Positions 1 through 42,817 of a stretch of 42,817 bases of DNA are shown piece after piece. How positions within the stretch are numbered: the stretch's first letter is position 1; every line of letters begins with the position of its first letter. Made by a program: the position numbers and the translations under genes. The DNA is taken from positions 1-42,817 of IMG/VR virus record IMGVR_UViG_3300020156_000048; one strand, written 5' to 3'. The notes beneath the pieces were generated by a model. It saw only the letters and a list, made by a program, of their open reading frames with translations, ran no database searches and was not told the origin of the DNA. This DNA is from a virus.

Positions 1-150
1 ACGGCCGCACAGAGCGCCGCGTAGAGGTACAGGTCCGGGTTGCGGGTGAAGAGCGCGTTCGACTCGTCCGCCAGAGCCTCAAGCTTCTTGTAGTACCAAA
101 GCTCAATCGTGTAGGACGAGTCAGGCAGCGGCCCGAAGCGGATCTCGTCG
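1..150. repeat. terminal redundancy, left copy
   Basis: These 150 bases match the last 150 bases of the window (42668-42817) except at one position, G24 versus T42691. This is what an assembler leaves when it linearises a circular or circularly permuted molecule. The overlap lies inside the adaptor gene, and the mismatch is a synonymous Leu codon change (CTC/CTA). It is not a classical long direct terminal repeat of a T7-like phage, although a physical 150-bp repeat cannot be excluded from sequence alone. Confidence 0.95.
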
Positions 151-473
151 CCAAAAATCGTGAAATACTTGGGGCACCCGGAAGTCGTCGTTGGGTACAT
201 CGTGAAGAGCGCATCCGGGGCGACGTACTGGAGCGGGATGATCCTGCCGCTGGTCGTCAGCCATACCGAACGCATCTCCAGGAAGTCGGACGGGACGTTT
301 ACATAGTCGTCCGTCGTCGCGGTAACGCGCTGCTCTTGCAGGCGGGAACGGACTTCGCGCCCAATACGCGCCTCGCCTATAACGATGAACTCAGGGATAC
401 GGCTAGAGAGGTCGCTACGGTCGAGCCAGTTGCTTACCGCCGTTTGCAGCTCGGCATAGATAGAGATCGCCAT
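1..473 (-). CDS. head-tail adaptor protein, SU10/P22 gp4-like (N-terminal part, crosses circle junction)
   Basis: The reading frame starts at ATG 473 after a clear AAAGGA ribosome site and runs off the window start. Joined to 42541-42667 it makes a closed 199-residue protein (600 bp with stop). The N-terminus has helices typical of the short-tail adaptor family that docks under the portal, with a later segment about choosing a DxYVxVPSDFLE pattern and a Tyr/Trp-rich IELWYYKKL segment, both familiar from this family. Its position upstream of the gp10-like hub gene and downstream of coat fits the P22 order coat-gp4-gp10. The predicted role is to extend the portal and receive the tail hub during assembly. 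Family assignment is by pattern recognition, not a profile search. Confidence 0.82.
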   Translation of the reverse strand, partial: MAISIYAELQTAVSNWLDRSDLSSRIPEFIVIGEARIGREVRSRLQEQRVTATTDDYVNVPSDFLEMRSVWLTTSGRIIPLQYVAPDALFTMYPTTTSGCPKYFTIFGDEIRFGPLPDSSYTIELWYYKKLEALADESNALFTRNPDLYLYAALCAA

Positions 474-495
474 GTCGGTCCTTTAGGACTCTTTG

Positions 496-1113
496 TTATT
501 TCCAATGCGCCTCCATCCAGTCGGTCTTGATGTCGGGCGCTTTGGGCAATCCGTGAAAGCATACGAGGGACGTGTTCTCAGGCAGCCCCTTCGTGCAGTG
601 ATACTTGTACGACTTGATCGTTTCCATCGGCAGTCTGTCGATCTGCCTGCCAAGCGAATCCCAAATGAACGCTTGGTCCCCGAGGTACGTCCCGTCCCTG
701 CGCTCCTCGTGGTACTGAATCCACTTGTACGGCCTCTCGCAGAAGCGGTCGTAGACCTTCCTGAGAGGCTTGCGGAACCACATCACCCCGGACCCGACCA
801 TCTGCGGATTGTTGAAGTTCCGCAGCATCGCGAAGTCGGATTGGATGTCTGCTAGGTGATCCAGGCTCCCTGTTACTACCGTGTCCAGGTCAAGATAAAG
901 CGTCGGCCCATCCACCACCCTGAAGACTTCGAGCTTCGCCCACCACCCCGGCCAGTCATGCCGTAGAGGGATCCGTTCGCAGGGAACATCAACATCCGAC
1001 AGACATTGGAAGGTGTACGGAATGGTCGTGTTTCTCGCCACTCCATCCCGCAACTTCCTGACCCACTCCGCGTCGTACTCGCCCCCAGACTTGAGGACAC
1101 AGACAACCCTCAT
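496..1113 (-). CDS. glycosyltransferase-like protein with DxD motif
   Basis: A 205-residue protein. The start is taken at ATG 1113 because its ATGA overlaps the stop of the preceding gene, rather than the longer upstream extension. Residues 72-78 read LYLDLDT, the nucleotide-sugar/metal-binding DxD (D75, D77) of GT-A-fold transferases, followed by TGSLDHL. A later GDQAFIWDSLG segment also fits GT8-like and related families. No signal peptide or membrane segment is seen, so it would act in the cytoplasm. It is the last of three overlapping sugar-modification genes between coat and adaptor, so it should be expressed late with virion proteins. Acceptor and sugar are unknown. Confidence 0.75.
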   Translation of the reverse strand: MRVVCVLKSGGEYDAEWVRKLRDGVARNTTIPYTFQCLSDVDVPCERIPLRHDWPGWWAKLEVFRVVDGPTLYLDLDTVVTGSLDHLADIQSDFAMLRNFNNPQMVGSGVMWFRKPLRKVYDRFCERPYKWIQYHEERRDGTYLGDQAFIWDSLGRQIDRLPMETIKSYKYHCTKGLPENTSLVCFHGLPKAPDIKTDWMEAHWK

Positions 1114-1556
1114 TTGGGCAGCATCACCACCGTCCAGGGAACATGCTTGTGGAAAACCTGGATTTCCCTGTAATCCTGAATCAGCGACTTCCACTCCGCG
1201 TTCTTGATCGCCACGTTGGCGTCGTGCATTACCACGACATCAGCGACCTTCGCCAATGCGGGGAGTCTCTTGATCCGGTCCCTAACCGCTTCCTCGGAGT
1301 CGAGAAACACCATGCCCCACTTGCCTTCAGGAGGAGTCCAGTTGCTCCAGTCCACCAGCTCCACGTCGGCAATCTCGGTGAACTGCGTCGCCCATTCTTC
1401 GTTTGATGCCTGAACCAGAAACTTCCTCTCCTGCGCCGCGCAGATCGAAGCCAGGACAGGAGTTGAGTAATGCCCGCATCCAAGTTCCAAGATCGGGCCT
1501 TTCGAGTGCATCGCCGTCTCTACCAATGCTTCCAGGTGGGTGCTGTATGGATCCAC
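1110..1556 (-). CDS. methyltransferase-like (Rossmann fold) protein
   Basis: A 148-residue protein starting at GTG 1556, which shares one base with the TAG stop of the TPR-glycosyltransferase gene. The N-terminal PILELGCGHYSTPVL resembles the glycine-rich SAM-binding motif I of class I methyltransferases. Downstream, a hydrophobic MVFLDSEE strand and VVVMHDANV strand fit later strands of a Rossmann fold. It is short for a full methyltransferase, so it may be a minimal or degenerate member, or another Rossmann enzyme. Overlapping starts with both neighbours indicate translational coupling with two glycosyltransferases, which suggests modification of a sugar or of a glycosylated product. The substrate is not identifiable. 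Confidence 0.55.
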   Translation of the reverse strand: MDPYSTHLEALVETAMHSKGPILELGCGHYSTPVLASICAAQERKFLVQASNEEWATQFTEIADVELVDWSNWTPPEGKWGMVFLDSEEAVRDRIKRLPALAKVADVVVMHDANVAIKNAEWKSLIQDYREIQVFHKHVPWTVVMLPK

Positions 1557-2932
1557 TATTTACCCCACCGCAGCTTCAGGAGCTTCACCATGTCCTCTAT
1601 CGGCCAATCCTGCGTTTGCCGGAACAGCTTCAAACTCTTGTACCAAGGCAGCGTGTCGCCTTCGAGCCCGTAGAAGAACCTAGGCTTATTCGGCAGCAGG
1701 CACCAGCACTCCTTCCCTAGAGCCCCCGCTAGGTGCACCACCGACGTTGAAACAGAGATGACCAGATCCAGCTCCGCAACGAGGCCAGCGGTATCGTCGT
1801 AGTCATTGGTTCTGGTTGCTCGGGGATAATCGAGAATCCGCACCCCATGAAGTCTTTCCAGCTCCTCGATTTCCTCCGACCTGTCCTTGTACTCAAGACA
1901 GACCCACGTTGCGTCTATAGCCTTGAAGATCGGCAGTAACTGCTCTAGCTTGAGACTTCTCTTTGCCGACCCAGTGTTCTTCAGCCCGCCAGTCCAAGCA
2001 ACCCCGATAACCGGCTTGCGGTAGGTATCAAACAACGATCTCCACTGAAGTCGTCTTTCAGGATCTGCCTTCAGGTAAGGCGTCCCCGGAAAGTCCTCGT
2101 CCTTCTCCCTGAACATCGCCGGCAGGCAATCACTCGCGATGGAGTAATCCACCGCGTGGTCCCACTCTCGGTCTTTGAACCGCGTGCCGTAGACCTTTGC
2201 TTCGGAGAACGACCGCTTGAACAGCCCCTCCAGCCTGTGATCGCAATCCACGATCACTTCGGCGCGTTTGATGGCGTCCGGGATGCAGGAAGCGAAGGAG
2301 ATCTCGTCTCCTAAGCCCTGGTTTCCGTACACCACCACCGCCCCCTTCTGGCCCTCCCACATCGGCTCCTCAGGATTCATGTACGTCCTGATTTGCCTTT
2401 GCTTGTGCCTCCCCGCAGTCTCCCGGTAGAGCTTCCAGCCCTCCCAGTCCCGCTTCATCAGGAGCGCCATCGCCTTGTTATCGACGGCCTCCCAGGAGTT
2501 ATGCCCGGTCTGTTCTGCCCTTCGGACCCACTTCAGCGCTTCGTCAGGCTGGCACCTGTTCACGTATATAAGCGCCAGGTTCTGCATCGCCGCAGGGTTG
2601 TCCGGCTCGATCTGCAGAGCCTTCCTGAAGCACTTCTCCGCAGCGTCCAGATCCCACGTCTCCTGAAAGCACATGCCGGCGTTGTTCCACGGCTCGGCTC
2701 TTCCAGGATGCAACTGCGCAGCCCTCATAAAGAGCTGGTAGGCAATCCCGAACTTCTCCGTCTTCAGCGAGGAATACCCAAGCAGGAAAACAGCCATCGG
2801 GTTATTGAAGTCCTCGTCCAAGACTTCACTAGCTAGCTTCACCCCTTGGCCGTAGTCCCCTTCGGCCATCGCCCTTCTAGCTTGCTCTATCTTCCTAAGT
2901 GAATCTTGTTTGTCGCTTTGAGATACTTCCAT
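1556..2932 (-). CDS. TPR-repeat glycosyltransferase (GT9/GT41-like C-terminal domain)
   Basis: A 458-residue two-part protein. Residues about 15-170 form tetratricopeptide repeats, with typical AEPWNNAGMCF and CFRKALQIEPDNPAA segments. Residues about 195-455 look like a GT-B transferase: GNQGLGDEISFAS resembles the N-terminal glycine loop of heptosyltransferase-like enzymes, GVAWTGG opens the second Rossmann domain, and VSVSTSVVHLAGALGK is the typical nucleotide-sugar site of the GT9/GT41 clan. The TPR part would bind a protein or glycan acceptor. The gene overlaps the preceding small gene by 46 bp and sits in the late structural operon, so it likely acts during virion assembly or on the cell late in infection. 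The acceptor is unknown. Confidence 0.8.
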   Translation of the reverse strand: MEVSQSDKQDSLRKIEQARRAMAEGDYGQGVKLASEVLDEDFNNPMAVFLLGYSSLKTEKFGIAYQLFMRAAQLHPGRAEPWNNAGMCFQETWDLDAAEKCFRKALQIEPDNPAAMQNLALIYVNRCQPDEALKWVRRAEQTGHNSWEAVDNKAMALLMKRDWEGWKLYRETAGRHKQRQIRTYMNPEEPMWEGQKGAVVVYGNQGLGDEISFASCIPDAIKRAEVIVDCDHRLEGLFKRSFSEAKVYGTRFKDREWDHAVDYSIASDCLPAMFREKDEDFPGTPYLKADPERRLQWRSLFDTYRKPVIGVAWTGGLKNTGSAKRSLKLEQLLPIFKAIDATWVCLEYKDRSEEIEELERLHGVRILDYPRATRTNDYDDTAGLVAELDLVISVSTSVVHLAGALGKECWCLLPNKPRFFYGLEGDTLPWYKSLKLFRQTQDWPIEDMVKLLKLRWGK

Positions 2933-3231
2933 TCGGGGCTGTTAAGTAGCCTGAAGAGGAGTTTTTCGTTGCCGGGTCGCATGGGCCAGTTCTCCGACCC
3001 GTACTCAGACAGCCAGCGCATTTGCACAACAATGGGAATGGACGCGAAGTGCCACATCTCGTCCTTGATCCCCTTCTTGGTGTACTCGTCATCGTTCCTG
3101 AGGTCGTTCGTGACATCAAGAATCGTGTCTACATCCTGAACCGTCTCCACGTAAGACGTATTCGTTGTCTCGTCGTGGTGGAAAATCTCTGTGACCCCGG
3201 TAAACGGGTCGTGGTCGAGTATGCGTTTCAT
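2887..3231 (-). CDS. conserved phage protein encoded downstream of coat, unknown function
   Basis: A 114-residue protein with an acidic N-terminal half (KRILDHDPFTGVTEIFHHDE, then VETVQDVD) and a C-terminal part with tryptophans and HLGR at the end. I recognise this arrangement as a small protein commonly encoded next to the coat gene in SU10-like and other podoviruses, but its function is not known to me. The start ATG 3231 lies directly after the T-run of the coat-gene terminator and has no Shine-Dalgarno sequence, which is unusual. No other in-frame start conserves the N-terminal motif. Confidence 0.75.
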   Translation of the reverse strand: MKRILDHDPFTGVTEIFHHDETTNTSYVETVQDVDTILDVTNDLRNDDEYTKKGIKDEMWHFASIPIVVQMRWLSEYGSENWPMRPGNEKLLFRLLNSPEWKYLKATNKIHLGR

Positions 3232-3263
3232 AAAAACGGGAGGAGGCTGTTAACCCCCTCCCG
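3232..3263 (-). terminator. intrinsic terminator after major capsid gene
   Basis: On the minus strand an 11-pair GC-rich stem (3237-3263, two wobbles, 5-nt loop) is followed by TTTTT (3232-3236). It lies 9 bp past the coat stop and abuts the start codon of the next gene. It probably reduces read-through to keep coat expression high relative to downstream genes. Confidence 0.85.
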
Positions 3264-3272
3264 CCAAGTCGC

Positions 3273-4244
3273 TTACTTCGACGAATCCACGTCCGCAATC
3301 TTCGCGGACGAGGCAGCGTTACGGGCCTCAACGGTGAGTTCCGTAACGAGGTGCCACTTCTCCGAGTCGCCGGTCTTCGCCAGTTTCTCTTTCGTCATGC
3401 CACGGAGCTGGGCAAGCGCCCAGAAGTCCATGTCGAGAACGAGAACCGTGCGATCACGCGAGAAGCGCGACGGGACGATGCGATGCTCGCCAAAGTCCGA
3501 CACGTAGATGTCGGCCGCACCCACGATACGGGTGCCTTTGGCGGTCGTGCCCGCTTCCCGGTAAAGGGTCGCGATGCCCGCGAACGTCGAGATCTTCTTC
3601 TTCGCGCCCGGACCGACCAGAACGACAGTCGGGTTGCCACCCGCCGACCACGCGCTGGAGATCGCGGTCTTCAGGTGCTCTTCCGTCATCGAGCCGGTAA
3701 CGGTCGAATCGGTCGGAGCCGCCGTGTCGCCACTGGAGAAACCCGGAGTGGTTTGCGCCGTGCCACCACCCACCGACTGGTAGTTGGTGATCCACGCCTC
3801 CAGGCCGGCCATCTGGCGAGGAGTCGAGGCGTTACCAGCCGAGGAGCCCTGATTCTGGGTCGCGGCGAACTCGATGTCGCGCTTGATTTCCTTGCCGCGC
3901 TTCATCAGTTGGTACGCGATTTCCGAATCACGGCCAGCCTTGTCCACGGACTCTTGCGTGCCCGACACCTGGATCGTCTTCTTGAAGATCTGGGTGCGGT
4001 TGGACAGGCGAACGGTCGGAACAGCGGTGTTCACCGCCGAGTCGTCACCCTCGATGTTGCTGTTCTTCGCAGCAGCAGCGAGCGCGTCCGTTTGCCACTC
4101 GTGGTTGACGGCCTTGGCTTTCACCTTGGCAGCCATCGCAACGAACGGCGTCTCGGTCGGCGAGAGGTTGTAAATCATGTCGGTCAGGTCTTCCCTGTTA
4201 CCGACAGCTTGGTACGCCTGGAACGTCCCGGAAGGAGCGGTCAT
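3273..4244 (-). CDS. major capsid protein, DUF5309/SU10-type
   Basis: A 323-residue protein directly downstream of the scaffold gene, as expected for coat. The N-terminus has the recognisable NREDLTDMIYNLSPTETPF segment of the SU10/DUF5309 coat family, followed by KAVNHEWQTDAL and a VSGTQ.SVDKAGR segment. The C-terminal half has GAKKKISTFAG and DFGEHRIVPSR strands typical of an HK97-fold coat. It should build the icosahedral shell around the scaffold protein. Length fits the family. The high copy number expected for coat is consistent with the strong terminator directly after it. Confidence 0.9.
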   Translation of the reverse strand: MTAPSGTFQAYQAVGNREDLTDMIYNLSPTETPFVAMAAKVKAKAVNHEWQTDALAAAAKNSNIEGDDSAVNTAVPTVRLSNRTQIFKKTIQVSGTQESVDKAGRDSEIAYQLMKRGKEIKRDIEFAATQNQGSSAGNASTPRQMAGLEAWITNYQSVGGGTAQTTPGFSSGDTAAPTDSTVTGSMTEEHLKTAISSAWSAGGNPTVVLVGPGAKKKISTFAGIATLYREAGTTAKGTRIVGAADIYVSDFGEHRIVPSRFSRDRTVLVLDMDFWALAQLRGMTKEKLAKTGDSEKWHLVTELTVEARNAASSAKIADVDSSK

Positions 4245-4247
4245 GGC

Positions 4248-5273
4248 TTATTTCCCTTTTTGTTGTTTTTGTTTTGCAAGGTACAGCGCTACGAAGTCTT
4301 CCCCTCGCCCTGACTTCTTGAGCTTGGCGGAAAGTTCGCTCACTGCTTCTCTCGCGGGATTCGGCTTTTCAGCGCTTCCGGGTTTGATGACCTTGGGAAC
4401 CGCCACGACTCTCTTAGAAACCTCGGGCTTGGCTTGTTGAAGCTGCCTGTATTTCGCTGCGTCGTGGAAGACCTTAATCAACCGCGCATCTACTACGGGT
4501 GCTACTTCTTCGTTCTTGAACCCGTACTCTTTCGCTACGGTTCCAAGGACATTGTTGTAGAGGTCAACGTTCCACCCCGGAATCTCTGCCTCCAGGGTTT
4601 GCCTCGCCCTCTCGATTGCTTGTGACTGCGCCTGGCGCATGGCCTCTTGCTGTTGAGCCATCGCCGCACGCTGCTCCGACTCGATAGCCTGGAGCGTCTG
4701 GTTAAGCTGGATCTGCTTGAAGAAGATCCTTTGGGCTTCCGCAGGGTCTTCCATCGCCAGCTTGTTTAGGTCGATCTGCTGCAGCTCAGGGGCAACCGTC
4801 TTCAGGACGAGCTGCTTGTGCTGCTCAAGTCTTTGCAGGTATTCCTGTTGGGCCTGGAGCTGGGCCTGCTGCACCTTCTGGGCAACCTCGGCCTGCTCTG
4901 CTTTGACCTTCTGGATGTTGCGGTGGTAGTCCTGCTTGGCTAAATACCCTTCCCGCAACTCCTTCAGGCTGAGTTTCTTTGACTCTTTGCCTGAATCGGT
5001 CTTGTACTCGATCTCGAAAAGCGGCTCGTCTTCCGGAAGCTCGATCTGCGACTCTTCCGCAGGGGCTTCTTCGGCGGGCTCTGCCTGCTGCTCTACAGGA
5101 GCGCCTTCCTCGGTCCGTGGTACGGAGGTATTCTCCGGGTGCTCAGGGTCGTTGTCCGGGTTCTCCGATACCCACTTCGTGAGACTCGCAAGATCTGCTT
5201 CTTCTTGGTGGATAGGATGAGCCGGCGTTTGCGCTTGGGCCGGAGCCGGCGCAGCAGCTTGGGTCTGTTCCAT
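4248..5273 (-). CDS. capsid scaffold protein
   Basis: A 341-residue, highly charged protein. The first 100 residues are acidic and Pro/Glu-rich, residues about 115-230 are Gln/Ala/Glu-rich with strong coiled-coil character, and the C-terminus is basic (SAKLKKSGRGEDF to KQKQQKGK). This matches the composition of P22-type scaffolds, whose basic C-terminal helix binds coat. It sits immediately before the coat gene (4 bp apart). A good AAGGAAG ribosome site precedes ATG 5273. The assignment rests on position and composition; sequence identity of scaffolds is low in general. Confidence 0.82.
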   Translation of the reverse strand: MEQTQAAAPAPAQAQTPAHPIHQEEADLASLTKWVSENPDNDPEHPENTSVPRTEEGAPVEQQAEPAEEAPAEESQIELPEDEPLFEIEYKTDSGKESKKLSLKELREGYLAKQDYHRNIQKVKAEQAEVAQKVQQAQLQAQQEYLQRLEQHKQLVLKTVAPELQQIDLNKLAMEDPAEAQRIFFKQIQLNQTLQAIESEQRAAMAQQQEAMRQAQSQAIERARQTLEAEIPGWNVDLYNNVLGTVAKEYGFKNEEVAPVVDARLIKVFHDAAKYRQLQQAKPEVSKRVVAVPKVIKPGSAEKPNPAREAVSELSAKLKKSGRGEDFVALYLAKQKQQKGK

Positions 5274-5338
5274 GACTTCCTTTTGTTATAAAGAGCGGCT
5301 TCTTCGTCCGCTTTACTGCTCCCGCTTGCGCGGTATTC

Positions 5339-5527
5339 CTAGCCCCGAACTCCAAACGTGTACGGGGGCACAATCCCTCCGGGCGTCGGCGACGGAGCCG
5401 GCATCTGCCCGTTGATCTTCTGCAGCATGCGCTGGCGCATGATGAGTTCCATAAGCGCCTTCACACGCGGGTCAAGAACGCCCTGCGGCTGCTCAGGTTG
5501 AGCTTGCGGGTAGAGAACGCCGTTCAT
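5339..5527 (-). CDS. small hypothetical protein between portal and scaffold
   Basis: A 62-residue Pro/Gln-rich peptide with a central helix (VKALMELIMRQRMLQ) and a C-terminal PPYTFGVRG. Its ATGA start overlaps the stop of the 87-residue gene upstream. The position between portal and scaffold suggests a minor head or assembly factor, but no family is recognised. Confidence 0.6.
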   Translation of the reverse strand: MNGVLYPQAQPEQPQGVLDPRVKALMELIMRQRMLQKINGQMPAPSPTPGGIVPPYTFGVRG

Positions 5528-5787
5528 AGTCCAAACCTTTCCTTCAGCGAGGGTCGGAAGTTGTACTCAACGATCTTGGCCGTTTCGATATGACCTTCGA
5601 TTGAGCCTTTGATGAGGTCGAACACTTGGCAGGCAATCGCGGCCTTGAACGCCTCTTTGTCCGTCTTAGCCGCCCTGACAGCCCGGTTAAGGGCATCCTC
5701 TGCGGCCTGAAACGCTTCCATCAGCATCGGATCGTTCAGGAGTTGCTTGGCTCGTTCCGCTCTAGCCTTCGCTTCGTCAGGGGTCAT
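5524..5787 (-). CDS. small hypothetical protein following portal
   Basis: An 87-residue, mainly helical, charged protein (Ala/Lys/Glu-rich N-terminus, then FKAAIACQVFDLIKGSIEG). It starts within the last codons of the portal gene (ATGA-type 4-bp overlap at 5784-5787), so it is translationally coupled to it. Small helical proteins of this kind are common after portal in SU10-like phages. Function unknown. Confidence 0.65.
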   Translation of the reverse strand: MTPDEAKARAERAKQLLNDPMLMEAFQAAEDALNRAVRAAKTDKEAFKAAIACQVFDLIKGSIEGHIETAKIVEYNFRPSLKERFGL

Positions 5788-7919
5788 TCAGTCTCTTTTG
5801 CCTTCGGTTTGGCTTTCGCCTTCTCTCGCTGCATGGCGATGTTCGCGGCGGTCTTTTCCCGTTCCATCTGCATCCCAGCGGCGGCTTTAGCCCTCTCCAG
5901 CTCAATCTCAAGCTGGAGCTTCACTTTCTCCATCTCCAGTCGGTCGAGTTCGCGCTGGTGTTCAGCAACGGCTTTGTCCCGCTCCATCTGGGCTTGGAAC
6001 TCGGCCTTTTCCCGCTCCAGCTGCATCCGGGCTTGATCCATCTGCGCTTGGTGGACCATCTTTTCCTGCTTCTGCTGGGCACCGACTTCCGCCTTTTGGG
6101 CCTGAATCTGCAGCTTCGCCTGATCGGCTTGCATCTTGGCTTGAACCTCAACCATCTTGGGATCCGGTTGAGGCGGCGCGGGAGGAATCTCCTCCGGATG
6201 CGTGAAGAACAGCTCGTGGCCCTTGATGTTCTGGGCCTCAAGTAGCTTCGTAGCGGTGTTGTAGATGTTCACCGGCTGCACGATCGGCAACCCGCCTTGC
6301 AGAGCCATCATCTGGAATTGGATGGTCTGCATGAGGGCCTGGATCTGCATGTCTTTAGACCCTGTGCCCAGTCCAACCGTCACCGTCAGGTCGAACTTAC
6401 TGGTCCATTCCCTCGGGTCCATCGGCACCCACTCGTTGCGGAGGCGGATTACCTTGGCGTGGTCCTGATGTTTCTGCACCCGCTCCAGAATCGCGTAGAA
6501 AAGGTCTTTAACCCCAGTCTCCGCAAAGACGCGAGCAATAAGCTCCACCCTTGCTTGAGCCGCAGACATGATCTGGTTAATGCCCGTCGCAGTCTTGTTG
6601 AGACTGTCGGCGTCGATGCCCTGGTTGTACCGAGTAACGCCCGTCCGGTTCTCTTTGATAACGTCGATGTACTCAAGGAGGTTAAATGCGGGAGCCCCGA
6701 GGAGAGGCGGTTGCATCGGCTTGACCGCATCAAACGTTTTAACTCGGACAATGCCGCCCGGTCGCGAGGTGAGCAAATCATCGATGTTCACCATCCCATC
6801 GAGAGCCATGTATCTACCGTTGTTGGCGAGATACATGTTGTCCAGAATCTGACGGAAAACAGTAGACTTCAGGAGCTGCAGATCCATCACCAGATCCGCA
6901 ATGCTCATCCCGTACAGCTTGTGAGGCAGAATAATCGGGGTGATCGTGACGAAAGGAATCGAATCGACTTCCTCGTTCTCGATGACCCTATCCCCGGCCA
7001 TCGTGATCTTGCGAAGCTCCGCAACCCCGTCCCCGTCAACGTCCACCTTCATGTAGGCTTCGGCGAGCCACACATACCGGGAACTCTTGTTGGTGGGGTT
7101 GTCTCCCTCGTCCGTCTCGTCGAAGGCGTAACGGCTGATACGCTCCTCGTTGAAGTCGTCGTCCTCGTAGGAAGGAAGACTTTCTGCTTCCTCCTTGCTC
7201 ATCAGCCCCATCTCCACGATTTCGGAGACGGTGACTCGGCGACGATGGCAGACAAACCGATTGCGCTTAAGAGGAGCAACCGGGTAGCGGTTTACGAGGA
7301 CTTCTTCCGGGGGAACGGGGAGAACGCAGCACTTGCCGGTCTCGGTCTTCTTCCTGAGCTTGACAGCGTGAACCCTGGAGGTAACTCCAGAGATAACGTC
7401 TACCGTCGCGTCTTCCGTATGCTCAACAGGCTCCACGTCGGGATCCTGGAGGAGCATCGCAAACTCGTCGTCCGTCAGGTTCTCGTAAGTCTCAGTTTTA
7501 TATTCGGTGTACTTCTCCCAGTACACCTTCAGGAAACCGTTCTTAGAGAGAAGCGCGTCCTTGAACCACGTATAGAGGGCTAGAAAGCCGTCGTTCTGCC
7601 TTTGGAAGACGTGGTTAACGTAGTCGGTGGCTTGTTGGGCGGCTTTCTCATCTTCCGGCCCCTGCGGCTCGAACCTTACGATGGTGTCGCCACCCGTAAA
7701 GATCCGCATGATGGAGGGCATGATCCATTCAATCGTGTCCGCAACGTCACGGGAAACGTAGGCAGACCGCCCCTCGACCTCGTTACCAAAGGGCTCCCCG
7801 TGGTAGTAGTCGAGCGCAAGTTTCCTCTGGTTGGAAAGCTCGCTTGAGTTGTACCCGACAGCCCCCCTTATTTCTTCGTCCAGCAGGGCTCGGAGTTCAG
7901 TGTCCGTTAGCTTCGCCAT
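5784..7919 (-). CDS. portal protein, P22/SU10-like
   Basis: A 711-residue protein, near the length of P22 gp1 (725). Characteristic N-terminal segments are SSELSNQRKLALDYYHGEP and GRSAYVSRDVADTIEWIMPS with IMRIFTG. The core continues with a long stem and wing region, and residues about 595-711 form a Gln/Lys/Glu/Ala-rich helix resembling the barrel extension of P22-type portals. It would form the dodecameric ring at one vertex through which DNA is packaged and ejected. It follows the large terminase and a small zinc-ribbon gene, in the normal order. Confidence 0.93.
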   Translation of the reverse strand: MAKLTDTELRALLDEEIRGAVGYNSSELSNQRKLALDYYHGEPFGNEVEGRSAYVSRDVADTIEWIMPSIMRIFTGGDTIVRFEPQGPEDEKAAQQATDYVNHVFQRQNDGFLALYTWFKDALLSKNGFLKVYWEKYTEYKTETYENLTDDEFAMLLQDPDVEPVEHTEDATVDVISGVTSRVHAVKLRKKTETGKCCVLPVPPEEVLVNRYPVAPLKRNRFVCHRRRVTVSEIVEMGLMSKEEAESLPSYEDDDFNEERISRYAFDETDEGDNPTNKSSRYVWLAEAYMKVDVDGDGVAELRKITMAGDRVIENEEVDSIPFVTITPIILPHKLYGMSIADLVMDLQLLKSTVFRQILDNMYLANNGRYMALDGMVNIDDLLTSRPGGIVRVKTFDAVKPMQPPLLGAPAFNLLEYIDVIKENRTGVTRYNQGIDADSLNKTATGINQIMSAAQARVELIARVFAETGVKDLFYAILERVQKHQDHAKVIRLRNEWVPMDPREWTSKFDLTVTVGLGTGSKDMQIQALMQTIQFQMMALQGGLPIVQPVNIYNTATKLLEAQNIKGHELFFTHPEEIPPAPPQPDPKMVEVQAKMQADQAKLQIQAQKAEVGAQQKQEKMVHQAQMDQARMQLEREKAEFQAQMERDKAVAEHQRELDRLEMEKVKLQLEIELERAKAAAGMQMEREKTAANIAMQREKAKAKPKAKETE

Positions 7920-8118
7920 TTACGCCTTTGTTCTTTTTGTTTTTGGCGCACTTCACAACATGGAAGTGGTACGCCGGCTGCTCGCCGCAGTGCGGGCACA
8001 TCTTCCGGACCTGTTTCTCTTCCGGCTGCTTCGCCTCCAGAGCGCCTACGCGGTCCCTGAGAGCCGTTAGTTCCTCTTGCATGACGCGGAAGGCGGTTTT
8101 GAGCTCTAGCGGCGTCAT
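7897..8118 (-). CDS. small coiled-coil zinc-ribbon protein
   Basis: A 73-residue protein with an N-terminal helical heptad region (about 1-30) and a CPHCG motif plus H-x-H and a later Cys, fitting one zinc site. It overlaps the terminase stop by 4 bp and the portal start by 23 bp, so it is tightly coupled to both. Its place between TerL and portal suggests a packaging accessory role; this is inference only. Confidence 0.65.
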   Translation of the reverse strand: MTPLELKTAFRVMQEELTALRDRVGALEAKQPEEKQVRKMCPHCGEQPAYHFHVVKCAKNKKNKGVNGEANGH

Positions 8119-9533
8119 ACAACTCCAATCTGCGGGTAGACGATCTTCTTGCCGAACTCGCTCGCCGCTTCGGCAGTCGTGGAATGCAAAGCGACGTACT
8201 GCAGCGCATCGTGAGCGTGCGAATACTCGTTCTTGTTTGGAATGTCCCGGTACTGCGCTTCCCAGCCGCTCACCTGGACGCGCTTGAAGTGATATCCACC
8301 CAAAAAGCCCTTGCGGATGTACTTCGCATTCGGGCTCACCGCTAAACCGGGTTGACCATCCGCAACAAGCTTCGTCAGGTACTTCTTGACCGCCTCCTGT
8401 CGCATCTTCTGGTCGTTCGAGATGGCGGGCATCGCAACAAACCCTTCATCAGCAAGGACCATGAAGGCCGTTTTCTCGTCGGAATCGGCCCGCTTGACCC
8501 CAGAAGGATCCCCAACGCATTGAAACTTGTAGCCGGGGAAGTTCTCTGCCAGGAACGGCTTGAGAATGTCCCTCGCGAACTGCTGAATCCCCATCGTGGA
8601 GTCTTCAACGATGTCCGCGTAGACCCTTAACTGGCCCATCGGCGAGACCTGGCAGATAACAGCGGCCGGATGCCCGAAATCCAAGCCGATAAGGAGAGGC
8701 TTATCGGGGTACGGCTTTACGTCCCTCACATGAAAGTCGTCGTTGTACTGGGAGTAAACCGGCTTCCCAGTCGTTACGACCCCGTACCTCGCTCCTGCAT
8801 AAACCCGAATCCACTCTTTAGCTTTGCCGGCGATCTGCTTCTGGTAGTACCCATAACCACCGGGGAGGTTTTGAATGTTTTCAGCTTCTGGATGAGGCAC
8901 CCAGACACCGTTCTTCTCCTCCAGACCGCCAGGCTGCTTGTAGATCGCAAAACCCTCGGGTCTTTCTTCCTCGAAGATCTTGTAAATCCAATGGTCGGTG
9001 TCCGGCATGTTCGTATCCCCGAACACACCGTAGAAAGTCGGGCCACCCCACCTCTGAGGCGGATAGCGACCGACCCGCTGGGTCGCCATATCAAAAACCG
9101 CCTTCGGAACCTCTGAAGCCTCCGAGATCGCCGCCCATGTCAATTCAAGAGACTTGAGCTTTCCAACATCCTCCGGTCGATCAAGAGCGAGAAACAGAAT
9201 CTCGCACTTCACCCGCGTCTTGTCCGGTAAATAAAAATCCAGCTTCGCCGTGATCGGAGACGCCCAGTTGATCGGAGCTACAGACTCAGGAAACCACTCC
9301 TGGAAGCTCTTGATGACCGTGCTACGAAGCTCCGGGTAGGTGTTCCTCAACACCATCCCACGGCTGTACCTGACGCCTTCGTACGGCTCCTGGGACATGC
9401 TGATCGACATCCCCTTCATCAGGGAGCCAACCGTCTTCCCCGAGCCCACAGGCCCGCCAATCATGCTTACGAAGCTTCTGTCTAGGATGTACTCCCGGCA
9501 CACCGGGCCAGGAGGCGAGTAACTAATGTCCAC
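8115..9533 (-). CDS. terminase large subunit
   Basis: A 472-residue packaging motor. The Walker A motif is GGPVGSGKT (26-34). A Walker B-like strand LTWAAISEASE carries the coupling acidic residues. The C-terminal RNase H-fold nuclease has LLIGLDFG, VGDPSG and a distal HAHDALQ carrying the third acidic residue. It would cut concatemers and pump DNA through the portal. The start GTG 9533 has no close Shine-Dalgarno; translation is probably coupled to the upstream gene, whose stop lies 9 bp inside. The P22-like head module suggests headful packaging, but that is inference. Confidence 0.95.
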   Translation of the reverse strand: MDISYSPPGPVCREYILDRSFVSMIGGPVGSGKTVGSLMKGMSISMSQEPYEGVRYSRGMVLRNTYPELRSTVIKSFQEWFPESVAPINWASPITAKLDFYLPDKTRVKCEILFLALDRPEDVGKLKSLELTWAAISEASEVPKAVFDMATQRVGRYPPQRWGGPTFYGVFGDTNMPDTDHWIYKIFEEERPEGFAIYKQPGGLEEKNGVWVPHPEAENIQNLPGGYGYYQKQIAGKAKEWIRVYAGARYGVVTTGKPVYSQYNDDFHVRDVKPYPDKPLLIGLDFGHPAAVICQVSPMGQLRVYADIVEDSTMGIQQFARDILKPFLAENFPGYKFQCVGDPSGVKRADSDEKTAFMVLADEGFVAMPAISNDQKMRQEAVKKYLTKLVADGQPGLAVSPNAKYIRKGFLGGYHFKRVQVSGWEAQYRDIPNKNEYSHAHDALQYVALHSTTAEAASEFGKKIVYPQIGVV

Positions 9534-9852
9534 GCGCTAACGCTCGTCTCCGGCGCATGTACTCGCGCTGGTAAGCGTTGTAGGCTTCCTTAGAACGGCG
9601 ATTCGCTGTGCGTGATACCGGTACCACCAAGCCTTGACCACTTCCTTCGCCTGCACTTTGGGCAGCGCGTAAAGGTCCACCAAGTCCCTCGCGTCGCTCC
9701 CCGCGTAACCGATCCTTGGTATCTCGGGGAATCTCTCTGTTAGTCGCACTTGTGTTAGTCGCAATCCCGTTAGTCGCAATCCCGTTAGTCGCAAATACAT
9801 GCGCCTGCCATGACTCATGGCGAGTGCCGCACAAGTCGCAAATCGGTTTCAT
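9523..9852 (-). CDS. zinc-finger protein with ATNGI repeats, possible frameshifts
   Basis: The open frame encodes CDLCGTRHESWQAHVF near the N-terminus (a one-half zinc-binding site), then a pentapeptide repeat of the ATNGI type, and a basic C-terminus NAYQREYMRRRRALARGH. GC at third positions is low between about 9605 and 9735 in this frame but high in the -1/+1 alternative frame, which reads SDARDLVDLYALPKVQ and AWWYRYH. Both ends look real in the annotated frame. This suggests two compensating frame changes, sequence error or an evolving gene. It is coupled to TerL. The start ATG 9852 precedes the Cys motif but lacks a Shine-Dalgarno. Confidence 0.5.
   Translation of the reverse strand: MKPICDLCGTRHESWQAHVFATNGIATNGIATNTSATNREIPRDTKDRLRGERREGLGGPLRAAQSAGEGSGQGLVVPVSRTANRRSKEAYNAYQREYMRRRRALARGH
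9739..9798. repeat. 15-bp tandem repeat, four copies
   Basis: Four head-to-tail units begin with GTTAGTCGCA (9739, 9754, 9769 and 9784). The second and third are identical, the outer two diverge in their last bases. Because the unit is five codons, copy-number change keeps the frame; it encodes the Ala-Thr-Asn repeats of the minus-strand gene. Confidence 0.95.
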
Positions 9853-9968
9853 GGAAAATGTGTGGGGGATCAAGGGACGGTTACGGGCGCCCTCCCCCTC
9901 CCCCTGTTTCTCGACCTACCCCCGGCCTCGGCCAGGAAAAGCATGCTTAAGGGAGCCCTCAAGCCCAT

Positions 9969-10027
9969 GTTGTGTCGCACAAATGCATTTAACGTAATGC
10001 ATATAGCTACCTGTGCGAACGCACAAC
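9969..10027. other. cluster of inverted repeats between TerS and TerL genes
   Basis: Three palindromes lie side by side: TTGTG-TCG-CACAA (9970-9982), ATGCATT-6nt-AATGCAT (9983-10002) and TGTGCG-AA-CGCACA (10012-10025). In addition GTTGTG at 9969 pairs with CACAAC ending at 10027, so the entire block can fold as one cruciform. No coding is seen here. A packaging recognition site, regulatory site or weak terminator are all possible. Confidence 0.6.
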
Positions 10028-10045
10028 TCTTGTACTATCAATAGC

Positions 10046-10537
10046 TTACGCTATTTCCTTCCCGCTTTCATCCACCGTAATGCCATGTTGCGGTGCGATT
10101 GTTGCATCCCCGCCACTGATATTGAGCGTAATTGAGAGCCGGCCCGCGTTGTCTGGCGGCTGGTCCTGCCCGTAGATCCTGCGGCATACGCGCTCCAGGT
10201 CCCACTGAGCTGCCTTGAGCTTCTCGCGTGCGAGGGACAGCGAGAGCGTGAGGCGGTCTCTTTCTTCTTTATCCGCCCCTGCAATCCTTTCCTGGATCTC
10301 CTCGAATCGGTCCTCAGCCTCTTCCTTACGCTTTACGGCCCTGATGACCTGGGCTGCTCTCCATTCTGTCTCGGCGTTTGCTAGGAGCCATTGGTTCAGG
10401 GCGGACCTTGTTACTCCTAGGTCTTTGGCTATGTCCTTTGTGCTTTCCTCGTTCAGCACGCGAGTAAGCACGTCTTTGGGGTCTACGCTCTTTAGCGGGT
10501 TCAGCGCTCCCTGTTTGCTCGCTAAGGCGTTGCTCAC
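10046..10537 (-). CDS. terminase small subunit-like DNA-binding protein
   Basis: A 163-residue protein. Residues about 18-55 contain a helix-turn-helix (VLNEESTKDIAKDLGVTRSA), the following residues form a long Glu/Lys/Arg coiled coil (about 60-125), and the C-terminus is a short strand-rich tail. This architecture matches small terminases, which recognise the packaging site and oligomerise. It precedes the large subunit by one small gene and an inverted-repeat block. GTG 10537 is used, with AAGGAG ten bases upstream. Confidence 0.72.
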   Translation of the reverse strand: MSNALASKQGALNPLKSVDPKDVLTRVLNEESTKDIAKDLGVTRSALNQWLLANAETEWRAAQVIRAVKRKEEAEDRFEEIQERIAGADKEERDRLTLSLSLAREKLKAAQWDLERVCRRIYGQDQPPDNAGRLSITLNISGGDATIAPQHGITVDESGKEIA

Positions 10538-10602
10538 GCTTGTCTAGCTCCTTTGCCACTAATCCGATGAACCACAGCATTCGTCCCAGGCGTCTTTTGA
10601 AT

Positions 10603-10836
10603 CTAGAGCTGGACGACTTCGTACTCTGTCTCAATCCATGCCTTCACGAAATGATCGGGCGCTGCTTTCAACCCCTTGGGGTCTATGAGCACCGAGGCCA
10701 ACGTGTTGCCTTGCTTATCCACAATCCTGAGCTGCCCGCCGTATTTGATTGTTGGGCCGCTTTGCACAATCGTTGCCCTGGACACGTCCATCTTGGGCTT
10801 CTTCAGCTCCTCGGACATGTAGATCAGCGTCTTCAC
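10603..10836 (-). CDS. small hypothetical protein before TerS
   Basis: A 77-residue protein starting at GTG 10836, whose GTGA overlaps the stop of the cysteine-rich gene upstream. It has a conserved-looking YGGQLRIVDKQGNTLASVLI strand pair. No family is recognised. It is part of the head of the late operon. Confidence 0.6.
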   Translation of the reverse strand: MKTLIYMSEELKKPKMDVSRATIVQSGPTIKYGGQLRIVDKQGNTLASVLIDPKGLKAAPDHFVKAWIETEYEVVQL

Positions 10837-11003
10837 TTGCCCTTCCACACAGGCACGAGCGGGATATCGCACCAGTCGCACATCACAGGCTCGAAATACT
10901 CAGTCCTGCACCTTGGGCATTGCAGCGTCTGCCTGCACTTCTGATCCCTCGGCAACTCCCCTCGCATCAGCCGGCAGTCCTGGTTGCAGTCGCACCTTTC
11001 CAT
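10833..11003 (-). CDS. cysteine-rich zinc-ribbon-like small protein
   Basis: A 56-residue ORF starting at ATG 11003 directly after the TAG of the glycosyltransferase gene and ending in a GTGA overlap with the next gene. It carries CDCNQDC, CPRC and CDWC clusters, enough ligands for one or two zinc ribbons. The tight spacing on both sides supports it as a real gene despite its size. Function unknown; nucleic-acid binding is plausible. Confidence 0.65.
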   Translation of the reverse strand: MERCDCNQDCRLMRGELPRDQKCRQTLQCPRCRTEYFEPVMCDWCDIPLVPVWKGK

Positions 11004-11711
11004 CTACCGCTCGCTCGGGATCGTGTACTGCATGCCCTTAGTAGCCGCCACGTAAGCCGCTCTCCACTCGTTGGCGTGGTCGCAGTCCTGGTAGTGCCTG
11101 AAGCTCGGCAGACCTAACGTGAAGTGAGCCAGCTTCGTGTCCAGCCCGCTCTCCTGCTCACCAATCAGCACATTCCAATTCTCTGGAAGCTCGCCTATCC
11201 GGCCCTTGTCCCTCAGCCACTCGAACCTATGCAGATGCTGCCCGCCGTGCTTTTGAATGTAGTCAGGCGTCAGACAGCGGTTCATGTAGTGCCCGCAATT
11301 CCAAACGATCACCGAGCTTTGGTTCTTGGCCGGATAGTCGAGGTTGTCGGCCTCCAGCTCTGTTCCTATGTATTTCCTCGGATGCTTGGTTCTGTAATCG
11401 TGCGGGACGACTTGAATCGCCTCCCAGCCGTTCCTGTGTTCCCACAGCTCGTTCAGATCCGCCCTCAGCAGCATGTCCGCGCCGTCGAGGAAGATCGCAA
11501 AGCCGTTGAATCCCTCCAGGTAAGGGACTAGGAATCTAGAAAGCGAGAACGCATTAGTCCCATCTGTACCAATTCCTAAGCCTTTGGCTACCTCTGGCGT
11601 TAGGAACGTGACGCTTACCGGGACTTTGCTTCGCTGGTCGATCAGGCTCTGCAGGAAGACATGCGCCCCCACAGCTTCTCGGTGATCCCAGCCGATGTAC
11701 AGGCGGATCAA
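11004..11711 (-). CDS. GT8-like glycosyltransferase at head of late operon
   Basis: A 235-residue protein starting MIRLYIGWDHRE, a beginning typical of GT8-like families that act on small hexose acceptors. FAIFLDGADMLL (72-82) supplies the metal/nucleotide-sugar acid pair (D76, D79). It is different in sequence from the glycosyltransferase at 496-1113. It is the first coding gene after the candidate late promoter and leader, so it should be expressed late. No membrane segment is visible. The acceptor could be a virion protein, host polysaccharide or other; none is indicated by the sequence. Confidence 0.75.
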   Translation of the reverse strand: MIRLYIGWDHREAVGAHVFLQSLIDQRSKVPVSVTFLTPEVAKGLGIGTDGTNAFSLSRFLVPYLEGFNGFAIFLDGADMLLRADLNELWEHRNGWEAIQVVPHDYRTKHPRKYIGTELEADNLDYPAKNQSSVIVWNCGHYMNRCLTPDYIQKHGGQHLHRFEWLRDKGRIGELPENWNVLIGEQESGLDTKLAHFTLGLPSFRHYQDCDHANEWRAAYVAATKGMQYTIPSER

Positions 11712-12142
11712 GCTTTCCTCTTGTTAGTTTCGGCCGCCCCGCGCTCAGTTATTTAGGAGGAGCGAGCTGCGATCGGCCGATGCCGGGGTTATGTGCGCCA
11801 CTGGCCGGCTGGGCTATGCGAATTAGGGCCTACTCAGCCCCGTACTAGCGCCTTTCGTTGCCTCGTTGTGTCCCGGTGAGGCCAGACCGGCATAGCCCTG
11901 GGGGAGCTAAATAATCGGCCCCACGAGTCAGGTAGACGCCGACGCTAGCGTTATTTGATAGGCGAGTCGGGTTTCTGCTGCAGGGCGCGAACCGTGAAAT
12001 AGGTCGGGCCGGGAAGCGCTAGAGCGCATCCTCTTACGAGACGCTAATGCGACTCGCTAGCCCTGATTCGTTTGGGAAAACTCAGCCCACCGAGGATCGG
12101 TAGGCATCTCAGCTTGCGCTGGTTCGGATTTTGTCTACTTAG
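11712..12142 (-). ncRNA. structured non-coding leader of late transcript (candidate)
   Basis: This 485-bp gap (11712-12196) has no plausible gene on either strand. It is rich in helices: GGGCTATGC (about 11811) pairs with GCATAGCCC (about 11890) over nine bases; GCTAG-CGCAT near 12019 pairs with ATGCG-CTAGC near 12047; GCCTC/GAGGC and CCGGT/ACCGG hairpins lie between. On the minus strand a 9-pair hairpin (12085-12105, 3-nt loop) is followed by TTTT (12077-12080), like the lambda tR' attenuator. The most economical reading is a late mRNA leader of the lambda pR'/6S-RNA type. A separate small RNA on the plus strand is an alternative. Confidence 0.5.
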
Positions 12143-12148
12143 ACCAAG

Positions 12149-12178
12149 CTTATAACACACAAGTTCTGGTGTGTGCAA
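12149..12178 (-). promoter_or_regulatory. candidate late promoter (pR'-like)
   Basis: On the minus strand an extended -10, TGTTATAAG (12157-12149), lies 18 bp after a TTGCAC -35-like hexamer (12178-12173), itself preceded by an A-run (12182-12187) resembling an UP element. It sits just downstream of the putative antiterminator gene and upstream of the late genes, the position of lambda pR'. The same DNA read on the plus strand contains a hairpin plus T-run, so a plus-strand terminator is the alternative. Confidence 0.5.
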
Positions 12179-12196
12179 GCCTTTTTTCGACTAAAT

Positions 12197-12604
12197 CTAG
12201 TACCCGAAGGCTGCAGCCAATTTGAATCTCGCCAGCTCCACCTGTTCTTGAAATTCAATCCACGTAAGACGCTTCCCGGTGAACTTGCGCATGGCTTTTA
12301 GAATTACAAATCTCGGGAGGCTCGGATAGCAGTAGTGGTACGTCACCGACCATTTCTGCACCCGCGTCAGCTTCATGATCTCGTCGTTGGTCTGCATGGC
12401 CTCCAGGACCGCTCTAGGACGCGCAGGAGCGATTTGCGGGGCCACAGGCTTATCCCAGCCCTCCACTTCGTAGTCCTCGCCGTGGGGCCTGTAATTGCCT
12501 TCAGCGGAGCCGCACTTTCCAAAGCTGTGACGGTCCCGGAAGTACCTGGCCCAGGCCCACAGGCGCTCGTCTACTTCTTCAGGAATTGGAAAGTCGCGTT
12601 TCAT
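12197..12604 (-). CDS. putative late antiterminator (Q-like)
   Basis: A 135-residue protein. ATG 12604 is chosen because its ATGA overlaps the preceding stop. It has a Trp-rich N-terminal helix (RLWAWARYFRDR), a disordered Pro-rich middle and a C-terminal helical part (VQKWSVTYHYCYPSLPRFV, then ELARFKLAAAF). General layout and position as the last gene of the early leftward operon, immediately before a candidate late promoter, match the lambda-82-type antitermination proteins. Sequence similarity to any one family is weak, so this call rests mainly on context. Confidence 0.5.
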   Translation of the reverse strand: MKRDFPIPEEVDERLWAWARYFRDRHSFGKCGSAEGNYRPHGEDYEVEGWDKPVAPQIAPARPRAVLEAMQTNDEIMKLTRVQKWSVTYHYCYPSLPRFVILKAMRKFTGKRLTWIEFQEQVELARFKLAAAFGY

Positions 12605-12879
12605 CTTTCGATATGCGGCCCGTTGCACTTCCAAGGCGTAACGCAGTTAGGGCATATGTGCTCAGAACCGACGCCCCCGACCTTCCCGGCAGTGCCAGGG
12701 GCATCTTTCATGCGCTGCTCGATGGCCGCCTTCATGGACCAAAGGACGCCCAGATACTCTTTGCGCATCTCGGCCATCTCCATTTCAAGCTGCTTTGCAA
12801 ACGCCACGGGGACAAACCCATGTCCTTTTGCATACCCTGTGGCCAAAGCTTGCGCATCGGTTCTAGGCGTATCGCTCAT
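12601..12879 (-). CDS. small phage protein (MSDTPRTDA type), unknown function
   Basis: A 92-residue protein beginning MSDTPRTDAQALA and continuing with PVAFAKQLEMEM, a start common among small phage proteins of unknown function in Pseudomonadota phages. The C-terminus has CPNC and a further Cys, a possible zinc ribbon. A GAGGAAT ribosome site precedes ATG 12879. Confidence 0.7.
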   Translation of the reverse strand: MSDTPRTDAQALATGYAKGHGFVPVAFAKQLEMEMAEMRKEYLGVLWSMKAAIEQRMKDAPGTAGKVGGVGSEHICPNCVTPWKCNGPHIER

Positions 12880-12893
12880 ATAATTCCTCCATC

Positions 12894-13094
12894 ATGCCAA
12901 ATCCCGAAACTGTCACCGTCTCCGCGCGGTACTTCGCAGCCCTCATGGAGGTCCGCAGGATCGCGGATGACCTCATAGCCGCCACAGAAGGCACGGACGA
13001 GTACGCCGAGCTCGAAGACACCCTGCAATGCGCTCTCGGATATCTGCTCATGCTTGAGGATGGGAAGGACGACCGGCAGAAAGAGGACGAGTAG
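12894..13094 (+). CDS. small acidic protein on opposite strand, possible leaderless
   Basis: A 66-residue acidic ORF lying on the plus strand inside the minus-strand replication operon. It fills a 216-bp gap between minus genes, has high GC at third positions and a normal protein-like composition, whereas the minus frame there is Ser/Arg-rich. A perfect TATAAT (12879-12884) lies ten bases before the ATG, so a transcript would have almost no leader; no Shine-Dalgarno and no good -35 are seen. Function unknown. Confidence 0.45.
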   Translation: MPNPETVTVSARYFAALMEVRRIADDLIAATEGTDEYAELEDTLQCALGYLLMLEDGKDDRQKEDE

Positions 13095-13095
13095 A

Positions 13096-13317
13096 TCACT
13101 TGGGAGCTTCTAGCTGCTCCTGCTTCCCGGCCAACGGAAGAACCTTCCCAGAACGCAGAGCGTCATCCGCTAAATCCAACTGGATCACCTTTAGGCGCTT
13201 CCCTGCGATGTTCGCCAAGGAATCAGCGTCTACCCTATCGATTGAGCGCTTCACCAGCTTCTGGTACAGCGTCTTCATGTCGGACTCAACTTCACTAAGA
13301 ATCTCTTTACGATCCAT
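13096..13317 (-). CDS. small hypothetical helical protein
   Basis: A 73-residue charged protein (MDRKEILSEVESDMKTL and a leucine-rich middle) with an ending EQLEAPK. Its start overlaps the 3' end of the preceding zinc-ribbon gene by 11 bp. No family recognised. Confidence 0.6.
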   Translation of the reverse strand: MDRKEILSEVESDMKTLYQKLVKRSIDRVDADSLANIAGKRLKVIQLDLADDALRSGKVLPLAGKQEQLEAPK

Positions 13318-13846
13318 ATTTATCCTTAAGTAGTCGCAAAACCTTCAACTGCTCCCTCTTTGCAGCAATAATCTCTGGTACAAAAGCATCTTTGGGCATC
13401 AACTGAGCATTCCATTGACGCCCTCTCAACATTTGTCTTATGTAGCTATCGCGCAATTGACTCGCTGTAACGTGCCACCATTTCCTGCTGTACTCATGAC
13501 GACAGCGCTTACAGGCCCCACCATTTCTGTAATACCGCTTCTCAATGGGTGCGCCGCACTTGCACACCTTCCTCCCTCTGGCACTCGTTGCTACTGAAGC
13601 CACAATTGATCTGACACACCCACAAGAAACGGTATCGCCACGCTTAAGCGACACAGCCCAAACCGCCTTCTTGTTCCCGCAGTCACATTTGCAAACCCAC
13701 TTGTACTCGTTCTTACACCTACGCGCCGAACGCCCTAGAACTGTCAACCGGCCAAAACGACTCCCCGTAAGATCCCTGAACGTTCTGGACTGCTTAATAG
13801 CAGCGGCGGTCGGCGGAATAATTTGCAGTTCGTCTAATTCGCTCAC
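13307..13846 (-). CDS. zinc-ribbon DNA-binding-like phage protein
   Basis: A 179-residue protein. Residues about 25-75 form a recognisable phage domain: GSRFGRLTVLG, then KWVCKCDCGNKK, then LKRGDTVSCGC, which fits a four-cysteine zinc ribbon. This domain is often found alone or joined to HNH or AP2 nuclease domains of selfish elements. A second Cys cluster (CKCG, CKRCRHEY) follows. No complete HNH motif is seen, so it may be a solitary DNA-binding protein or a decayed homing nuclease. GC content looks slightly lower than in neighbours. Confidence 0.65.
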   Translation of the reverse strand: MSELDELQIIPPTAAAIKQSRTFRDLTGSRFGRLTVLGRSARRCKNEYKWVCKCDCGNKKAVWAVSLKRGDTVSCGCVRSIVASVATSARGRKVCKCGAPIEKRYYRNGGACKRCRHEYSRKWWHVTASQLRDSYIRQMLRGRQWNAQLMPKDAFVPEIIAAKREQLKVLRLLKDKYGS

Positions 13847-14025
13847 GCCTGCCCCGCCATCTCTTCCTTCGCCCGCTCGCCCCTGGGTTTGTATTGCTTA
13901 ACCCCGCCAATGAGTTGGTAGACCCGCGCCCTGGAGCACTGGCACTCTTCTGCAATCTGCCCGTTGTCCTTGCCCTCGGCTCGCTTCTGCAGCATCACTT
14001 CTTTTGAAAGTCCCTTGTTCGGCAT
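13843..14025 (-). CDS. small helix-turn-helix protein
   Basis: A 60-residue protein with a helix-turn-helix (DNGQIAEECQCSRARVYQLI), preceded by a short basic stretch. It overlaps the next gene with ATGA. It could be a transcription factor or a component of the nin-like region; nothing more specific can be said. Confidence 0.6.
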   Translation of the reverse strand: MPNKGLSKEVMLQKRAEGKDNGQIAEECQCSRARVYQLIGGVKQYKPRGERAKEEMAGQA

Positions 14026-14036
14026 CGCTATCCCTT

Positions 14037-14345
14037 TCAGCTCACGTCAACGATCTTCGGATGCCAGCCCTCTTTTAGCTTTCGCCACCCCCAGCATTCG
14101 AGCCGCCAGCCAGCGTCCCGCAGCTTCCCAGTCATGGGGCTGTCCGCGAATTTCTGAATGCGCGGGCCAAGGTTGGAGAGCGTCGTGCATTGCACCCCCA
14201 ACGTCTCCCTGCCCTTGATTGCCACGATGTCGATTAGGTTCCACAAATCTCTCCTGATGTTGGCCCCTGGAATCCAGCGCTCGCATACGTCAGCGTCCCA
14301 GCCATCGGCACGCAATTTCTTGAGCGTTCTTTGCGTTGGACTCAC
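14037..14345 (-). CDS. PD-(D/E)xK-like nuclease domain protein (candidate)
   Basis: A 102-residue protein starting at GTG 14345. The pattern LRADGW, ERWIPGANIRRDLWNLID and GVQCTT resembles small Holliday-junction-resolvase-like nucleases, in which D (in LID) and a following acidic-or-Gln strand bind metal. It sits directly after NinB, in the position where lambda has nin-region recombination and resolvase genes. One catalytic residue is not certain (VQ in place of the usual E-x-K), so activity is unproven. Confidence 0.5.
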   Translation of the reverse strand: MSPTQRTLKKLRADGWDADVCERWIPGANIRRDLWNLIDIVAIKGRETLGVQCTTLSNLGPRIQKFADSPMTGKLRDAGWRLECWGWRKLKEGWHPKIVDVS

Positions 14346-14710
14346 TGGGGCTCAATCCCATGCTCTGCAATGAACTGGTGGACGTGCTCGATAAGCTCTG
14401 AAAAATCTCCTTTAGACACTCGCGCTGACGAGACGACCACCTCAACCATGTCCTGCCCGACTTGCTCAACACGTACCCCGAAAGCCTGCCGCTTGAAGTA
14501 GTGATGCAGAGTGTCCTTTGAGTGTCCAGTTGCATCACAAATGCGGCCGATAAGCGACCAGTAGAGCGCGTTCTGCTCAAGGCTTCGTATCTTGCGGTAT
14601 GGGCCAATCCAGAGGGCAAGCGGCTTTTCTTGGTCGGGTTTGATGGCTTGGATGCGCTGGATTGCACGCTGCTTTGTATCCTCTGTGCGAAAGATGATTG
14701 CGGGGCTCAC
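14342..14710 (-). CDS. ninB: NinB family recombination protein
   Basis: A 122-residue protein matching the lambda NinB family in length and in the segments SLEQNALYWSLIGRI, HHYFKRQAF and a C-terminal FSELIEHVHQFIAEHG. NinB (Orf) binds single-strand DNA and stimulates homologous recombination in the RecFOR role. It starts at GTG with GTGA overlap of the gene above. It is located between helicase and the Q-like gene, as in lambda. Good family confidence from the conserved central motif. Confidence 0.85.
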   Translation of the reverse strand: MSPAIIFRTEDTKQRAIQRIQAIKPDQEKPLALWIGPYRKIRSLEQNALYWSLIGRICDATGHSKDTLHHYFKRQAFGVRVEQVGQDMVEVVVSSARVSKGDFSELIEHVHQFIAEHGIEPQ

Positions 14711-14928
14711 GCTGCTTTCTTCTGCTTCTTGGGCGCGTACTTTTCTACGAGCTTCTGGCCGTCGCCGTCATAGAGGCACGACGCGCCCTCTGGTTGCCTC
14801 TCTCCGATCTGGAAGCCGCCCTCCTTCACGTAGAGCACTTTCACATCGCCCCCGAAGACTTGGCGCATCTGGCCAACGAACGCAGCAGCGTTAGGAGCCT
14901 TCAAGTGATTGGCCGTTTTCTCTTTCAT
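14707..14928 (-). CDS. small hypothetical protein between helicase and NinB
   Basis: A 73-residue, basic protein with a strand-rich core (VKVLYVKEGGFQIG) and a Lys-rich C-terminus. It shares one base with the helicase stop and overlaps NinB by four bases, so it is part of one coupled operon. No family is recognised. Confidence 0.6.
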   Translation of the reverse strand: MKEKTANHLKAPNAAAFVGQMRQVFGGDVKVLYVKEGGFQIGERQPEGASCLYDGDGQKLVEKYAPKKQKKAA

Positions 14929-15878
14929 CAGAACGCCTCCCCAGGTTCATCCCAGAAACGCATCGGATGCACGTCCTCAACGAATTGCCGTGCGCCATCG
15001 TGGAAGCCAAGGCCCACGGTCCCCAGCCAGTTCACCCGGCCCCGCTGCTTCTCCACCTTGAGAATCGCCTGCGGGCCGTTCGCGTCCTTGCGATTAATGT
15101 CGCGCCAGACAATGAACACGTAATCGGCTTTGGATCCGATCTCGTGGCCGCCGGCGATGTCATGCAGAGTTCCAGGTTGCTCATCCCCTCCCTTCCCATC
15201 GCGCTTACGCATGTGCGCTACGAGGTGGATGGTTACGCCGGTATCCTTGGCGAGAGACTTCAACTCACCAACGAACCGCGCTTGGGCTTCGTAGTCGTCG
15301 CGGTCGAGCGCCAGCATCATCAGCGAGTCCACGACCACCTGAGTTATCTTCAGCTCAGACGCTGCGTAGCGGATCACGGCCTGCATCCGCTTGGGATTGA
15401 TCTGGCCCTGTTGGTCGTAGAGCCACAGCTTCCCGCCGACAAACGACACGTACTCGTTGATCGACTTCAGCGACGGCTGCTTCTCACCGCAAGCAACCCA
15501 CGCTAAGTCCTTCCACACCTCCAGCACCTCCTCTTCCATCGAGGCGATGAGAGGCTTTTCACCGTGCCGGATGCCGTGGAGCATGAGCTGCTTGAGTAGC
15601 TGGGTCTTGCCGTGGCGCGACCACCCCGCCCACACCACGAGCTTCCCAGAGCGGATGAGCACCTTGCCCTTGGTCTTATCCCACGGCAGCGTAAGCCCAG
15701 GTTCAGACTCGTCTCCGAGCATGAGCGCCGCCTTGCCTCGTTCCGCTAGCGCCTCCGCAGGAATGACATGCGACTTGTCCTCGGCCGTAAGCCAACGCTC
15801 CCAGTCGATCTGCTCGCTGGAGATAACCTGTGCCTTGAACCTGTCCAGGAACTCAGCGCCGCGTGATGGATTCGCCAT
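14928..15878 (-). CDS. DnaB-like replicative helicase
   Basis: A 316-residue RecA-fold ATPase. Walker A is GWSRHGKT (85-92); the Walker B strand is VVVDSLM (181-187, D184). A DIAGGHEIGSKAD segment follows, typical of DnaB-type and Twinkle-type helicases. It lacks the DnaB N-terminal domain and is compact, like phage helicases that pair with a separate loader or primase. It is the partner of the primase zinc-finger gene (15853-16287), which it overlaps by 26 bp. It should unwind DNA at the phage fork. Confidence 0.85.
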   Translation of the reverse strand: MANPSRGAEFLDRFKAQVISSEQIDWERWLTAEDKSHVIPAEALAERGKAALMLGDESEPGLTLPWDKTKGKVLIRSGKLVVWAGWSRHGKTQLLKQLMLHGIRHGEKPLIASMEEEVLEVWKDLAWVACGEKQPSLKSINEYVSFVGGKLWLYDQQGQINPKRMQAVIRYAASELKITQVVVDSLMMLALDRDDYEAQARFVGELKSLAKDTGVTIHLVAHMRKRDGKGGDEQPGTLHDIAGGHEIGSKADYVFIVWRDINRKDANGPQAILKVEKQRGRVNWLGTVGLGFHDGARQFVEDVHPMRFWDEPGEAF

Positions 15879-16287
15879 TAGCTACGCTCCATGCGTGTTC
15901 CAAGCGCTCCCGAGCAATCCACAGGCGCTTGTAGTCGTCGTCGGAAATTTCCTGCTTCTTGTGCATGTCGTGGGCGATGATGGAAAGCACGCGGGCCTCC
16001 CACACGACAGCCTCGAACACGTCAGCAACGGGATACGGCCGGCGAAAGTCCTGATGCTCAAGCCGGTTGTGGTTCTCTGGGAACCATGGCTCCCAGCCAA
16101 GGCCGACAGCGCCTACGATCTCGTCAAAACTGCACCCGGAGAAACAGTGCGCCAGGATGTGGCCGTCGTCCTTCTCTGAGATCGTCATGCTGGGGCTGCG
16201 GTCGTCGTGAGCCGGACAACATGCCACCCAGGAGCCGCGCCCGGTTTTGCGTACCTTGTCGAGCCGCGAGAGGATGTCGCCGATCAC
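15853..16287 (-). CDS. primase CHC2-type zinc-finger protein without catalytic domain
   Basis: A 144-residue protein starting at GTG 16287. CCPAHDDRSPSMT (23-35) and AHCFSGCSFDEIVGAV (46-61) are the conserved halves of the DnaG-type zinc-binding domain (likely C24, H27, C48, C52). The rest is helical and has no Toprim motif. DnaG-like primases carry their catalytic core after the zinc domain, so a further catalytic component must come from host or another gene. It is coupled to both the DUF1376 gene and the helicase gene by short overlaps. Confidence 0.75.
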   Translation of the reverse strand: MIGDILSRLDKVRKTGRGSWVACCPAHDDRSPSMTISEKDDGHILAHCFSGCSFDEIVGAVGLGWEPWFPENHNRLEHQDFRRPYPVADVFEAVVWEARVLSIIAHDMHKKQEISDDDYKRLWIARERLEHAWSVANGESITRR

Positions 16288-16943
16288 AGGTCCACCTTCA
16301 CCGGCTGCTGCGATTGCGAGGACACGGGGAATAACCCTCGCCAGCCCTTCATCGTTGCCCGCTCCAGAACCGCCCTCGGGTCATTGCCGTCAGTGCGAAG
16401 CTGATCGAGATCCCGCAAGGCCAACTCCAGCGCCCTAGCGGTGTTGGGTGCTTTGACGCGAGAACGAACCTCCAGCCACGCTTTCCAAGCGTCCTCGGGA
16501 ACCCATGCAGGCAGCGCGACAGCGCCGTTTTCCTTACTTACTTGGTTCTTGGTTCTTGGTTCTTGGTTAGTTGCACAGTCGTTCAACGTCCGTTTAACGC
16601 CTGTTGAACGCTTGTTGAGCCGACGTTGAGCACTGGCCTTACCGGCCTTGCTTGCGTTATCTAGTCTCGCGCGGTAAGCCTTTATTTCTTCATCACATCT
16701 TGAGTGTTGGTAACCATCTCCATTAAGAACAAAAAACTCCTTGAGAATCGCCTTAACGGTGTCTCTTTCGTCCTGGGAACAGGCCAAAACGCGCTTGCAG
16801 ATCCACTCGAAATCGTTCGCCGGCAACGGTCTTTCGATGTCGTAGTACAGCTCAATAAGTTCTCTGTACAACGCCCGTTCAACGCGCGTTAGATGGCGTG
16901 TAGCGTTGTTGAAATCGCCAATGTGGTGAGGGTAGTAATTCAT
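16284..16943 (-). CDS. DUF1376 phage replication protein (O-like position)
   Basis: A 219-residue protein. The N-terminal YYPHHIGDFNNATRHLTRVE is the signature of DUF1376, followed by an ALYRELIELYY helix and an insertion with low-complexity repeats (about residues 110-135). Its C-terminus has WKAWLEVRSRVKAPNTARA. DUF1376 proteins lie at the start of the replication module in many temperate phages and are assumed to bind the origin, like lambda O. Here the gene contains two clusters of tandem DNA repeats, supporting that. Actual biochemical function is not established for this family. Confidence 0.8.
   Translation of the reverse strand: MNYYPHHIGDFNNATRHLTRVERALYRELIELYYDIERPLPANDFEWICKRVLACSQDERDTVKAILKEFFVLNGDGYQHSRCDEEIKAYRARLDNASKAGKASAQRRLNKRSTGVKRTLNDCATNQEPRTKNQVSKENGAVALPAWVPEDAWKAWLEVRSRVKAPNTARALELALRDLDQLRTDGNDPRAVLERATMKGWRGLFPVSSQSQQPVKVDL
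16542..16569. repeat. 7-bp tandem repeat TTGGTTC, four copies
   Basis: Three exact TTGGTTC copies (16542, 16549, 16556) and a fourth TTGGTTA (16563) lie in a comparatively A/T-rich stretch inside the DUF1376 gene. They encode a Gln/Asn/Pro/Thr-rich low-complexity segment on the minus strand. Adjacent to the 11-bp iterons, they may be part of a replication origin or may be a slippage product. Confidence 0.9.
16580..16634. repeat. 11-bp iteron-like repeats, five copies (candidate origin)
   Basis: Five units of 11 bp begin at 16580, 16591, 16602, 16613 and 16624. The first three are CGTTCAACGTC, CGTTTAACGCC and TGTTGAACGCT; the last two are weaker (TGTTGAGCCGA, CGTTGAGCACT). A further similar CGTTCAACG occurs at about 16879. 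Helical-period-spaced tandem sites inside the putative initiator gene are the hallmark of lambda-type origins. The A/T-richer TTGGTTC block next to them would serve as unwinding region. Inference from arrangement only. Confidence 0.6.
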
Positions 16944-17192
16944 GTCAGGACTGTGTTTTTATTCAGTACCTTTAGTCTGCCTCACCAGCAACGGCGTTTC
17001 CCTTTAAGGCAAAAACTTTTCTTGTCGCCGCGCCAACTATCCACACCGTTGCGGCATGTAGTTGACGTTGTTAACTAAACCGCCATTCGAGACTGTGGAT
17101 AAGCTGTTAGTTCGCTCTCCCACTGGTCTGCGTACTTCACCTACTTGTTCTTAGTTCGCCCCATTGCCACCATCTGGCACGCTGGGGAACTG
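16944..17192. promoter_or_regulatory. 249-bp gap with DnaA-box matches upstream of replication genes
   Basis: This intergenic stretch lies between the 49-residue gene and the DUF1376 gene. It has an exact DnaA box consensus, TTATCCACA on the minus strand (17094-17102), and a one-mismatch copy CTATCCACA on the plus strand (17038-17046), about 48 bp apart and in opposite directions. GTTAAC and T/A-rich tracts lie near. No ORF of quality was seen. It may be part of the replication origin or its regulatory region. Confidence 0.5.
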
Positions 17193-17342
17193 CTATTTCT
17201 TGTCGTTCAGGAAGCGTTTCCAAGAGCCGTGCATATCCCGCACGGCTTTCATCTTTTGCGTGCTGGAAAACAACTCCATTTGCTTCCAGGCCCTATGCCG
17301 GCCATTGGCCAGCCAGAAACGGATCTGCCAGATGAGCTTCAT
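17193..17342 (-). CDS. small basic hypothetical protein
   Basis: A 49-residue ORF starting at ATG 17342 in an ATGA overlap with the stop of the regulator gene. It is rich in Lys, Arg and Trp (MKLIWQIRFWLANGRHRAW; ends FLNDKK), suggesting nucleic-acid binding or membrane-surface association. The overlapping start supports it. Function unknown. Confidence 0.55.
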   Translation of the reverse strand: MKLIWQIRFWLANGRHRAWKQMELFSSTQKMKAVRDMHGSWKRFLNDKK

Positions 17343-17764
17343 GCGGCCTTCAAGAATCCGCTGTGCATCATTTCTCTTTGCGCCTCGATGGCGGCCAGCT
17401 TCTCCCGCAGCTCGCGCTCTTCACGGTCGATCTGGTTCTCGAACATCTGGTAGCCAAGGCGCATGTTTTCCCACTGCAGCGGCGCGACATTGCCGCAGAT
17501 GGACATCAGTTGAGTTCGCTTTTGGGTCGGGAAGTTGCCGTTGCCCTGCATGAGGCGTGTCCAGTGGCCCTTGTCGATGCCTAGCTGGTCACGGATCCAC
17601 TCATGCTTAAGACCCGACATATGCACGCACAAAACAACGGCTTGCAGCTCGTCTTCGCACTTGGAGACGAGCGCCCAATCGACCATACGAGGTTTCTGCG
17701 GCGTCACCGCTGACGGTTGAGGCCGGTTGACTTCGGTTGAGTTTGCTTTGTCGAGCTGTCCCAT
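17339..17764 (-). CDS. putative early transcription regulator (HTH), CII-position
   Basis: A 141-residue protein. ATG 17764 is preferred to the upstream starts because residues before it are not protein-like in context. A helix-turn-helix-like segment reads LKHEWIRDQLGIDKGHWTRLM (about 52-72), and the C-terminus is a coiled coil (DREERELREKLAAIEAQRE). It is the second gene of the cro operon, the lambda cII position, so a lysogeny-control role is possible. I do not recognise its specific family. Confidence 0.6.
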   Translation of the reverse strand: MGQLDKANSTEVNRPQPSAVTPQKPRMVDWALVSKCEDELQAVVLCVHMSGLKHEWIRDQLGIDKGHWTRLMQGNGNFPTQKRTQLMSICGNVAPLQWENMRLGYQMFENQIDREERELREKLAAIEAQREMMHSGFLKAA

Positions 17765-17903
17765 TAGCGTGTGCCTTATGCGATCAGTTCGACGAAACGA
17801 GAAGAGGACCCAGGCCAGCGGCATCACGCTTAAGGCACTGGGTAAGCACGCGACTACGGGACAGGAGGAGGGGAAGTCCCAGCGTGGATGCGTGGGGAAT
17901 CAT

Positions 17904-18128
17904 CTAGGCAGCGTTCTTGCTCGGAAGCAAAGACTCGAAATCGAGCTGCTCGGCCGGCTTGCGGACAACGCCAGCGGAAGCAGACACGAGACGCCTAGCA
18001 AGATCGGGAGACGGCCGGCGATGACCGGCGGCGATCTGGCTGAAATATGCGTAGTTAGTACCGGCCATCAGGGCCACTCTTTCGGCCTTATCCCGGCCGT
18101 GTTTTTGGAGGAAAGCTTTGGCGTCCAT
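17904..18128 (-). CDS. cro: Cro-like repressor
   Basis: A 74-residue protein with one helix-turn-helix: ERVALMAGTNYAYFSQIAAG, then HRRPSPDLARRL. It is divergently transcribed from the CI-like repressor gene and its promoter overlaps two operators, exactly the lambda cro arrangement. The best promoter (-10 at 18141-18136) starts RNA about one base before ATG 18128, so the message would be leaderless; no Shine-Dalgarno lies upstream. The C-terminus is short and lacks a LexA-fold domain. It would bind the operators and shut CI expression during lytic growth. Confidence 0.8.
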   Translation of the reverse strand: MDAKAFLQKHGRDKAERVALMAGTNYAYFSQIAAGHRRPSPDLARRLVSASAGVVRKPAEQLDFESLLPSKNAA

Positions 18129-18135
18129 ACCCCCG

Positions 18136-18179
18136 AGAGTAGCAACATGCTATTCCTGTGTCAATAGCATGCTGCACGT
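18136..18179 (-). promoter_or_regulatory. OR-like operators and cro promoter
   Basis: Two 17-bp sites related to AATAGCANNNTGCTATT lie at 18138-18154 and 18163-18179, 25 bp centre to centre; the first is a near-complete dyad, the second has one good half. On the minus strand the promoter reads TTGACA (18164-18159), 17 bp spacer, TACTCT (18141-18136). Repressor on either site would cover the -35 or the -10. Confidence 0.8.
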
Positions 18180-18216
18180 TCCCCCTTTTGGCGATTTGCT
18201 ATCCAATGGCACCGCA

Positions 18217-18855
18217 ATGGAAAACAAGGAGATCAGGCGGAGGAACCTTCTCCGTCTGGCCGGGGAGTTCGGGACCCTCAAGGCTCTGGCCGAGGCGACC
18301 AAGACCGACCCAGCACATTTGAGTCAGATTAAGAACCAAACGCGCGACATGGGCGATGATGTCGCTCGCCGGTTCGAGAAGCGCCTGAAGAAGCCCCTGG
18401 GGTGGATGGATCTCCCTCATGCCGGGACTCAGGAAAACCCTGACAACACTACTCCTGGCCCTGATATACGGGGAACGGTTCCCTTGATATCGTGGACTAA
18501 GGCTGGGAAGTGGGGCGAAATACAAGACCCGTTTCACCCTGGCGATGCCGAAGAATGGATTCCCACTACAGCGGCCGTGTCGAAGTCAGCTTTTGCCCTG
18601 CGAGTAAGGGGCGACTCCATGGAACCCCGGATTCCGGACGGGGCTATCGTTATAATTGATCCAGCAGCACAGTACGGGCACGGCAAGATCGTCCTTGCAA
18701 AGAGGACGAATGACCAGGAAGCAACCCTGAAGCAGCTCTGGTACGACGGGGCCGTTCCTAAGCTCCGGCCGCTCAACGAGCGCTACGCCATCCTCGATAT
18801 GCCCGAGGACACCCGCATCATCGGCGTAGCCGTTCGCCTCGAACTAGACCTCTAA
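18217..18855 (+). CDS. cI: CI-like phage repressor, LexA/S24 fold
   Basis: A 212-residue repressor. The N-terminal domain (about 1-65) has a helix-turn-helix centred on LAEATKTDPAHLSQIKNQ. The C-terminal S24 domain (about 85-212) has the self-cleavage Ala96-Gly97 (TKAGKW), the nucleophile Ser134 in RGDSMEP and the general base Lys172 in ATLKQL, so it should be RecA-inducible like lambda CI. ATG 18217 gives the normal family start; no Shine-Dalgarno precedes it. It lies between the cro operators and the rightward operator set, as in lambda (inverted). Confidence 0.92.
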   Translation: MENKEIRRRNLLRLAGEFGTLKALAEATKTDPAHLSQIKNQTRDMGDDVARRFEKRLKKPLGWMDLPHAGTQENPDNTTPGPDIRGTVPLISWTKAGKWGEIQDPFHPGDAEEWIPTTAAVSKSAFALRVRGDSMEPRIPDGAIVIIDPAAQYGHGKIVLAKRTNDQEATLKQLWYDGAVPKLRPLNERYAILDMPEDTRIIGVAVRLELDL

Positions 18856-18922
18856 AAGCCGAACCAAAGGCCAATCTATTCGGCGGCGATTTCGCCTGCC
18901 GAAATCGGTCGCGCCCTCATTT

Positions 18923-18966
18923 AATAGCATGCTGCTATTGACATAAGAATAGCGTCTTGCTATTCT
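18923..18966 (+). promoter_or_regulatory. OL-like operators and early rightward promoter
   Basis: Two 17-bp dyads, AATAGCATGCTGCTATT (18923-18939) and AATAGCGTCTTGCTATT (18948-18964), again lie 25 bp apart. The promoter TTGACA (18938-18943), 17-bp spacer, TATTCT (18961-18966) is overlapped by both. Transcription would start near 18973, upstream of the long plus-strand early operon. Confidence 0.88.
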
Positions 18967-19006
18967 GCTGCCAAGAACCTACTACCACTTCGTAGGGGAG
19001 GCAGCG

Positions 19007-19132
19007 ATGGGCTACCAGAAGCGCCAACGTAGCGAAGAGGATTCCAAAAGGATCGCCGGCCCGGTCCTGATCCTCGTTCTCCTGATGCTCGGCTTCGCGG
19101 TCGTCAACTCCTGCGCTCGGGTGATGTCGTGA
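19007..19132 (+). CDS. 41-residue small membrane peptide
   Basis: First ORF of the early rightward transcript, with a strong GGGGAG ribosome site six bases before ATG 19007. The N-terminus is basic and polar (MGYQKRQRSEEDSKR), followed by a hydrophobic helix (GPVLILVLLMLGFAVV) and a Cys close behind. N-in membrane anchoring is likely. Early-expressed small membrane peptides in this position often act in superinfection exclusion, but no function is established here. Confidence 0.65.
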   Translation: MGYQKRQRSEEDSKRIAGPVLILVLLMLGFAVVNSCARVMS

Positions 19133-19239
19133 GACGCGACGACTCGTTCCGCCTCATCCCCGCCGAGGTTGCTGACAGGCTGGTTTTCTGGGGCGCTCTC
19201 GCCTTCGTGGCTATCGGCTATGCATGGGGAGGCTTCTGA
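19129..19239 (+). CDS. 36-residue small membrane peptide
   Basis: Starts at GTG 19129 overlapping the previous TGA and ends in a TGATG overlap. A polar N-terminus (RRDDSFRL) is followed by a single hydrophobic helix (VFWGALAFVAIGYAWG). No family recognised. It may work with the preceding membrane peptide. Confidence 0.55.
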   Translation: MRRDDSFRLIPAEVADRLVFWGALAFVAIGYAWGGF

Positions 19240-19529
19240 TGTGGCCCTTCAGCAAGGAGCCCTCTTACGAGGAGGAGAAGAGCTTCTATGAAGCCTCAGA
19301 GGCAAAGCTGCTCGCCTTCCGTAAGCCGGGTGAGCGCTTTTGGTTCTCTGGCGTGAGGCTGTCCGTCGCCTGCGTAGAGCGCGTTGACCTCGGCTACTGC
19401 ACTTACGTCCCTCGCCTTCAGTGCTGGTATCGGGATAACAACGGCCAGCTTTTCCGCATGACGTTTGAAGTTTGCGATCTGCCTGCGCTGTACGCGCAAA
19501 ACCCGGTCAAGAAAGCGAAAGGTAAATGA
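19239..19529 (+). CDS. hypothetical early protein, 96 residues
   Basis: Starts at ATG 19239, six bases after GGGGAGG and overlapping the preceding TGA. The core has conserved-looking segments GERFWFSGVRLSV and CWYRDNNGQLFRM. The Lys-rich end (PVKKAKGK) is basic. No family recognised. Confidence 0.65.
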   Translation: MWPFSKEPSYEEEKSFYEASEAKLLAFRKPGERFWFSGVRLSVACVERVDLGYCTYVPRLQCWYRDNNGQLFRMTFEVCDLPALYAQNPVKKAKGK

Positions 19530-19879
19530 TGTTCGCCCACGAACCCAAGCCTTGGGACTTCAGCGACGAGATCACCCGCCTCACCAACATCTACCTCCAC
19601 CTCAGCGGAATCCCCATGCACAGAGATCAGAACACCGCCGAACTTCTGCGCCACGAGCGCGAGCAAGCCCGCCTAGAGAAAGAGGCCGAGCTGATGGTGC
19701 CCGACTTCACCTCCGACGATGACCTGATCCAAGCCGGGATCATCCGCGAGCACAGGCCTGCAGTTAAGGAGCTGATGGCCCTCCTCGCCCTCGGGAAGCA
19801 AGCGCGGCAGGAAGACCTCTTGAAAGCCTGCTCGATGCTGGAGAAGTGCCTGTACTACACCTGGAGGGACGAGGCGTGA
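19526..19879 (+). CDS. hypothetical early protein, 117 residues
   Basis: An acidic helical protein with an N-terminal HEPKPWDFSDEITRL segment and later AVKELMALLALGKQ. It overlaps the preceding gene by 4 bp and the next by a GTGA. No family recognised. Confidence 0.65.
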   Translation: MMFAHEPKPWDFSDEITRLTNIYLHLSGIPMHRDQNTAELLRHEREQARLEKEAELMVPDFTSDDDLIQAGIIREHRPAVKELMALLALGKQARQEDLLKACSMLEKCLYYTWRDEA

Positions 19880-20040
19880 AATCGATCTTAGACAAATCGT
19901 TCCGCTACGTGCCGGCCGCCGCGACGGACCTGAAGGCGACTTTCGAGCGCATTCGCAAAGAACGGGACGAAGCTGAGCGAAAGCAGCAGGAGAAGACCCA
20001 AGACCGGATCCTTCGCTGGAGACCAAATGGATCTCGATGA
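19876..20040 (+). CDS. small hypothetical protein, 54 residues
   Basis: Starts at GTG 19876 in overlap with the stop above. The sequence is helical and charged ([18 protein letters not shown]) with a basic end (WRPNGSR). It has the look of a coiled-coil adaptor. No function known. Confidence 0.6.
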
Positions 20041-20155
20041 GATGAGCGACGCGGAGTGGAACGAGAAGATGGTTCAGGAGGAGCTGCTGTGGCGGCTCTG
20101 GGAAGACGGCGAGTTGTCCCGAATGGAAATGGAAGAAAGACTCAGCGATGAATAG
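20027..20155 (+). CDS. small acidic protein, 42 residues
   Basis: ATG 20027 lies 14 bp inside the previous gene, and the end overlaps the annealing-protein gene by 8 bp. Strongly acidic with Met/Glu/Asp repeats. It might mimic DNA or regulate the recombination proteins, but nothing proves this. Confidence 0.5.
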
Positions 20156-20729
20156 CAGCCCGACGATTGAGAAGCTGGCCGAGGCCCTGAGCAAGGCCCA
20201 GGCGGAACTGAAGAACCCCGCATTCGATTCCACCAACCCGCACTTTAGAAGCAAGTTCGCCTCGCTCGTATCCGTACGTGAGGCGGTCCTGCCTGTCCTG
20301 AACAGGCACGGCCTGACGATCAGTCAGTTCCCCAAGGGTGGTGATGGCTGCGCCGGGGTCGTGAACCGGCTCATGCACTCCTCAGGCCAATGGCTGGAGG
20401 AGGAATGCCTACTGCCGCTGGACAAGAACAACGCTCAAGGGGCCGGATCCGCGATCACCTATGCCCGCCGCTACTGCCTGCAGGCCATCGCCGGGGTTGT
20501 GGCCGACGAGGACGACGACGCCAACGCTGCCAGCGCTCCGGTGAAGAAGGCAGAGCCCAAGGCCGATCCCGCCTTGCTGAAGCTCCTCTCCACGGCCGCT
20601 GAGAACGGCACAGAGCCATTCCGGGAAGTCTGGAAGGGGCTGACCAAGGAGCAGCGGGAAACCGTCTCCCAGAGCACCCTGGCGGATCTGAAGGCCAAGT
20701 GTGACGAGGCGGACAAGGTAGCGGCTTAG
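20148..20729 (+). CDS. erf: ERF family single-strand annealing protein
   Basis: A 193-residue protein with the ERF signature: [30 protein letters not shown] and a [20 protein letters not shown] helix with DDDAN immediately after. P22 Erf-type proteins form rings and anneal single strands for recombination. The C-terminal 70 residues are helical and variable. It begins the recombination module and is followed directly by an exonuclease and an SSB-like gene. Confidence 0.92.
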
Positions 20730-21304
20730 TGCTGACGGCGGAATTACAGGGGACAACCGCATGGCATTTAGAACGCGCAGGAAGGCTCACAGCGTCGCAG
20801 TTTGGCGCGGCTCTAGGTTTGTCGCCCTACTGCTCCCGGCAAGAGCTTTGGAGACAGCTCACTGGACGAGCCGAATCCTTCACCGGGAACGAGGCCACCG
20901 ACTGGGGGAGCGCACATGAGAAAGACGCTCGCCACGCGTTTGAGGTGGATACGGGTCTACTGGTTGAGCCCGCTGGTTTCGTCCCGCACGAAGACTGGAG
21001 CGGCTGCAGCCCAGACGGCTACATCCCAGACAACGGGCTCGTCGAGTTCAAAGCGCCCTACTCGCAGCGGATCTACGACGACATCCCAGACCATTACCGA
21101 GCGCAGGTTATTGGGCAGCTTGCCATCACGAAGCGCGACTTCTGCTGGTTCTGCTGCTGGACTCCATACGAGTTCCGCAAGTGGCGGGTGGATGCAGAGC
21201 CCAAAACCTGGGATCGGATGGAGCAAGCGTTAAGGGAGTTCTGGCAAGCAGTGAAGGACGGCAAAGAGCCCAAGCGGGCGAAGAAATTCCAACTGAAAGG
21301 GTAG
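20729..21304 (+). CDS. YqaJ-type viral recombinase / lambda exonuclease family
   Basis: A 191-residue nuclease starting at GTG 20729, with the first base shared with the stop of erf. Motifs in order are GRLTASQFGAALGLSPY, WGSAHEKDARHAFE, CSPDGYI and LVEFKAPY, giving the catalytic acids (E of EKDA region, D of PDG) and the E-x-K of PD-(D/E)xK. It should degrade 5' ends to feed the annealing protein. Family length and motif order are normal. Confidence 0.92.
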   Translation: MLTAELQGTTAWHLERAGRLTASQFGAALGLSPYCSRQELWRQLTGRAESFTGNEATDWGSAHEKDARHAFEVDTGLLVEPAGFVPHEDWSGCSPDGYIPDNGLVEFKAPYSQRIYDDIPDHYRAQVIGQLAITKRDFCWFCCWTPYEFRKWRVDAEPKTWDRMEQALREFWQAVKDGKEPKRAKKFQLKG

Positions 21305-21306
21305 CA

Positions 21307-21591
21307 ATGGCAAAAGAAGAAATCGAGTTTGTAGACGGCCTGATCGTCAAGGCCCCTCACGAGAGAGCGCCTGACTTCGTAAAGGCCAACATCTCCATCA
21401 AGGTCGAAGACCTGGGGAAGTGGCTGCGCGGGAAATACAAGGCCGGCGAGGAATGGGTCAACGTGGATGTGAAGGTCGCCAAGAGCGGGAAATGGTACGC
21501 GGCCGTATCTACGTACAAGCCGAAGGAACAAGCACCCGCACAGAAGCCGGCCGGGAAGATCCAAGACATGGAAGACGACATTCCCTTCTGA
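21307..21591 (+). CDS. single-strand-DNA-binding-like protein with DDIPF tail
   Basis: A 94-residue protein whose C-terminus EDDIPF is the conserved SSB protein-interaction tail. The body has OB-like alternating strands (ANISIKVEDLGKWLRGKY, EEWVNVDVKVAKSGKWYA). It follows the exonuclease by two bases. The length is shorter than bacterial SSB, so it is one of the compact phage ssDNA-binding proteins. Strong ATG context supports the start. Confidence 0.72.
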   Translation: MAKEEIEFVDGLIVKAPHERAPDFVKANISIKVEDLGKWLRGKYKAGEEWVNVDVKVAKSGKWYAAVSTYKPKEQAPAQKPAGKIQDMEDDIPF

Positions 21592-21884
21592 TGGCGAATG
21601 CAAAGGCATCGTGGAGAAACATGCTCGCCGGCCTCCAGTGCGTAGTCGGCAAGAGGCACGGCGGCTGTGCGGGAGGAATCAATCTCCACCACGTTGCTGA
21701 AGGCTCGGGGCTGAGAAGCGATTGGTCCCTAGTCCCGCTCTGTGTGGAGCACCACACCGGCCAATCAGGACTTCACGGAATGGGCAGCAAGAACTTCCTC
21801 AGGCTCTACCGGCCTCCTGGTGAATCCGAATACGGGTTGCTGGTGTGGCTGCTGGAGGATCTGGCGCATAGGAAAGCGGCGTGA
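21591..21884 (+). CDS. HNH-like/Ref-like nuclease
   Basis: A 97-residue protein starting in a TGATG overlap. Segments INLHHVAEGSGLRSDWSLVPLCVEHH and GLHGMGSKNFLRLY match the small HNH-type nuclease family that includes P1 Ref (recombination enhancement, RecA-dependent). His and Cys ligands are in the expected order. It follows the SSB-like gene in the recombination block. Activity is not demonstrated. Confidence 0.7.
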   Translation: MANAKASWRNMLAGLQCVVGKRHGGCAGGINLHHVAEGSGLRSDWSLVPLCVEHHTGQSGLHGMGSKNFLRLYRPPGESEYGLLVWLLEDLAHRKAA

Positions 21885-22078
21885 CTTGCTGCGGAGCGTA
21901 CTGCTCAGAGGTCTGCGATTGCCTGGGAGAGAAGGATGGAGCTGAAGCCGGTAACGATGGAGAAAGGCGAGGTCTACGGGAAGCTGACCGTTCTAGCAAA
22001 GGTGAAGACCAAGAACGGGCTCAAGTGGCGATGCGGCTGCGCCTGCGGGTACTCGGGGCTTCTCGTGCGGACGAATGA
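21881..22078 (+). CDS. possible cysteine-rich small ORF
   Basis: Begins at GTG 21881 overlapping the stop above, with CCGAYCSEVCDC in the first 14 residues. After about 21936 it overlaps the zinc-ribbon gene in another frame and the sequence there does not look protein-like, so the real product, if any, may be short or the ORF may be an overlap artefact. Confidence 0.25.
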   Translation: MTCCGAYCSEVCDCLGEKDGAEAGNDGERRGLREADRSSKGEDQERAQVAMRLRLRVLGASRADE

Positions 22079-22130
22079 GCTGCTGAAGGGGAAGCGCACG
22101 AGTTGTCTTAAGTGTGCTTCGACTTCCTAG
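21936..22130 (+). CDS. small zinc-ribbon protein
   Basis: A 64-residue protein with GEVYGKLTVL, KWRCGCACGYSG and LLKGKRTSCLKC. The domain is the same four-cysteine zinc ribbon as in the 13307-13846 protein, here without a second cluster. It may bind DNA or act as a decayed module from a homing nuclease. A GAGAAGG lies just before the ATG, with short spacing. Confidence 0.55.
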   Translation: MELKPVTMEKGEVYGKLTVLAKVKTKNGLKWRCGCACGYSGLLVRTNELLKGKRTSCLKCASTS

Positions 22131-22194
22131 GAACCGTCACCTGTGCATAAAACGACATTTCAGCAAGTAGGCCCCGCCTTCGGCACTACGAAGT

Positions 22195-22506
22195 ATGGCT
22201 AAGTTCACCGCAGAGGAGATCCGCGCCATGCCCGATTACGTTGTCCGGTATCTCGCGCCGATGCAGTGCATGGAGGAAGTCAGGGCCGAGGCCATTAGGA
22301 GATTCGTCATGTCGCAAAAACCCGCAAATAGCGACACGTCAGCCGTCCGTGTTGTTCACGTCCTGCGTAACGGTGAGCCCAAGTGCCCCAAGTGCGGCCA
22401 GGGGCTCGAAGCTGAAGGCGGAAGCGTTGTGCCGGCCGGATCTATGGACTGCGGTCCGCTCTACTGGCGCTGCGAGGACGACGGCGAGGAATGGGGCTGG
22501 GCGTGA
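22195..22506 (+). CDS. hypothetical protein with zinc ribbon
   Basis: A 103-residue protein with an N-terminal helix (ADYVVRYLAPMQ region) and a later CPKCGQG...CGPLYWRC arrangement that would bind one zinc. An internal Met near residue 38 is an alternative start. A 64-bp gap lies before it with no other feature. No function recognised. Confidence 0.55.
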   Translation: MAKFTAEEIRAMPDYVVRYLAPMQCMEEVRAEAIRRFVMSQKPANSDTSAVRVVHVLRNGEPKCPKCGQGLEAEGGSVVPAGSMDCGPLYWRCEDDGEEWGWA

Positions 22507-22545
22507 TCCTTCGCCTTCTGACTGAAACGAACAAGGATAAATCCA

Positions 22546-22935
22546 ATGGCTGAATTGAAAGACCTGATAGGCAAGACGATCACCGAAATTGAGGGCGAGA
22601 AAGGCGATGACTGCATGCGCCTCAAGACCTCGGACGGGAAGGAATACATCTTCGAGCACTTCCAAGACTGCTGCGAAGGCGTTGACATCGAGGACGTGGT
22701 TGGCGACCTGAACGACCTCATCGGCGAGCCGCTGCTGGAGGCTGAGGAAGTCACCCACGAAAACGAAAACCCGCCCGGTGTGGCGGTGCCACAGTACCAG
22801 GACTCGTTTACGTGGACGTTCTACAAGCTCGGCACGCGAAAAGGGTCCGTAACGGTCCGCTGGTACGGCTCCAGCAACGGCTACTACAGCGAGCGCGTGA
22901 CGTTCCACGAGGCTGGCGACGGGCGCTGGTATTAG
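22546..22935 (+). CDS. DUF7448-like protein
   Basis: A 129-residue acidic protein. The N-terminus ELKDLIGKTITEIEG, HFQDCCEGVDIEDVVGDL and NDLIGEPLLEAEEVT are the conserved parts of this phage/host family. The C-terminus has TWTFYKLGTRKGSVTVRW and a Trp/Tyr-rich ending. An AAGGATAA region precedes the ATG. Function unknown. Confidence 0.7.
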   Translation: MAELKDLIGKTITEIEGEKGDDCMRLKTSDGKEYIFEHFQDCCEGVDIEDVVGDLNDLIGEPLLEAEEVTHENENPPGVAVPQYQDSFTWTFYKLGTRKGSVTVRWYGSSNGYYSERVTFHEAGDGRWY

Positions 22936-22973
22936 CGCTTCGCCCAAACAGCTAATACACCGAGGAATAAACG

Positions 22974-23174
22974 ATGAGCCAGAAGCGAGAGAAGCTCCGT
23001 GCCGGGATCGCCCTCCTCAACGCCGCCGCGATGATGTTGGAGCAGGCCGGTTCGGAGTTCGGCGGCGAGGCTGAGAACGGCGTCAACGTGCTCATGGGCG
23101 AGGCAATCCATGCTGCTCAGCAAGCCGCCGTCCGGGCTGTCAGGCAGTACGACCGACTTAAGGAGCCGGCGTGA
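22974..23174 (+). CDS. small hypothetical helical protein, 66 residues
   Basis: An alanine-rich helical protein (GIALLNAAAMMLEQAG, HAAQQAAVRAVRQY). A GAGGAATAAACG region precedes ATG 22974. The end overlaps the next start by four bases. No family recognised. Confidence 0.6.
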   Translation: MSQKREKLRAGIALLNAAAMMLEQAGSEFGGEAENGVNVLMGEAIHAAQQAAVRAVRQYDRLKEPA

Positions 23175-23326
23175 ATCAGCGGTGTAGTACCCCATGGCAC
23201 CGCTCCCCCGCCAGTCGCCTCGATTCGTGGCTTTGGGAGCTGGCAATGGGCAAATGCTTTGCCGGAGCTAGGCCGCGAGCCTTCTGGCAGTGGTTGATGG
23301 ACCGGCAGGATCGGAGGGTTCTATGA
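23171..23326 (+). CDS. small hypothetical protein, 51 residues
   Basis: A GTG-started ORF with GTGA overlap upstream and ATGA overlap downstream. It is Trp/Arg-rich (LDSWLWELAMGKCF, ARPRAFWQWLMDRQDRR). Coupling to both neighbours supports it. No function recognised. Confidence 0.5.
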   Translation: MNQRCSTPWHRSPASRLDSWLWELAMGKCFAGARPRAFWQWLMDRQDRRVL

Positions 23327-23694
23327 CCAATGCCACACCGCAACCACTAGAGCGGGACGACCGCATGAGCCGCCCTGTGCTTGACTTCGCGGATACGCTC
23401 TATCCGGGGCTGCGGAACAAGCGCGTATCCGAATGCACGCCGGAGGAAAGCATCGTCGCCGGCATCGCCTGGATGGCCGACAACAGCGAGTACGGCATTG
23501 ACGACGCGGCGCGGGAGCTGATTGACGAGTTTCGCGCCTTCGTGTCGTTGCGGTCGGAGACGGCGCCGATTGCATGGCGCTGGAAGATCAAGGGCCACAC
23601 CGGCGATTGGATCTATGCGTCTAAGCGCCCGGACAACCTTCGCGCCGGCATGGAATGGGAAGTCGAGCCGCTGTTCGCGCAAGGTGGCCGATGA
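23323..23694 (+). CDS. hypothetical protein, 123 residues
   Basis: The ATGA start at 23323 is preferred to an in-frame upstream ATG. Acidic with a C-terminal IAWRWKIKGHTGDWIYASKRP segment that looks like a small beta domain found in other phage early proteins. No function recognised. Confidence 0.6.
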   Translation: MTNATPQPLERDDRMSRPVLDFADTLYPGLRNKRVSECTPEESIVAGIAWMADNSEYGIDDAARELIDEFRAFVSLRSETAPIAWRWKIKGHTGDWIYASKRPDNLRAGMEWEVEPLFAQGGR

Positions 23695-23879
23695 GAAAGC
23701 TGACCCTATACCGCGACGATTCCACCGTCCAAGTCGTGTACGAGAACGTAAAGCACTTCTTCTGGACGGCCAACAATACGGTGCTGGCCATCGCCCAGAT
23801 CACGGACGAGGCGACCGGGGCGCACCGCTACATCCACTGGCCGCGTGAGCGGTTCTGTTGGTTCAAGGACGAGAAATGA
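23691..23879 (+). CDS. hypothetical protein, 62 residues
   Basis: ATGA overlap at both ends. A strand-rich fold (RKLTLYRDDSTVQVVYENV, HWPRERFCWFK). No family recognised; position in the early operon only. Confidence 0.55.
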   Translation: MRKLTLYRDDSTVQVVYENVKHFFWTANNTVLAIAQITDEATGAHRYIHWPRERFCWFKDEK

Positions 23880-24679
23880 GCGACATGCGACCCGAAGACG
23901 CACAAGCAATGTGGGAGGCGCAAGGTCATGCGTCTTTCGATAAGCAGGAGCCATCAATGCTCGAACACTTGAAACTGGCCCTACTCGCCCGCGATCAATT
24001 TGAAGGCGATCCAGAAGGCGCGCTCACGGAGATGGAGTACCGTGTTCGCTTGGCGCTGTCTTCCCATAGGAACATAGGGAACGAGGTCATAGCCGGCCTA
24101 GAAGAGATCAGAGATGGAGCGCCGCTTAGGACGACCACATGCGACCAATCTGCCAATGCAGCGCAGGACGACATCATCGAGGCGTGCGCCAGGGTAGTCG
24201 AGACGCACGGCCTCGGCCCCATCGAGCCGCAAAAGTATTCGAGCATCGAGGATCGCTCGCTCATCAAGATCACGGAGGTCGGATGCCGCAGCATTCTCGC
24301 GGAGGCGGTGCGTGCGCTGAAGGGCCGGAAAAACCTTCGGGACGCCACGCTCGAAGACCTTGAGAAAGCGAACGCGCTCCCTTCCTCTACGGCACCGCTT
24401 GGCGAGCCGAAAGCGTGGATGGTTGAGCGGGAGTCGTGCGATCCCCCCGAAGTGTTCTTGACCGAAGTGGTGGCAAAGCAGAACGCCGCCCGAGGGCTCG
24501 CCGATACGGTCATCGTCCCCCTTTACAGCGAACGACAGCTAAGAGCCGCGCTGCCGTCCGCAACGGCACCCAAGAAGGAGCGATTCCATCCCAAGTGCAA
24601 CTGTAGCCGCCAGACGCGCTATTGCGATGGCGGCGAAGGTTGCCCGCGCCTCCCTGATGATGGTGGTCCCAATGGTTGA
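23876..24679 (+). CDS. large early accessory protein, 267 residues
   Basis: Starts at ATG 23876 in overlap with the previous stop. A helical N-terminal part is followed by EACARVVETHGLGP and a C-terminal region beginning KAWMVERESCDPPEVFLTE and VPLYSERQLRAAL, a domain often appended to phage early proteins. The last 35 residues are Cys-rich (CNCSRQTRYCDGGEGC), possibly zinc-binding. Function unknown; the modular make-up suggests fusions. Confidence 0.6.
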   Translation: MSDMRPEDAQAMWEAQGHASFDKQEPSMLEHLKLALLARDQFEGDPEGALTEMEYRVRLALSSHRNIGNEVIAGLEEIRDGAPLRTTTCDQSANAAQDDIIEACARVVETHGLGPIEPQKYSSIEDRSLIKITEVGCRSILAEAVRALKGRKNLRDATLEDLEKANALPSSTAPLGEPKAWMVERESCDPPEVFLTEVVAKQNAARGLADTVIVPLYSERQLRAALPSATAPKKERFHPKCNCSRQTRYCDGGEGCPRLPDDGGPNG

Positions 24680-24764
24680 AATCATTGCTGTGCTCATGGC
24701 TATCGTGGCCGGGTGCGTCATCGGAGCATGGTTTCTCTACAAACTGATCGATCTATTGCCATGA
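24627..24764 (+). CDS. small membrane protein, 45 residues
   Basis: ATG 24627 gives a 45-residue form, ATG 24672 a 30-residue form; which is used is unclear. Both have one transmembrane helix (IIAVLMAIVAGCVIGAWF) and a short C-terminus. It overlaps the end of the preceding gene. No function known. Confidence 0.5.
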   Translation: MAAKVARASLMMVVPMVEIIAVLMAIVAGCVIGAWFLYKLIDLLP

Positions 24765-24829
24765 ATCGTCACGCTGTGAAAACCAAGAGCGGTGTAGCAG
24801 ACGGCGAGAGAGACGCAAATGCTCGTTGA
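24761..24829 (+). CDS. possible 22-residue peptide
   Basis: An ATGA-overlap ORF ending within the following gene. The peptide is hydrophilic. It is supported only by its overlaps and may not be real. Confidence 0.25.
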   Translation: MNRHAVKTKSGVADGERDANAR

Positions 24830-25037
24830 GAACGACTGCGAAGATCAGGGCTTCACGCGCATCGAGGATGGCTGCTTTAACTCGCGCTGCCTGGAGTGGG
24901 TAGGGCGCGGCAACAACGCGAAACCCGTTCGCCCTAAGCTGGAGAAGCGCCAACGCAACGGCTCATGGTGGTGGATCTGCCCGAAGTGCGAGGCGTCCTA
25001 CGGAGCCGTGGCTGCGGCTTCCACAAAGAGAGACTGA
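24819..25037 (+). CDS. small Cys-containing hypothetical protein
   Basis: A 72-residue protein preceded by a GAGAGAGA ribosome site. WICPKCEASYG suggests half a zinc ribbon, with other Cys at the N-terminus (CEDQ, CFNSRC). Basic in the middle. Function unknown. Confidence 0.55.
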   Translation: MLVENDCEDQGFTRIEDGCFNSRCLEWVGRGNNAKPVRPKLEKRQRNGSWWWICPKCEASYGAVAAASTKRD

Positions 25038-25214
25038 ATGAGCAAAGGGCGGCGCGAATCGGTGACGCGAACCGTAAGCAGCCTTAGTAGATCCCCGAAT
25101 AGGCGGGGCGGAACGGGCGCTGAAAAGGGGGGATGGAACAAGAGCCTCCCCACTGCTGGCTTGCCGGAAGGTAGCCAACCCTTCCCCGCCCACCACAGCT
25201 TGGAGGTAAGAGAT

Positions 25215-25565
25215 ATGACCTTTGAAGATTGGTTTGAAGAAGCCTGGCGTAAAGGGCAAGTGACCGGCGAGTACAAGCACGACGCCGAGATGGCAGCTAA
25301 GGACGGCTGGGAGGCCGCGCTTCGCTTCGCCCGGCCGGAAGCTGCACGTACAGCGATGCCCTGGAGCCCGGAGGAAACGGCCCGCCGCTTCCATGCCGCC
25401 TACGAGGAGTTCGCGCCGGCCTTCGGTTACGTCACCCGCCAAGATACGCGGGAGTTCGATCCCAACAGCCAGAACGGGCGGCTAATGATCGCCGTAGTGC
25501 GAAACGTGCTCATCGAGCAGGCTTCTTCGCATTTTATGAACTCGGTCGAAGGGAACGGTAAATGA
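25215..25565 (+). CDS. hypothetical protein, 116 residues
   Basis: The start at ATG 25215 is chosen because it follows a strong GGAGG with ideal spacing; the 177-bp in-frame extension before it (from 25038) is Ser/Arg/Gly-rich and not protein-like. It opens MTFEDWFEEAWRKGQ, similar to the DWFE-type starts of phage host-interacting proteins. The 25038-25214 gap has no other convincing gene. Confidence 0.6.
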   Translation: MTFEDWFEEAWRKGQVTGEYKHDAEMAAKDGWEAALRFARPEAARTAMPWSPEETARRFHAAYEEFAPAFGYVTRQDTREFDPNSQNGRLMIAVVRNVLIEQASSHFMNSVEGNGK

Positions 25566-25774
25566 ACTGGCTAAGGCGACTGATCCACAACGCGCAAAAC
25601 CAGGACGCCTTTTGGGCCGAATGGCATAGAGAGCGCCGCAAGAAACGCCTCGCCTACTTCGTGGAGGAGCGGGCCAAGGCGATAGATAGGGCTGTTGCGG
25701 CAAGCCAAATGGTCAATTACTACCGTGGCCTGCTGCGCGACGATGCAACCACACCTCAGAAAGAGACACGATGA
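25562..25774 (+). CDS. small basic hypothetical protein, 70 residues
   Basis: ATGA-overlap start. Arg/Lys-rich with helices (WLRRLIHNAQNQ, FWAEWHRERRKKRLAYF). No family recognised. Confidence 0.55.
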   Translation: MNWLRRLIHNAQNQDAFWAEWHRERRKKRLAYFVEERAKAIDRAVAASQMVNYYRGLLRDDATTPQKETR

Positions 25775-25980
25775 GCAAGATGGTTCGTAAGCGGGCGTGG
25801 TTCCGTGTTCCGGTGGACTTCACCGCCGCTTCGGAGGCCGGACTACGCCACGCAATCAAGTCCTATGCGGCAGACCCAAGCTGGGAGACGACTGGTTTCG
25901 ATGTGGATTACGGCGTTTACTGGTGGCGTCAGGGGAAGGTTCGTCGTGAGACCGACGCCGCAGGGGAGATATCGAAATGA
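25771..25980 (+). CDS. small hypothetical protein, 69 residues
   Basis: ATGA overlap at both ends. Mixed alpha/beta composition (AWFRVPVDFTAAS, FDVDYGVYWW). Function unknown. Confidence 0.55.
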   Translation: MSKMVRKRAWFRVPVDFTAASEAGLRHAIKSYAADPSWETTGFDVDYGVYWWRQGKVRRETDAAGEISK

Positions 25981-26168
25981 GCCAATGGATTTCTTTCCGA
26001 GACCGCCTTCCTACTCACGAGGACGCCAACGAGAAGGGCGAGGTGGAACTTGCGGAGACCAACGGCCAGCGTCGCCGAGGCTTATGGGATTGGATTCCGC
26101 CGAATCACCCTCAAGCCAAGGATTTATGGCGCGTGAACGGATTTGCCGCATGGAGACGCATTCTGTGA
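25977..26168 (+). CDS. DUF551-like small protein
   Basis: A 63-residue protein beginning WISFRDRLP, the hallmark of the DUF551 domain of many Gram-negative phages. It lies in an early accessory block. Function unknown. Confidence 0.6.
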   Translation: MSQWISFRDRLPTHEDANEKGEVELAETNGQRRRGLWDWIPPNHPQAKDLWRVNGFAAWRRIL

Positions 26169-26196
26169 GACCGACTCTGGACTGCACGAAGGGAAA

Positions 26197-26901
26197 ATGA
26201 AGAAAGAAGTCATAGGCGATGCGACGCTCTATCTCTGCGACTGCGCCGAGGTCGAGATTGCCCATGATCTGCTCGTCACCGACCCGCCCTACGGCATGAA
26301 GTACGAGAGCGGCAGGGCTGGCGGGAAATGGGGATCTATCGTCGGTGACGACGATCTTGACGGCGTACACGCCCGGCTCGCGCACGTCCTTAAGGGCCTT
26401 CGCAGGGGCAGGCACGCCTATATTTTCGGGAACGCGCTGGACGCCTCCAAGCTACCTCTGTGCGGGCTGGCCGAACTAATTTGGGACAAGCAGATTATCG
26501 GCATGGGCGACCTGACGCAGCCTTGGGGGCCACAGCATGAGCGGATCACCTTCGCCGTATATGAGCACAGCAAGGCCAACCGTGAGAAGGGCATGGGGAA
26601 CCTTGCGGCCAGGATTCGCAAGGGCAGCGTACTCCGTAGCCTCCGAGCCCATAGCGGCGGGGTGAAGCATCACCCGACCGAGAAGCCAGTAGACATCCTC
26701 CGGCAGCTTATCGAGTCAAGCAGCATCCTCGGGGAGACGGTTTACGACCCGTTCATGGGTAGCGGAAGCACGCTAGTAGCAGCGCTCATGGAAGGCAGGA
26801 AGGCGGTCGGCTGCGAGATTGAGGGACGCTACTTTGAGACGGCTTGCAGGCGCGCCACAGAGGCTCAGCGGCAATCCGCACAGGTTGACGCGTTCGCATG
26901 A
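26197..26901 (+). CDS. DNA adenine/cytosine-N4 methyltransferase
   Basis: A 234-residue enzyme. The catalytic DPPY (residues 29-32) precedes the SAM-binding DPFMGSGSTLVAAL, so motif IV comes before motif I, the beta-class order. Also seen are HHPTEKPVDIL before motif I and GCEIEGRYFE after it, all typical of N6_N4_MTase enzymes. ATG 26197 is chosen after a GAAGGGA site. No restriction partner is nearby, so it likely protects phage DNA or changes host methylation. Target sequence unknown. Confidence 0.9.
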   Translation: MKKEVIGDATLYLCDCAEVEIAHDLLVTDPPYGMKYESGRAGGKWGSIVGDDDLDGVHARLAHVLKGLRRGRHAYIFGNALDASKLPLCGLAELIWDKQIIGMGDLTQPWGPQHERITFAVYEHSKANREKGMGNLAARIRKGSVLRSLRAHSGGVKHHPTEKPVDILRQLIESSSILGETVYDPFMGSGSTLVAALMEGRKAVGCEIEGRYFETACRRATEAQRQSAQVDAFA

Positions 26902-27056
26902 AATCTCTCGAAAAACTAGAAGACGATCAAATCCACCACGTTTACCCGACGTTTGGCCGAGAGCACATTACCAATGACCGAGGCAGTTGTTGGTGCCAGC
27001 CGCGCGTCGAGTTTGTAGAAGGCGGCGCAATCATCATCCATGAGGTAGAGCAATGA
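26898..27056 (+). CDS. small hypothetical protein, 52 residues
   Basis: ATGA overlaps at both ends. His/Cys residues (DDQIHHVYPTFGREH, CWCQPRVEF) and an EGGAIIIHEV strand suggest a small beta-rich protein; no family recognised. Confidence 0.55.
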   Translation: MKSLEKLEDDQIHHVYPTFGREHITNDRGSCWCQPRVEFVEGGAIIIHEVEQ

Positions 27057-27271
27057 GAATCCAATACCCAGTACATCAAGTGGCCGACGAAGAGCGCGAG
27101 TACTGCTATGTGGCTGACGCCACGGGGCGGGAACTTGAGATAGAGGAGATCGTAGCTGCGCTGAATGCCAGCCACGGCGACATGCAACTGTGGCGCGATT
27201 GGTCTGAGTGGGCGCAGAGGCGCTTCAAGGAAGAAACCGGGAAAGACCTGCAGACTCAGGCAGCGGCATGA
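27053..27271 (+). CDS. hypothetical acidic protein, 72 residues
   Basis: Acidic, helical protein (EEIVAALNASHG, WSEWAQRRFKEE). ATGA overlap upstream. Function unknown. Confidence 0.55.
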   Translation: MRIQYPVHQVADEEREYCYVADATGRELEIEEIVAALNASHGDMQLWRDWSEWAQRRFKEETGKDLQTQAAA

Positions 27272-27336
27272 AATCCTGCGGTGCAGCCCTGAAGTGGTCT
27301 GCGCAACTTAGGAGGACGAATGAAGCTCTGCAATGA
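27268..27336 (+). CDS. possible 22-residue peptide
   Basis: A short ATGA-linked ORF overlapping the start of the following gene. Hydrophilic and basic. Support is only from overlap; may not be translated. Confidence 0.25.
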   Translation: MKSCGAALKWSAQLRRTNEALQ

Positions 27337-27523
27337 CTGCAAGCACTTTGCTCCGGGCGTTTACTCGCTCAAGGCCGGAGGGTGCGTTCGCCCGCCATCA
27401 TGTCAACACGAGAACAACGCCAGTCTCGTAGACGGAAGGCCGCTTAAAGACCCTGAGACCCTGCGATACAGCGGAGCCTCATCCGCTTGCCGCAAAGAAG
27501 GATTTTGGTGGGAGGCCAAGTGA
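27320..27523 (+). CDS. small Cys-cluster phage protein
   Basis: A 67-residue protein with CNDCKHF at the start, CVRPPSC, a later Cys and SLVDGRPLKDP. This pattern is common for small zinc-binding proteins in temperate phages. GGAGGACG precedes ATG 27320. Role unknown. Confidence 0.65.
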   Translation: MKLCNDCKHFAPGVYSLKAGGCVRPPSCQHENNASLVDGRPLKDPETLRYSGASSACRKEGFWWEAK

Positions 27524-27550
27524 CAGGCTCTATTTACGTAAACGAGTGAC

Positions 27551-27886
27551 ATGGAACTGCTGACGGTCGAAGACTGCGCCGCCAAGGGCAAGTGCTCCCC
27601 GCGTACTATCCGCAGGGAAATCATGCTCGGCAGGCTCAAGGCCGTCCGTTTGCGGTCCCTTGTTAGAATCCGGCCACAAGACTGGGAGGCTTACCTGTGC
27701 CAATCCGGCGTCACGGCAGGGGATTTGAGGTACGAATCCAGCACGGCGGACGGAGAATTAGCAAGACTGTTGCGACTCGCGCCGACGCTCAGTACGTCGA
27801 AGCGAAGCTCCGGCAGCGCATCCACGACACAAAGGCGGGTCGTACCCCTACCTACTCGCTCGAAGAGGCATTCGTCCGCTGGCTGA
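27551..27886 (+). CDS. excisionase-like helix-turn-helix protein
   Basis: An 111-residue frame whose first 55 residues are a winged-helix HTH of the MerR/Xis kind: LTVEDCAAKGKCSPRTIRRE and then RSLVRIRPQDWEAYL. The following residues overlap the integrase frame by 190 bp and are less protein-like, so the frame may be longer than the functional domain. It lies directly before int, as xis does in many phages. It could direct excision or regulate int. Confidence 0.6.
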   Translation: MELLTVEDCAAKGKCSPRTIRREIMLGRLKAVRLRSLVRIRPQDWEAYLCQSGVTAGDLRYESSTADGELARLLRLAPTLSTSKRSSGSASTTQRRVVPLPTRSKRHSSAG

Positions 27887-28656
27887 ACGGGGAAGCCTCG
27901 CAGCTCAAGTCCAGGGACTCACTAGATTCCGTCGTCCGCAGGGTCTTCGATAAGGTCAAGGGAAGGCCCCTGCATGAGATCGTTGACGTAGCCGCCAAGG
28001 TCGAGGAGCAAGGCAGGAAAGACGGCCTACTCCCCGCCACCATCAACCGCCGCCTCGCCTGCCTCCGCAGGGTCGCCAAGCTGGCCTATCGCAAGTGGGG
28101 ATGGCTAGACAACGACTTGGGGGCCAAGATCCAGCTTCTAGGCGGGGAACGTAAGCGCTCCCGCTACCTGACCCAAGCCGAAGCGAAGCGGCTCATAGCG
28201 GCCTCCTCCGGGCCTATGCGGGAGGCTATGCGCTGGTTCCTGCTGACGGGGCTTAGAAGGGGGGAGTTTCTGAAGGTGACGCCAGAGAGCTTCCGGGACC
28301 GCCATTTGCTCGTCGAGATTTCCAAGTCCGGCAAGCCAAGGGCGATTCCATTGCCGGCCGAGCTGGACCCCAATAGGTTCCCTTACGGGCTGAACGAGAC
28401 GGCCTTGGAGAGAGGTTTCCGCGAAGCACGCTCTAGGGCTGGCCTGGAGGGCGTGTGGCTGCACGATCTACGCCGGACCTACGGGACATGGCTACTCCAG
28501 AACGGAGCCAGCCTGGCGGCTATACGTGACTTGCTGGGCCATTCCGACATCACCATGACTTCCCGCTACCTCGGAACCACGGCGACGGACCTCAAGGCTG
28601 CTGTGCGGGTTTTGGATCGCGTGGGGCTGTCGCGGGGCAAGAAAAGAGCGGCTTAG
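27697..28656 (+). CDS. int: tyrosine recombinase integrase
   Basis: A 319-residue integrase starting at GTG 27697. An arm-type N-terminal domain (RRHGRGFEVRIQHGGRRIS) is followed by a core-binding domain (about 55-140) and a catalytic domain with R187 (TGLRRGE), K213 (SGKPRAIP), H256 and R259 (LHDLRR), H282 (LLGHS) and Y291 (TSRYLG). All catalytic residues are present. Being the last gene of the early rightward operon mirrors lambda. It would insert the circular genome at a host attachment site. Confidence 0.93.
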   Translation: MPIRRHGRGFEVRIQHGGRRISKTVATRADAQYVEAKLRQRIHDTKAGRTPTYSLEEAFVRWLNGEASQLKSRDSLDSVVRRVFDKVKGRPLHEIVDVAAKVEEQGRKDGLLPATINRRLACLRRVAKLAYRKWGWLDNDLGAKIQLLGGERKRSRYLTQAEAKRLIAASSGPMREAMRWFLLTGLRRGEFLKVTPESFRDRHLLVEISKSGKPRAIPLPAELDPNRFPYGLNETALERGFREARSRAGLEGVWLHDLRRTYGTWLLQNGASLAAIRDLLGHSDITMTSRYLGTTATDLKAAVRVLDRVGLSRGKKRAA

Positions 28657-28787
28657 AGGGAAAATAAGCCTTTGCCATCGGATGTTTAACCCGGTTGTCC
28701 ACAGGCGGCCATCCGGACTCCATAGGGCAGGAACCGCCCAGAAAGGCCGGAAATGGACTCTCGGCGGGGCAAAAATGGGGCAGGGAT
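28657..28787. other. convergent gap after int, possible attP region
   Basis: A 131-bp stretch between the convergent ends of int and the holin-like gene. It holds an interrupted dyad (CGGATG/CATCCG), a GGCGG/CCGCC dyad and two GGGGCA copies 11 bp apart (about 28766-28783). These could be recombinase arm or core sites, but no tRNA-like or other recognisable core is visible. No clear terminator either. Confidence 0.3.
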
Positions 28788-29198
28788 TTACGCCTTCCCC
28801 TTCACCCGCTCGAAGCTCCTAAGACCACCAAGCCCCAGCATCCCCATAAGCAGCATCATCAGGGTATCCGTGTCGATGGGCGGCATGGGAGGAACGACCG
28901 CCCCGAACAGGCTTGCGACCCACGGCAGGATCGGCCGCACGACGAAGGTGTAGGCCAAACCAGCCCCGCATACCCAGCCGCAGAAGGGCCTCCAGCCGCC
29001 CCTGTAGGCGTCCGTGGTGGCCTCGGCCTTGTTGACCTCCATCTGACCCAAGGCGAGCTTCAGGTCAGCGTCTAGGGCCGCTAATTCGCCCTTTTGGGCC
29101 AGCTCCATGGCCTTCAATTTGGCTTCAGCCGCCGCCTGGGGGTCTGGGATGATCTTGTCGATGATCGACGTTACGGCCGGCAAAAGGGCTTGCCACAT
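28788..29198 (-). CDS. holin-like (3-TM holin family) protein
   Basis: A 136-residue protein preceded by GGGAGG. After a helical soluble N-terminal half (about 1-65) there are hydrophobic segments near residues 75-98 (CGWVCGAGLAYTFVV onward) and 110-128 (LMMLLMGMLGLGGL). The linker GGWRPFCGW is typical of the three-TM holin family known from gene-transfer agents and phages. It lies at the end of the late unit in a lysis-type cluster. It would open the inner membrane. Assignment by pattern only. Confidence 0.68.
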   Translation of the reverse strand: MWQALLPAVTSIIDKIIPDPQAAAEAKLKAMELAQKGELAALDADLKLALGQMEVNKAEATTDAYRGGWRPFCGWVCGAGLAYTFVVRPILPWVASLFGAVVPPMPPIDTDTLMMLLMGMLGLGGLRSFERVKGKA

Positions 29199-29200
29199 AC

Positions 29201-29608
29201 CTACCTCCCGCTCACTTCCATGTAGAAATCGGGGATGCCGTTCACGAGGCTCATAAACTCCTCGAAGCCCCCCTTGCTGTTCAGCACCGCCGTCTTGCCG
29301 TTCAGCTCCCCGAAGGACTCCCCGATCAGGACACATCCAAGACTGTCGGCCTCGGTGTTGCCCTTGTGGAAAAGGACTCGGGTATGGCCGGGGACGTGGA
29401 TTTCGTAGGTCGCATACGCCCCTCGGTTGTACCAAGAGACTGAGCAGCGATAGACCCCGTTCTGGATGACGATCTGTTTGCCGTGGGCCGCTTCGTCAGG
29501 GTGGAAGGTCCTCTCCAACGACACGGCAAATGGCCTCCCATCCCACAGCAGAACCGAATAGCAGCCGTCAGGACGAACGGCGACCGTCTTGAGCTGTAGC
29601 CGGGTCAC
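29201..29608 (-). CDS. DUF5675 protein, candidate cell-wall enzyme
   Basis: A 135-residue protein starting at GTG 29608, matching DUF5675 by the conserved block HKGNTEADSLGCVLIG (81-96) plus TAVLNSKGGFEEFM. Invariant-looking residues H81, N84, D88 and C92 form a possible active site and loosely recall L,D-transpeptidase motifs; this is comparison, not homology proof. It sits between the holin-like gene and the serine protease in the slot where an endolysin is expected. No other cell-wall hydrolase is evident in the genome. Confidence 0.6.
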   Translation of the reverse strand: MTRLQLKTVAVRPDGCYSVLLWDGRPFAVSLERTFHPDEAAHGKQIVIQNGVYRCSVSWYNRGAYATYEIHVPGHTRVLFHKGNTEADSLGCVLIGESFGELNGKTAVLNSKGGFEEFMSLVNGIPDFYMEVSGR

Positions 29609-30198
29609 ATCTCCCCCGCACTAGCCAGAAACTCCTTCACCGTCTCCGTATCCACCGCTCGGGAAAGGTGAGGAACCGGGAAGCAGGCGAAGTCCATGCA
29701 CCACATCCCGACCTGAACGAGAATCCCGGCGAGCCTCCATTGGCCTTCCTGGAGCACGAACACCCCGCCGCCTGAGTTGCCGCCAGCCGCAGGGACGGTG
29801 ATTTGTAGCCGGTTCTCCCATACGCCCTGAACGTCCCCAGTCGTGGCGATCTGCATGTGGATGTGGTTGTTGATGGGGTAGCCAATCACTACGGCTTTCT
29901 GATCGGCCACCGGGAGATCCGCCAAGGGGACACAGGGGCACCCGACTGCTACGTGCAGCAGGGCGATGTCGTCCTTCTCGTCCTTCTTCAGGAGCTTTGC
30001 CGGCAGCTTCTTAGGGCCTACGGTGATCCCCGTTCCGTCGCCTACCACATGGGCCGCTGTCAACATGAGGAACGGAGCGACCATCACCCCGGAGCCGTTG
30101 CCGCCGTTGACCTCGATTAGGTGAACCGTGGCCCGTGGGTACTCTGGAGCTTGGGCGCAGGCTGAGAGCAAAAGAAGCGTGGCGGCGAGGTAACGCAT
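29605..30198 (-). CDS. secreted trypsin-like serine protease, lipoprotein
   Basis: A 197-residue protein. The N-terminus is a lipoprotein signal with a lipobox (LLLLSAC, Cys14). The chymotrypsin-fold triad is H50 (TAAHVV), D77 (KDDIAL) and S142 (GGNSGGG). Overall it resembles V8/DegS-like trypsin-fold proteases without a PDZ domain. It would be anchored in the outer or inner membrane facing the periplasm. It overlaps the DUF5675 gene and belongs to the late lysis-region operon. Possible roles: envelope-protein cleavage during lysis, or superinfection/competitor defence in lysogens. Target unknown. Confidence 0.82.
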   Translation of the reverse strand: MRYLAATLLLLSACAQAPEYPRATVHLIEVNGGNGSGVMVAPFLMLTAAHVVGDGTGITVGPKKLPAKLLKKDEKDDIALLHVAVGCPCVPLADLPVADQKAVVIGYPINNHIHMQIATTGDVQGVWENRLQITVPAAGGNSGGGVFVLQEGQWRLAGILVQVGMWCMDFACFPVPHLSRAVDTETVKEFLASAGEM

Positions 30199-30405
30199 CT
30201 AGACCTCCGGGGGCTTTGCTACGGTGGGGTGGTTCTCAAAGCCAATGGCGATAGCTCGGCACTTCAATTCGTTGAGCATCGCTATGGTGTCCATTGCCCG
30301 GTTGATTACATTCCACACAGGCTCGTCTCGAATGGCATCGGAAAGCGCCTTGCCGGCCTTCTTGTATTCGCGTTCCCAATGCGTGAGCTGTAGGTCGTTC
30401 TTCAC
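30199..30405 (-). CDS. small hypothetical helical protein, 68 residues
   Basis: A helical protein (LTHWEREYKKAGKALSDAI, NRAMDTIAMLNELK). Adjacent to the protease start with no gap, and ATGA-coupled to the phosphoesterase above. No family recognised. Confidence 0.6.
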   Translation of the reverse strand: MKNDLQLTHWEREYKKAGKALSDAIRDEPVWNVINRAMDTIAMLNELKCRAIAIGFENHPTVAKPPEV

Positions 30406-31352
30406 GAGTATTTCTTCTCCAGATAGCGGAGGCTGACGAACATAGGGTCGTAGCGTCCGTTGTTGATCTCATGGCACATGACGATTTGCCGACGAGTGCC
30501 GTTGCCTTGCGGGGTCAGGTACTCCTCGTCGTGCAGGTAGGCGATGCCGGCGAACAGGCCGATGTGCTGGGTTTGCTTGTGGATCGCAACGTCGCAATGC
30601 TGGACGTGCCCCATAGTCGCAGAGCAGTTGCGAGTACGAAGAAGGGCGGCAGCGGTTGAGACTGGCCGCCCCATGTTCCCCGAGATGAAGTAATGGCTGT
30701 ACTCGATCTGGTCGATAGTCACGACCTCCAGGAAGTCGTGGCACTCCCAGCCTCGCCGTTGAAAGTCCAGATCCTCAACGCTCAACTTCCCGTCCAGCGT
30801 GGCGTCCAGCATCGTTGCCCGCCATATTCGCCATTCGTGATTGCCGAACGTCAGGACCTTGCGAGGGTTGTACGGGTTGTCCGGGTTCGCCCGGTTGTAG
30901 TCCTCCAGAACGCGCTCGAAGCGTTCCAGGGAGTAGTTAGCCGCCTCGATGTCCTTCACGTACCTGCGCCCCTCGTAAGAGCGCTTGCCCTTGTCGTAGA
31001 GGCTCAGGGAGGGCATGTCGGCCCAGTCGCCGATTTGAATCACGACATCCGGGCGCTTCTCGATGGCGTAATTGGCGATCCATTCCAAGTGATCGTGGGA
31101 GACGTTGGGCTTGGCTTGGATGTCGGGGATGACCATGTGAACGCGGCCGAGGCGGTCTACGGATGTCGGCTTGGGGAACTCGCGGGAGACTTGTGGCTTG
31201 AGGCCGGCGAGGCGTGCCCTCGTGACCCGGTTTTGAAAGGTGCTGCGGTTGATGCCTGCTGCGTCGGCTGCGTTTGCTGTGTTGCCGTGGTACTTCTCGA
31301 AGAGGTCTAGCGCCTCTTGCATTTGTTCTTTTGTGAGGCCGGGGTTTGGCAT
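30402..31352 (-). CDS. metallophosphoesterase with N-terminal HTH
   Basis: A 316-residue protein. Residues about 8-50 are an HTH of the Fis/HTH_8 type (DLFEKYHGNTANAADAAGIN). The rest is a calcineurin-like metallophosphoesterase: D77 in IPDIQAK (the usual H is replaced by Q), GD at 108-109, GNHE at 170-173 and a later GHVQH. A phage-type phosphatase with an HTH occurs in several podoviruses. Substrate could be nucleic acid or cyclic nucleotide, and the HTH suggests DNA. Position is late, near lysis genes. Confidence 0.75.
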   Translation of the reverse strand: MPNPGLTKEQMQEALDLFEKYHGNTANAADAAGINRSTFQNRVTRARLAGLKPQVSREFPKPTSVDRLGRVHMVIPDIQAKPNVSHDHLEWIANYAIEKRPDVVIQIGDWADMPSLSLYDKGKRSYEGRRYVKDIEAANYSLERFERVLEDYNRANPDNPYNPRKVLTFGNHEWRIWRATMLDATLDGKLSVEDLDFQRRGWECHDFLEVVTIDQIEYSHYFISGNMGRPVSTAAALLRTRNCSATMGHVQHCDVAIHKQTQHIGLFAGIAYLHDEEYLTPQGNGTRRQIVMCHEINNGRYDPMFVSLRYLEKKYS

Positions 31353-31651
31353 CAGCGTTTTCGTCGCAAGTAGGAAAAGAGCTTCGGGTTCCTTGCGTTC
31401 AGGTCAAAGAGGCCGCTTTCCAGCCCTTGAACCTGCTTCTCGGTAAGCCCTAGACCGAGGGAATCTGAGATGGCGTGGATGCACTCATGGAGAAGGGTCG
31501 AGCGCTCCTGCTCCGGGGACAGCCCTTCCTTGACGTGGATGGCCTGATTCTCAAGGTCACAAATCCCCATCTCGTCCTGCTCAAGCGGGGCAGACTTCAC
31601 GTAGTCCACCGACCACTTCTTGGCGAGGATCTTTAGATTCGCGGGCCTCAA
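31352..31651 (-). CDS. small HExxH metallopeptidase-like protein
   Basis: A 99-residue protein with LLHECIHAISD (HECIH at 55-59), the zinc-binding HExxH of ImmA/IrrE-like and similar small phage peptidases, followed by GLTEKQVQGLE supplying a possible third ligand. No signal peptide. It overlaps both neighbours. Activity is unproven; such proteins may cleave repressors or regulators. Confidence 0.65.
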   Translation of the reverse strand: MRPANLKILAKKWSVDYVKSAPLEQDEMGICDLENQAIHVKEGLSPEQERSTLLHECIHAISDSLGLGLTEKQVQGLESGLFDLNARNPKLFSYLRRKR

Positions 31652-31821
31652 TGCAAACTCCCCTCTTCCGGCTTCTCCAGCAGCGCCCTAATCGCTTCCA
31701 TTGCGATGTAAACCTGGAGGGCCGTTTCCACGTTATTCATCTTTGCCCGCTTGCATTCCTTCAACATCTCCACGCCGGCCGTCAGCATCTCCTCCGGCAT
31801 GGCGACGAAGGCGGTTTTCAT
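31648..31821 (-). CDS. small hypothetical protein, 57 residues
   Basis: Start chosen at ATG 31821, which overlaps the stop above (ATGA). Helical with Met-rich N-terminus (MKTAFVAMPEEMLTAGVEM). No family recognised. Confidence 0.55.
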   Translation of the reverse strand: MKTAFVAMPEEMLTAGVEMLKECKRAKMNNVETALQVYIAMEAIRALLEKPEEGSLH

Positions 31822-32066
31822 CTGCGCTCGATCAACAGCGTTTTGATTTCGTCGCACTTGTCAAAGAGCTTCGCCTGCACTTCCCGGTCGTGCTCGCAGT
31901 GCTTGTCGAAGCGCTCCATGAAGTCCTTGAAATCATCCTTCTCCAGCTTCCTTGCGAAGCGCTTCTCTAACCACGTCCGGGCACCCCATACAGGCACCAC
32001 GACCGCCGCAGCAGCGGCTACCACCTTCTCTAGAAGCCCGAAACTCTCGGGGTCTGGTGCGTTCAT
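31818..32066 (-). CDS. membrane-anchored coiled-coil protein (spanin- or holin-like candidate)
   Basis: An 82-residue protein. A hydrophobic N-terminal segment (VVAAAAAVVVPVWG, about 15-29) is followed by a charged helix to the end (KLEKDDFKDFMERFDKHCEHD). Topology like an inner-membrane spanin or accessory lysis protein. AGGAG lies before ATG 32066. It is the first gene of the minus-strand cluster that follows the acyltransferase insertion. Role is inferred from topology and position. Confidence 0.45.
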   Translation of the reverse strand: MNAPDPESFGLLEKVVAAAAAVVVPVWGARTWLEKRFARKLEKDDFKDFMERFDKHCEHDREVQAKLFDKCDEIKTLLIERR

Positions 32067-32253
32067 ACGGCCCTCTCCTGTATGCCAAGCCCAAAATGAC
32101 CAAGCGGACGCATATGCCTAGAAGCGCCCCAATCAGCAGCCCACCGAGCCAGCGCACAGGCCGTCCCGCATGGTGAAAATTTGATTCAGACTGTCCGACC
32201 CGTTGTTCATCTGCGCTACGGCTCGGGTATGCTTCGCGCCAAGGGGGTACAAC

Positions 32254-32334
32254 ATGCACATCGGCTGGTGGATTACTGCGGCAATGTCGATGATGGCGGT
32301 TGCTCTGTTGGTGCTCATCAGGCACATCACCTGA
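32254..32334 (+). CDS. 26-residue small membrane peptide preceding acyltransferase
   Basis: ATG 32254 follows AAGGGGGT at good spacing. The peptide is a single transmembrane helix (WWITAAMSMMAVALLVLI) with a short basic end. It stops five bases before the probable GTG of the acyltransferase, suggesting translational coupling. Too short for family assignment. Confidence 0.45.
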   Translation: MHIGWWITAAMSMMAVALLVLIRHIT

Positions 32335-32339
32335 CCGCA

Positions 32340-33473
32340 GTGCATTTGCCCGAAAGCCTGAGCAGGGCGCTTGACCACATTCGCTGGATCTCCGCGCTGT
32401 TCGTGGTCGTCCACCACGCTCGCCTGCACACCATTGGCTCCTACGGTCCAGACCTTGAGCGCGACCCGCTCTCCAAAGCCTTCTACTTCCTGACTGGCCT
32501 TGGACATGAGGCCGTGATCGTTTTCTTTGTGGTTAGTGGCATTCTCGTCGCCGGCAAGTACATTCGAGAACGCCCACCATTTATGCAGTACGCCATCGAC
32601 CGGCTGACGCGAATTTGGGTGGTCGCCATCCCTGCGCTGCTCTTTTCCATGCTCGTTGCTTGGGCGTCGATCCTGATCTTCGGCACGTACTACAGCAGCT
32701 CCGGTGAATGCCGCCCGGATGCGCTCGGATTTCTCCAAAACGCCGCATTCCTGCACAAGGCTTTCTTCCCCACCATGTGCAGCAACGGCCCGTACTGGAG
32801 CATCCACAATGAGGTTTGGTACTACTTCATGCTGCCTTTGGCGCTGATGTTCCGGCGCCCGGTTTGCGCTGCCCTCCTGGTCGCCGGAGTAACGGCCCTC
32901 GCGCTTTACGACCCCATGGATTCCCACAACACGCTTACGCGCTTTCCAATCTGGCTTGCTGGTGCGGTGGTGCTCTTGCCGATTAGAAACAGAGTCCCGG
33001 TAGCCGCTCTGCTTGCGGTATTCGTGGGCGCTTTGCTTGCGTCTCGCGGCCTGAAGCTGAATGACCTTGCCAGCGACTACCTCGTATGCGCCGCCTTGAT
33101 CGCCATGCTCCTCGGCATCAAGCACTCCAAGCCAATCCCATTCGACGGTGCGAGACTCGCTGCTTTTTCGTTCTCCCTCTACCTGACGCACGCACCAGTT
33201 CTGTTCTTTGTTCGGACATGGCTTGGTGAGCCGATACGCGGTATCACCGCACAAAGCTTGACCGTGATTGCCTCCCAGACCATTGCTAGCGTAGCGGTCG
33301 CCTACTGCTTCTACCTGCTCTTTGAGCGCCATACAGGAACGGTAAGAAAGGCCGTGCGGCACTTAGTTGGCACTCCTACAACGCTCCAGCCACGTAGAGC
33401 CGTCGAGACAGAACAACGTGATGGACATGTTCGCGCCCAGAGTAAGGGCCGCGCTCAAGCGGAAATTTCCTGA
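32340..33473 (+). CDS. acyltransferase 3 family, O-antigen acetylase-like
   Basis: A 377-residue integral membrane protein with about ten hydrophobic segments. The N-terminus LDHIRWISALFVVVHHARLH has the conserved Arg and HH of the acyltransferase-3 family (OafA/WecH type). GTG 32340 gives the family-typical start. It lies on the plus strand within the minus late unit, hence probably its own transcription unit, expressed in lysogens. O-acetylation of surface polysaccharide by such prophage genes changes serotype and blocks phage adsorption. The last about 37 residues overlap the tailspike gene on the other strand and are not family-like. Confidence 0.85.
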   Translation: MHLPESLSRALDHIRWISALFVVVHHARLHTIGSYGPDLERDPLSKAFYFLTGLGHEAVIVFFVVSGILVAGKYIRERPPFMQYAIDRLTRIWVVAIPALLFSMLVAWASILIFGTYYSSSGECRPDALGFLQNAAFLHKAFFPTMCSNGPYWSIHNEVWYYFMLPLALMFRRPVCAALLVAGVTALALYDPMDSHNTLTRFPIWLAGAVVLLPIRNRVPVAALLAVFVGALLASRGLKLNDLASDYLVCAALIAMLLGIKHSKPIPFDGARLAAFSFSLYLTHAPVLFFVRTWLGEPIRGITAQSLTVIASQTIASVAVAYCFYLLFERHTGTVRKAVRHLVGTPTTLQPRRAVETEQRDGHVRAQSKGRAQAEIS

Positions 33474-35216
33474 GTCAGCAATCGTCGTAGAGTTCGTGTT
33501 GGAGCCGCCACGGATATTGATTGTTTGACCGGCCCTGCCAGTGATGGCCGTAATGGCCGTTGCCCCGGTGTTCGCTGAAGTCCGGAAGTTCCTGCCATTC
33601 CTGGCATCAAAAGATGTCGCGTCGGCAGCTATGACGATCTCTGCATCCATGTCGCCCTGCACGTCGCAGTTGCCTTGCGAGTTGAACGATGTGCTGGAAG
33701 CGTTGGACAGGGAAAACTTGGTGGTGGACCCGTGGTCGATGTTCCCGGCGAAGTGCAGGCGGTTAGACGCACTCGACATATTGAGGATGTAGGCAGTCCC
33801 GCAGCCTTGGGTTACGTTCCCGCTGATAGCCCAATCAGCCGTCCCCGTCCCGACGATCCCGCCAACCGAGGCATTAATAATCGTGTTGCCTGTGATGGAA
33901 ACAGTCTCGCCCGTCTCATCGCTAACGACGTGAATGCCGCGAGGGTCATCAACGCAGGTATTCCCGCTGATCGCTACGGAGAAACTGTCATCGGTGCTTT
34001 CGGCGGCGACCTTGATGCCCGCGATGTCGTTGCCGAAGGTGTGGTTGCCTTGGATCGTGAACTCAGAGCAGCCCCAGCACTGAATACCGCCCTCTGACCC
34101 GGTGCCACCAGTGACGTTGGATACCGCGTTCCCTTGGATTAGGAAGTTGTTGCAGCCCTCCACATGAATTCCCATGATGGAGTTATTGACATAGTTGTTG
34201 GCGATGATGAAGCGTCGAGCTTCGTCGTCCTCTCCGTTCCCTGAAGTCGCATCGCCGGCAATCCCAATCGCTATCCCAGCGTTGGAAACCCCGTCAGCCG
34301 ACACGTCATCAATGGTGTTCCCCAAAATGACAAAGCCAACATCCTTGCCGATGTTGATTTCAATGGCGTCTCCCTTATCCACCCCGGAGAATGTGTTGCC
34401 GATGATGCGCGAGTGACTGGCCAGTCCAGTCGTGCCGAGTTGACGGATGATGCCGAAGAACGTGTTTTTGAACGTGTTGTGTGCGATCAGCGCACGCGAG
34501 CAATCCGCCGTGTTACTAAACCTGATCGTGTAATTGACCTTGTTGTTGCTGGATCCAGCGCCAGTCTCGCCCTCGAAATGACACCCGACGATCTGAACAT
34601 CCGTGCCTTCGATATCGATGGCCGCGCTGGTCCCTAGAGAATCTGAGCCACCAACGTCGAACACGACATCCACAATCTTGGATTCACTGGCACAGTCGAT
34701 GCCGGAGGCCGTGGAGCCGAGCGTGAACTTGATCTTCCCGCCAGCTCCTCGGAGAGTGACCCCGGCCGGGAGGTCCACATCGCTGATCTTGAAGGTCCCA
34801 GGGGTGACGAGGACTTCTTTGGCCCCAGAGTTCAGGGCATTGGAAACTGCCGTTGTGTCGTCGGTAGAGCCGTCCCCAGCCGGCCCGAAGTCAGCAAGGC
34901 TTACGATGTCCCGCGCCTTGGCCTGCATGGTCCGCGTGCTGGCACCATTACCGGAGGGGAGAAAGCCAACCAGCGAGGAGCCAGAGTCAGCCGCCAGAGC
35001 AGCAGTCCCCGCAGCCCCCAGCGTCGTTCTGGCATCCGCAGCCGTGGTGTCGTCTAGGACGGTCTGGGCGAAAGCGGAGACACCGAGAGCGGAGAGAGCT
35101 GCGGCGGCGTTGCTGGCAGTGATGAGCGATTCGCCAGTAGCCGTTACATCGCTACCCCCGGTTTCGGCATCGCTGAAGACCGACCCGCCGTTTTCTGCGT
35201 CTGTCCAGGTCGTCAA
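33363..35216 (-). CDS. tailspike with parallel beta-helix (pectate-lyase-like)
   Basis: A 617-residue protein. The start is TTG 35216, seven bases after GGAGG, rather than an ATG inside the preceding gene. An N-terminal head-binding-like region with Ala/Asp/Thr repeats (about 10-110) is followed by ADFGPAGDGSTDDTTAV, the start of the pectate-lyase-3 fold, and then many coils with asparagine ladders (for example GNTFSGVDKGDAIEINIG, IQGNAVSNVTGGTG). This is the layout of P22-type tailspikes that bind and cleave surface polysaccharide. Catalytic residues cannot be assigned by eye. Confidence 0.88.
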   Translation of the reverse strand: MTTWTDAENGGSVFSDAETGGSDVTATGESLITASNAAAALSALGVSAFAQTVLDDTTAADARTTLGAAGTAALAADSGSSLVGFLPSGNGASTRTMQAKARDIVSLADFGPAGDGSTDDTTAVSNALNSGAKEVLVTPGTFKISDVDLPAGVTLRGAGGKIKFTLGSTASGIDCASESKIVDVVFDVGGSDSLGTSAAIDIEGTDVQIVGCHFEGETGAGSSNNKVNYTIRFSNTADCSRALIAHNTFKNTFFGIIRQLGTTGLASHSRIIGNTFSGVDKGDAIEINIGKDVGFVILGNTIDDVSADGVSNAGIAIGIAGDATSGNGEDDEARRFIIANNYVNNSIMGIHVEGCNNFLIQGNAVSNVTGGTGSEGGIQCWGCSEFTIQGNHTFGNDIAGIKVAAESTDDSFSVAISGNTCVDDPRGIHVVSDETGETVSITGNTIINASVGGIVGTGTADWAISGNVTQGCGTAYILNMSSASNRLHFAGNIDHGSTTKFSLSNASSTSFNSQGNCDVQGDMDAEIVIAADATSFDARNGRNFRTSANTGATAITAITGRAGQTINIRGGSNTNSTTIADSGNFRLSAALTLGANMSITLFCLDGSTWLERCRSAN

Positions 35217-35220
35217 GGTC

Positions 35221-36126
35221 TTACCTCCGCGACCACTCGAAGCCGACTGTGAATACTTTGTAGTCGTCCACAGTAGAAAGAGATGATCGAGAGGCAACCG
35301 TCCCGGTGGCGCTGGTTCTGACTTTCATTTCTTGGACTACCGAGACGCCTGTTCCGGCGCTGAGGTTGTGCCCAGGGCTTGCGCTTGTGCTTGGCGCTGC
35401 GTCTGTCTCATCCGGGCACGAAATGAGAGTGTTATGGTTGGCGCTCGCATCAAACGCCCTAGCTCGAATCGTCGCCACGGTGGAGAATGCCGTAGGCACG
35501 GAAAGCGTGTCTGTACGGCGCGACGTGGTGAGCGTATTCGTCAGGTCAACGTCAAGGATCGGCGCTTTCCACGCGACCTCAAGCCCACCCCCGAAAAGCT
35601 CGTAAGCGTTGAAGCCAAGGATGTTCGCGGATCCATCAGTCTTCACAGCCCCAATCAGCCGCTTGTAGTCGTAGCTCGTCGGCATCGTCGGAGCGGTAGC
35701 GGACGTGGAGAACAGCGCATCCACGACGCCTGTATCAGAGCGCTTGATGAGCCAGATGTAGTACCAAGTGGAATTACCGACCGTCCCGGTATCCATCCCA
35801 CCAGCGTTAGTCCCTACAGCCCAAGCAGCGTCAATCTGCTTCGTGATGGCAGAGGCAAGCACCATCGACTCGGCTCCGGTCCCGTCAATGCAAGCACCGG
35901 CAGAGATGGTGATGTCGTGGTCGGTGTCGGCAGCCTGGGATTGGATGAGGCCGGAGATCGCGCCCTTCCAGAGCTTGGCGGCTACGTTCTCGGTCCAGCC
36001 TTTAACCCCGGCCTGAATAGCCCGAAGGTTGTCATCAAGCCCCGAGCCAATCGTGGTGGCTCCGCTGGGGCTGTTGGCGGCTTCGTTGGAACTCCAATCG
36101 GAAAGGTCGGTGCTGATATCGGCCAT
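35221..36126 (-). CDS. tail fibre-type protein
   Basis: A 301-residue protein with an N-terminal start MADISTDLSDWSSNEAANSP and ATTIGSGLDDNLRAIQAG, which is characteristic of podovirus tail fibre head-binding proteins, then a beta-rich C-terminal part (DTGTVGNSTWYYIWLIKRSD). It ends with GGAGG before the tailspike start. It would attach below the tail hub and could carry or orient the tailspike. No cutting domain seen. Confidence 0.75.
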   Translation of the reverse strand: MADISTDLSDWSSNEAANSPSGATTIGSGLDDNLRAIQAGVKGWTENVAAKLWKGAISGLIQSQAADTDHDITISAGACIDGTGAESMVLASAITKQIDAAWAVGTNAGGMDTGTVGNSTWYYIWLIKRSDTGVVDALFSTSATAPTMPTSYDYKRLIGAVKTDGSANILGFNAYELFGGGLEVAWKAPILDVDLTNTLTTSRRTDTLSVPTAFSTVATIRARAFDASANHNTLISCPDETDAAPSTSASPGHNLSAGTGVSVVQEMKVRTSATGTVASRSSLSTVDDYKVFTVGFEWSRR

Positions 36127-36157
36127 TTCTTGTCCTTATGGCTCTTGTTATGGACGT

Positions 36158-36182
36158 AAAAAAGCCCGGTATTTGCCGGGCT
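36158..36182 (-). terminator. intrinsic terminator between metallopeptidase-like and fibre genes
   Basis: On the minus strand AGCCCGG-CAAATA-CCGGGCT (36182-36163) is followed by TTTTT (36162-36158). It lies inside the late minus-strand transcription unit, so it would need antitermination or act as an attenuator before the fibre and tailspike genes. Confidence 0.85.
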
Positions 36183-36205
36183 CTTGGACTGCTAAATCGG
36201 TGCTG

Positions 36206-36562
36206 CTACTGGCTAGCCTTCCACTCCTTGAAGGCTCTGTGGGCCTTGTTTGGCTCGCCTACGTGGTCGTATCCCCTGCAGTGTGCTTGCTCGTGCTTCA
36301 GGTGCTCCGGGTCCTTCGTGGACAGGAACACCATGCACAGATCCCACTGGAAGTAGACCTTGGCGCACCCTACAACCGTTCCTGCGGCCTGCTCTGGAAT
36401 CCGCGAGCACCAGCGCTTAATTTGCTCGTCCGAGCCGTACACCACTTCTTCTCTGAGCTTCGGCCATCCATCAGGAGGAGGCGTGCTGTAGTCGATCTGG
36501 GTGTACGTCTGGGCCAATGCAGGCCACGAGAGCATGACAGCGAGATACGCTAGTTTCTTCAT
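36206..36562 (-). CDS. secreted HExxH-type metallopeptidase-like protein
   Basis: A 118-residue protein with a clear signal peptide (MKKLAYLAVMLSWPALAQ). HLKHEQAHCRGYDH contains HEQAH, a zincin-type HExxH with a third His in the right range. Two or more Cys could form disulphides in the periplasm. It lies between ejection proteins and tail-fibre genes and is thus late expressed. Peptidase activity is inferred from the motif only. Confidence 0.65.
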   Translation of the reverse strand: MKKLAYLAVMLSWPALAQTYTQIDYSTPPPDGWPKLREEVVYGSDEQIKRWCSRIPEQAAGTVVGCAKVYFQWDLCMVFLSTKDPEHLKHEQAHCRGYDHVGEPNKAHRAFKEWKASQ

Positions 36563-36584
36563 TACTTGCCTCCCGGCTCGGATA

Positions 36585-38105
36585 TTACTCCCGAGTCATT
36601 TCTTGGGAAGCTAGGATTCCACGTAGAACAGGGTCCGACACCAGCGGAAGATTCGCCCCCGGATAGCTCGGCATCCCTTGTAAAGCCGGCGAAAGCAGCA
36701 ATGAGCGAGTCGGCCCACTGAGAAGCGGGAGAGCCGCCAGAGCCGTCCCCATAGGGCCAGCGAGCCCGTAGCCCCCAACCCCGAGAAGCGTAGAGGCCAG
36801 CGCCTCAGACTTGCTAACCCCAGGCGTCGGAATGCGCTCTCCGTCCCTCGCATAAGCCGGGAACGCTTGCTGGAACTTGCCAGCCGTCGCGAGGCCCCCG
36901 GTCATGGGCTTGCCCTTGTCTACAGCCCTGCCAAGTACAGCCGCAGATACATCCCCGGTCGCCACGTTTAAGGCTCGCTCCACATCGTAGGTTTTGGCAA
37001 TGGCTTGCCGCGCCGCCCTAAGTTCCTTGATGAGCTGCGGCTTCATGGCCTGCCGGGCAATCTGTTCCAATTGCTGCTCAAGGGTATTGGCTTGCTGCTC
37101 CAGCCTGCGAGCCTCCGCAAGAGACTTCGGATCTGCAGAAACGTCGTAGTGCTTGTAGTAGCTCGTAGCGTCGTGGCGGGCTTGTTTCAGGTCTTCCAGG
37201 GCCTTGGCGGCGTTCTGGTTGATTGCCGCAACTTCCCGGTACGGACGGGCAAGCTGGGTCCGTTTCGAGTCCAGAGCAGACGTGGAAATCGGCGCATCAT
37301 CTGGCAGGCCAAGTTCACGGCGGGCAATGGAGTTAGTGACTTGCTGGTTGCGAACAGCCGCTTCCTGCCCAACAGCAGCCTTCCCGCCGATGCTCTCAAG
37401 CCTACGGGTGAACCAATTACCGCCCTTGGCCGAAGGAGGGACTACATAACCCTCTGCCTGCGCGTCCTTGAGCGTCTGGTCCCGCAGAGCGTTCTGCCCC
37501 TTTGTCTTCATGGAAGACGCCCTAGCAGCGTTGGAGGCCGTAGAAATGGCAGGCACAGCAGCCATCGTCACCGCCGCCCCAAGCTCTGGGCTACCCGTGG
37601 CTTCCGTGGTCGCCTGCCCAGCGATAGACGACGTGCCAGAGATCCCGCTATTGACTAGGGACTGCTTCACGGCTTGTGACGGAGAGATCAGGCCAACCGT
37701 GGCACCTTGGATGCCGGCCTTTGCGAGCCTGCCGCCAGTGGTCGTAGGGTCAAGAGACGGATCTACAAAGCCGGCTTTCTCGGCAAAGCGCGTAAGGTAG
37801 TTAGGCGCAGGAGAAATGTCGGGAGCCAGATCACCACGACCCATTTCAGTAGCCACAACCCCTGCCGTCGCCTTGCCAAGGTTCATCAGGTTGGTGGGCG
37901 TGTTCAGGATCGAGTCGCCAAGACCGAAGATCGCCTGATTCGCCCAGCTCGCGCCCTTCCGAGCAGCCTCAGGAATGACGGACGCCGGCTGCGGAGCAGC
38001 CGAACGCATACGCCGGATCTCACCAGCAAGCGCACGAGCACTCTCCACATCCCCGGCAGCGTCAGCCTTCACCAGTGCTGCCTCAAGCCTGGATAGATCT
38101 GCCAT
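36585..38105 (-). CDS. internal ejection protein, P22 gp16/gp20-like
   Basis: A 506-residue protein, Ala/Gly-rich, with hydrophobic glycine-containing stretches (AVTMAAVPAIS, LLGVGGYGLAGPMG) and a long coiled coil at about 290-370. Position and composition match the third of three ejection proteins of P22-like phages, which leave the capsid ahead of DNA to bridge the cell envelope. Sequence identity to characterised ones is not evident. Confidence 0.65.
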   Translation of the reverse strand: MADLSRLEAALVKADAAGDVESARALAGEIRRMRSAAPQPASVIPEAARKGASWANQAIFGLGDSILNTPTNLMNLGKATAGVVATEMGRGDLAPDISPAPNYLTRFAEKAGFVDPSLDPTTTGGRLAKAGIQGATVGLISPSQAVKQSLVNSGISGTSSIAGQATTEATGSPELGAAVTMAAVPAISTASNAARASSMKTKGQNALRDQTLKDAQAEGYVVPPSAKGGNWFTRRLESIGGKAAVGQEAAVRNQQVTNSIARRELGLPDDAPISTSALDSKRTQLARPYREVAAINQNAAKALEDLKQARHDATSYYKHYDVSADPKSLAEARRLEQQANTLEQQLEQIARQAMKPQLIKELRAARQAIAKTYDVERALNVATGDVSAAVLGRAVDKGKPMTGGLATAGKFQQAFPAYARDGERIPTPGVSKSEALASTLLGVGGYGLAGPMGTALAALPLLSGPTRSLLLSPALQGMPSYPGANLPLVSDPVLRGILASQEMTRE

Positions 38106-39295
38106 TATCGTTCGTATTTCTTCAGGATCGCGTCGATATTCGGCTCGCCTCCCTGCGCAGCAGGCGCAGGAGCGGCGGGAAGTTGCTCATTGGCGAACAG
38201 TGGGTTCTTAGCGGACCAATCAGCCAGCTCGTCGTAAAAGCCCTCGTCAAACCTTCCGTGCTTTTTGCGATAGGCACGAGCCATCTTGGCTACCTGCTGC
38301 TCCCTCTCTGCGAGCTTAACCCTGTACTCGATCATCTTCGGCCACGCTGCGGGGTCGTTTTCTAGGCTGGGCACCATCTGCAGCAAGAACTCTCTATCCT
38401 GATCGGACAGGGCACCGGGCATCCCAGCCCCTCCAGCAGGGCTACGAAGTTCTAGGGCGATTTGGTTAGAGAGGGCACGAGCCGCCTGCGCGGGGGCTAC
38501 ATCATCAGTAACCCCCATGGCCGTCAGATCAAAGCCCATCGCCTTCGCGGCGGCTTTCATCTCTGTAATCGTACCCTTGAACTTCCCTGTGTTGACATTA
38601 CCGAGAAGATTCCCAAGGCGACGGTACTTGCCGATGGTCGCCTGAGCATTCATGTCGGCATTCATCAGAGATGTGTACTGCTTCCCCATCTCTTGGCCCA
38701 CTTCTCTCTGAAACGCCGTTTCCTGCTGCGGCATCTGCACGAGAGGCGTGTTGGATGTCAGCTTCTCGGCTCGCTTCCTGTGCGCATCAACCCATTGCGG
38801 CGTGCCCGGCTGGATACCAACCGCCTTTAGGGTGCGAGTGAAGTCATCGTCTTGCGGGGCCTTGGGCGTTTCAAACCCAGGAACCGGCTGACCCATGTTA
38901 GGACCGTCTACATACCGCAAAACACCGTTCGCATCGGTGTGCGTCTTCGGAGCGGCCGGCTTTGCAAGCACCTGCTGAATCGCCGCATTGGGGGCGACAT
39001 CTAGCACCCCCTCCATCCCGGCGAAGCGCGGATCACTCTTGAGGGCCTCCAGAGCTGCCTGTTTGCGCTGGCGCTCCGCAGCCTGCCGTTGCTGTTCTTC
39101 CATCTGCATTTGCGCTTGAGTTGCCTGTTGGAACGCCTGCATCCCCTGCATCCCGGCTTGCCCAAGGTTCGCCCCGAACGAAACCGGAGTACGCGACGGG
39201 CCACCGGAGGCAAGCAGAGCCATCCCCATCTGCGCGATAGCCTGAGACCGAGGATCGAGTATCCCTACAGGCATGGGATTGAGCGCACCGTTCAT
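38105..39295 (-). CDS. internal ejection/virion protein
   Basis: A 396-residue protein beginning MNGALNPMPVGILDPR, followed by a Gly/Ala/Gln-rich helical stretch (QAGMQGMQAFQQATQAQ) and a coiled coil. Common in phage virions of this type. It shares one base with the next gene and precedes the 506-residue protein, fitting the second ejection protein. No enzyme motif is seen. Confidence 0.65.
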   Translation of the reverse strand: MNGALNPMPVGILDPRSQAIAQMGMALLASGGPSRTPVSFGANLGQAGMQGMQAFQQATQAQMQMEEQQRQAAERQRKQAALEALKSDPRFAGMEGVLDVAPNAAIQQVLAKPAAPKTHTDANGVLRYVDGPNMGQPVPGFETPKAPQDDDFTRTLKAVGIQPGTPQWVDAHRKRAEKLTSNTPLVQMPQQETAFQREVGQEMGKQYTSLMNADMNAQATIGKYRRLGNLLGNVNTGKFKGTITEMKAAAKAMGFDLTAMGVTDDVAPAQAARALSNQIALELRSPAGGAGMPGALSDQDREFLLQMVPSLENDPAAWPKMIEYRVKLAEREQQVAKMARAYRKKHGRFDEGFYDELADWSAKNPLFANEQLPAAPAPAAQGGEPNIDAILKKYER

Positions 39296-39303
39296 ATCTG
39301 TCC

Positions 39304-40743
39304 TTAGGTCTTGAACATGTTGCCAAGGCCCCAGCCGGTCATAGCGCCGCCGAGGATGTTCTGCCAGTCGCTGCCCTCGAAGTACGGCTGGGTCGTCTTG
39401 GAGCCCTTGAGACTCCCCAAAGTCGAGAGGTAGCCCTGATACGGCGCGAATTGCTGCTGGCTGGCCCCCTGGAGGAACGAGGGAGCGGCCCCAATCGCCG
39501 AGTTCATGCGGCTACGCTCATTCTCGTATGCCTGCCCGTAGAGGCCGGTCGAGAGATCCGCAAGGCCACGAGACAGCGCCTCGTTGTACCCAGCGTGACC
39601 ACCAAAGGCTTGCATGTGACCGAACGACGGAGAAAGCGTGCCCTTCAGGCGTTCAGCACCAGCGTTGAAGTAGCCCTCAAGGTACTTGTTGGTCGAAGGA
39701 TCGAGGAAGTCGCCGGAGACCGTCTTCCTGAACTGATCCATCGCCGCAGGCATGATTCCATACGGGTCCGTGTTGTGGTTCTGAACCATCGTTGAATACT
39801 TATCCAGCGCCGGCTTTACATACGCCTTCAGCCAGTCCGGCATGTCGGTTTCGGTGGTCGTCGTCCCGGCAGGCTCCGAACCGCCACCCATTCCACCCAT
39901 GAGAGCACCAGCACCCATCCCCAGGAGTTGGGGGCTGGACAGCACCTTATCTATGGCTGGTACGCCAGTAATGCTCGTGGCCGCACCACCAGCAGCGCCG
40001 CCAGCGGGAACGGCAGAGCCGCCTGCGCTTGCAGACCCGGTGCCCGCAGGGGCAAGCGCACTACCAGCAGCAAGAGCAGATGTCCCGGTACTCGACCACA
40101 CCCCAGGAGAGACTTGCGTAAGCGCCCCGCCAAAGCTCGGGTCAACCGGAGGGACAGCAGCAGGCATGAGAGGAGCGCCGCCAGCAGCAGCACCGGAAGC
40201 ACCGGCAGAAGCACTACCACCAAGGCCACTCAGGGTTTCGCCAAAGCTCGCGCTAAGGCTCGGCACGGCTCCAACCCCAGGAAAGCCAGCAAGGCCGAGA
40301 GCGCCGCCAGCAGCGCCGAGGCTCAGGCCAACGCCAGCGGTTTGCGCGATTGGAGTAGCGACATCCAGGGCGGCCTGCAGGAGGTTCCCGCCGTCGTACC
40401 GCACAAGATCCATCCCAGGCCGGAAGCCCTGCTGCCACCATCCCTTTTCGGAGAGAAGCGCCTGTTCGTCTACACCAAGCTTTCTGGCTTCCTTAGCAAC
40501 AGCGTTCGCCAGCGACTTATCGCGCCCAACCCTCTGCGTCCAATCAGCCCCGAACTTCTGCGTAAGTCCGTTGATGATTGCTGCGTCAGGCCCGTTATAA
40601 ATTCCTTGCGCACGACGAGCCGTAGACGCGAGATCAGTGCCTCCAGCGTCGGTGTTATTCGGGTTCTCATACGACTGGATGAACTTCCCAGCGAGCGTCC
40701 CGGCGAGCCAGTCGTTGTAACGAACGTTAGAGGTAGAAGCCAT
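39304..40743 (-). CDS. Gly/Ala-rich virion protein, ejection-type
   Basis: A 479-residue protein with a charged N-terminal third and a hydrophobic, glycine- and alanine-rich middle (about 130-300) that could form membrane-inserting segments. The C-terminal third is more ordered with MPDWLKAYVKPALDKY. First of three consecutive candidate ejection proteins. Composition is consistent with pore-forming ejection proteins of P22-like phages. Confidence 0.65.
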   Translation of the reverse strand: MASTSNVRYNDWLAGTLAGKFIQSYENPNNTDAGGTDLASTARRAQGIYNGPDAAIINGLTQKFGADWTQRVGRDKSLANAVAKEARKLGVDEQALLSEKGWWQQGFRPGMDLVRYDGGNLLQAALDVATPIAQTAGVGLSLGAAGGALGLAGFPGVGAVPSLSASFGETLSGLGGSASAGASGAAAGGAPLMPAAVPPVDPSFGGALTQVSPGVWSSTGTSALAAGSALAPAGTGSASAGGSAVPAGGAAGGAATSITGVPAIDKVLSSPQLLGMGAGALMGGMGGGSEPAGTTTTETDMPDWLKAYVKPALDKYSTMVQNHNTDPYGIMPAAMDQFRKTVSGDFLDPSTNKYLEGYFNAGAERLKGTLSPSFGHMQAFGGHAGYNEALSRGLADLSTGLYGQAYENERSRMNSAIGAAPSFLQGASQQQFAPYQGYLSTLGSLKGSKTTQPYFEGSDWQNILGGAMTGWGLGNMFKT

Positions 40744-40764
40744 GCTTGGGCCTTTCTTCTTTTT

Positions 40765-41073
40765 TTAGTTGCCCGTTAAAACGCGCATCTCGCGCCAAGT
40801 TCCAGGCGCACCAGCAGCAATACAAATCCATCCGATGATGATGTATCCGGATCCAGCCGTCCCAGACTCAATCGGGTTCGTGTTCCAAACCTTGTCGCCG
40901 ACCTGATACGCGACAGAATCTCCAGTAGGAGCAGCCTGCGCTGCGTTGTAGTTCTGGTAGATCCTGCCTTCAGAGAGGCGGTTGATCGCGTCCTCAACCT
41001 GCCGCACCAGCTCCGACATAAGAGCGTGGTCGTACTGCTTGTCTAGAAACTGCTCCAGATACAACCTAGGCAC
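40765..41073 (-). CDS. small virion-associated protein, 102 residues
   Basis: A 102-residue protein beginning with PRLYLEQFLDKQYDHALM and containing INRLSEGRIYQNYNA, a segment frequently seen in podovirus neck/tail proteins. The C-terminal part is beta-rich (GDKVWNTNPIESG). It overlaps the gp10-like gene by 8 bp. It may be a hub or plug factor; not established. Confidence 0.65.
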   Translation of the reverse strand: MPRLYLEQFLDKQYDHALMSELVRQVEDAINRLSEGRIYQNYNAAQAAPTGDSVAYQVGDKVWNTNPIESGTAGSGYIIIGWICIAAGAPGTWREMRVLTGN

Positions 41074-42541
41074 TGCCGTCCTCCGTCATCTGCACGTCCA
41101 AGATCCCAAGCTCTGTCGGCCCGGTAAACGTGAAGTCCAGGCTGTGCCACCTTGCGGATCTCTTGAGATCGAACTTCCCATTGCTAAGTGAAGTCGTCGC
41201 CCCGGTCGTGAGCGAATCCCCGAGGTTGTTTCGGTACTTGTTGACCAGACTCGCCGCAGTGGGAGCGGTGAAGAATCTCGGCCTCACTCTCAGGACCGTA
41301 GTGAACTGCTCATCGTCTCCAAAGTCTCCGAGCGAGAACCCGGAAGACGTTGACTCCCCATCCAGCGTCTGCAGCGTGTGAGAGGTGTTGAAGACAGCAG
41401 GTAACGGAGCCCCAGCCGTCCACACCGTCGAGTCGTAGGAGATGTCCGGAAGGTCGTCGTAAGTGGCGTAGGTATCGCCAAGGTCGTCATACGACAGGCC
41501 AACCGACGAATACTCCATCGCAAACTCAACCGACCGATCCGCCCTTCCCCACCGCTGCGTCTTGTAGTTGTAGACGACGCACTTATCCGGGTTGTTGTTA
41601 GCACCCGAGGGGTAGAAGAAGTAAACGACCGAATTAGCCCGGTCATGCAACGCAATCGCTCTCTCAGAGTAGGTCTGGTTCAGCTCGCTAAAGACCTGTT
41701 CCTTTACCCAACCCTGACCGATAGGCCGAGGTCTTCCACCGTTGAACTCGTAGAAGTCATCAAACCCCATGAAGATGTGCCGGGGTTCTTCTGGCGTTCC
41801 AACGTCCGCTACAGCCTCATGCGACAGCGCCCCGACCTGAGACGAAATCTCCCGGTCGAAGCTCCAGATCGAGGGTTGCCCTGCGTAGATCCCAAGGTGG
41901 ATGGACCGCTGCTTGTAGATGACGACGTGCGGGCCGAATCTCTTAATCGCACGAATCTTCCCCGGCGTTGAAGTGATAAGGCCGGTCGTGCATTCCGTGG
42001 AGATAGCCGGCGTCCAGTCGGTGTAATCGCCCTTAGCCGAGCACCACCACCTGTTAGGCGAATCTCCGAAGGTCGTCTCGTTCGTGTCCCCGAGGAAGAC
42101 GAACTGACCTACTACCTCCACCACCCCAGCCTTAGGAGCGTCCGCTACGTCAGCGAAAGCGCCGCTAGACGAAGACTGGAGAGTGTCGGACTTGGCAACA
42201 GCCAGCGACACGTCCCCGAACTGCGCGAACCTCCAGCGAAGGTCAGAGCCTAGGGAGTAGTCCCCACCAGAAGCCCTTGTCCGCTCCGTCCACGAGCCCC
42301 CAGCGATCTCGTAGAGGTCGGTAGATGTCCCAGCGAACACCCGCACCGACTCGTCCAGCTTCCGAACGGTGGCCCCACCTTGGCAGGCAGCAGCAAGAGC
42401 ACCTGTAATGCCGGACGGCTCCTGAAGGCTCGGCCCGCCCTTCATCCCCCTCACCGTGGGGATCATGTTCGTGCACTCCGTCAGCACCCCAGGCGTAGTA
42501 GGGGGCAGATCCGGCGCGTACCCTACGAGCTGCACTTTCAC
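41066..42541 (-). CDS. tail hub/DNA-stabilisation protein, P22 gp10-like
   Basis: A 491-residue protein, near P22 gp10 in length (472), starting at GTG 42541, which overlaps the stop of the adaptor gene by one base. Family-typical features are the N-terminal CTNMIPTVRGMKGGPS, RWRFAQFGDVSLAV, and YEFNGGRPRPIGQGWV, suggesting a beta-propeller-like fold. It would bind the adaptor and seal or extend the tail after packaging. Strong context with adaptor. Confidence 0.82.
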   Translation of the reverse strand: MKVQLVGYAPDLPPTTPGVLTECTNMIPTVRGMKGGPSLQEPSGITGALAAACQGGATVRKLDESVRVFAGTSTDLYEIAGGSWTERTRASGGDYSLGSDLRWRFAQFGDVSLAVAKSDTLQSSSSGAFADVADAPKAGVVEVVGQFVFLGDTNETTFGDSPNRWWCSAKGDYTDWTPAISTECTTGLITSTPGKIRAIKRFGPHVVIYKQRSIHLGIYAGQPSIWSFDREISSQVGALSHEAVADVGTPEEPRHIFMGFDDFYEFNGGRPRPIGQGWVKEQVFSELNQTYSERAIALHDRANSVVYFFYPSGANNNPDKCVVYNYKTQRWGRADRSVEFAMEYSSVGLSYDDLGDTYATYDDLPDISYDSTVWTAGAPLPAVFNTSHTLQTLDGESTSSGFSLGDFGDDEQFTTVLRVRPRFFTAPTAASLVNKYRNNLGDSLTTGATTSLSNGKFDLKRSARWHSLDFTFTGPTELGILDVQMTEDGSA

Positions 42542-42817
42542 TACGCCACCCGCATCTGCATGGCGGTCGATTCCCGACCCTTGCGCTCGTTCTCGTTGAC
42601 CTGGTTCTTGACCTGCTGATACAGCGACTCCCAGACCTGAATCCGGTTATCGTTCTTCAGGAACGGAACGGCCGCACAGAGCGCCGCGTATAGGTACAGG
42701 TCCGGGTTGCGGGTGAAGAGCGCGTTCGACTCGTCCGCCAGAGCCTCAAGCTTCTTGTAGTACCAAAGCTCAATCGTGTAGGACGAGTCAGGCAGCGGCC
42801 CGAAGCGGATCTCGTCG
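42541..42817 (-). CDS. head-tail adaptor protein, C-terminal part (continues at window start)
   Basis: Second piece of the adaptor gene whose start is at 473. The stop TAG (42543-42541) shares a base with the GTG of the gp10-like gene. The C-terminus carries KNQVNENERKGRESTAM and a final RVA. Bases 42668-42817 duplicate 1-150. Joining 473-1 to 42667-42541 gives exactly 200 codons, which supports circularity. Confidence 0.85.
   Translation of the reverse strand, partial: DEIRFGPLPDSSYTIELWYYKKLEALADESNALFTRNPDLYLYAALCAAVPFLKNDNRIQVWESLYQQVKNQVNENERKGRESTAMQMRVA
42668..42817. repeat. terminal redundancy, right copy
   Basis: Copy of bases 1-150 with T at 42691 where the left copy has G. The variant is synonymous, which suggests a real population polymorphism rather than random error. 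Confidence 0.95.

Follow-up and report, generated by a model that had tools for sequence, protein, structure and literature searches.

Genome organization and position of the cassette

The window, that is, the whole stretch of 42,817 nt analysed here, comprised an entire IMG/VR virus record (Table 1). Near-identical direct repeats, with one mismatch seen, were located at its two ends, and the adaptor gene, truncated at the left end, resumed at the right end, spanning the junction when the sequence was read as a circle; thus, the genome is essentially complete. Despite the terminal direct repeat, the database either labels the record as linear or gives it no end class. The genes on the minus strand were arranged in the order terL, portal, scaffold, major capsid protein (MCP), phrog_3982, the three-gene cassette, adaptor, and a further head protein here called nozzle. 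The presence of an integrase gene, overlapped by an excisionase-like orf, indicated that the phage is temperate, and the window is an essentially complete temperate SU10-like podovirus. A DNA methyltransferase was encoded in the early region.

All three orfs of the cassette were found on the minus strand at the coordinates of the original prediction, which had placed three overlapping genes between coat and adaptor; the orfs, their overlaps and the Pfam matches of the flanking MCP and SU10 adaptor were in agreement with this arrangement. The phrog_3982 gene overlapped the start of the gene for the TPR-glycosyltransferase (TPR-GT) by 46 nt, the stop of the TPR-GT gene and the start of the methyltransferase-like gene overlapped by 1 nt, the PmgQ-family glycosyltransferase gene overlapped the methyltransferase-like gene by 4 nt (ATGA), and a gap of 22 nt separated the cassette from the adaptor gene. 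This spacing would be consistent with translational coupling. In most relatives, whether or not they carry a TPR-GT, the small phrog_3982 protein was found at the corresponding position, having the MCP on one side and the TPR-GT or the adaptor on the other.

A strong terminator hairpin followed by a run of U residues was predicted at the boundary between the MCP gene and the cassette, and similar hairpins with a T run were present after the MCP gene in 37 of 73 loci versus 1 of 73 after the TPR-GT gene. The hairpin is likely an attenuator splitting the coat gene from the later head genes; such a terminator would allow the coat protein to be made in excess, with the enzymes and the adaptor produced at lower levels by read-through. 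The cassette had been described as lying inside the virion-protein operon; it does sit in the virion module, but the terminator parts it from the coat gene.

Table 1. Features of the window, in the order in which the minus-strand genes are arranged, followed by other features and by endonuclease-like genes of related loci
Feature	Coordinates	Strand	Details
Source, IMG/VR virus record IMGVR_UViG_3300020156_000048	1-42,817		whole record
Terminal direct repeat	1-150 / 42668-42817		about 150 bases
terL	8115-9533	-	
Portal	5784-7919	-	SU10_portal 3e-231
Scaffold	4248-5273	-	
Major capsid protein (MCP, SU10 family)	3273-4244	-	Pfam SU10_MCP E=1.6e-95; PHROG major head protein
Putative intrinsic terminator / attenuator, MCP-cassette boundary	3230-3265	-	14-bp stem, -23.9 kcal/mol, z -4.3, then UUUUU
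Small conserved protein, phrog_3982, between MCP and TPR-GT	2887-3231	-	PHROG 1.1e-11
TPR-GT	1556-2932	-	458 aa, ATG; Pfam TPR_2 5.8e-14
Short class I SAM-methyltransferase-fold protein	1110-1556	-	148 aa, GTG
DxD glycosyltransferase, PmgQ/HdmD family	496-1113	-	205 aa, ATG; PHROG 1962 glycosyltransferase 3.1e-44
SU10 adaptor, downstream boundary of the slot	3-473	-	Pfam SU10_adaptor E=3.3e-29
Further head protein (nozzle), phrog_3287	41066-42541	-	
Integrase	27697-28656	+	PHROG 6e-44
Excisionase-like orf	27551-27886	+	overlaps integrase
DNA methyltransferase	26143-26901	+	early region
HNH or other endonuclease-like genes in or beside the slot of related loci	L005 267-1115; L081 4436-4924; L118 11014-11466; L161 8475-8951		

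Proteins predicted for the three genes

The TPR-GT consisted of N-terminal TPR helices (about residues 5-171) and a C-terminal GT-B-like domain (about residues 190-456). In its AlphaFold model (pLDDT 93), the TPR helices were followed by a Rossmann-type alternation, giving a TPR superhelix fused to a GT-B domain, the architecture by which TPR-type protein O-glycosyltransferases are recognised. The top 50 matches of the model in a Foldseek search of the PDB were nearly all SPINDLY/OGT, with low full-length TM values (0.34-0.39), presumably because the two domains differ in arrangement. The TPR half also matched the TPRs of SPINDLY/OGT at the sequence level; together with the structural matches, this bore out the proposed resemblance to the acceptor-recognition part of protein O-glycosyltransferases. 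For the glycosyltransferase half, no Pfam or PDB match was obtained by sequence or profile, and the TPR-GT is therefore not filed as a member of GT41; comparison with GT9 models gave a weak match, far below the cut-off, to TIGR02193 over 35 residues (E=0.008). Among viral models, the closest Foldseek matches were uncharacterised or TPR-annotated phage proteins, and GT9/TibC-type glycosyltransferases were included among the partial structural matches.

The model of the middle gene product (pLDDT 94) had a minimal class I fold, that is, a seven-stranded Rossmann-like fold with motif I, the latter (ELGCGxYST) being conserved in 7 sequences. Its best Foldseek match was the O-methyltransferase 8c9v (E=3.7e-7, TM 0.67), and homologues were present in six viral-contig loci; no family-level sequence match was found in Pfam, PHROG and a further profile search.

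The third gene product matched PHROG 1962 over its full length (residues 1-205) and contained the DxD motif expected of the PmgQ type, with D75 and D77 being invariant (85/85 aligned sequences). It shared about 30% identity with PmgQ of phage P1. The ORF list also held a longer alternative of this gene (232 aa, GTG start). Structure prediction, suggested as a check, gave TPR plus GT-B-like for the first gene and a class I methyltransferase fold for the middle one, and the identification of sugar-modification genes as two glycosyltransferase-type proteins and a methyltransferase fold was supported.

Conservation of the slot and turnover of its cargo

The neighbourhood of the TPR-GT was examined in viral contigs scanned with a 20-sequence TPR-GT profile (A1), which detected at least 566 relatives. 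In the 64 non-redundant loci derived from the best 80 of these, the MCP gene lay at most 4 genes upstream of the TPR-GT gene in 42/45 and the adaptor or nozzle gene lay downstream in 57/58, counts that do not represent shares of all homologues, as many TPR-GT loci were picked by TPR-GT similarity and the best-scoring ones kept. The recurring order was MCP, phrog_3982, TPR-GT, and adaptor, and every head-module TPR-GT locus detected was on a metagenomic or MAG contig. A search with the MCP gave 21 informative loci in which the TPR-GT followed the coat gene, almost always directly after phrog_3982, and 38 others in which it did not; the closest MCP relatives, where informative, all had it. MW202512, a complete genome of metagenomic origin in GenBank, was laid out likewise and carried FkbM and GalT-like genes.

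The original prediction had called for a comparison of presence and absence across related genomes with conserved head genes. In this comparison the TPR-GT followed the coat tree: with 90 MCPs in the tree, 2 changes accounted for its presence, whereas shuffled labels gave an expectation of 23.4. Divergence of the TPR-GT tracked that of the portal (0.72) and the MCP (0.57), the values for MCP, portal and scaffold among themselves being 0.55-0.65, and the phage TPR-GTs formed nearly one group when compared with 71 cellular ones (3 changes versus 38). The TPR-GT is co-inherited with the head genes across the clade and near-universal there.

A search with the third gene (PmgQ-type) alone yielded further loci, among them L004 to L007. 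Two independent contigs, L004 and L005, possessed homologues of all three genes in the same slot and in the same order, with identities of 47/62/62% and 45/59/55%, respectively; L006 and L007 carried parts of the cassette. Since the three homologues keep slot and order in L004 and L005, the cassette is not a chance arrangement.

The genes following the TPR-GT were variable. In 56 complete slots, 37 gene orders were found between TPR-GT and adaptor, and 5 slots were empty. The cargo included GT8, GT9, GT4-like and other glycosyltransferases, FkbM and several class I methyltransferases, DegT aminotransferase, GDP-mannose 4,6-dehydratase, radical SAM proteins and PIG-L-like proteins. Three different cargos were present across the window and the three relatives closest to it by MCP, two of these relatives sharing an empty slot; in L002/L082 and L003/L083, where the slot is empty, a PmgQ-type gene was located before the portal gene instead. 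No convincing membrane segment was detected by hydropathy in any cargo protein, and no clear membrane transferase, flippase or polymerase was found among them. The slot between MCP and adaptor varied in length from 0.4 to about 8 kb and also took unrelated cargo, including HNH endonucleases, structural genes and unrelated ORFs; repeated insertions of HNH or other endonuclease-like genes are a possible driver of cargo exchange. A dedicated virion-glycosylation cassette had been expected to be unusual; instead, the slot proved to be a feature of the whole clade, in which the TPR-GT stays constant and the cargo varies.

In L008 and L011, both retrieved with the PmgQ-type gene, large sugar-biosynthesis islands directly preceded the adaptor. 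The L008 island included genes for a PfkB kinase, a cytidylyltransferase-like protein and a SIS protein, a set that recalls heptose synthesis, and the islands also encoded transketolase halves, DegT and an epimerase; no TPR-GT was present on the examined stretches of these two loci.

Proposed function, alternatives and known systems

The glycosyltransferase and methyltransferase folds, the TPR part, the place in the virion module, the co-inheritance with head genes, and a cargo with no clear membrane transferase or flippase together favour the soluble modification of a virion protein. The cassette probably O-glycosylates a freshly synthesised virion protein, a reading to which we assign a probability of roughly two in three. 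On the basis of the genes present, their predicted folds, the conserved gene order, the co-inheritance and the turnover of the cargo, we infer a cytoplasmic system in which the TPR superhelix would bind the fresh virion protein, the GT-B domain of the TPR-GT would put the first sugar on Ser/Thr, the PmgQ-family glycosyltransferase would then extend the glycan, and the methyltransferase would cap it by methylation. In relatives, extension and methylation would be performed by exchangeable glycosyltransferases, FkbM or other methyltransferases and sugar-nucleotide enzymes, so that each phage would make its own glycan; the benefit might be shielding or changed surface properties of the particle. 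Decoration of a virion protein, or alternatively of a host glycan late in infection, had originally been preferred to a role in lysogeny. Modification of a virion protein is indeed favoured, but since the phage is temperate, the argument against a role in lysogeny is drawn solely from operon position.

Position and abundance make the MCP the most likely acceptor. At MCP positions 135, 165 and 73, Ser/Thr was far commoner in phages with a TPR-GT (e.g., 52/63 versus 0/27); these positions were rejected as acceptor sites, the difference being a clade signal with only 2 independent contrasts on the MCP tree, and no MCP acceptor site can therefore be named. Partial distance correlations were likewise rejected as singling out the MCP, because the portal correlated with the TPR-GT at least as well, and no partner is named from them.

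Modification of host surface glycans is a common job of phage glycosyltransferases, and the enzymes could alter LPS or capsule, either in the lysogen or at a late stage of infection, giving superinfection exclusion or keeping progeny from adsorbing to debris. The temperate nature of the phage would agree with this, as would the similarity of the TPR-GT glycosyltransferase domain and some cargo to GT9 heptosyltransferases, which are normally LPS enzymes. However, lysogenic conversion genes usually lie outside the head operon, the slot lacks a flippase, a polymerase or a clear membrane protein, and the TPR-GT, near-universal in the clade and co-inherited with the head module, possesses a protein-binding TPR domain, which together render a host glycan an unlikely target. 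It is equally unlikely that the TPR-GT acts on a non-virion protein of host or phage, such as a host enzyme, a receptor or flagellin, and neighbours the coat gene for reasons of timing only. Timing would be enough to explain the location, and the precedent FlmG works on flagellin (PMC7591256), but a constant neighbour in very diverse phages and a core gene tracking the head fit a constant phage-encoded partner better; a flagellin motif occurred near a homologue in 1/74 bacterial-genome-contig loci, although this neighbour test is itself uninformative.

The variable length of the slot and the HNH genes and unrelated ORFs in it might also be explained if the region between coat and adaptor were a permissive insertion site gathering unrelated mobile cargo. 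This we regard as very unlikely, since the cargo in TPR-GT phages consists mostly of glycosyltransferase, methyltransferase and sugar genes, and turnover of the TPR-GT itself is rare. Phage glycosyltransferases are able to act on DNA (PMC12619734), and modification of phage DNA, as in T4-like and other hypermodified phages, would thus be conceivable; the TPR/OGT-like architecture and the late structural position make it extremely improbable, and no base-hydroxylating or base-precursor genes were seen beside the cassette.

Glycosylation of a virion protein may extend beyond the window. We propose tentatively, with slightly less confidence than an even bet would call for, that in the large clade of SU10-like podoviruses, mostly uncultured, O-glycosylation of the capsid or another head protein is a core step of morphogenesis, performed by a dedicated, coat-inherited TPR-GT and diversified by a hypervariable glycan locus resembling an O-antigen locus. 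If so, particles of a widespread environmental phage group would bear strain-specific glycans specified by their own genes, with consequences for how stable the particles are, how they attach and how hosts and predators recognise them, and for the assumptions made in structural work on phages. A constant TPR-GT with swappable cargo and an adjacent coat gene would furthermore offer a genetic system for studying TPR-guided acceptor choice, and the phage glycosyltransferases a possible toolbox for decorating protein shells.

Several known systems share parts of this arrangement. FlmG of Caulobacter crescentus is a soluble TPR-glycosyltransferase that O-glycosylates flagellin; its TPR domain is by itself able to bind flagellins, and efficient glycosylation depends on this domain (PMC7591256). 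The TPR-GT is likened to it by architecture, both having N-terminal TPRs and a C-terminal GT-B domain, being soluble and working with sugar-nucleotide genes; however, the acceptor of FlmG is flagellin and its donor a pseudaminic acid, whereas the TPR-GT is encoded by a phage head-module gene. OGT and SPINDLY (GT41), the best structural matches, likewise combine a TPR superhelix with GT-B, although the glycosyltransferase half of the phage protein is not recognisable as GT41 by sequence and its motif hint is GT9-like. The TibC/Aah protein heptosyltransferases and GT9 share a similar GT-B/GT9-like end motif (weak matches), and some phage relatives are annotated as TibC, but those annotations come without TPR. 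The DxD glycosyltransferase is homologous over its full length to PmgQ of phage P1 and HdmD of P7 (PHROG 1962); the P1 pmgQ copy was scored as non-essential and has the phosphatase gene ppp as its neighbour, with no adjacent TPR-GT in the annotation.

Virion glycosylation by phage glycosyltransferases is, according to passages of PMC12363180, established in mycobacteriophages Che8, Corndog and Myrna, where capsid and tail tube proteins are involved; passages of PMC11256854 also describe it, and both papers cite Freeman et al. 2023. The likeness lies in phage-encoded glycosyltransferases and a virion-protein target, the latter being proposed here from genes alone, whereas the phages and the enzymes are different and the passages of PMC12363180 considered do not mention a TPR-GT. 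In the open-licence literature, no phage head module with a TPR-GT or FkbM cassette was found. In mycobacteriophages, we know of no hypervariable cargo slot flanked by MCP and adaptor. A clade-wide TPR-GT anchor accompanied by variable cargo would, provided that a virion protein is the acceptor, appear by comparison with these systems to be a new form of virion glycosylation.

Follow-up and report, generated by a model that had tools for sequence, protein, structure and literature searches.

The late control regions of phage 21 and lambda (PR', QBE, sigma-dependent pause and tR') are the closest described systems to the locus reported here. In both phages the Q protein binds an element between the -35 and -10 hexamers and needs a -10-like pause, as set out in an excerpt of PMC6606751. 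Their first late gene is a lysis gene. The QBE of phage 21 consists of direct repeats in the promoter spacer, and the Q21 antiterminators form Pfam family PF06530, the Q families being those listed in part of PMC7171158. In the Shiga-toxin phages, the RNA StxS arises between pR' and tR', according to an extract of PMC7873438.

The window, meaning the whole 42,817-nt stretch of DNA analysed, comprises positions 1-42,817 of IMG/VR virus record IMGVR_UViG_3300020156_000048, and coordinates refer to it unless another record is named. It is the genome of a temperate podovirus-like phage of an uncharacterised group. By PHROG matches, the minus strand carries the portal, scaffold, major head protein and terminase genes together with those for replication (primosomal, primase, DnaB-like), and the plus strand encodes a repressor, an integrase and proteins resembling Erf and RecE; the minus-strand order runs from the replication genes through a Q-like gene to the late operon, and the layout as a whole resembles that of lambda and P22. 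The 20 bases that open the window occur again at 42668 and its closing 20 bases at 131. The ends (1-150 and 42668-42817) appear to be imperfect repeats of each other, some 150 nt long, and the window may therefore be a near-complete, end-redundant contig. A gap of 485 nt (11712-12196) separates a 145-aa minus-strand gene from the late operon. An earlier note on this DNA had called the gap non-coding, and no open reading frame of at least 60 aa overlaps it on either strand. The gap is probably a late-gene control region, made up of a Q-type promoter and an untranslated leader of about 430 nt following the Q-like gene. The product of the first late gene (11004-11711) is glycosyltransferase-like (phrog_28018, E 1.8e-30), and related proteins occur in phages of Pelagibacter, Synechococcus and Caulobacter; in this the gene differs from the lysis gene of lambda and phage 21. 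The features of the region and the copies of a hairpin motif discussed below are listed in Table 1.

Table 1 Features of the gap and its flanks in the window, and copies of the UGACA-hairpin in other records
Feature	Coordinates	Strand	Remarks
Q-like late antiterminator gene (putative), 145 aa, TTG start	12197-12634	-	Homologues in place, predicted fold
Late promoter: -35 TTGCAC (12178-12173), 18-nt spacer, extended -10 TATAAG (12154-12149)	12149-12178	-	Score 9.6
Plus-strand hairpin and T6, ending at 12187	12148-12187	+	Seen on the minus strand: A-tract and promoter spacer
Terminator-like hairpin, 9 bp, then TGAGTTTT	12085-12105	-	Candidate tR', roughly +37 to +67
Untranslated late leader, about 430 nt, up to gene 11004-11711	11712-12142	-	No ORF; start deduced from the promoter
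Conserved island CGCCGACG-N16-GGCGAGTCGGGYTTCTGCTG	11937-11980		Order and spacing shared with L002
Longest perfect helix, 9 bp, 11811-11819 with 11890-11898, around smaller hairpins	11811-11898		Not above shuffles
UGACA-hairpin copies	L040 2996-3029; L041 496-529; L045 1496-1529; L048 1495-1528		
UGACA-hairpin copies	L049 999-1033 and 1495-1528; L051 1495-1528 and others		
UGACA-hairpin copies	L050 1145-1178, 1259-1293, 1383-1416, 1495-1528, 2401-2436		

The position of the gap directly after a Q-like gene, as first proposed from the sequence alone, is supported by synteny and by a predicted fold closest to that of phage 21 Q. Homologues of the 145-aa protein occupy the same position in the records L002 (48% identity), L017 and L019 (about 36%). 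The protein had no Pfam or PHROG match at ordinary thresholds and no match among named phages, and none of the four members of alignment A1 matched the Pfam Q families PF06530, PF03589 and PF06323 at E values up to 10; in lacking a sequence-family match it differs from the phage 21 and lambda proteins. An AlphaFold2 model built on the four-member alignment (window, L002, L017, L019) reached a pLDDT of 75.7, with a low-confidence stretch at residues 36-62. Foldseek ranked phage 21 Q first for this model, but at E 3.1, which is not significant. In VIA-align, Q21 chains took ranks 1-4 (Z 8.2, 7.4, 7.2 and 7.2), spanning residues 11-145, a further Q21 chain stood at rank 8 (Z 6.2) and sigma region-4 domains scored 6.7 and lower; a Z near 8 for a helical model may reflect a common arrangement. 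The protein is likely, though not proven, to have a phage 21 Q-like fold, and its predicted fold and position suggest that it would act as an antiterminator. Record L034 (832-1377 and 1688-1711) has a different protein, with CxxC motifs, at the Q position, followed by a strong intrinsic terminator and then some 530 nt in which no gene is evident; the protein gave weak PHROG matches to 'anti-termination protein Q-like' (E 0.011 and 0.031).

An extended -10 promoter had also been proposed, and it was confirmed on the minus strand, with TG one base upstream of TATAAG. Its score under a sigma-70-like scheme of hexamer weights was level with ranks 8-10 of 136 strand-windows; a simple consensus scan found no promoter in the region because the -35 hexamer is weak. 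L002 has a promoter in the same place, likewise with an extended -10 (score 9.2), and the two promoter stretches align with a score of 40, a value that none of 1000 shuffles reached (mean 17). A Q homologue followed by a promoter-like site also occurs in L017 (9.0) and L019 (12.9), which are strongly alike in the promoter and initial transcribed stretch (0 of 1000 shuffles), and comparison of the window or L002 promoter with that of L017 or L019 gave no significant similarity (775, 79, 788 and 798 of 1000 shuffles). One alignment brings a CAG-containing stretch into register across all four promoter spacers, not significantly between the two phage pairs; it is a candidate counterpart of the direct repeats in the phage 21 QBE. 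Past the late promoter, L017 and L019 (about 5150-5210 in the latter) share a nearly identical block of about 50 nt in differing surroundings, a possible Q-utilisation or pause element.

A sigma-70-like promoter thus stands directly after Q and points toward the late genes, as in lambdoid late regions, and the position of Q relative to the late genes, the predicted Q21-like fold and the long untranslated leader extend the likeness to phage 21 and lambda. The arrangement had been likened to lambda pR'/qut/tR', and the comparison is largely right: the promoter after the Q-like gene is supported, and the terminator is a candidate. The hairpin plus TTTT claimed near the start of the transcript is present at 12105-12085, but at chance level, one terminator-like site having been found in 11000-13000 where 1.4 are expected; this differs from the early terminator of the known systems. 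No tR'-like terminator was seen near the promoter in L002, L017 or L019, and among the relatives examined only L034 has a strong terminator near the Q position. What the sequence shows directly is the order of the genes, a promoter that is conserved in one relative, and a non-coding leader. A Q binding site, a pause and an early stop would be expected from the predicted fold and the position of the gene. From its place just past the Q-like gene, the minus-strand promoter would drive the operon of terminase, head and tail genes, a phage-21-type Q would load on RNA polymerase paused at the late promoter, and the Q-loaded polymerase would read through early stops, so that the late genes would be expressed only with Q present.

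The leader had been described as much longer than needed, which does not hold, and as forming long perfect helices, which are not in excess. The stop codon of lambda Q (44509) and the start of S (45186) are 676 nt apart, compared with 485 nt here, and the three perfect helices of at least 8 bp, the longest of 9 bp, are no commoner than in shuffles (mean 1.7; 53 of 200 shuffles have as many). When G-U pairs are admitted, the late strand has 28 helices of at least 8 bp against a shuffle mean of 15.7 (0 of 200 shuffles as many), an excess of z 2.57, and none of 50 other strand-windows of the genome reaches z 2; the same measure gave an excess in L034 (z 2.31) and fewer helices than in shuffles in L002 (z -1.78). 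The minimum free energy of the window region was low on the late strand (z -2.87, 0 of 100) and on the plus strand (z -2.24, 3 of 100), and strand-windows elsewhere in the genome reach z -3.9 and -3.1; the relatives gave z of about 0 for L002, and -0.46 (late strand) and -2.69 (plus strand) for L034. The comparison of helices for covariation comes down to the pair of window and L002, since only L002 shares the conserved island. The late-strand helices of the window are not kept there, with 40 of 106 window-fold pairs retained and 45 of 100 controls as high. What is left of the suggested RNA structure is a mild late-strand excess of G-U-tolerant helices and a modestly low energy, and not perfect helices or conservation in L002; the case for structure in the leader is weak. 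Rfam 15 gave no match at the gathering score over the whole window, and the single match otherwise, at E 6.8, is not credible. The large phage RNAs GOLLD and ROOL resemble the region in size and tRNA context and in being non-coding RNA regions of phages; the window differs from them in having no Rfam match.

The island itself consists of the 20-nt GGCGAGTCGGGYTTCTGCTG (11961-11980) and the arm CGCCGACG lying 16 nt upstream of it in both the window and L002. A search of 15 records that allowed up to three mismatches found it in two, the window and L002, and an exact scan of IMG/VR returned one contig, that of L002. CCGAC (11939-11943) can pair with GTCGG (11966-11970) in a short hairpin; these pairs are invariant between window and L002 and so give no evidence for RNA. 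A match to the island region in L027 lies inside a 527-aa reading frame (9944-11527), and a 36-nt plasmid search gave matches at E 1 or worse; both were taken as chance. The whole leader had no match in named phages at E 1, only three matches to Streptomyces phage coding sequence appearing at E 6, and a search of the genome collection with the TerL and Q alignments gave 54 and 50 pattern stretches and no relatives.

Leaders of relatives contain RNA elements. A tRNA-Met lies in the L019 leader, and the late strand of the L002 leader (3932-3970) carries an abiF-like RNA (RF03085; 27.4 bits, below the Rfam cut-off of 37) with E 0.008 in 471 nt and E 4.8e-5 in its 12-kb record. In a prophage system of C. 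difficile, abiF RNA neutralises AbiF, as stated in a portion of PMC12373285. Xanthomonas phage SB3 (L039 2996-3034) has an abiF-like RNA just above the cut-off (37.1 bits) after an RNA polymerase gene. No Abi_2 gene (PF07751) was found in the eight records searched, including the 12-kb contig of L002, as would be expected of a decoy antitoxin. The window record, on the other hand, has no abiF RNA match at E values up to 10.

The L002 leader also contains, on the late strand at 3892-3925, the hairpin GUGACAGCUCGGAAAGACGAGCA, for which 14 loci were found at up to three mismatches. The motif, composed of UGACA, a 5-bp covarying stem and a GGAAAGAC-type loop, occurs in non-coding, mostly unannotated DNA of unrelated phages, namely Vibrio, Iodobacter, Erwinia, Gordonia, Bacillus, Stenotrophomonas, Microcystis and crAss-like phages. 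Of the two search sets, the first is not made up of independent records (13 of 16 are Vibrio phages, several near-identical), and the second matched 111 records, many from Vibrio, from which nine were chosen among the 60 matches listed; where records of the second set match in coding regions, by the 3' part of the query, the likeness is probably fortuitous. A model made from the 14 loci recovered weaker further copies, giving two in Piffle and a total of five in crAss-like phage cr272_1, where one copy directly follows a RAGATH-1 hammerhead ribozyme. In an alignment of 19 matches fitted to the structure, four of the five pairs change on both sides, in 14 cells (0 of 500 shuffles for cells), and with 14 sequences aligned without the structure the corresponding figures were two of five pairs and two cells (2 of 500 shuffles). 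The G-U pairs fit the strand that is read as late in L002. In Erwinia phage phiEt88 the hairpin lies between an annotated antitermination gene and a downstream tRNA-Phe, in a stretch that is mostly non-coding, and in L040, L042, L045, L049, L051 and L053 the motif is at most a few hundred bases from tRNAs; several copies lie inside or beside tRNA arrays. No Rfam 15 family matched the scanned loci at the gathering score, and among the papers listed by searches on tRNA-array or phage RNA motifs, none mentions the motif in its title or abstract. Models R1 and R2 of the hairpin reached at best 2.1 bits in window positions 11600-12300, and elsewhere in the window at best 12.5 bits at 36417-36447 (E 4.2).

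These elements bear on the alternative that survives best, namely that the leader contains minus-strand RNA modules with a function of their own (as decoy, antitoxin-like or regulatory RNA), released from the late transcript or from a terminated short one in the manner of StxS. The late-strand helix excess in the window and L034, the island common to the window and L002, the RNA modules in the same slot in L002 and L019, and the origin of StxS all point that way. Late-strand helices of L002 are, however, rarer than in shuffles, L002 has not retained the late-strand pairing of the window fold, and the window region matches neither abiF nor the hairpin motif, which makes the alternative rather doubtful. 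The likeness to StxS is that an RNA would come from a short terminated late transcript; StxS, compared here by its description in the same extract of PMC7873438, is a stable RNA with a target, and the window counterpart is hypothetical.

The gap had been suggested to encode a plus-strand small RNA, which would fill it and end at the hairpin and T6 independently of late transcription. The hairpin and T6 are indeed present at 12187 (-13.4 kcal/mol for 12130-12190), G exceeds C on the plus strand of the gap, opposite to the flanking minus-strand genes, and plus-strand window-fold pairs are retained in L002 slightly above controls, at 54 of 112 testable pairs in a global alignment that misplaced the island (3 of 100 controls as high) and 60 of 131 in an island-anchored one (4 of 100). 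Such an RNA is nevertheless improbable. The best plus-strand sigma-70-like promoter in the region scores 6.3, compared with a genome median of 6.1, and the bases of the hairpin and T6 also serve the late promoter: the hairpin covers its spacer, and the T6 read on the minus strand is a UP-element-like A-tract just upstream of the -35, partly kept in L002. At the same place L002 has a different, weaker hairpin with CTTTT, its leader is no more stable than shuffles and its hairpin and abiF-like elements are on the late strand; no Rfam family fits.

An equally unlikely origin of the leader is a decayed gene, with the island as a remnant of its reading frame. Translated in late frame 1, the island gives LQQKPDSP in the window and in L002 alike, and the three bases by which they differ over 24 nt are all third codon positions; three differences are few, however, the window frame runs into TAA and TAG immediately past the island, and the fixed spacing of the arm CGCCGACG is left unexplained. 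A packaging site (cos or pac) in the island or the whole gap, suggested by non-coding DNA with a CCGAC/GTCGG dyad upstream of the terminase genes, is very improbable, given that the glycosyltransferase-like gene and a further ORF intervene before the small terminase gene and that the island was not found in the L034, L017, L018 and L019 records (two of them fragments), whose large terminases are 70-79% identical.

On the late-control reading the element is of an ordinary kind, a late promoter of Q type followed by a long leader, and the phage group that carries it is unusual. The novel part is the idea that the leader of about 430 nt would be a slot for non-coding cargo in this group. Tentatively, and against the balance of probability, Q-controlled late leaders might serve as a slot for RNA cargo (tRNAs, antitoxin or decoy RNAs, the UGACA-hairpin) made with the late transcript and blunting host defences, and the window leader with its island might carry such modules; the step from relatives that carry RNA here to the window would be one of analogy. 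The region points to a late switch of the phage 21 kind in an uncharacterised group of phages, with a Q protein unrecognised by the Pfam and PHROGs models. If late leaders are RNA-cargo slots, they would be a place to look for RNA-based counter-defence.
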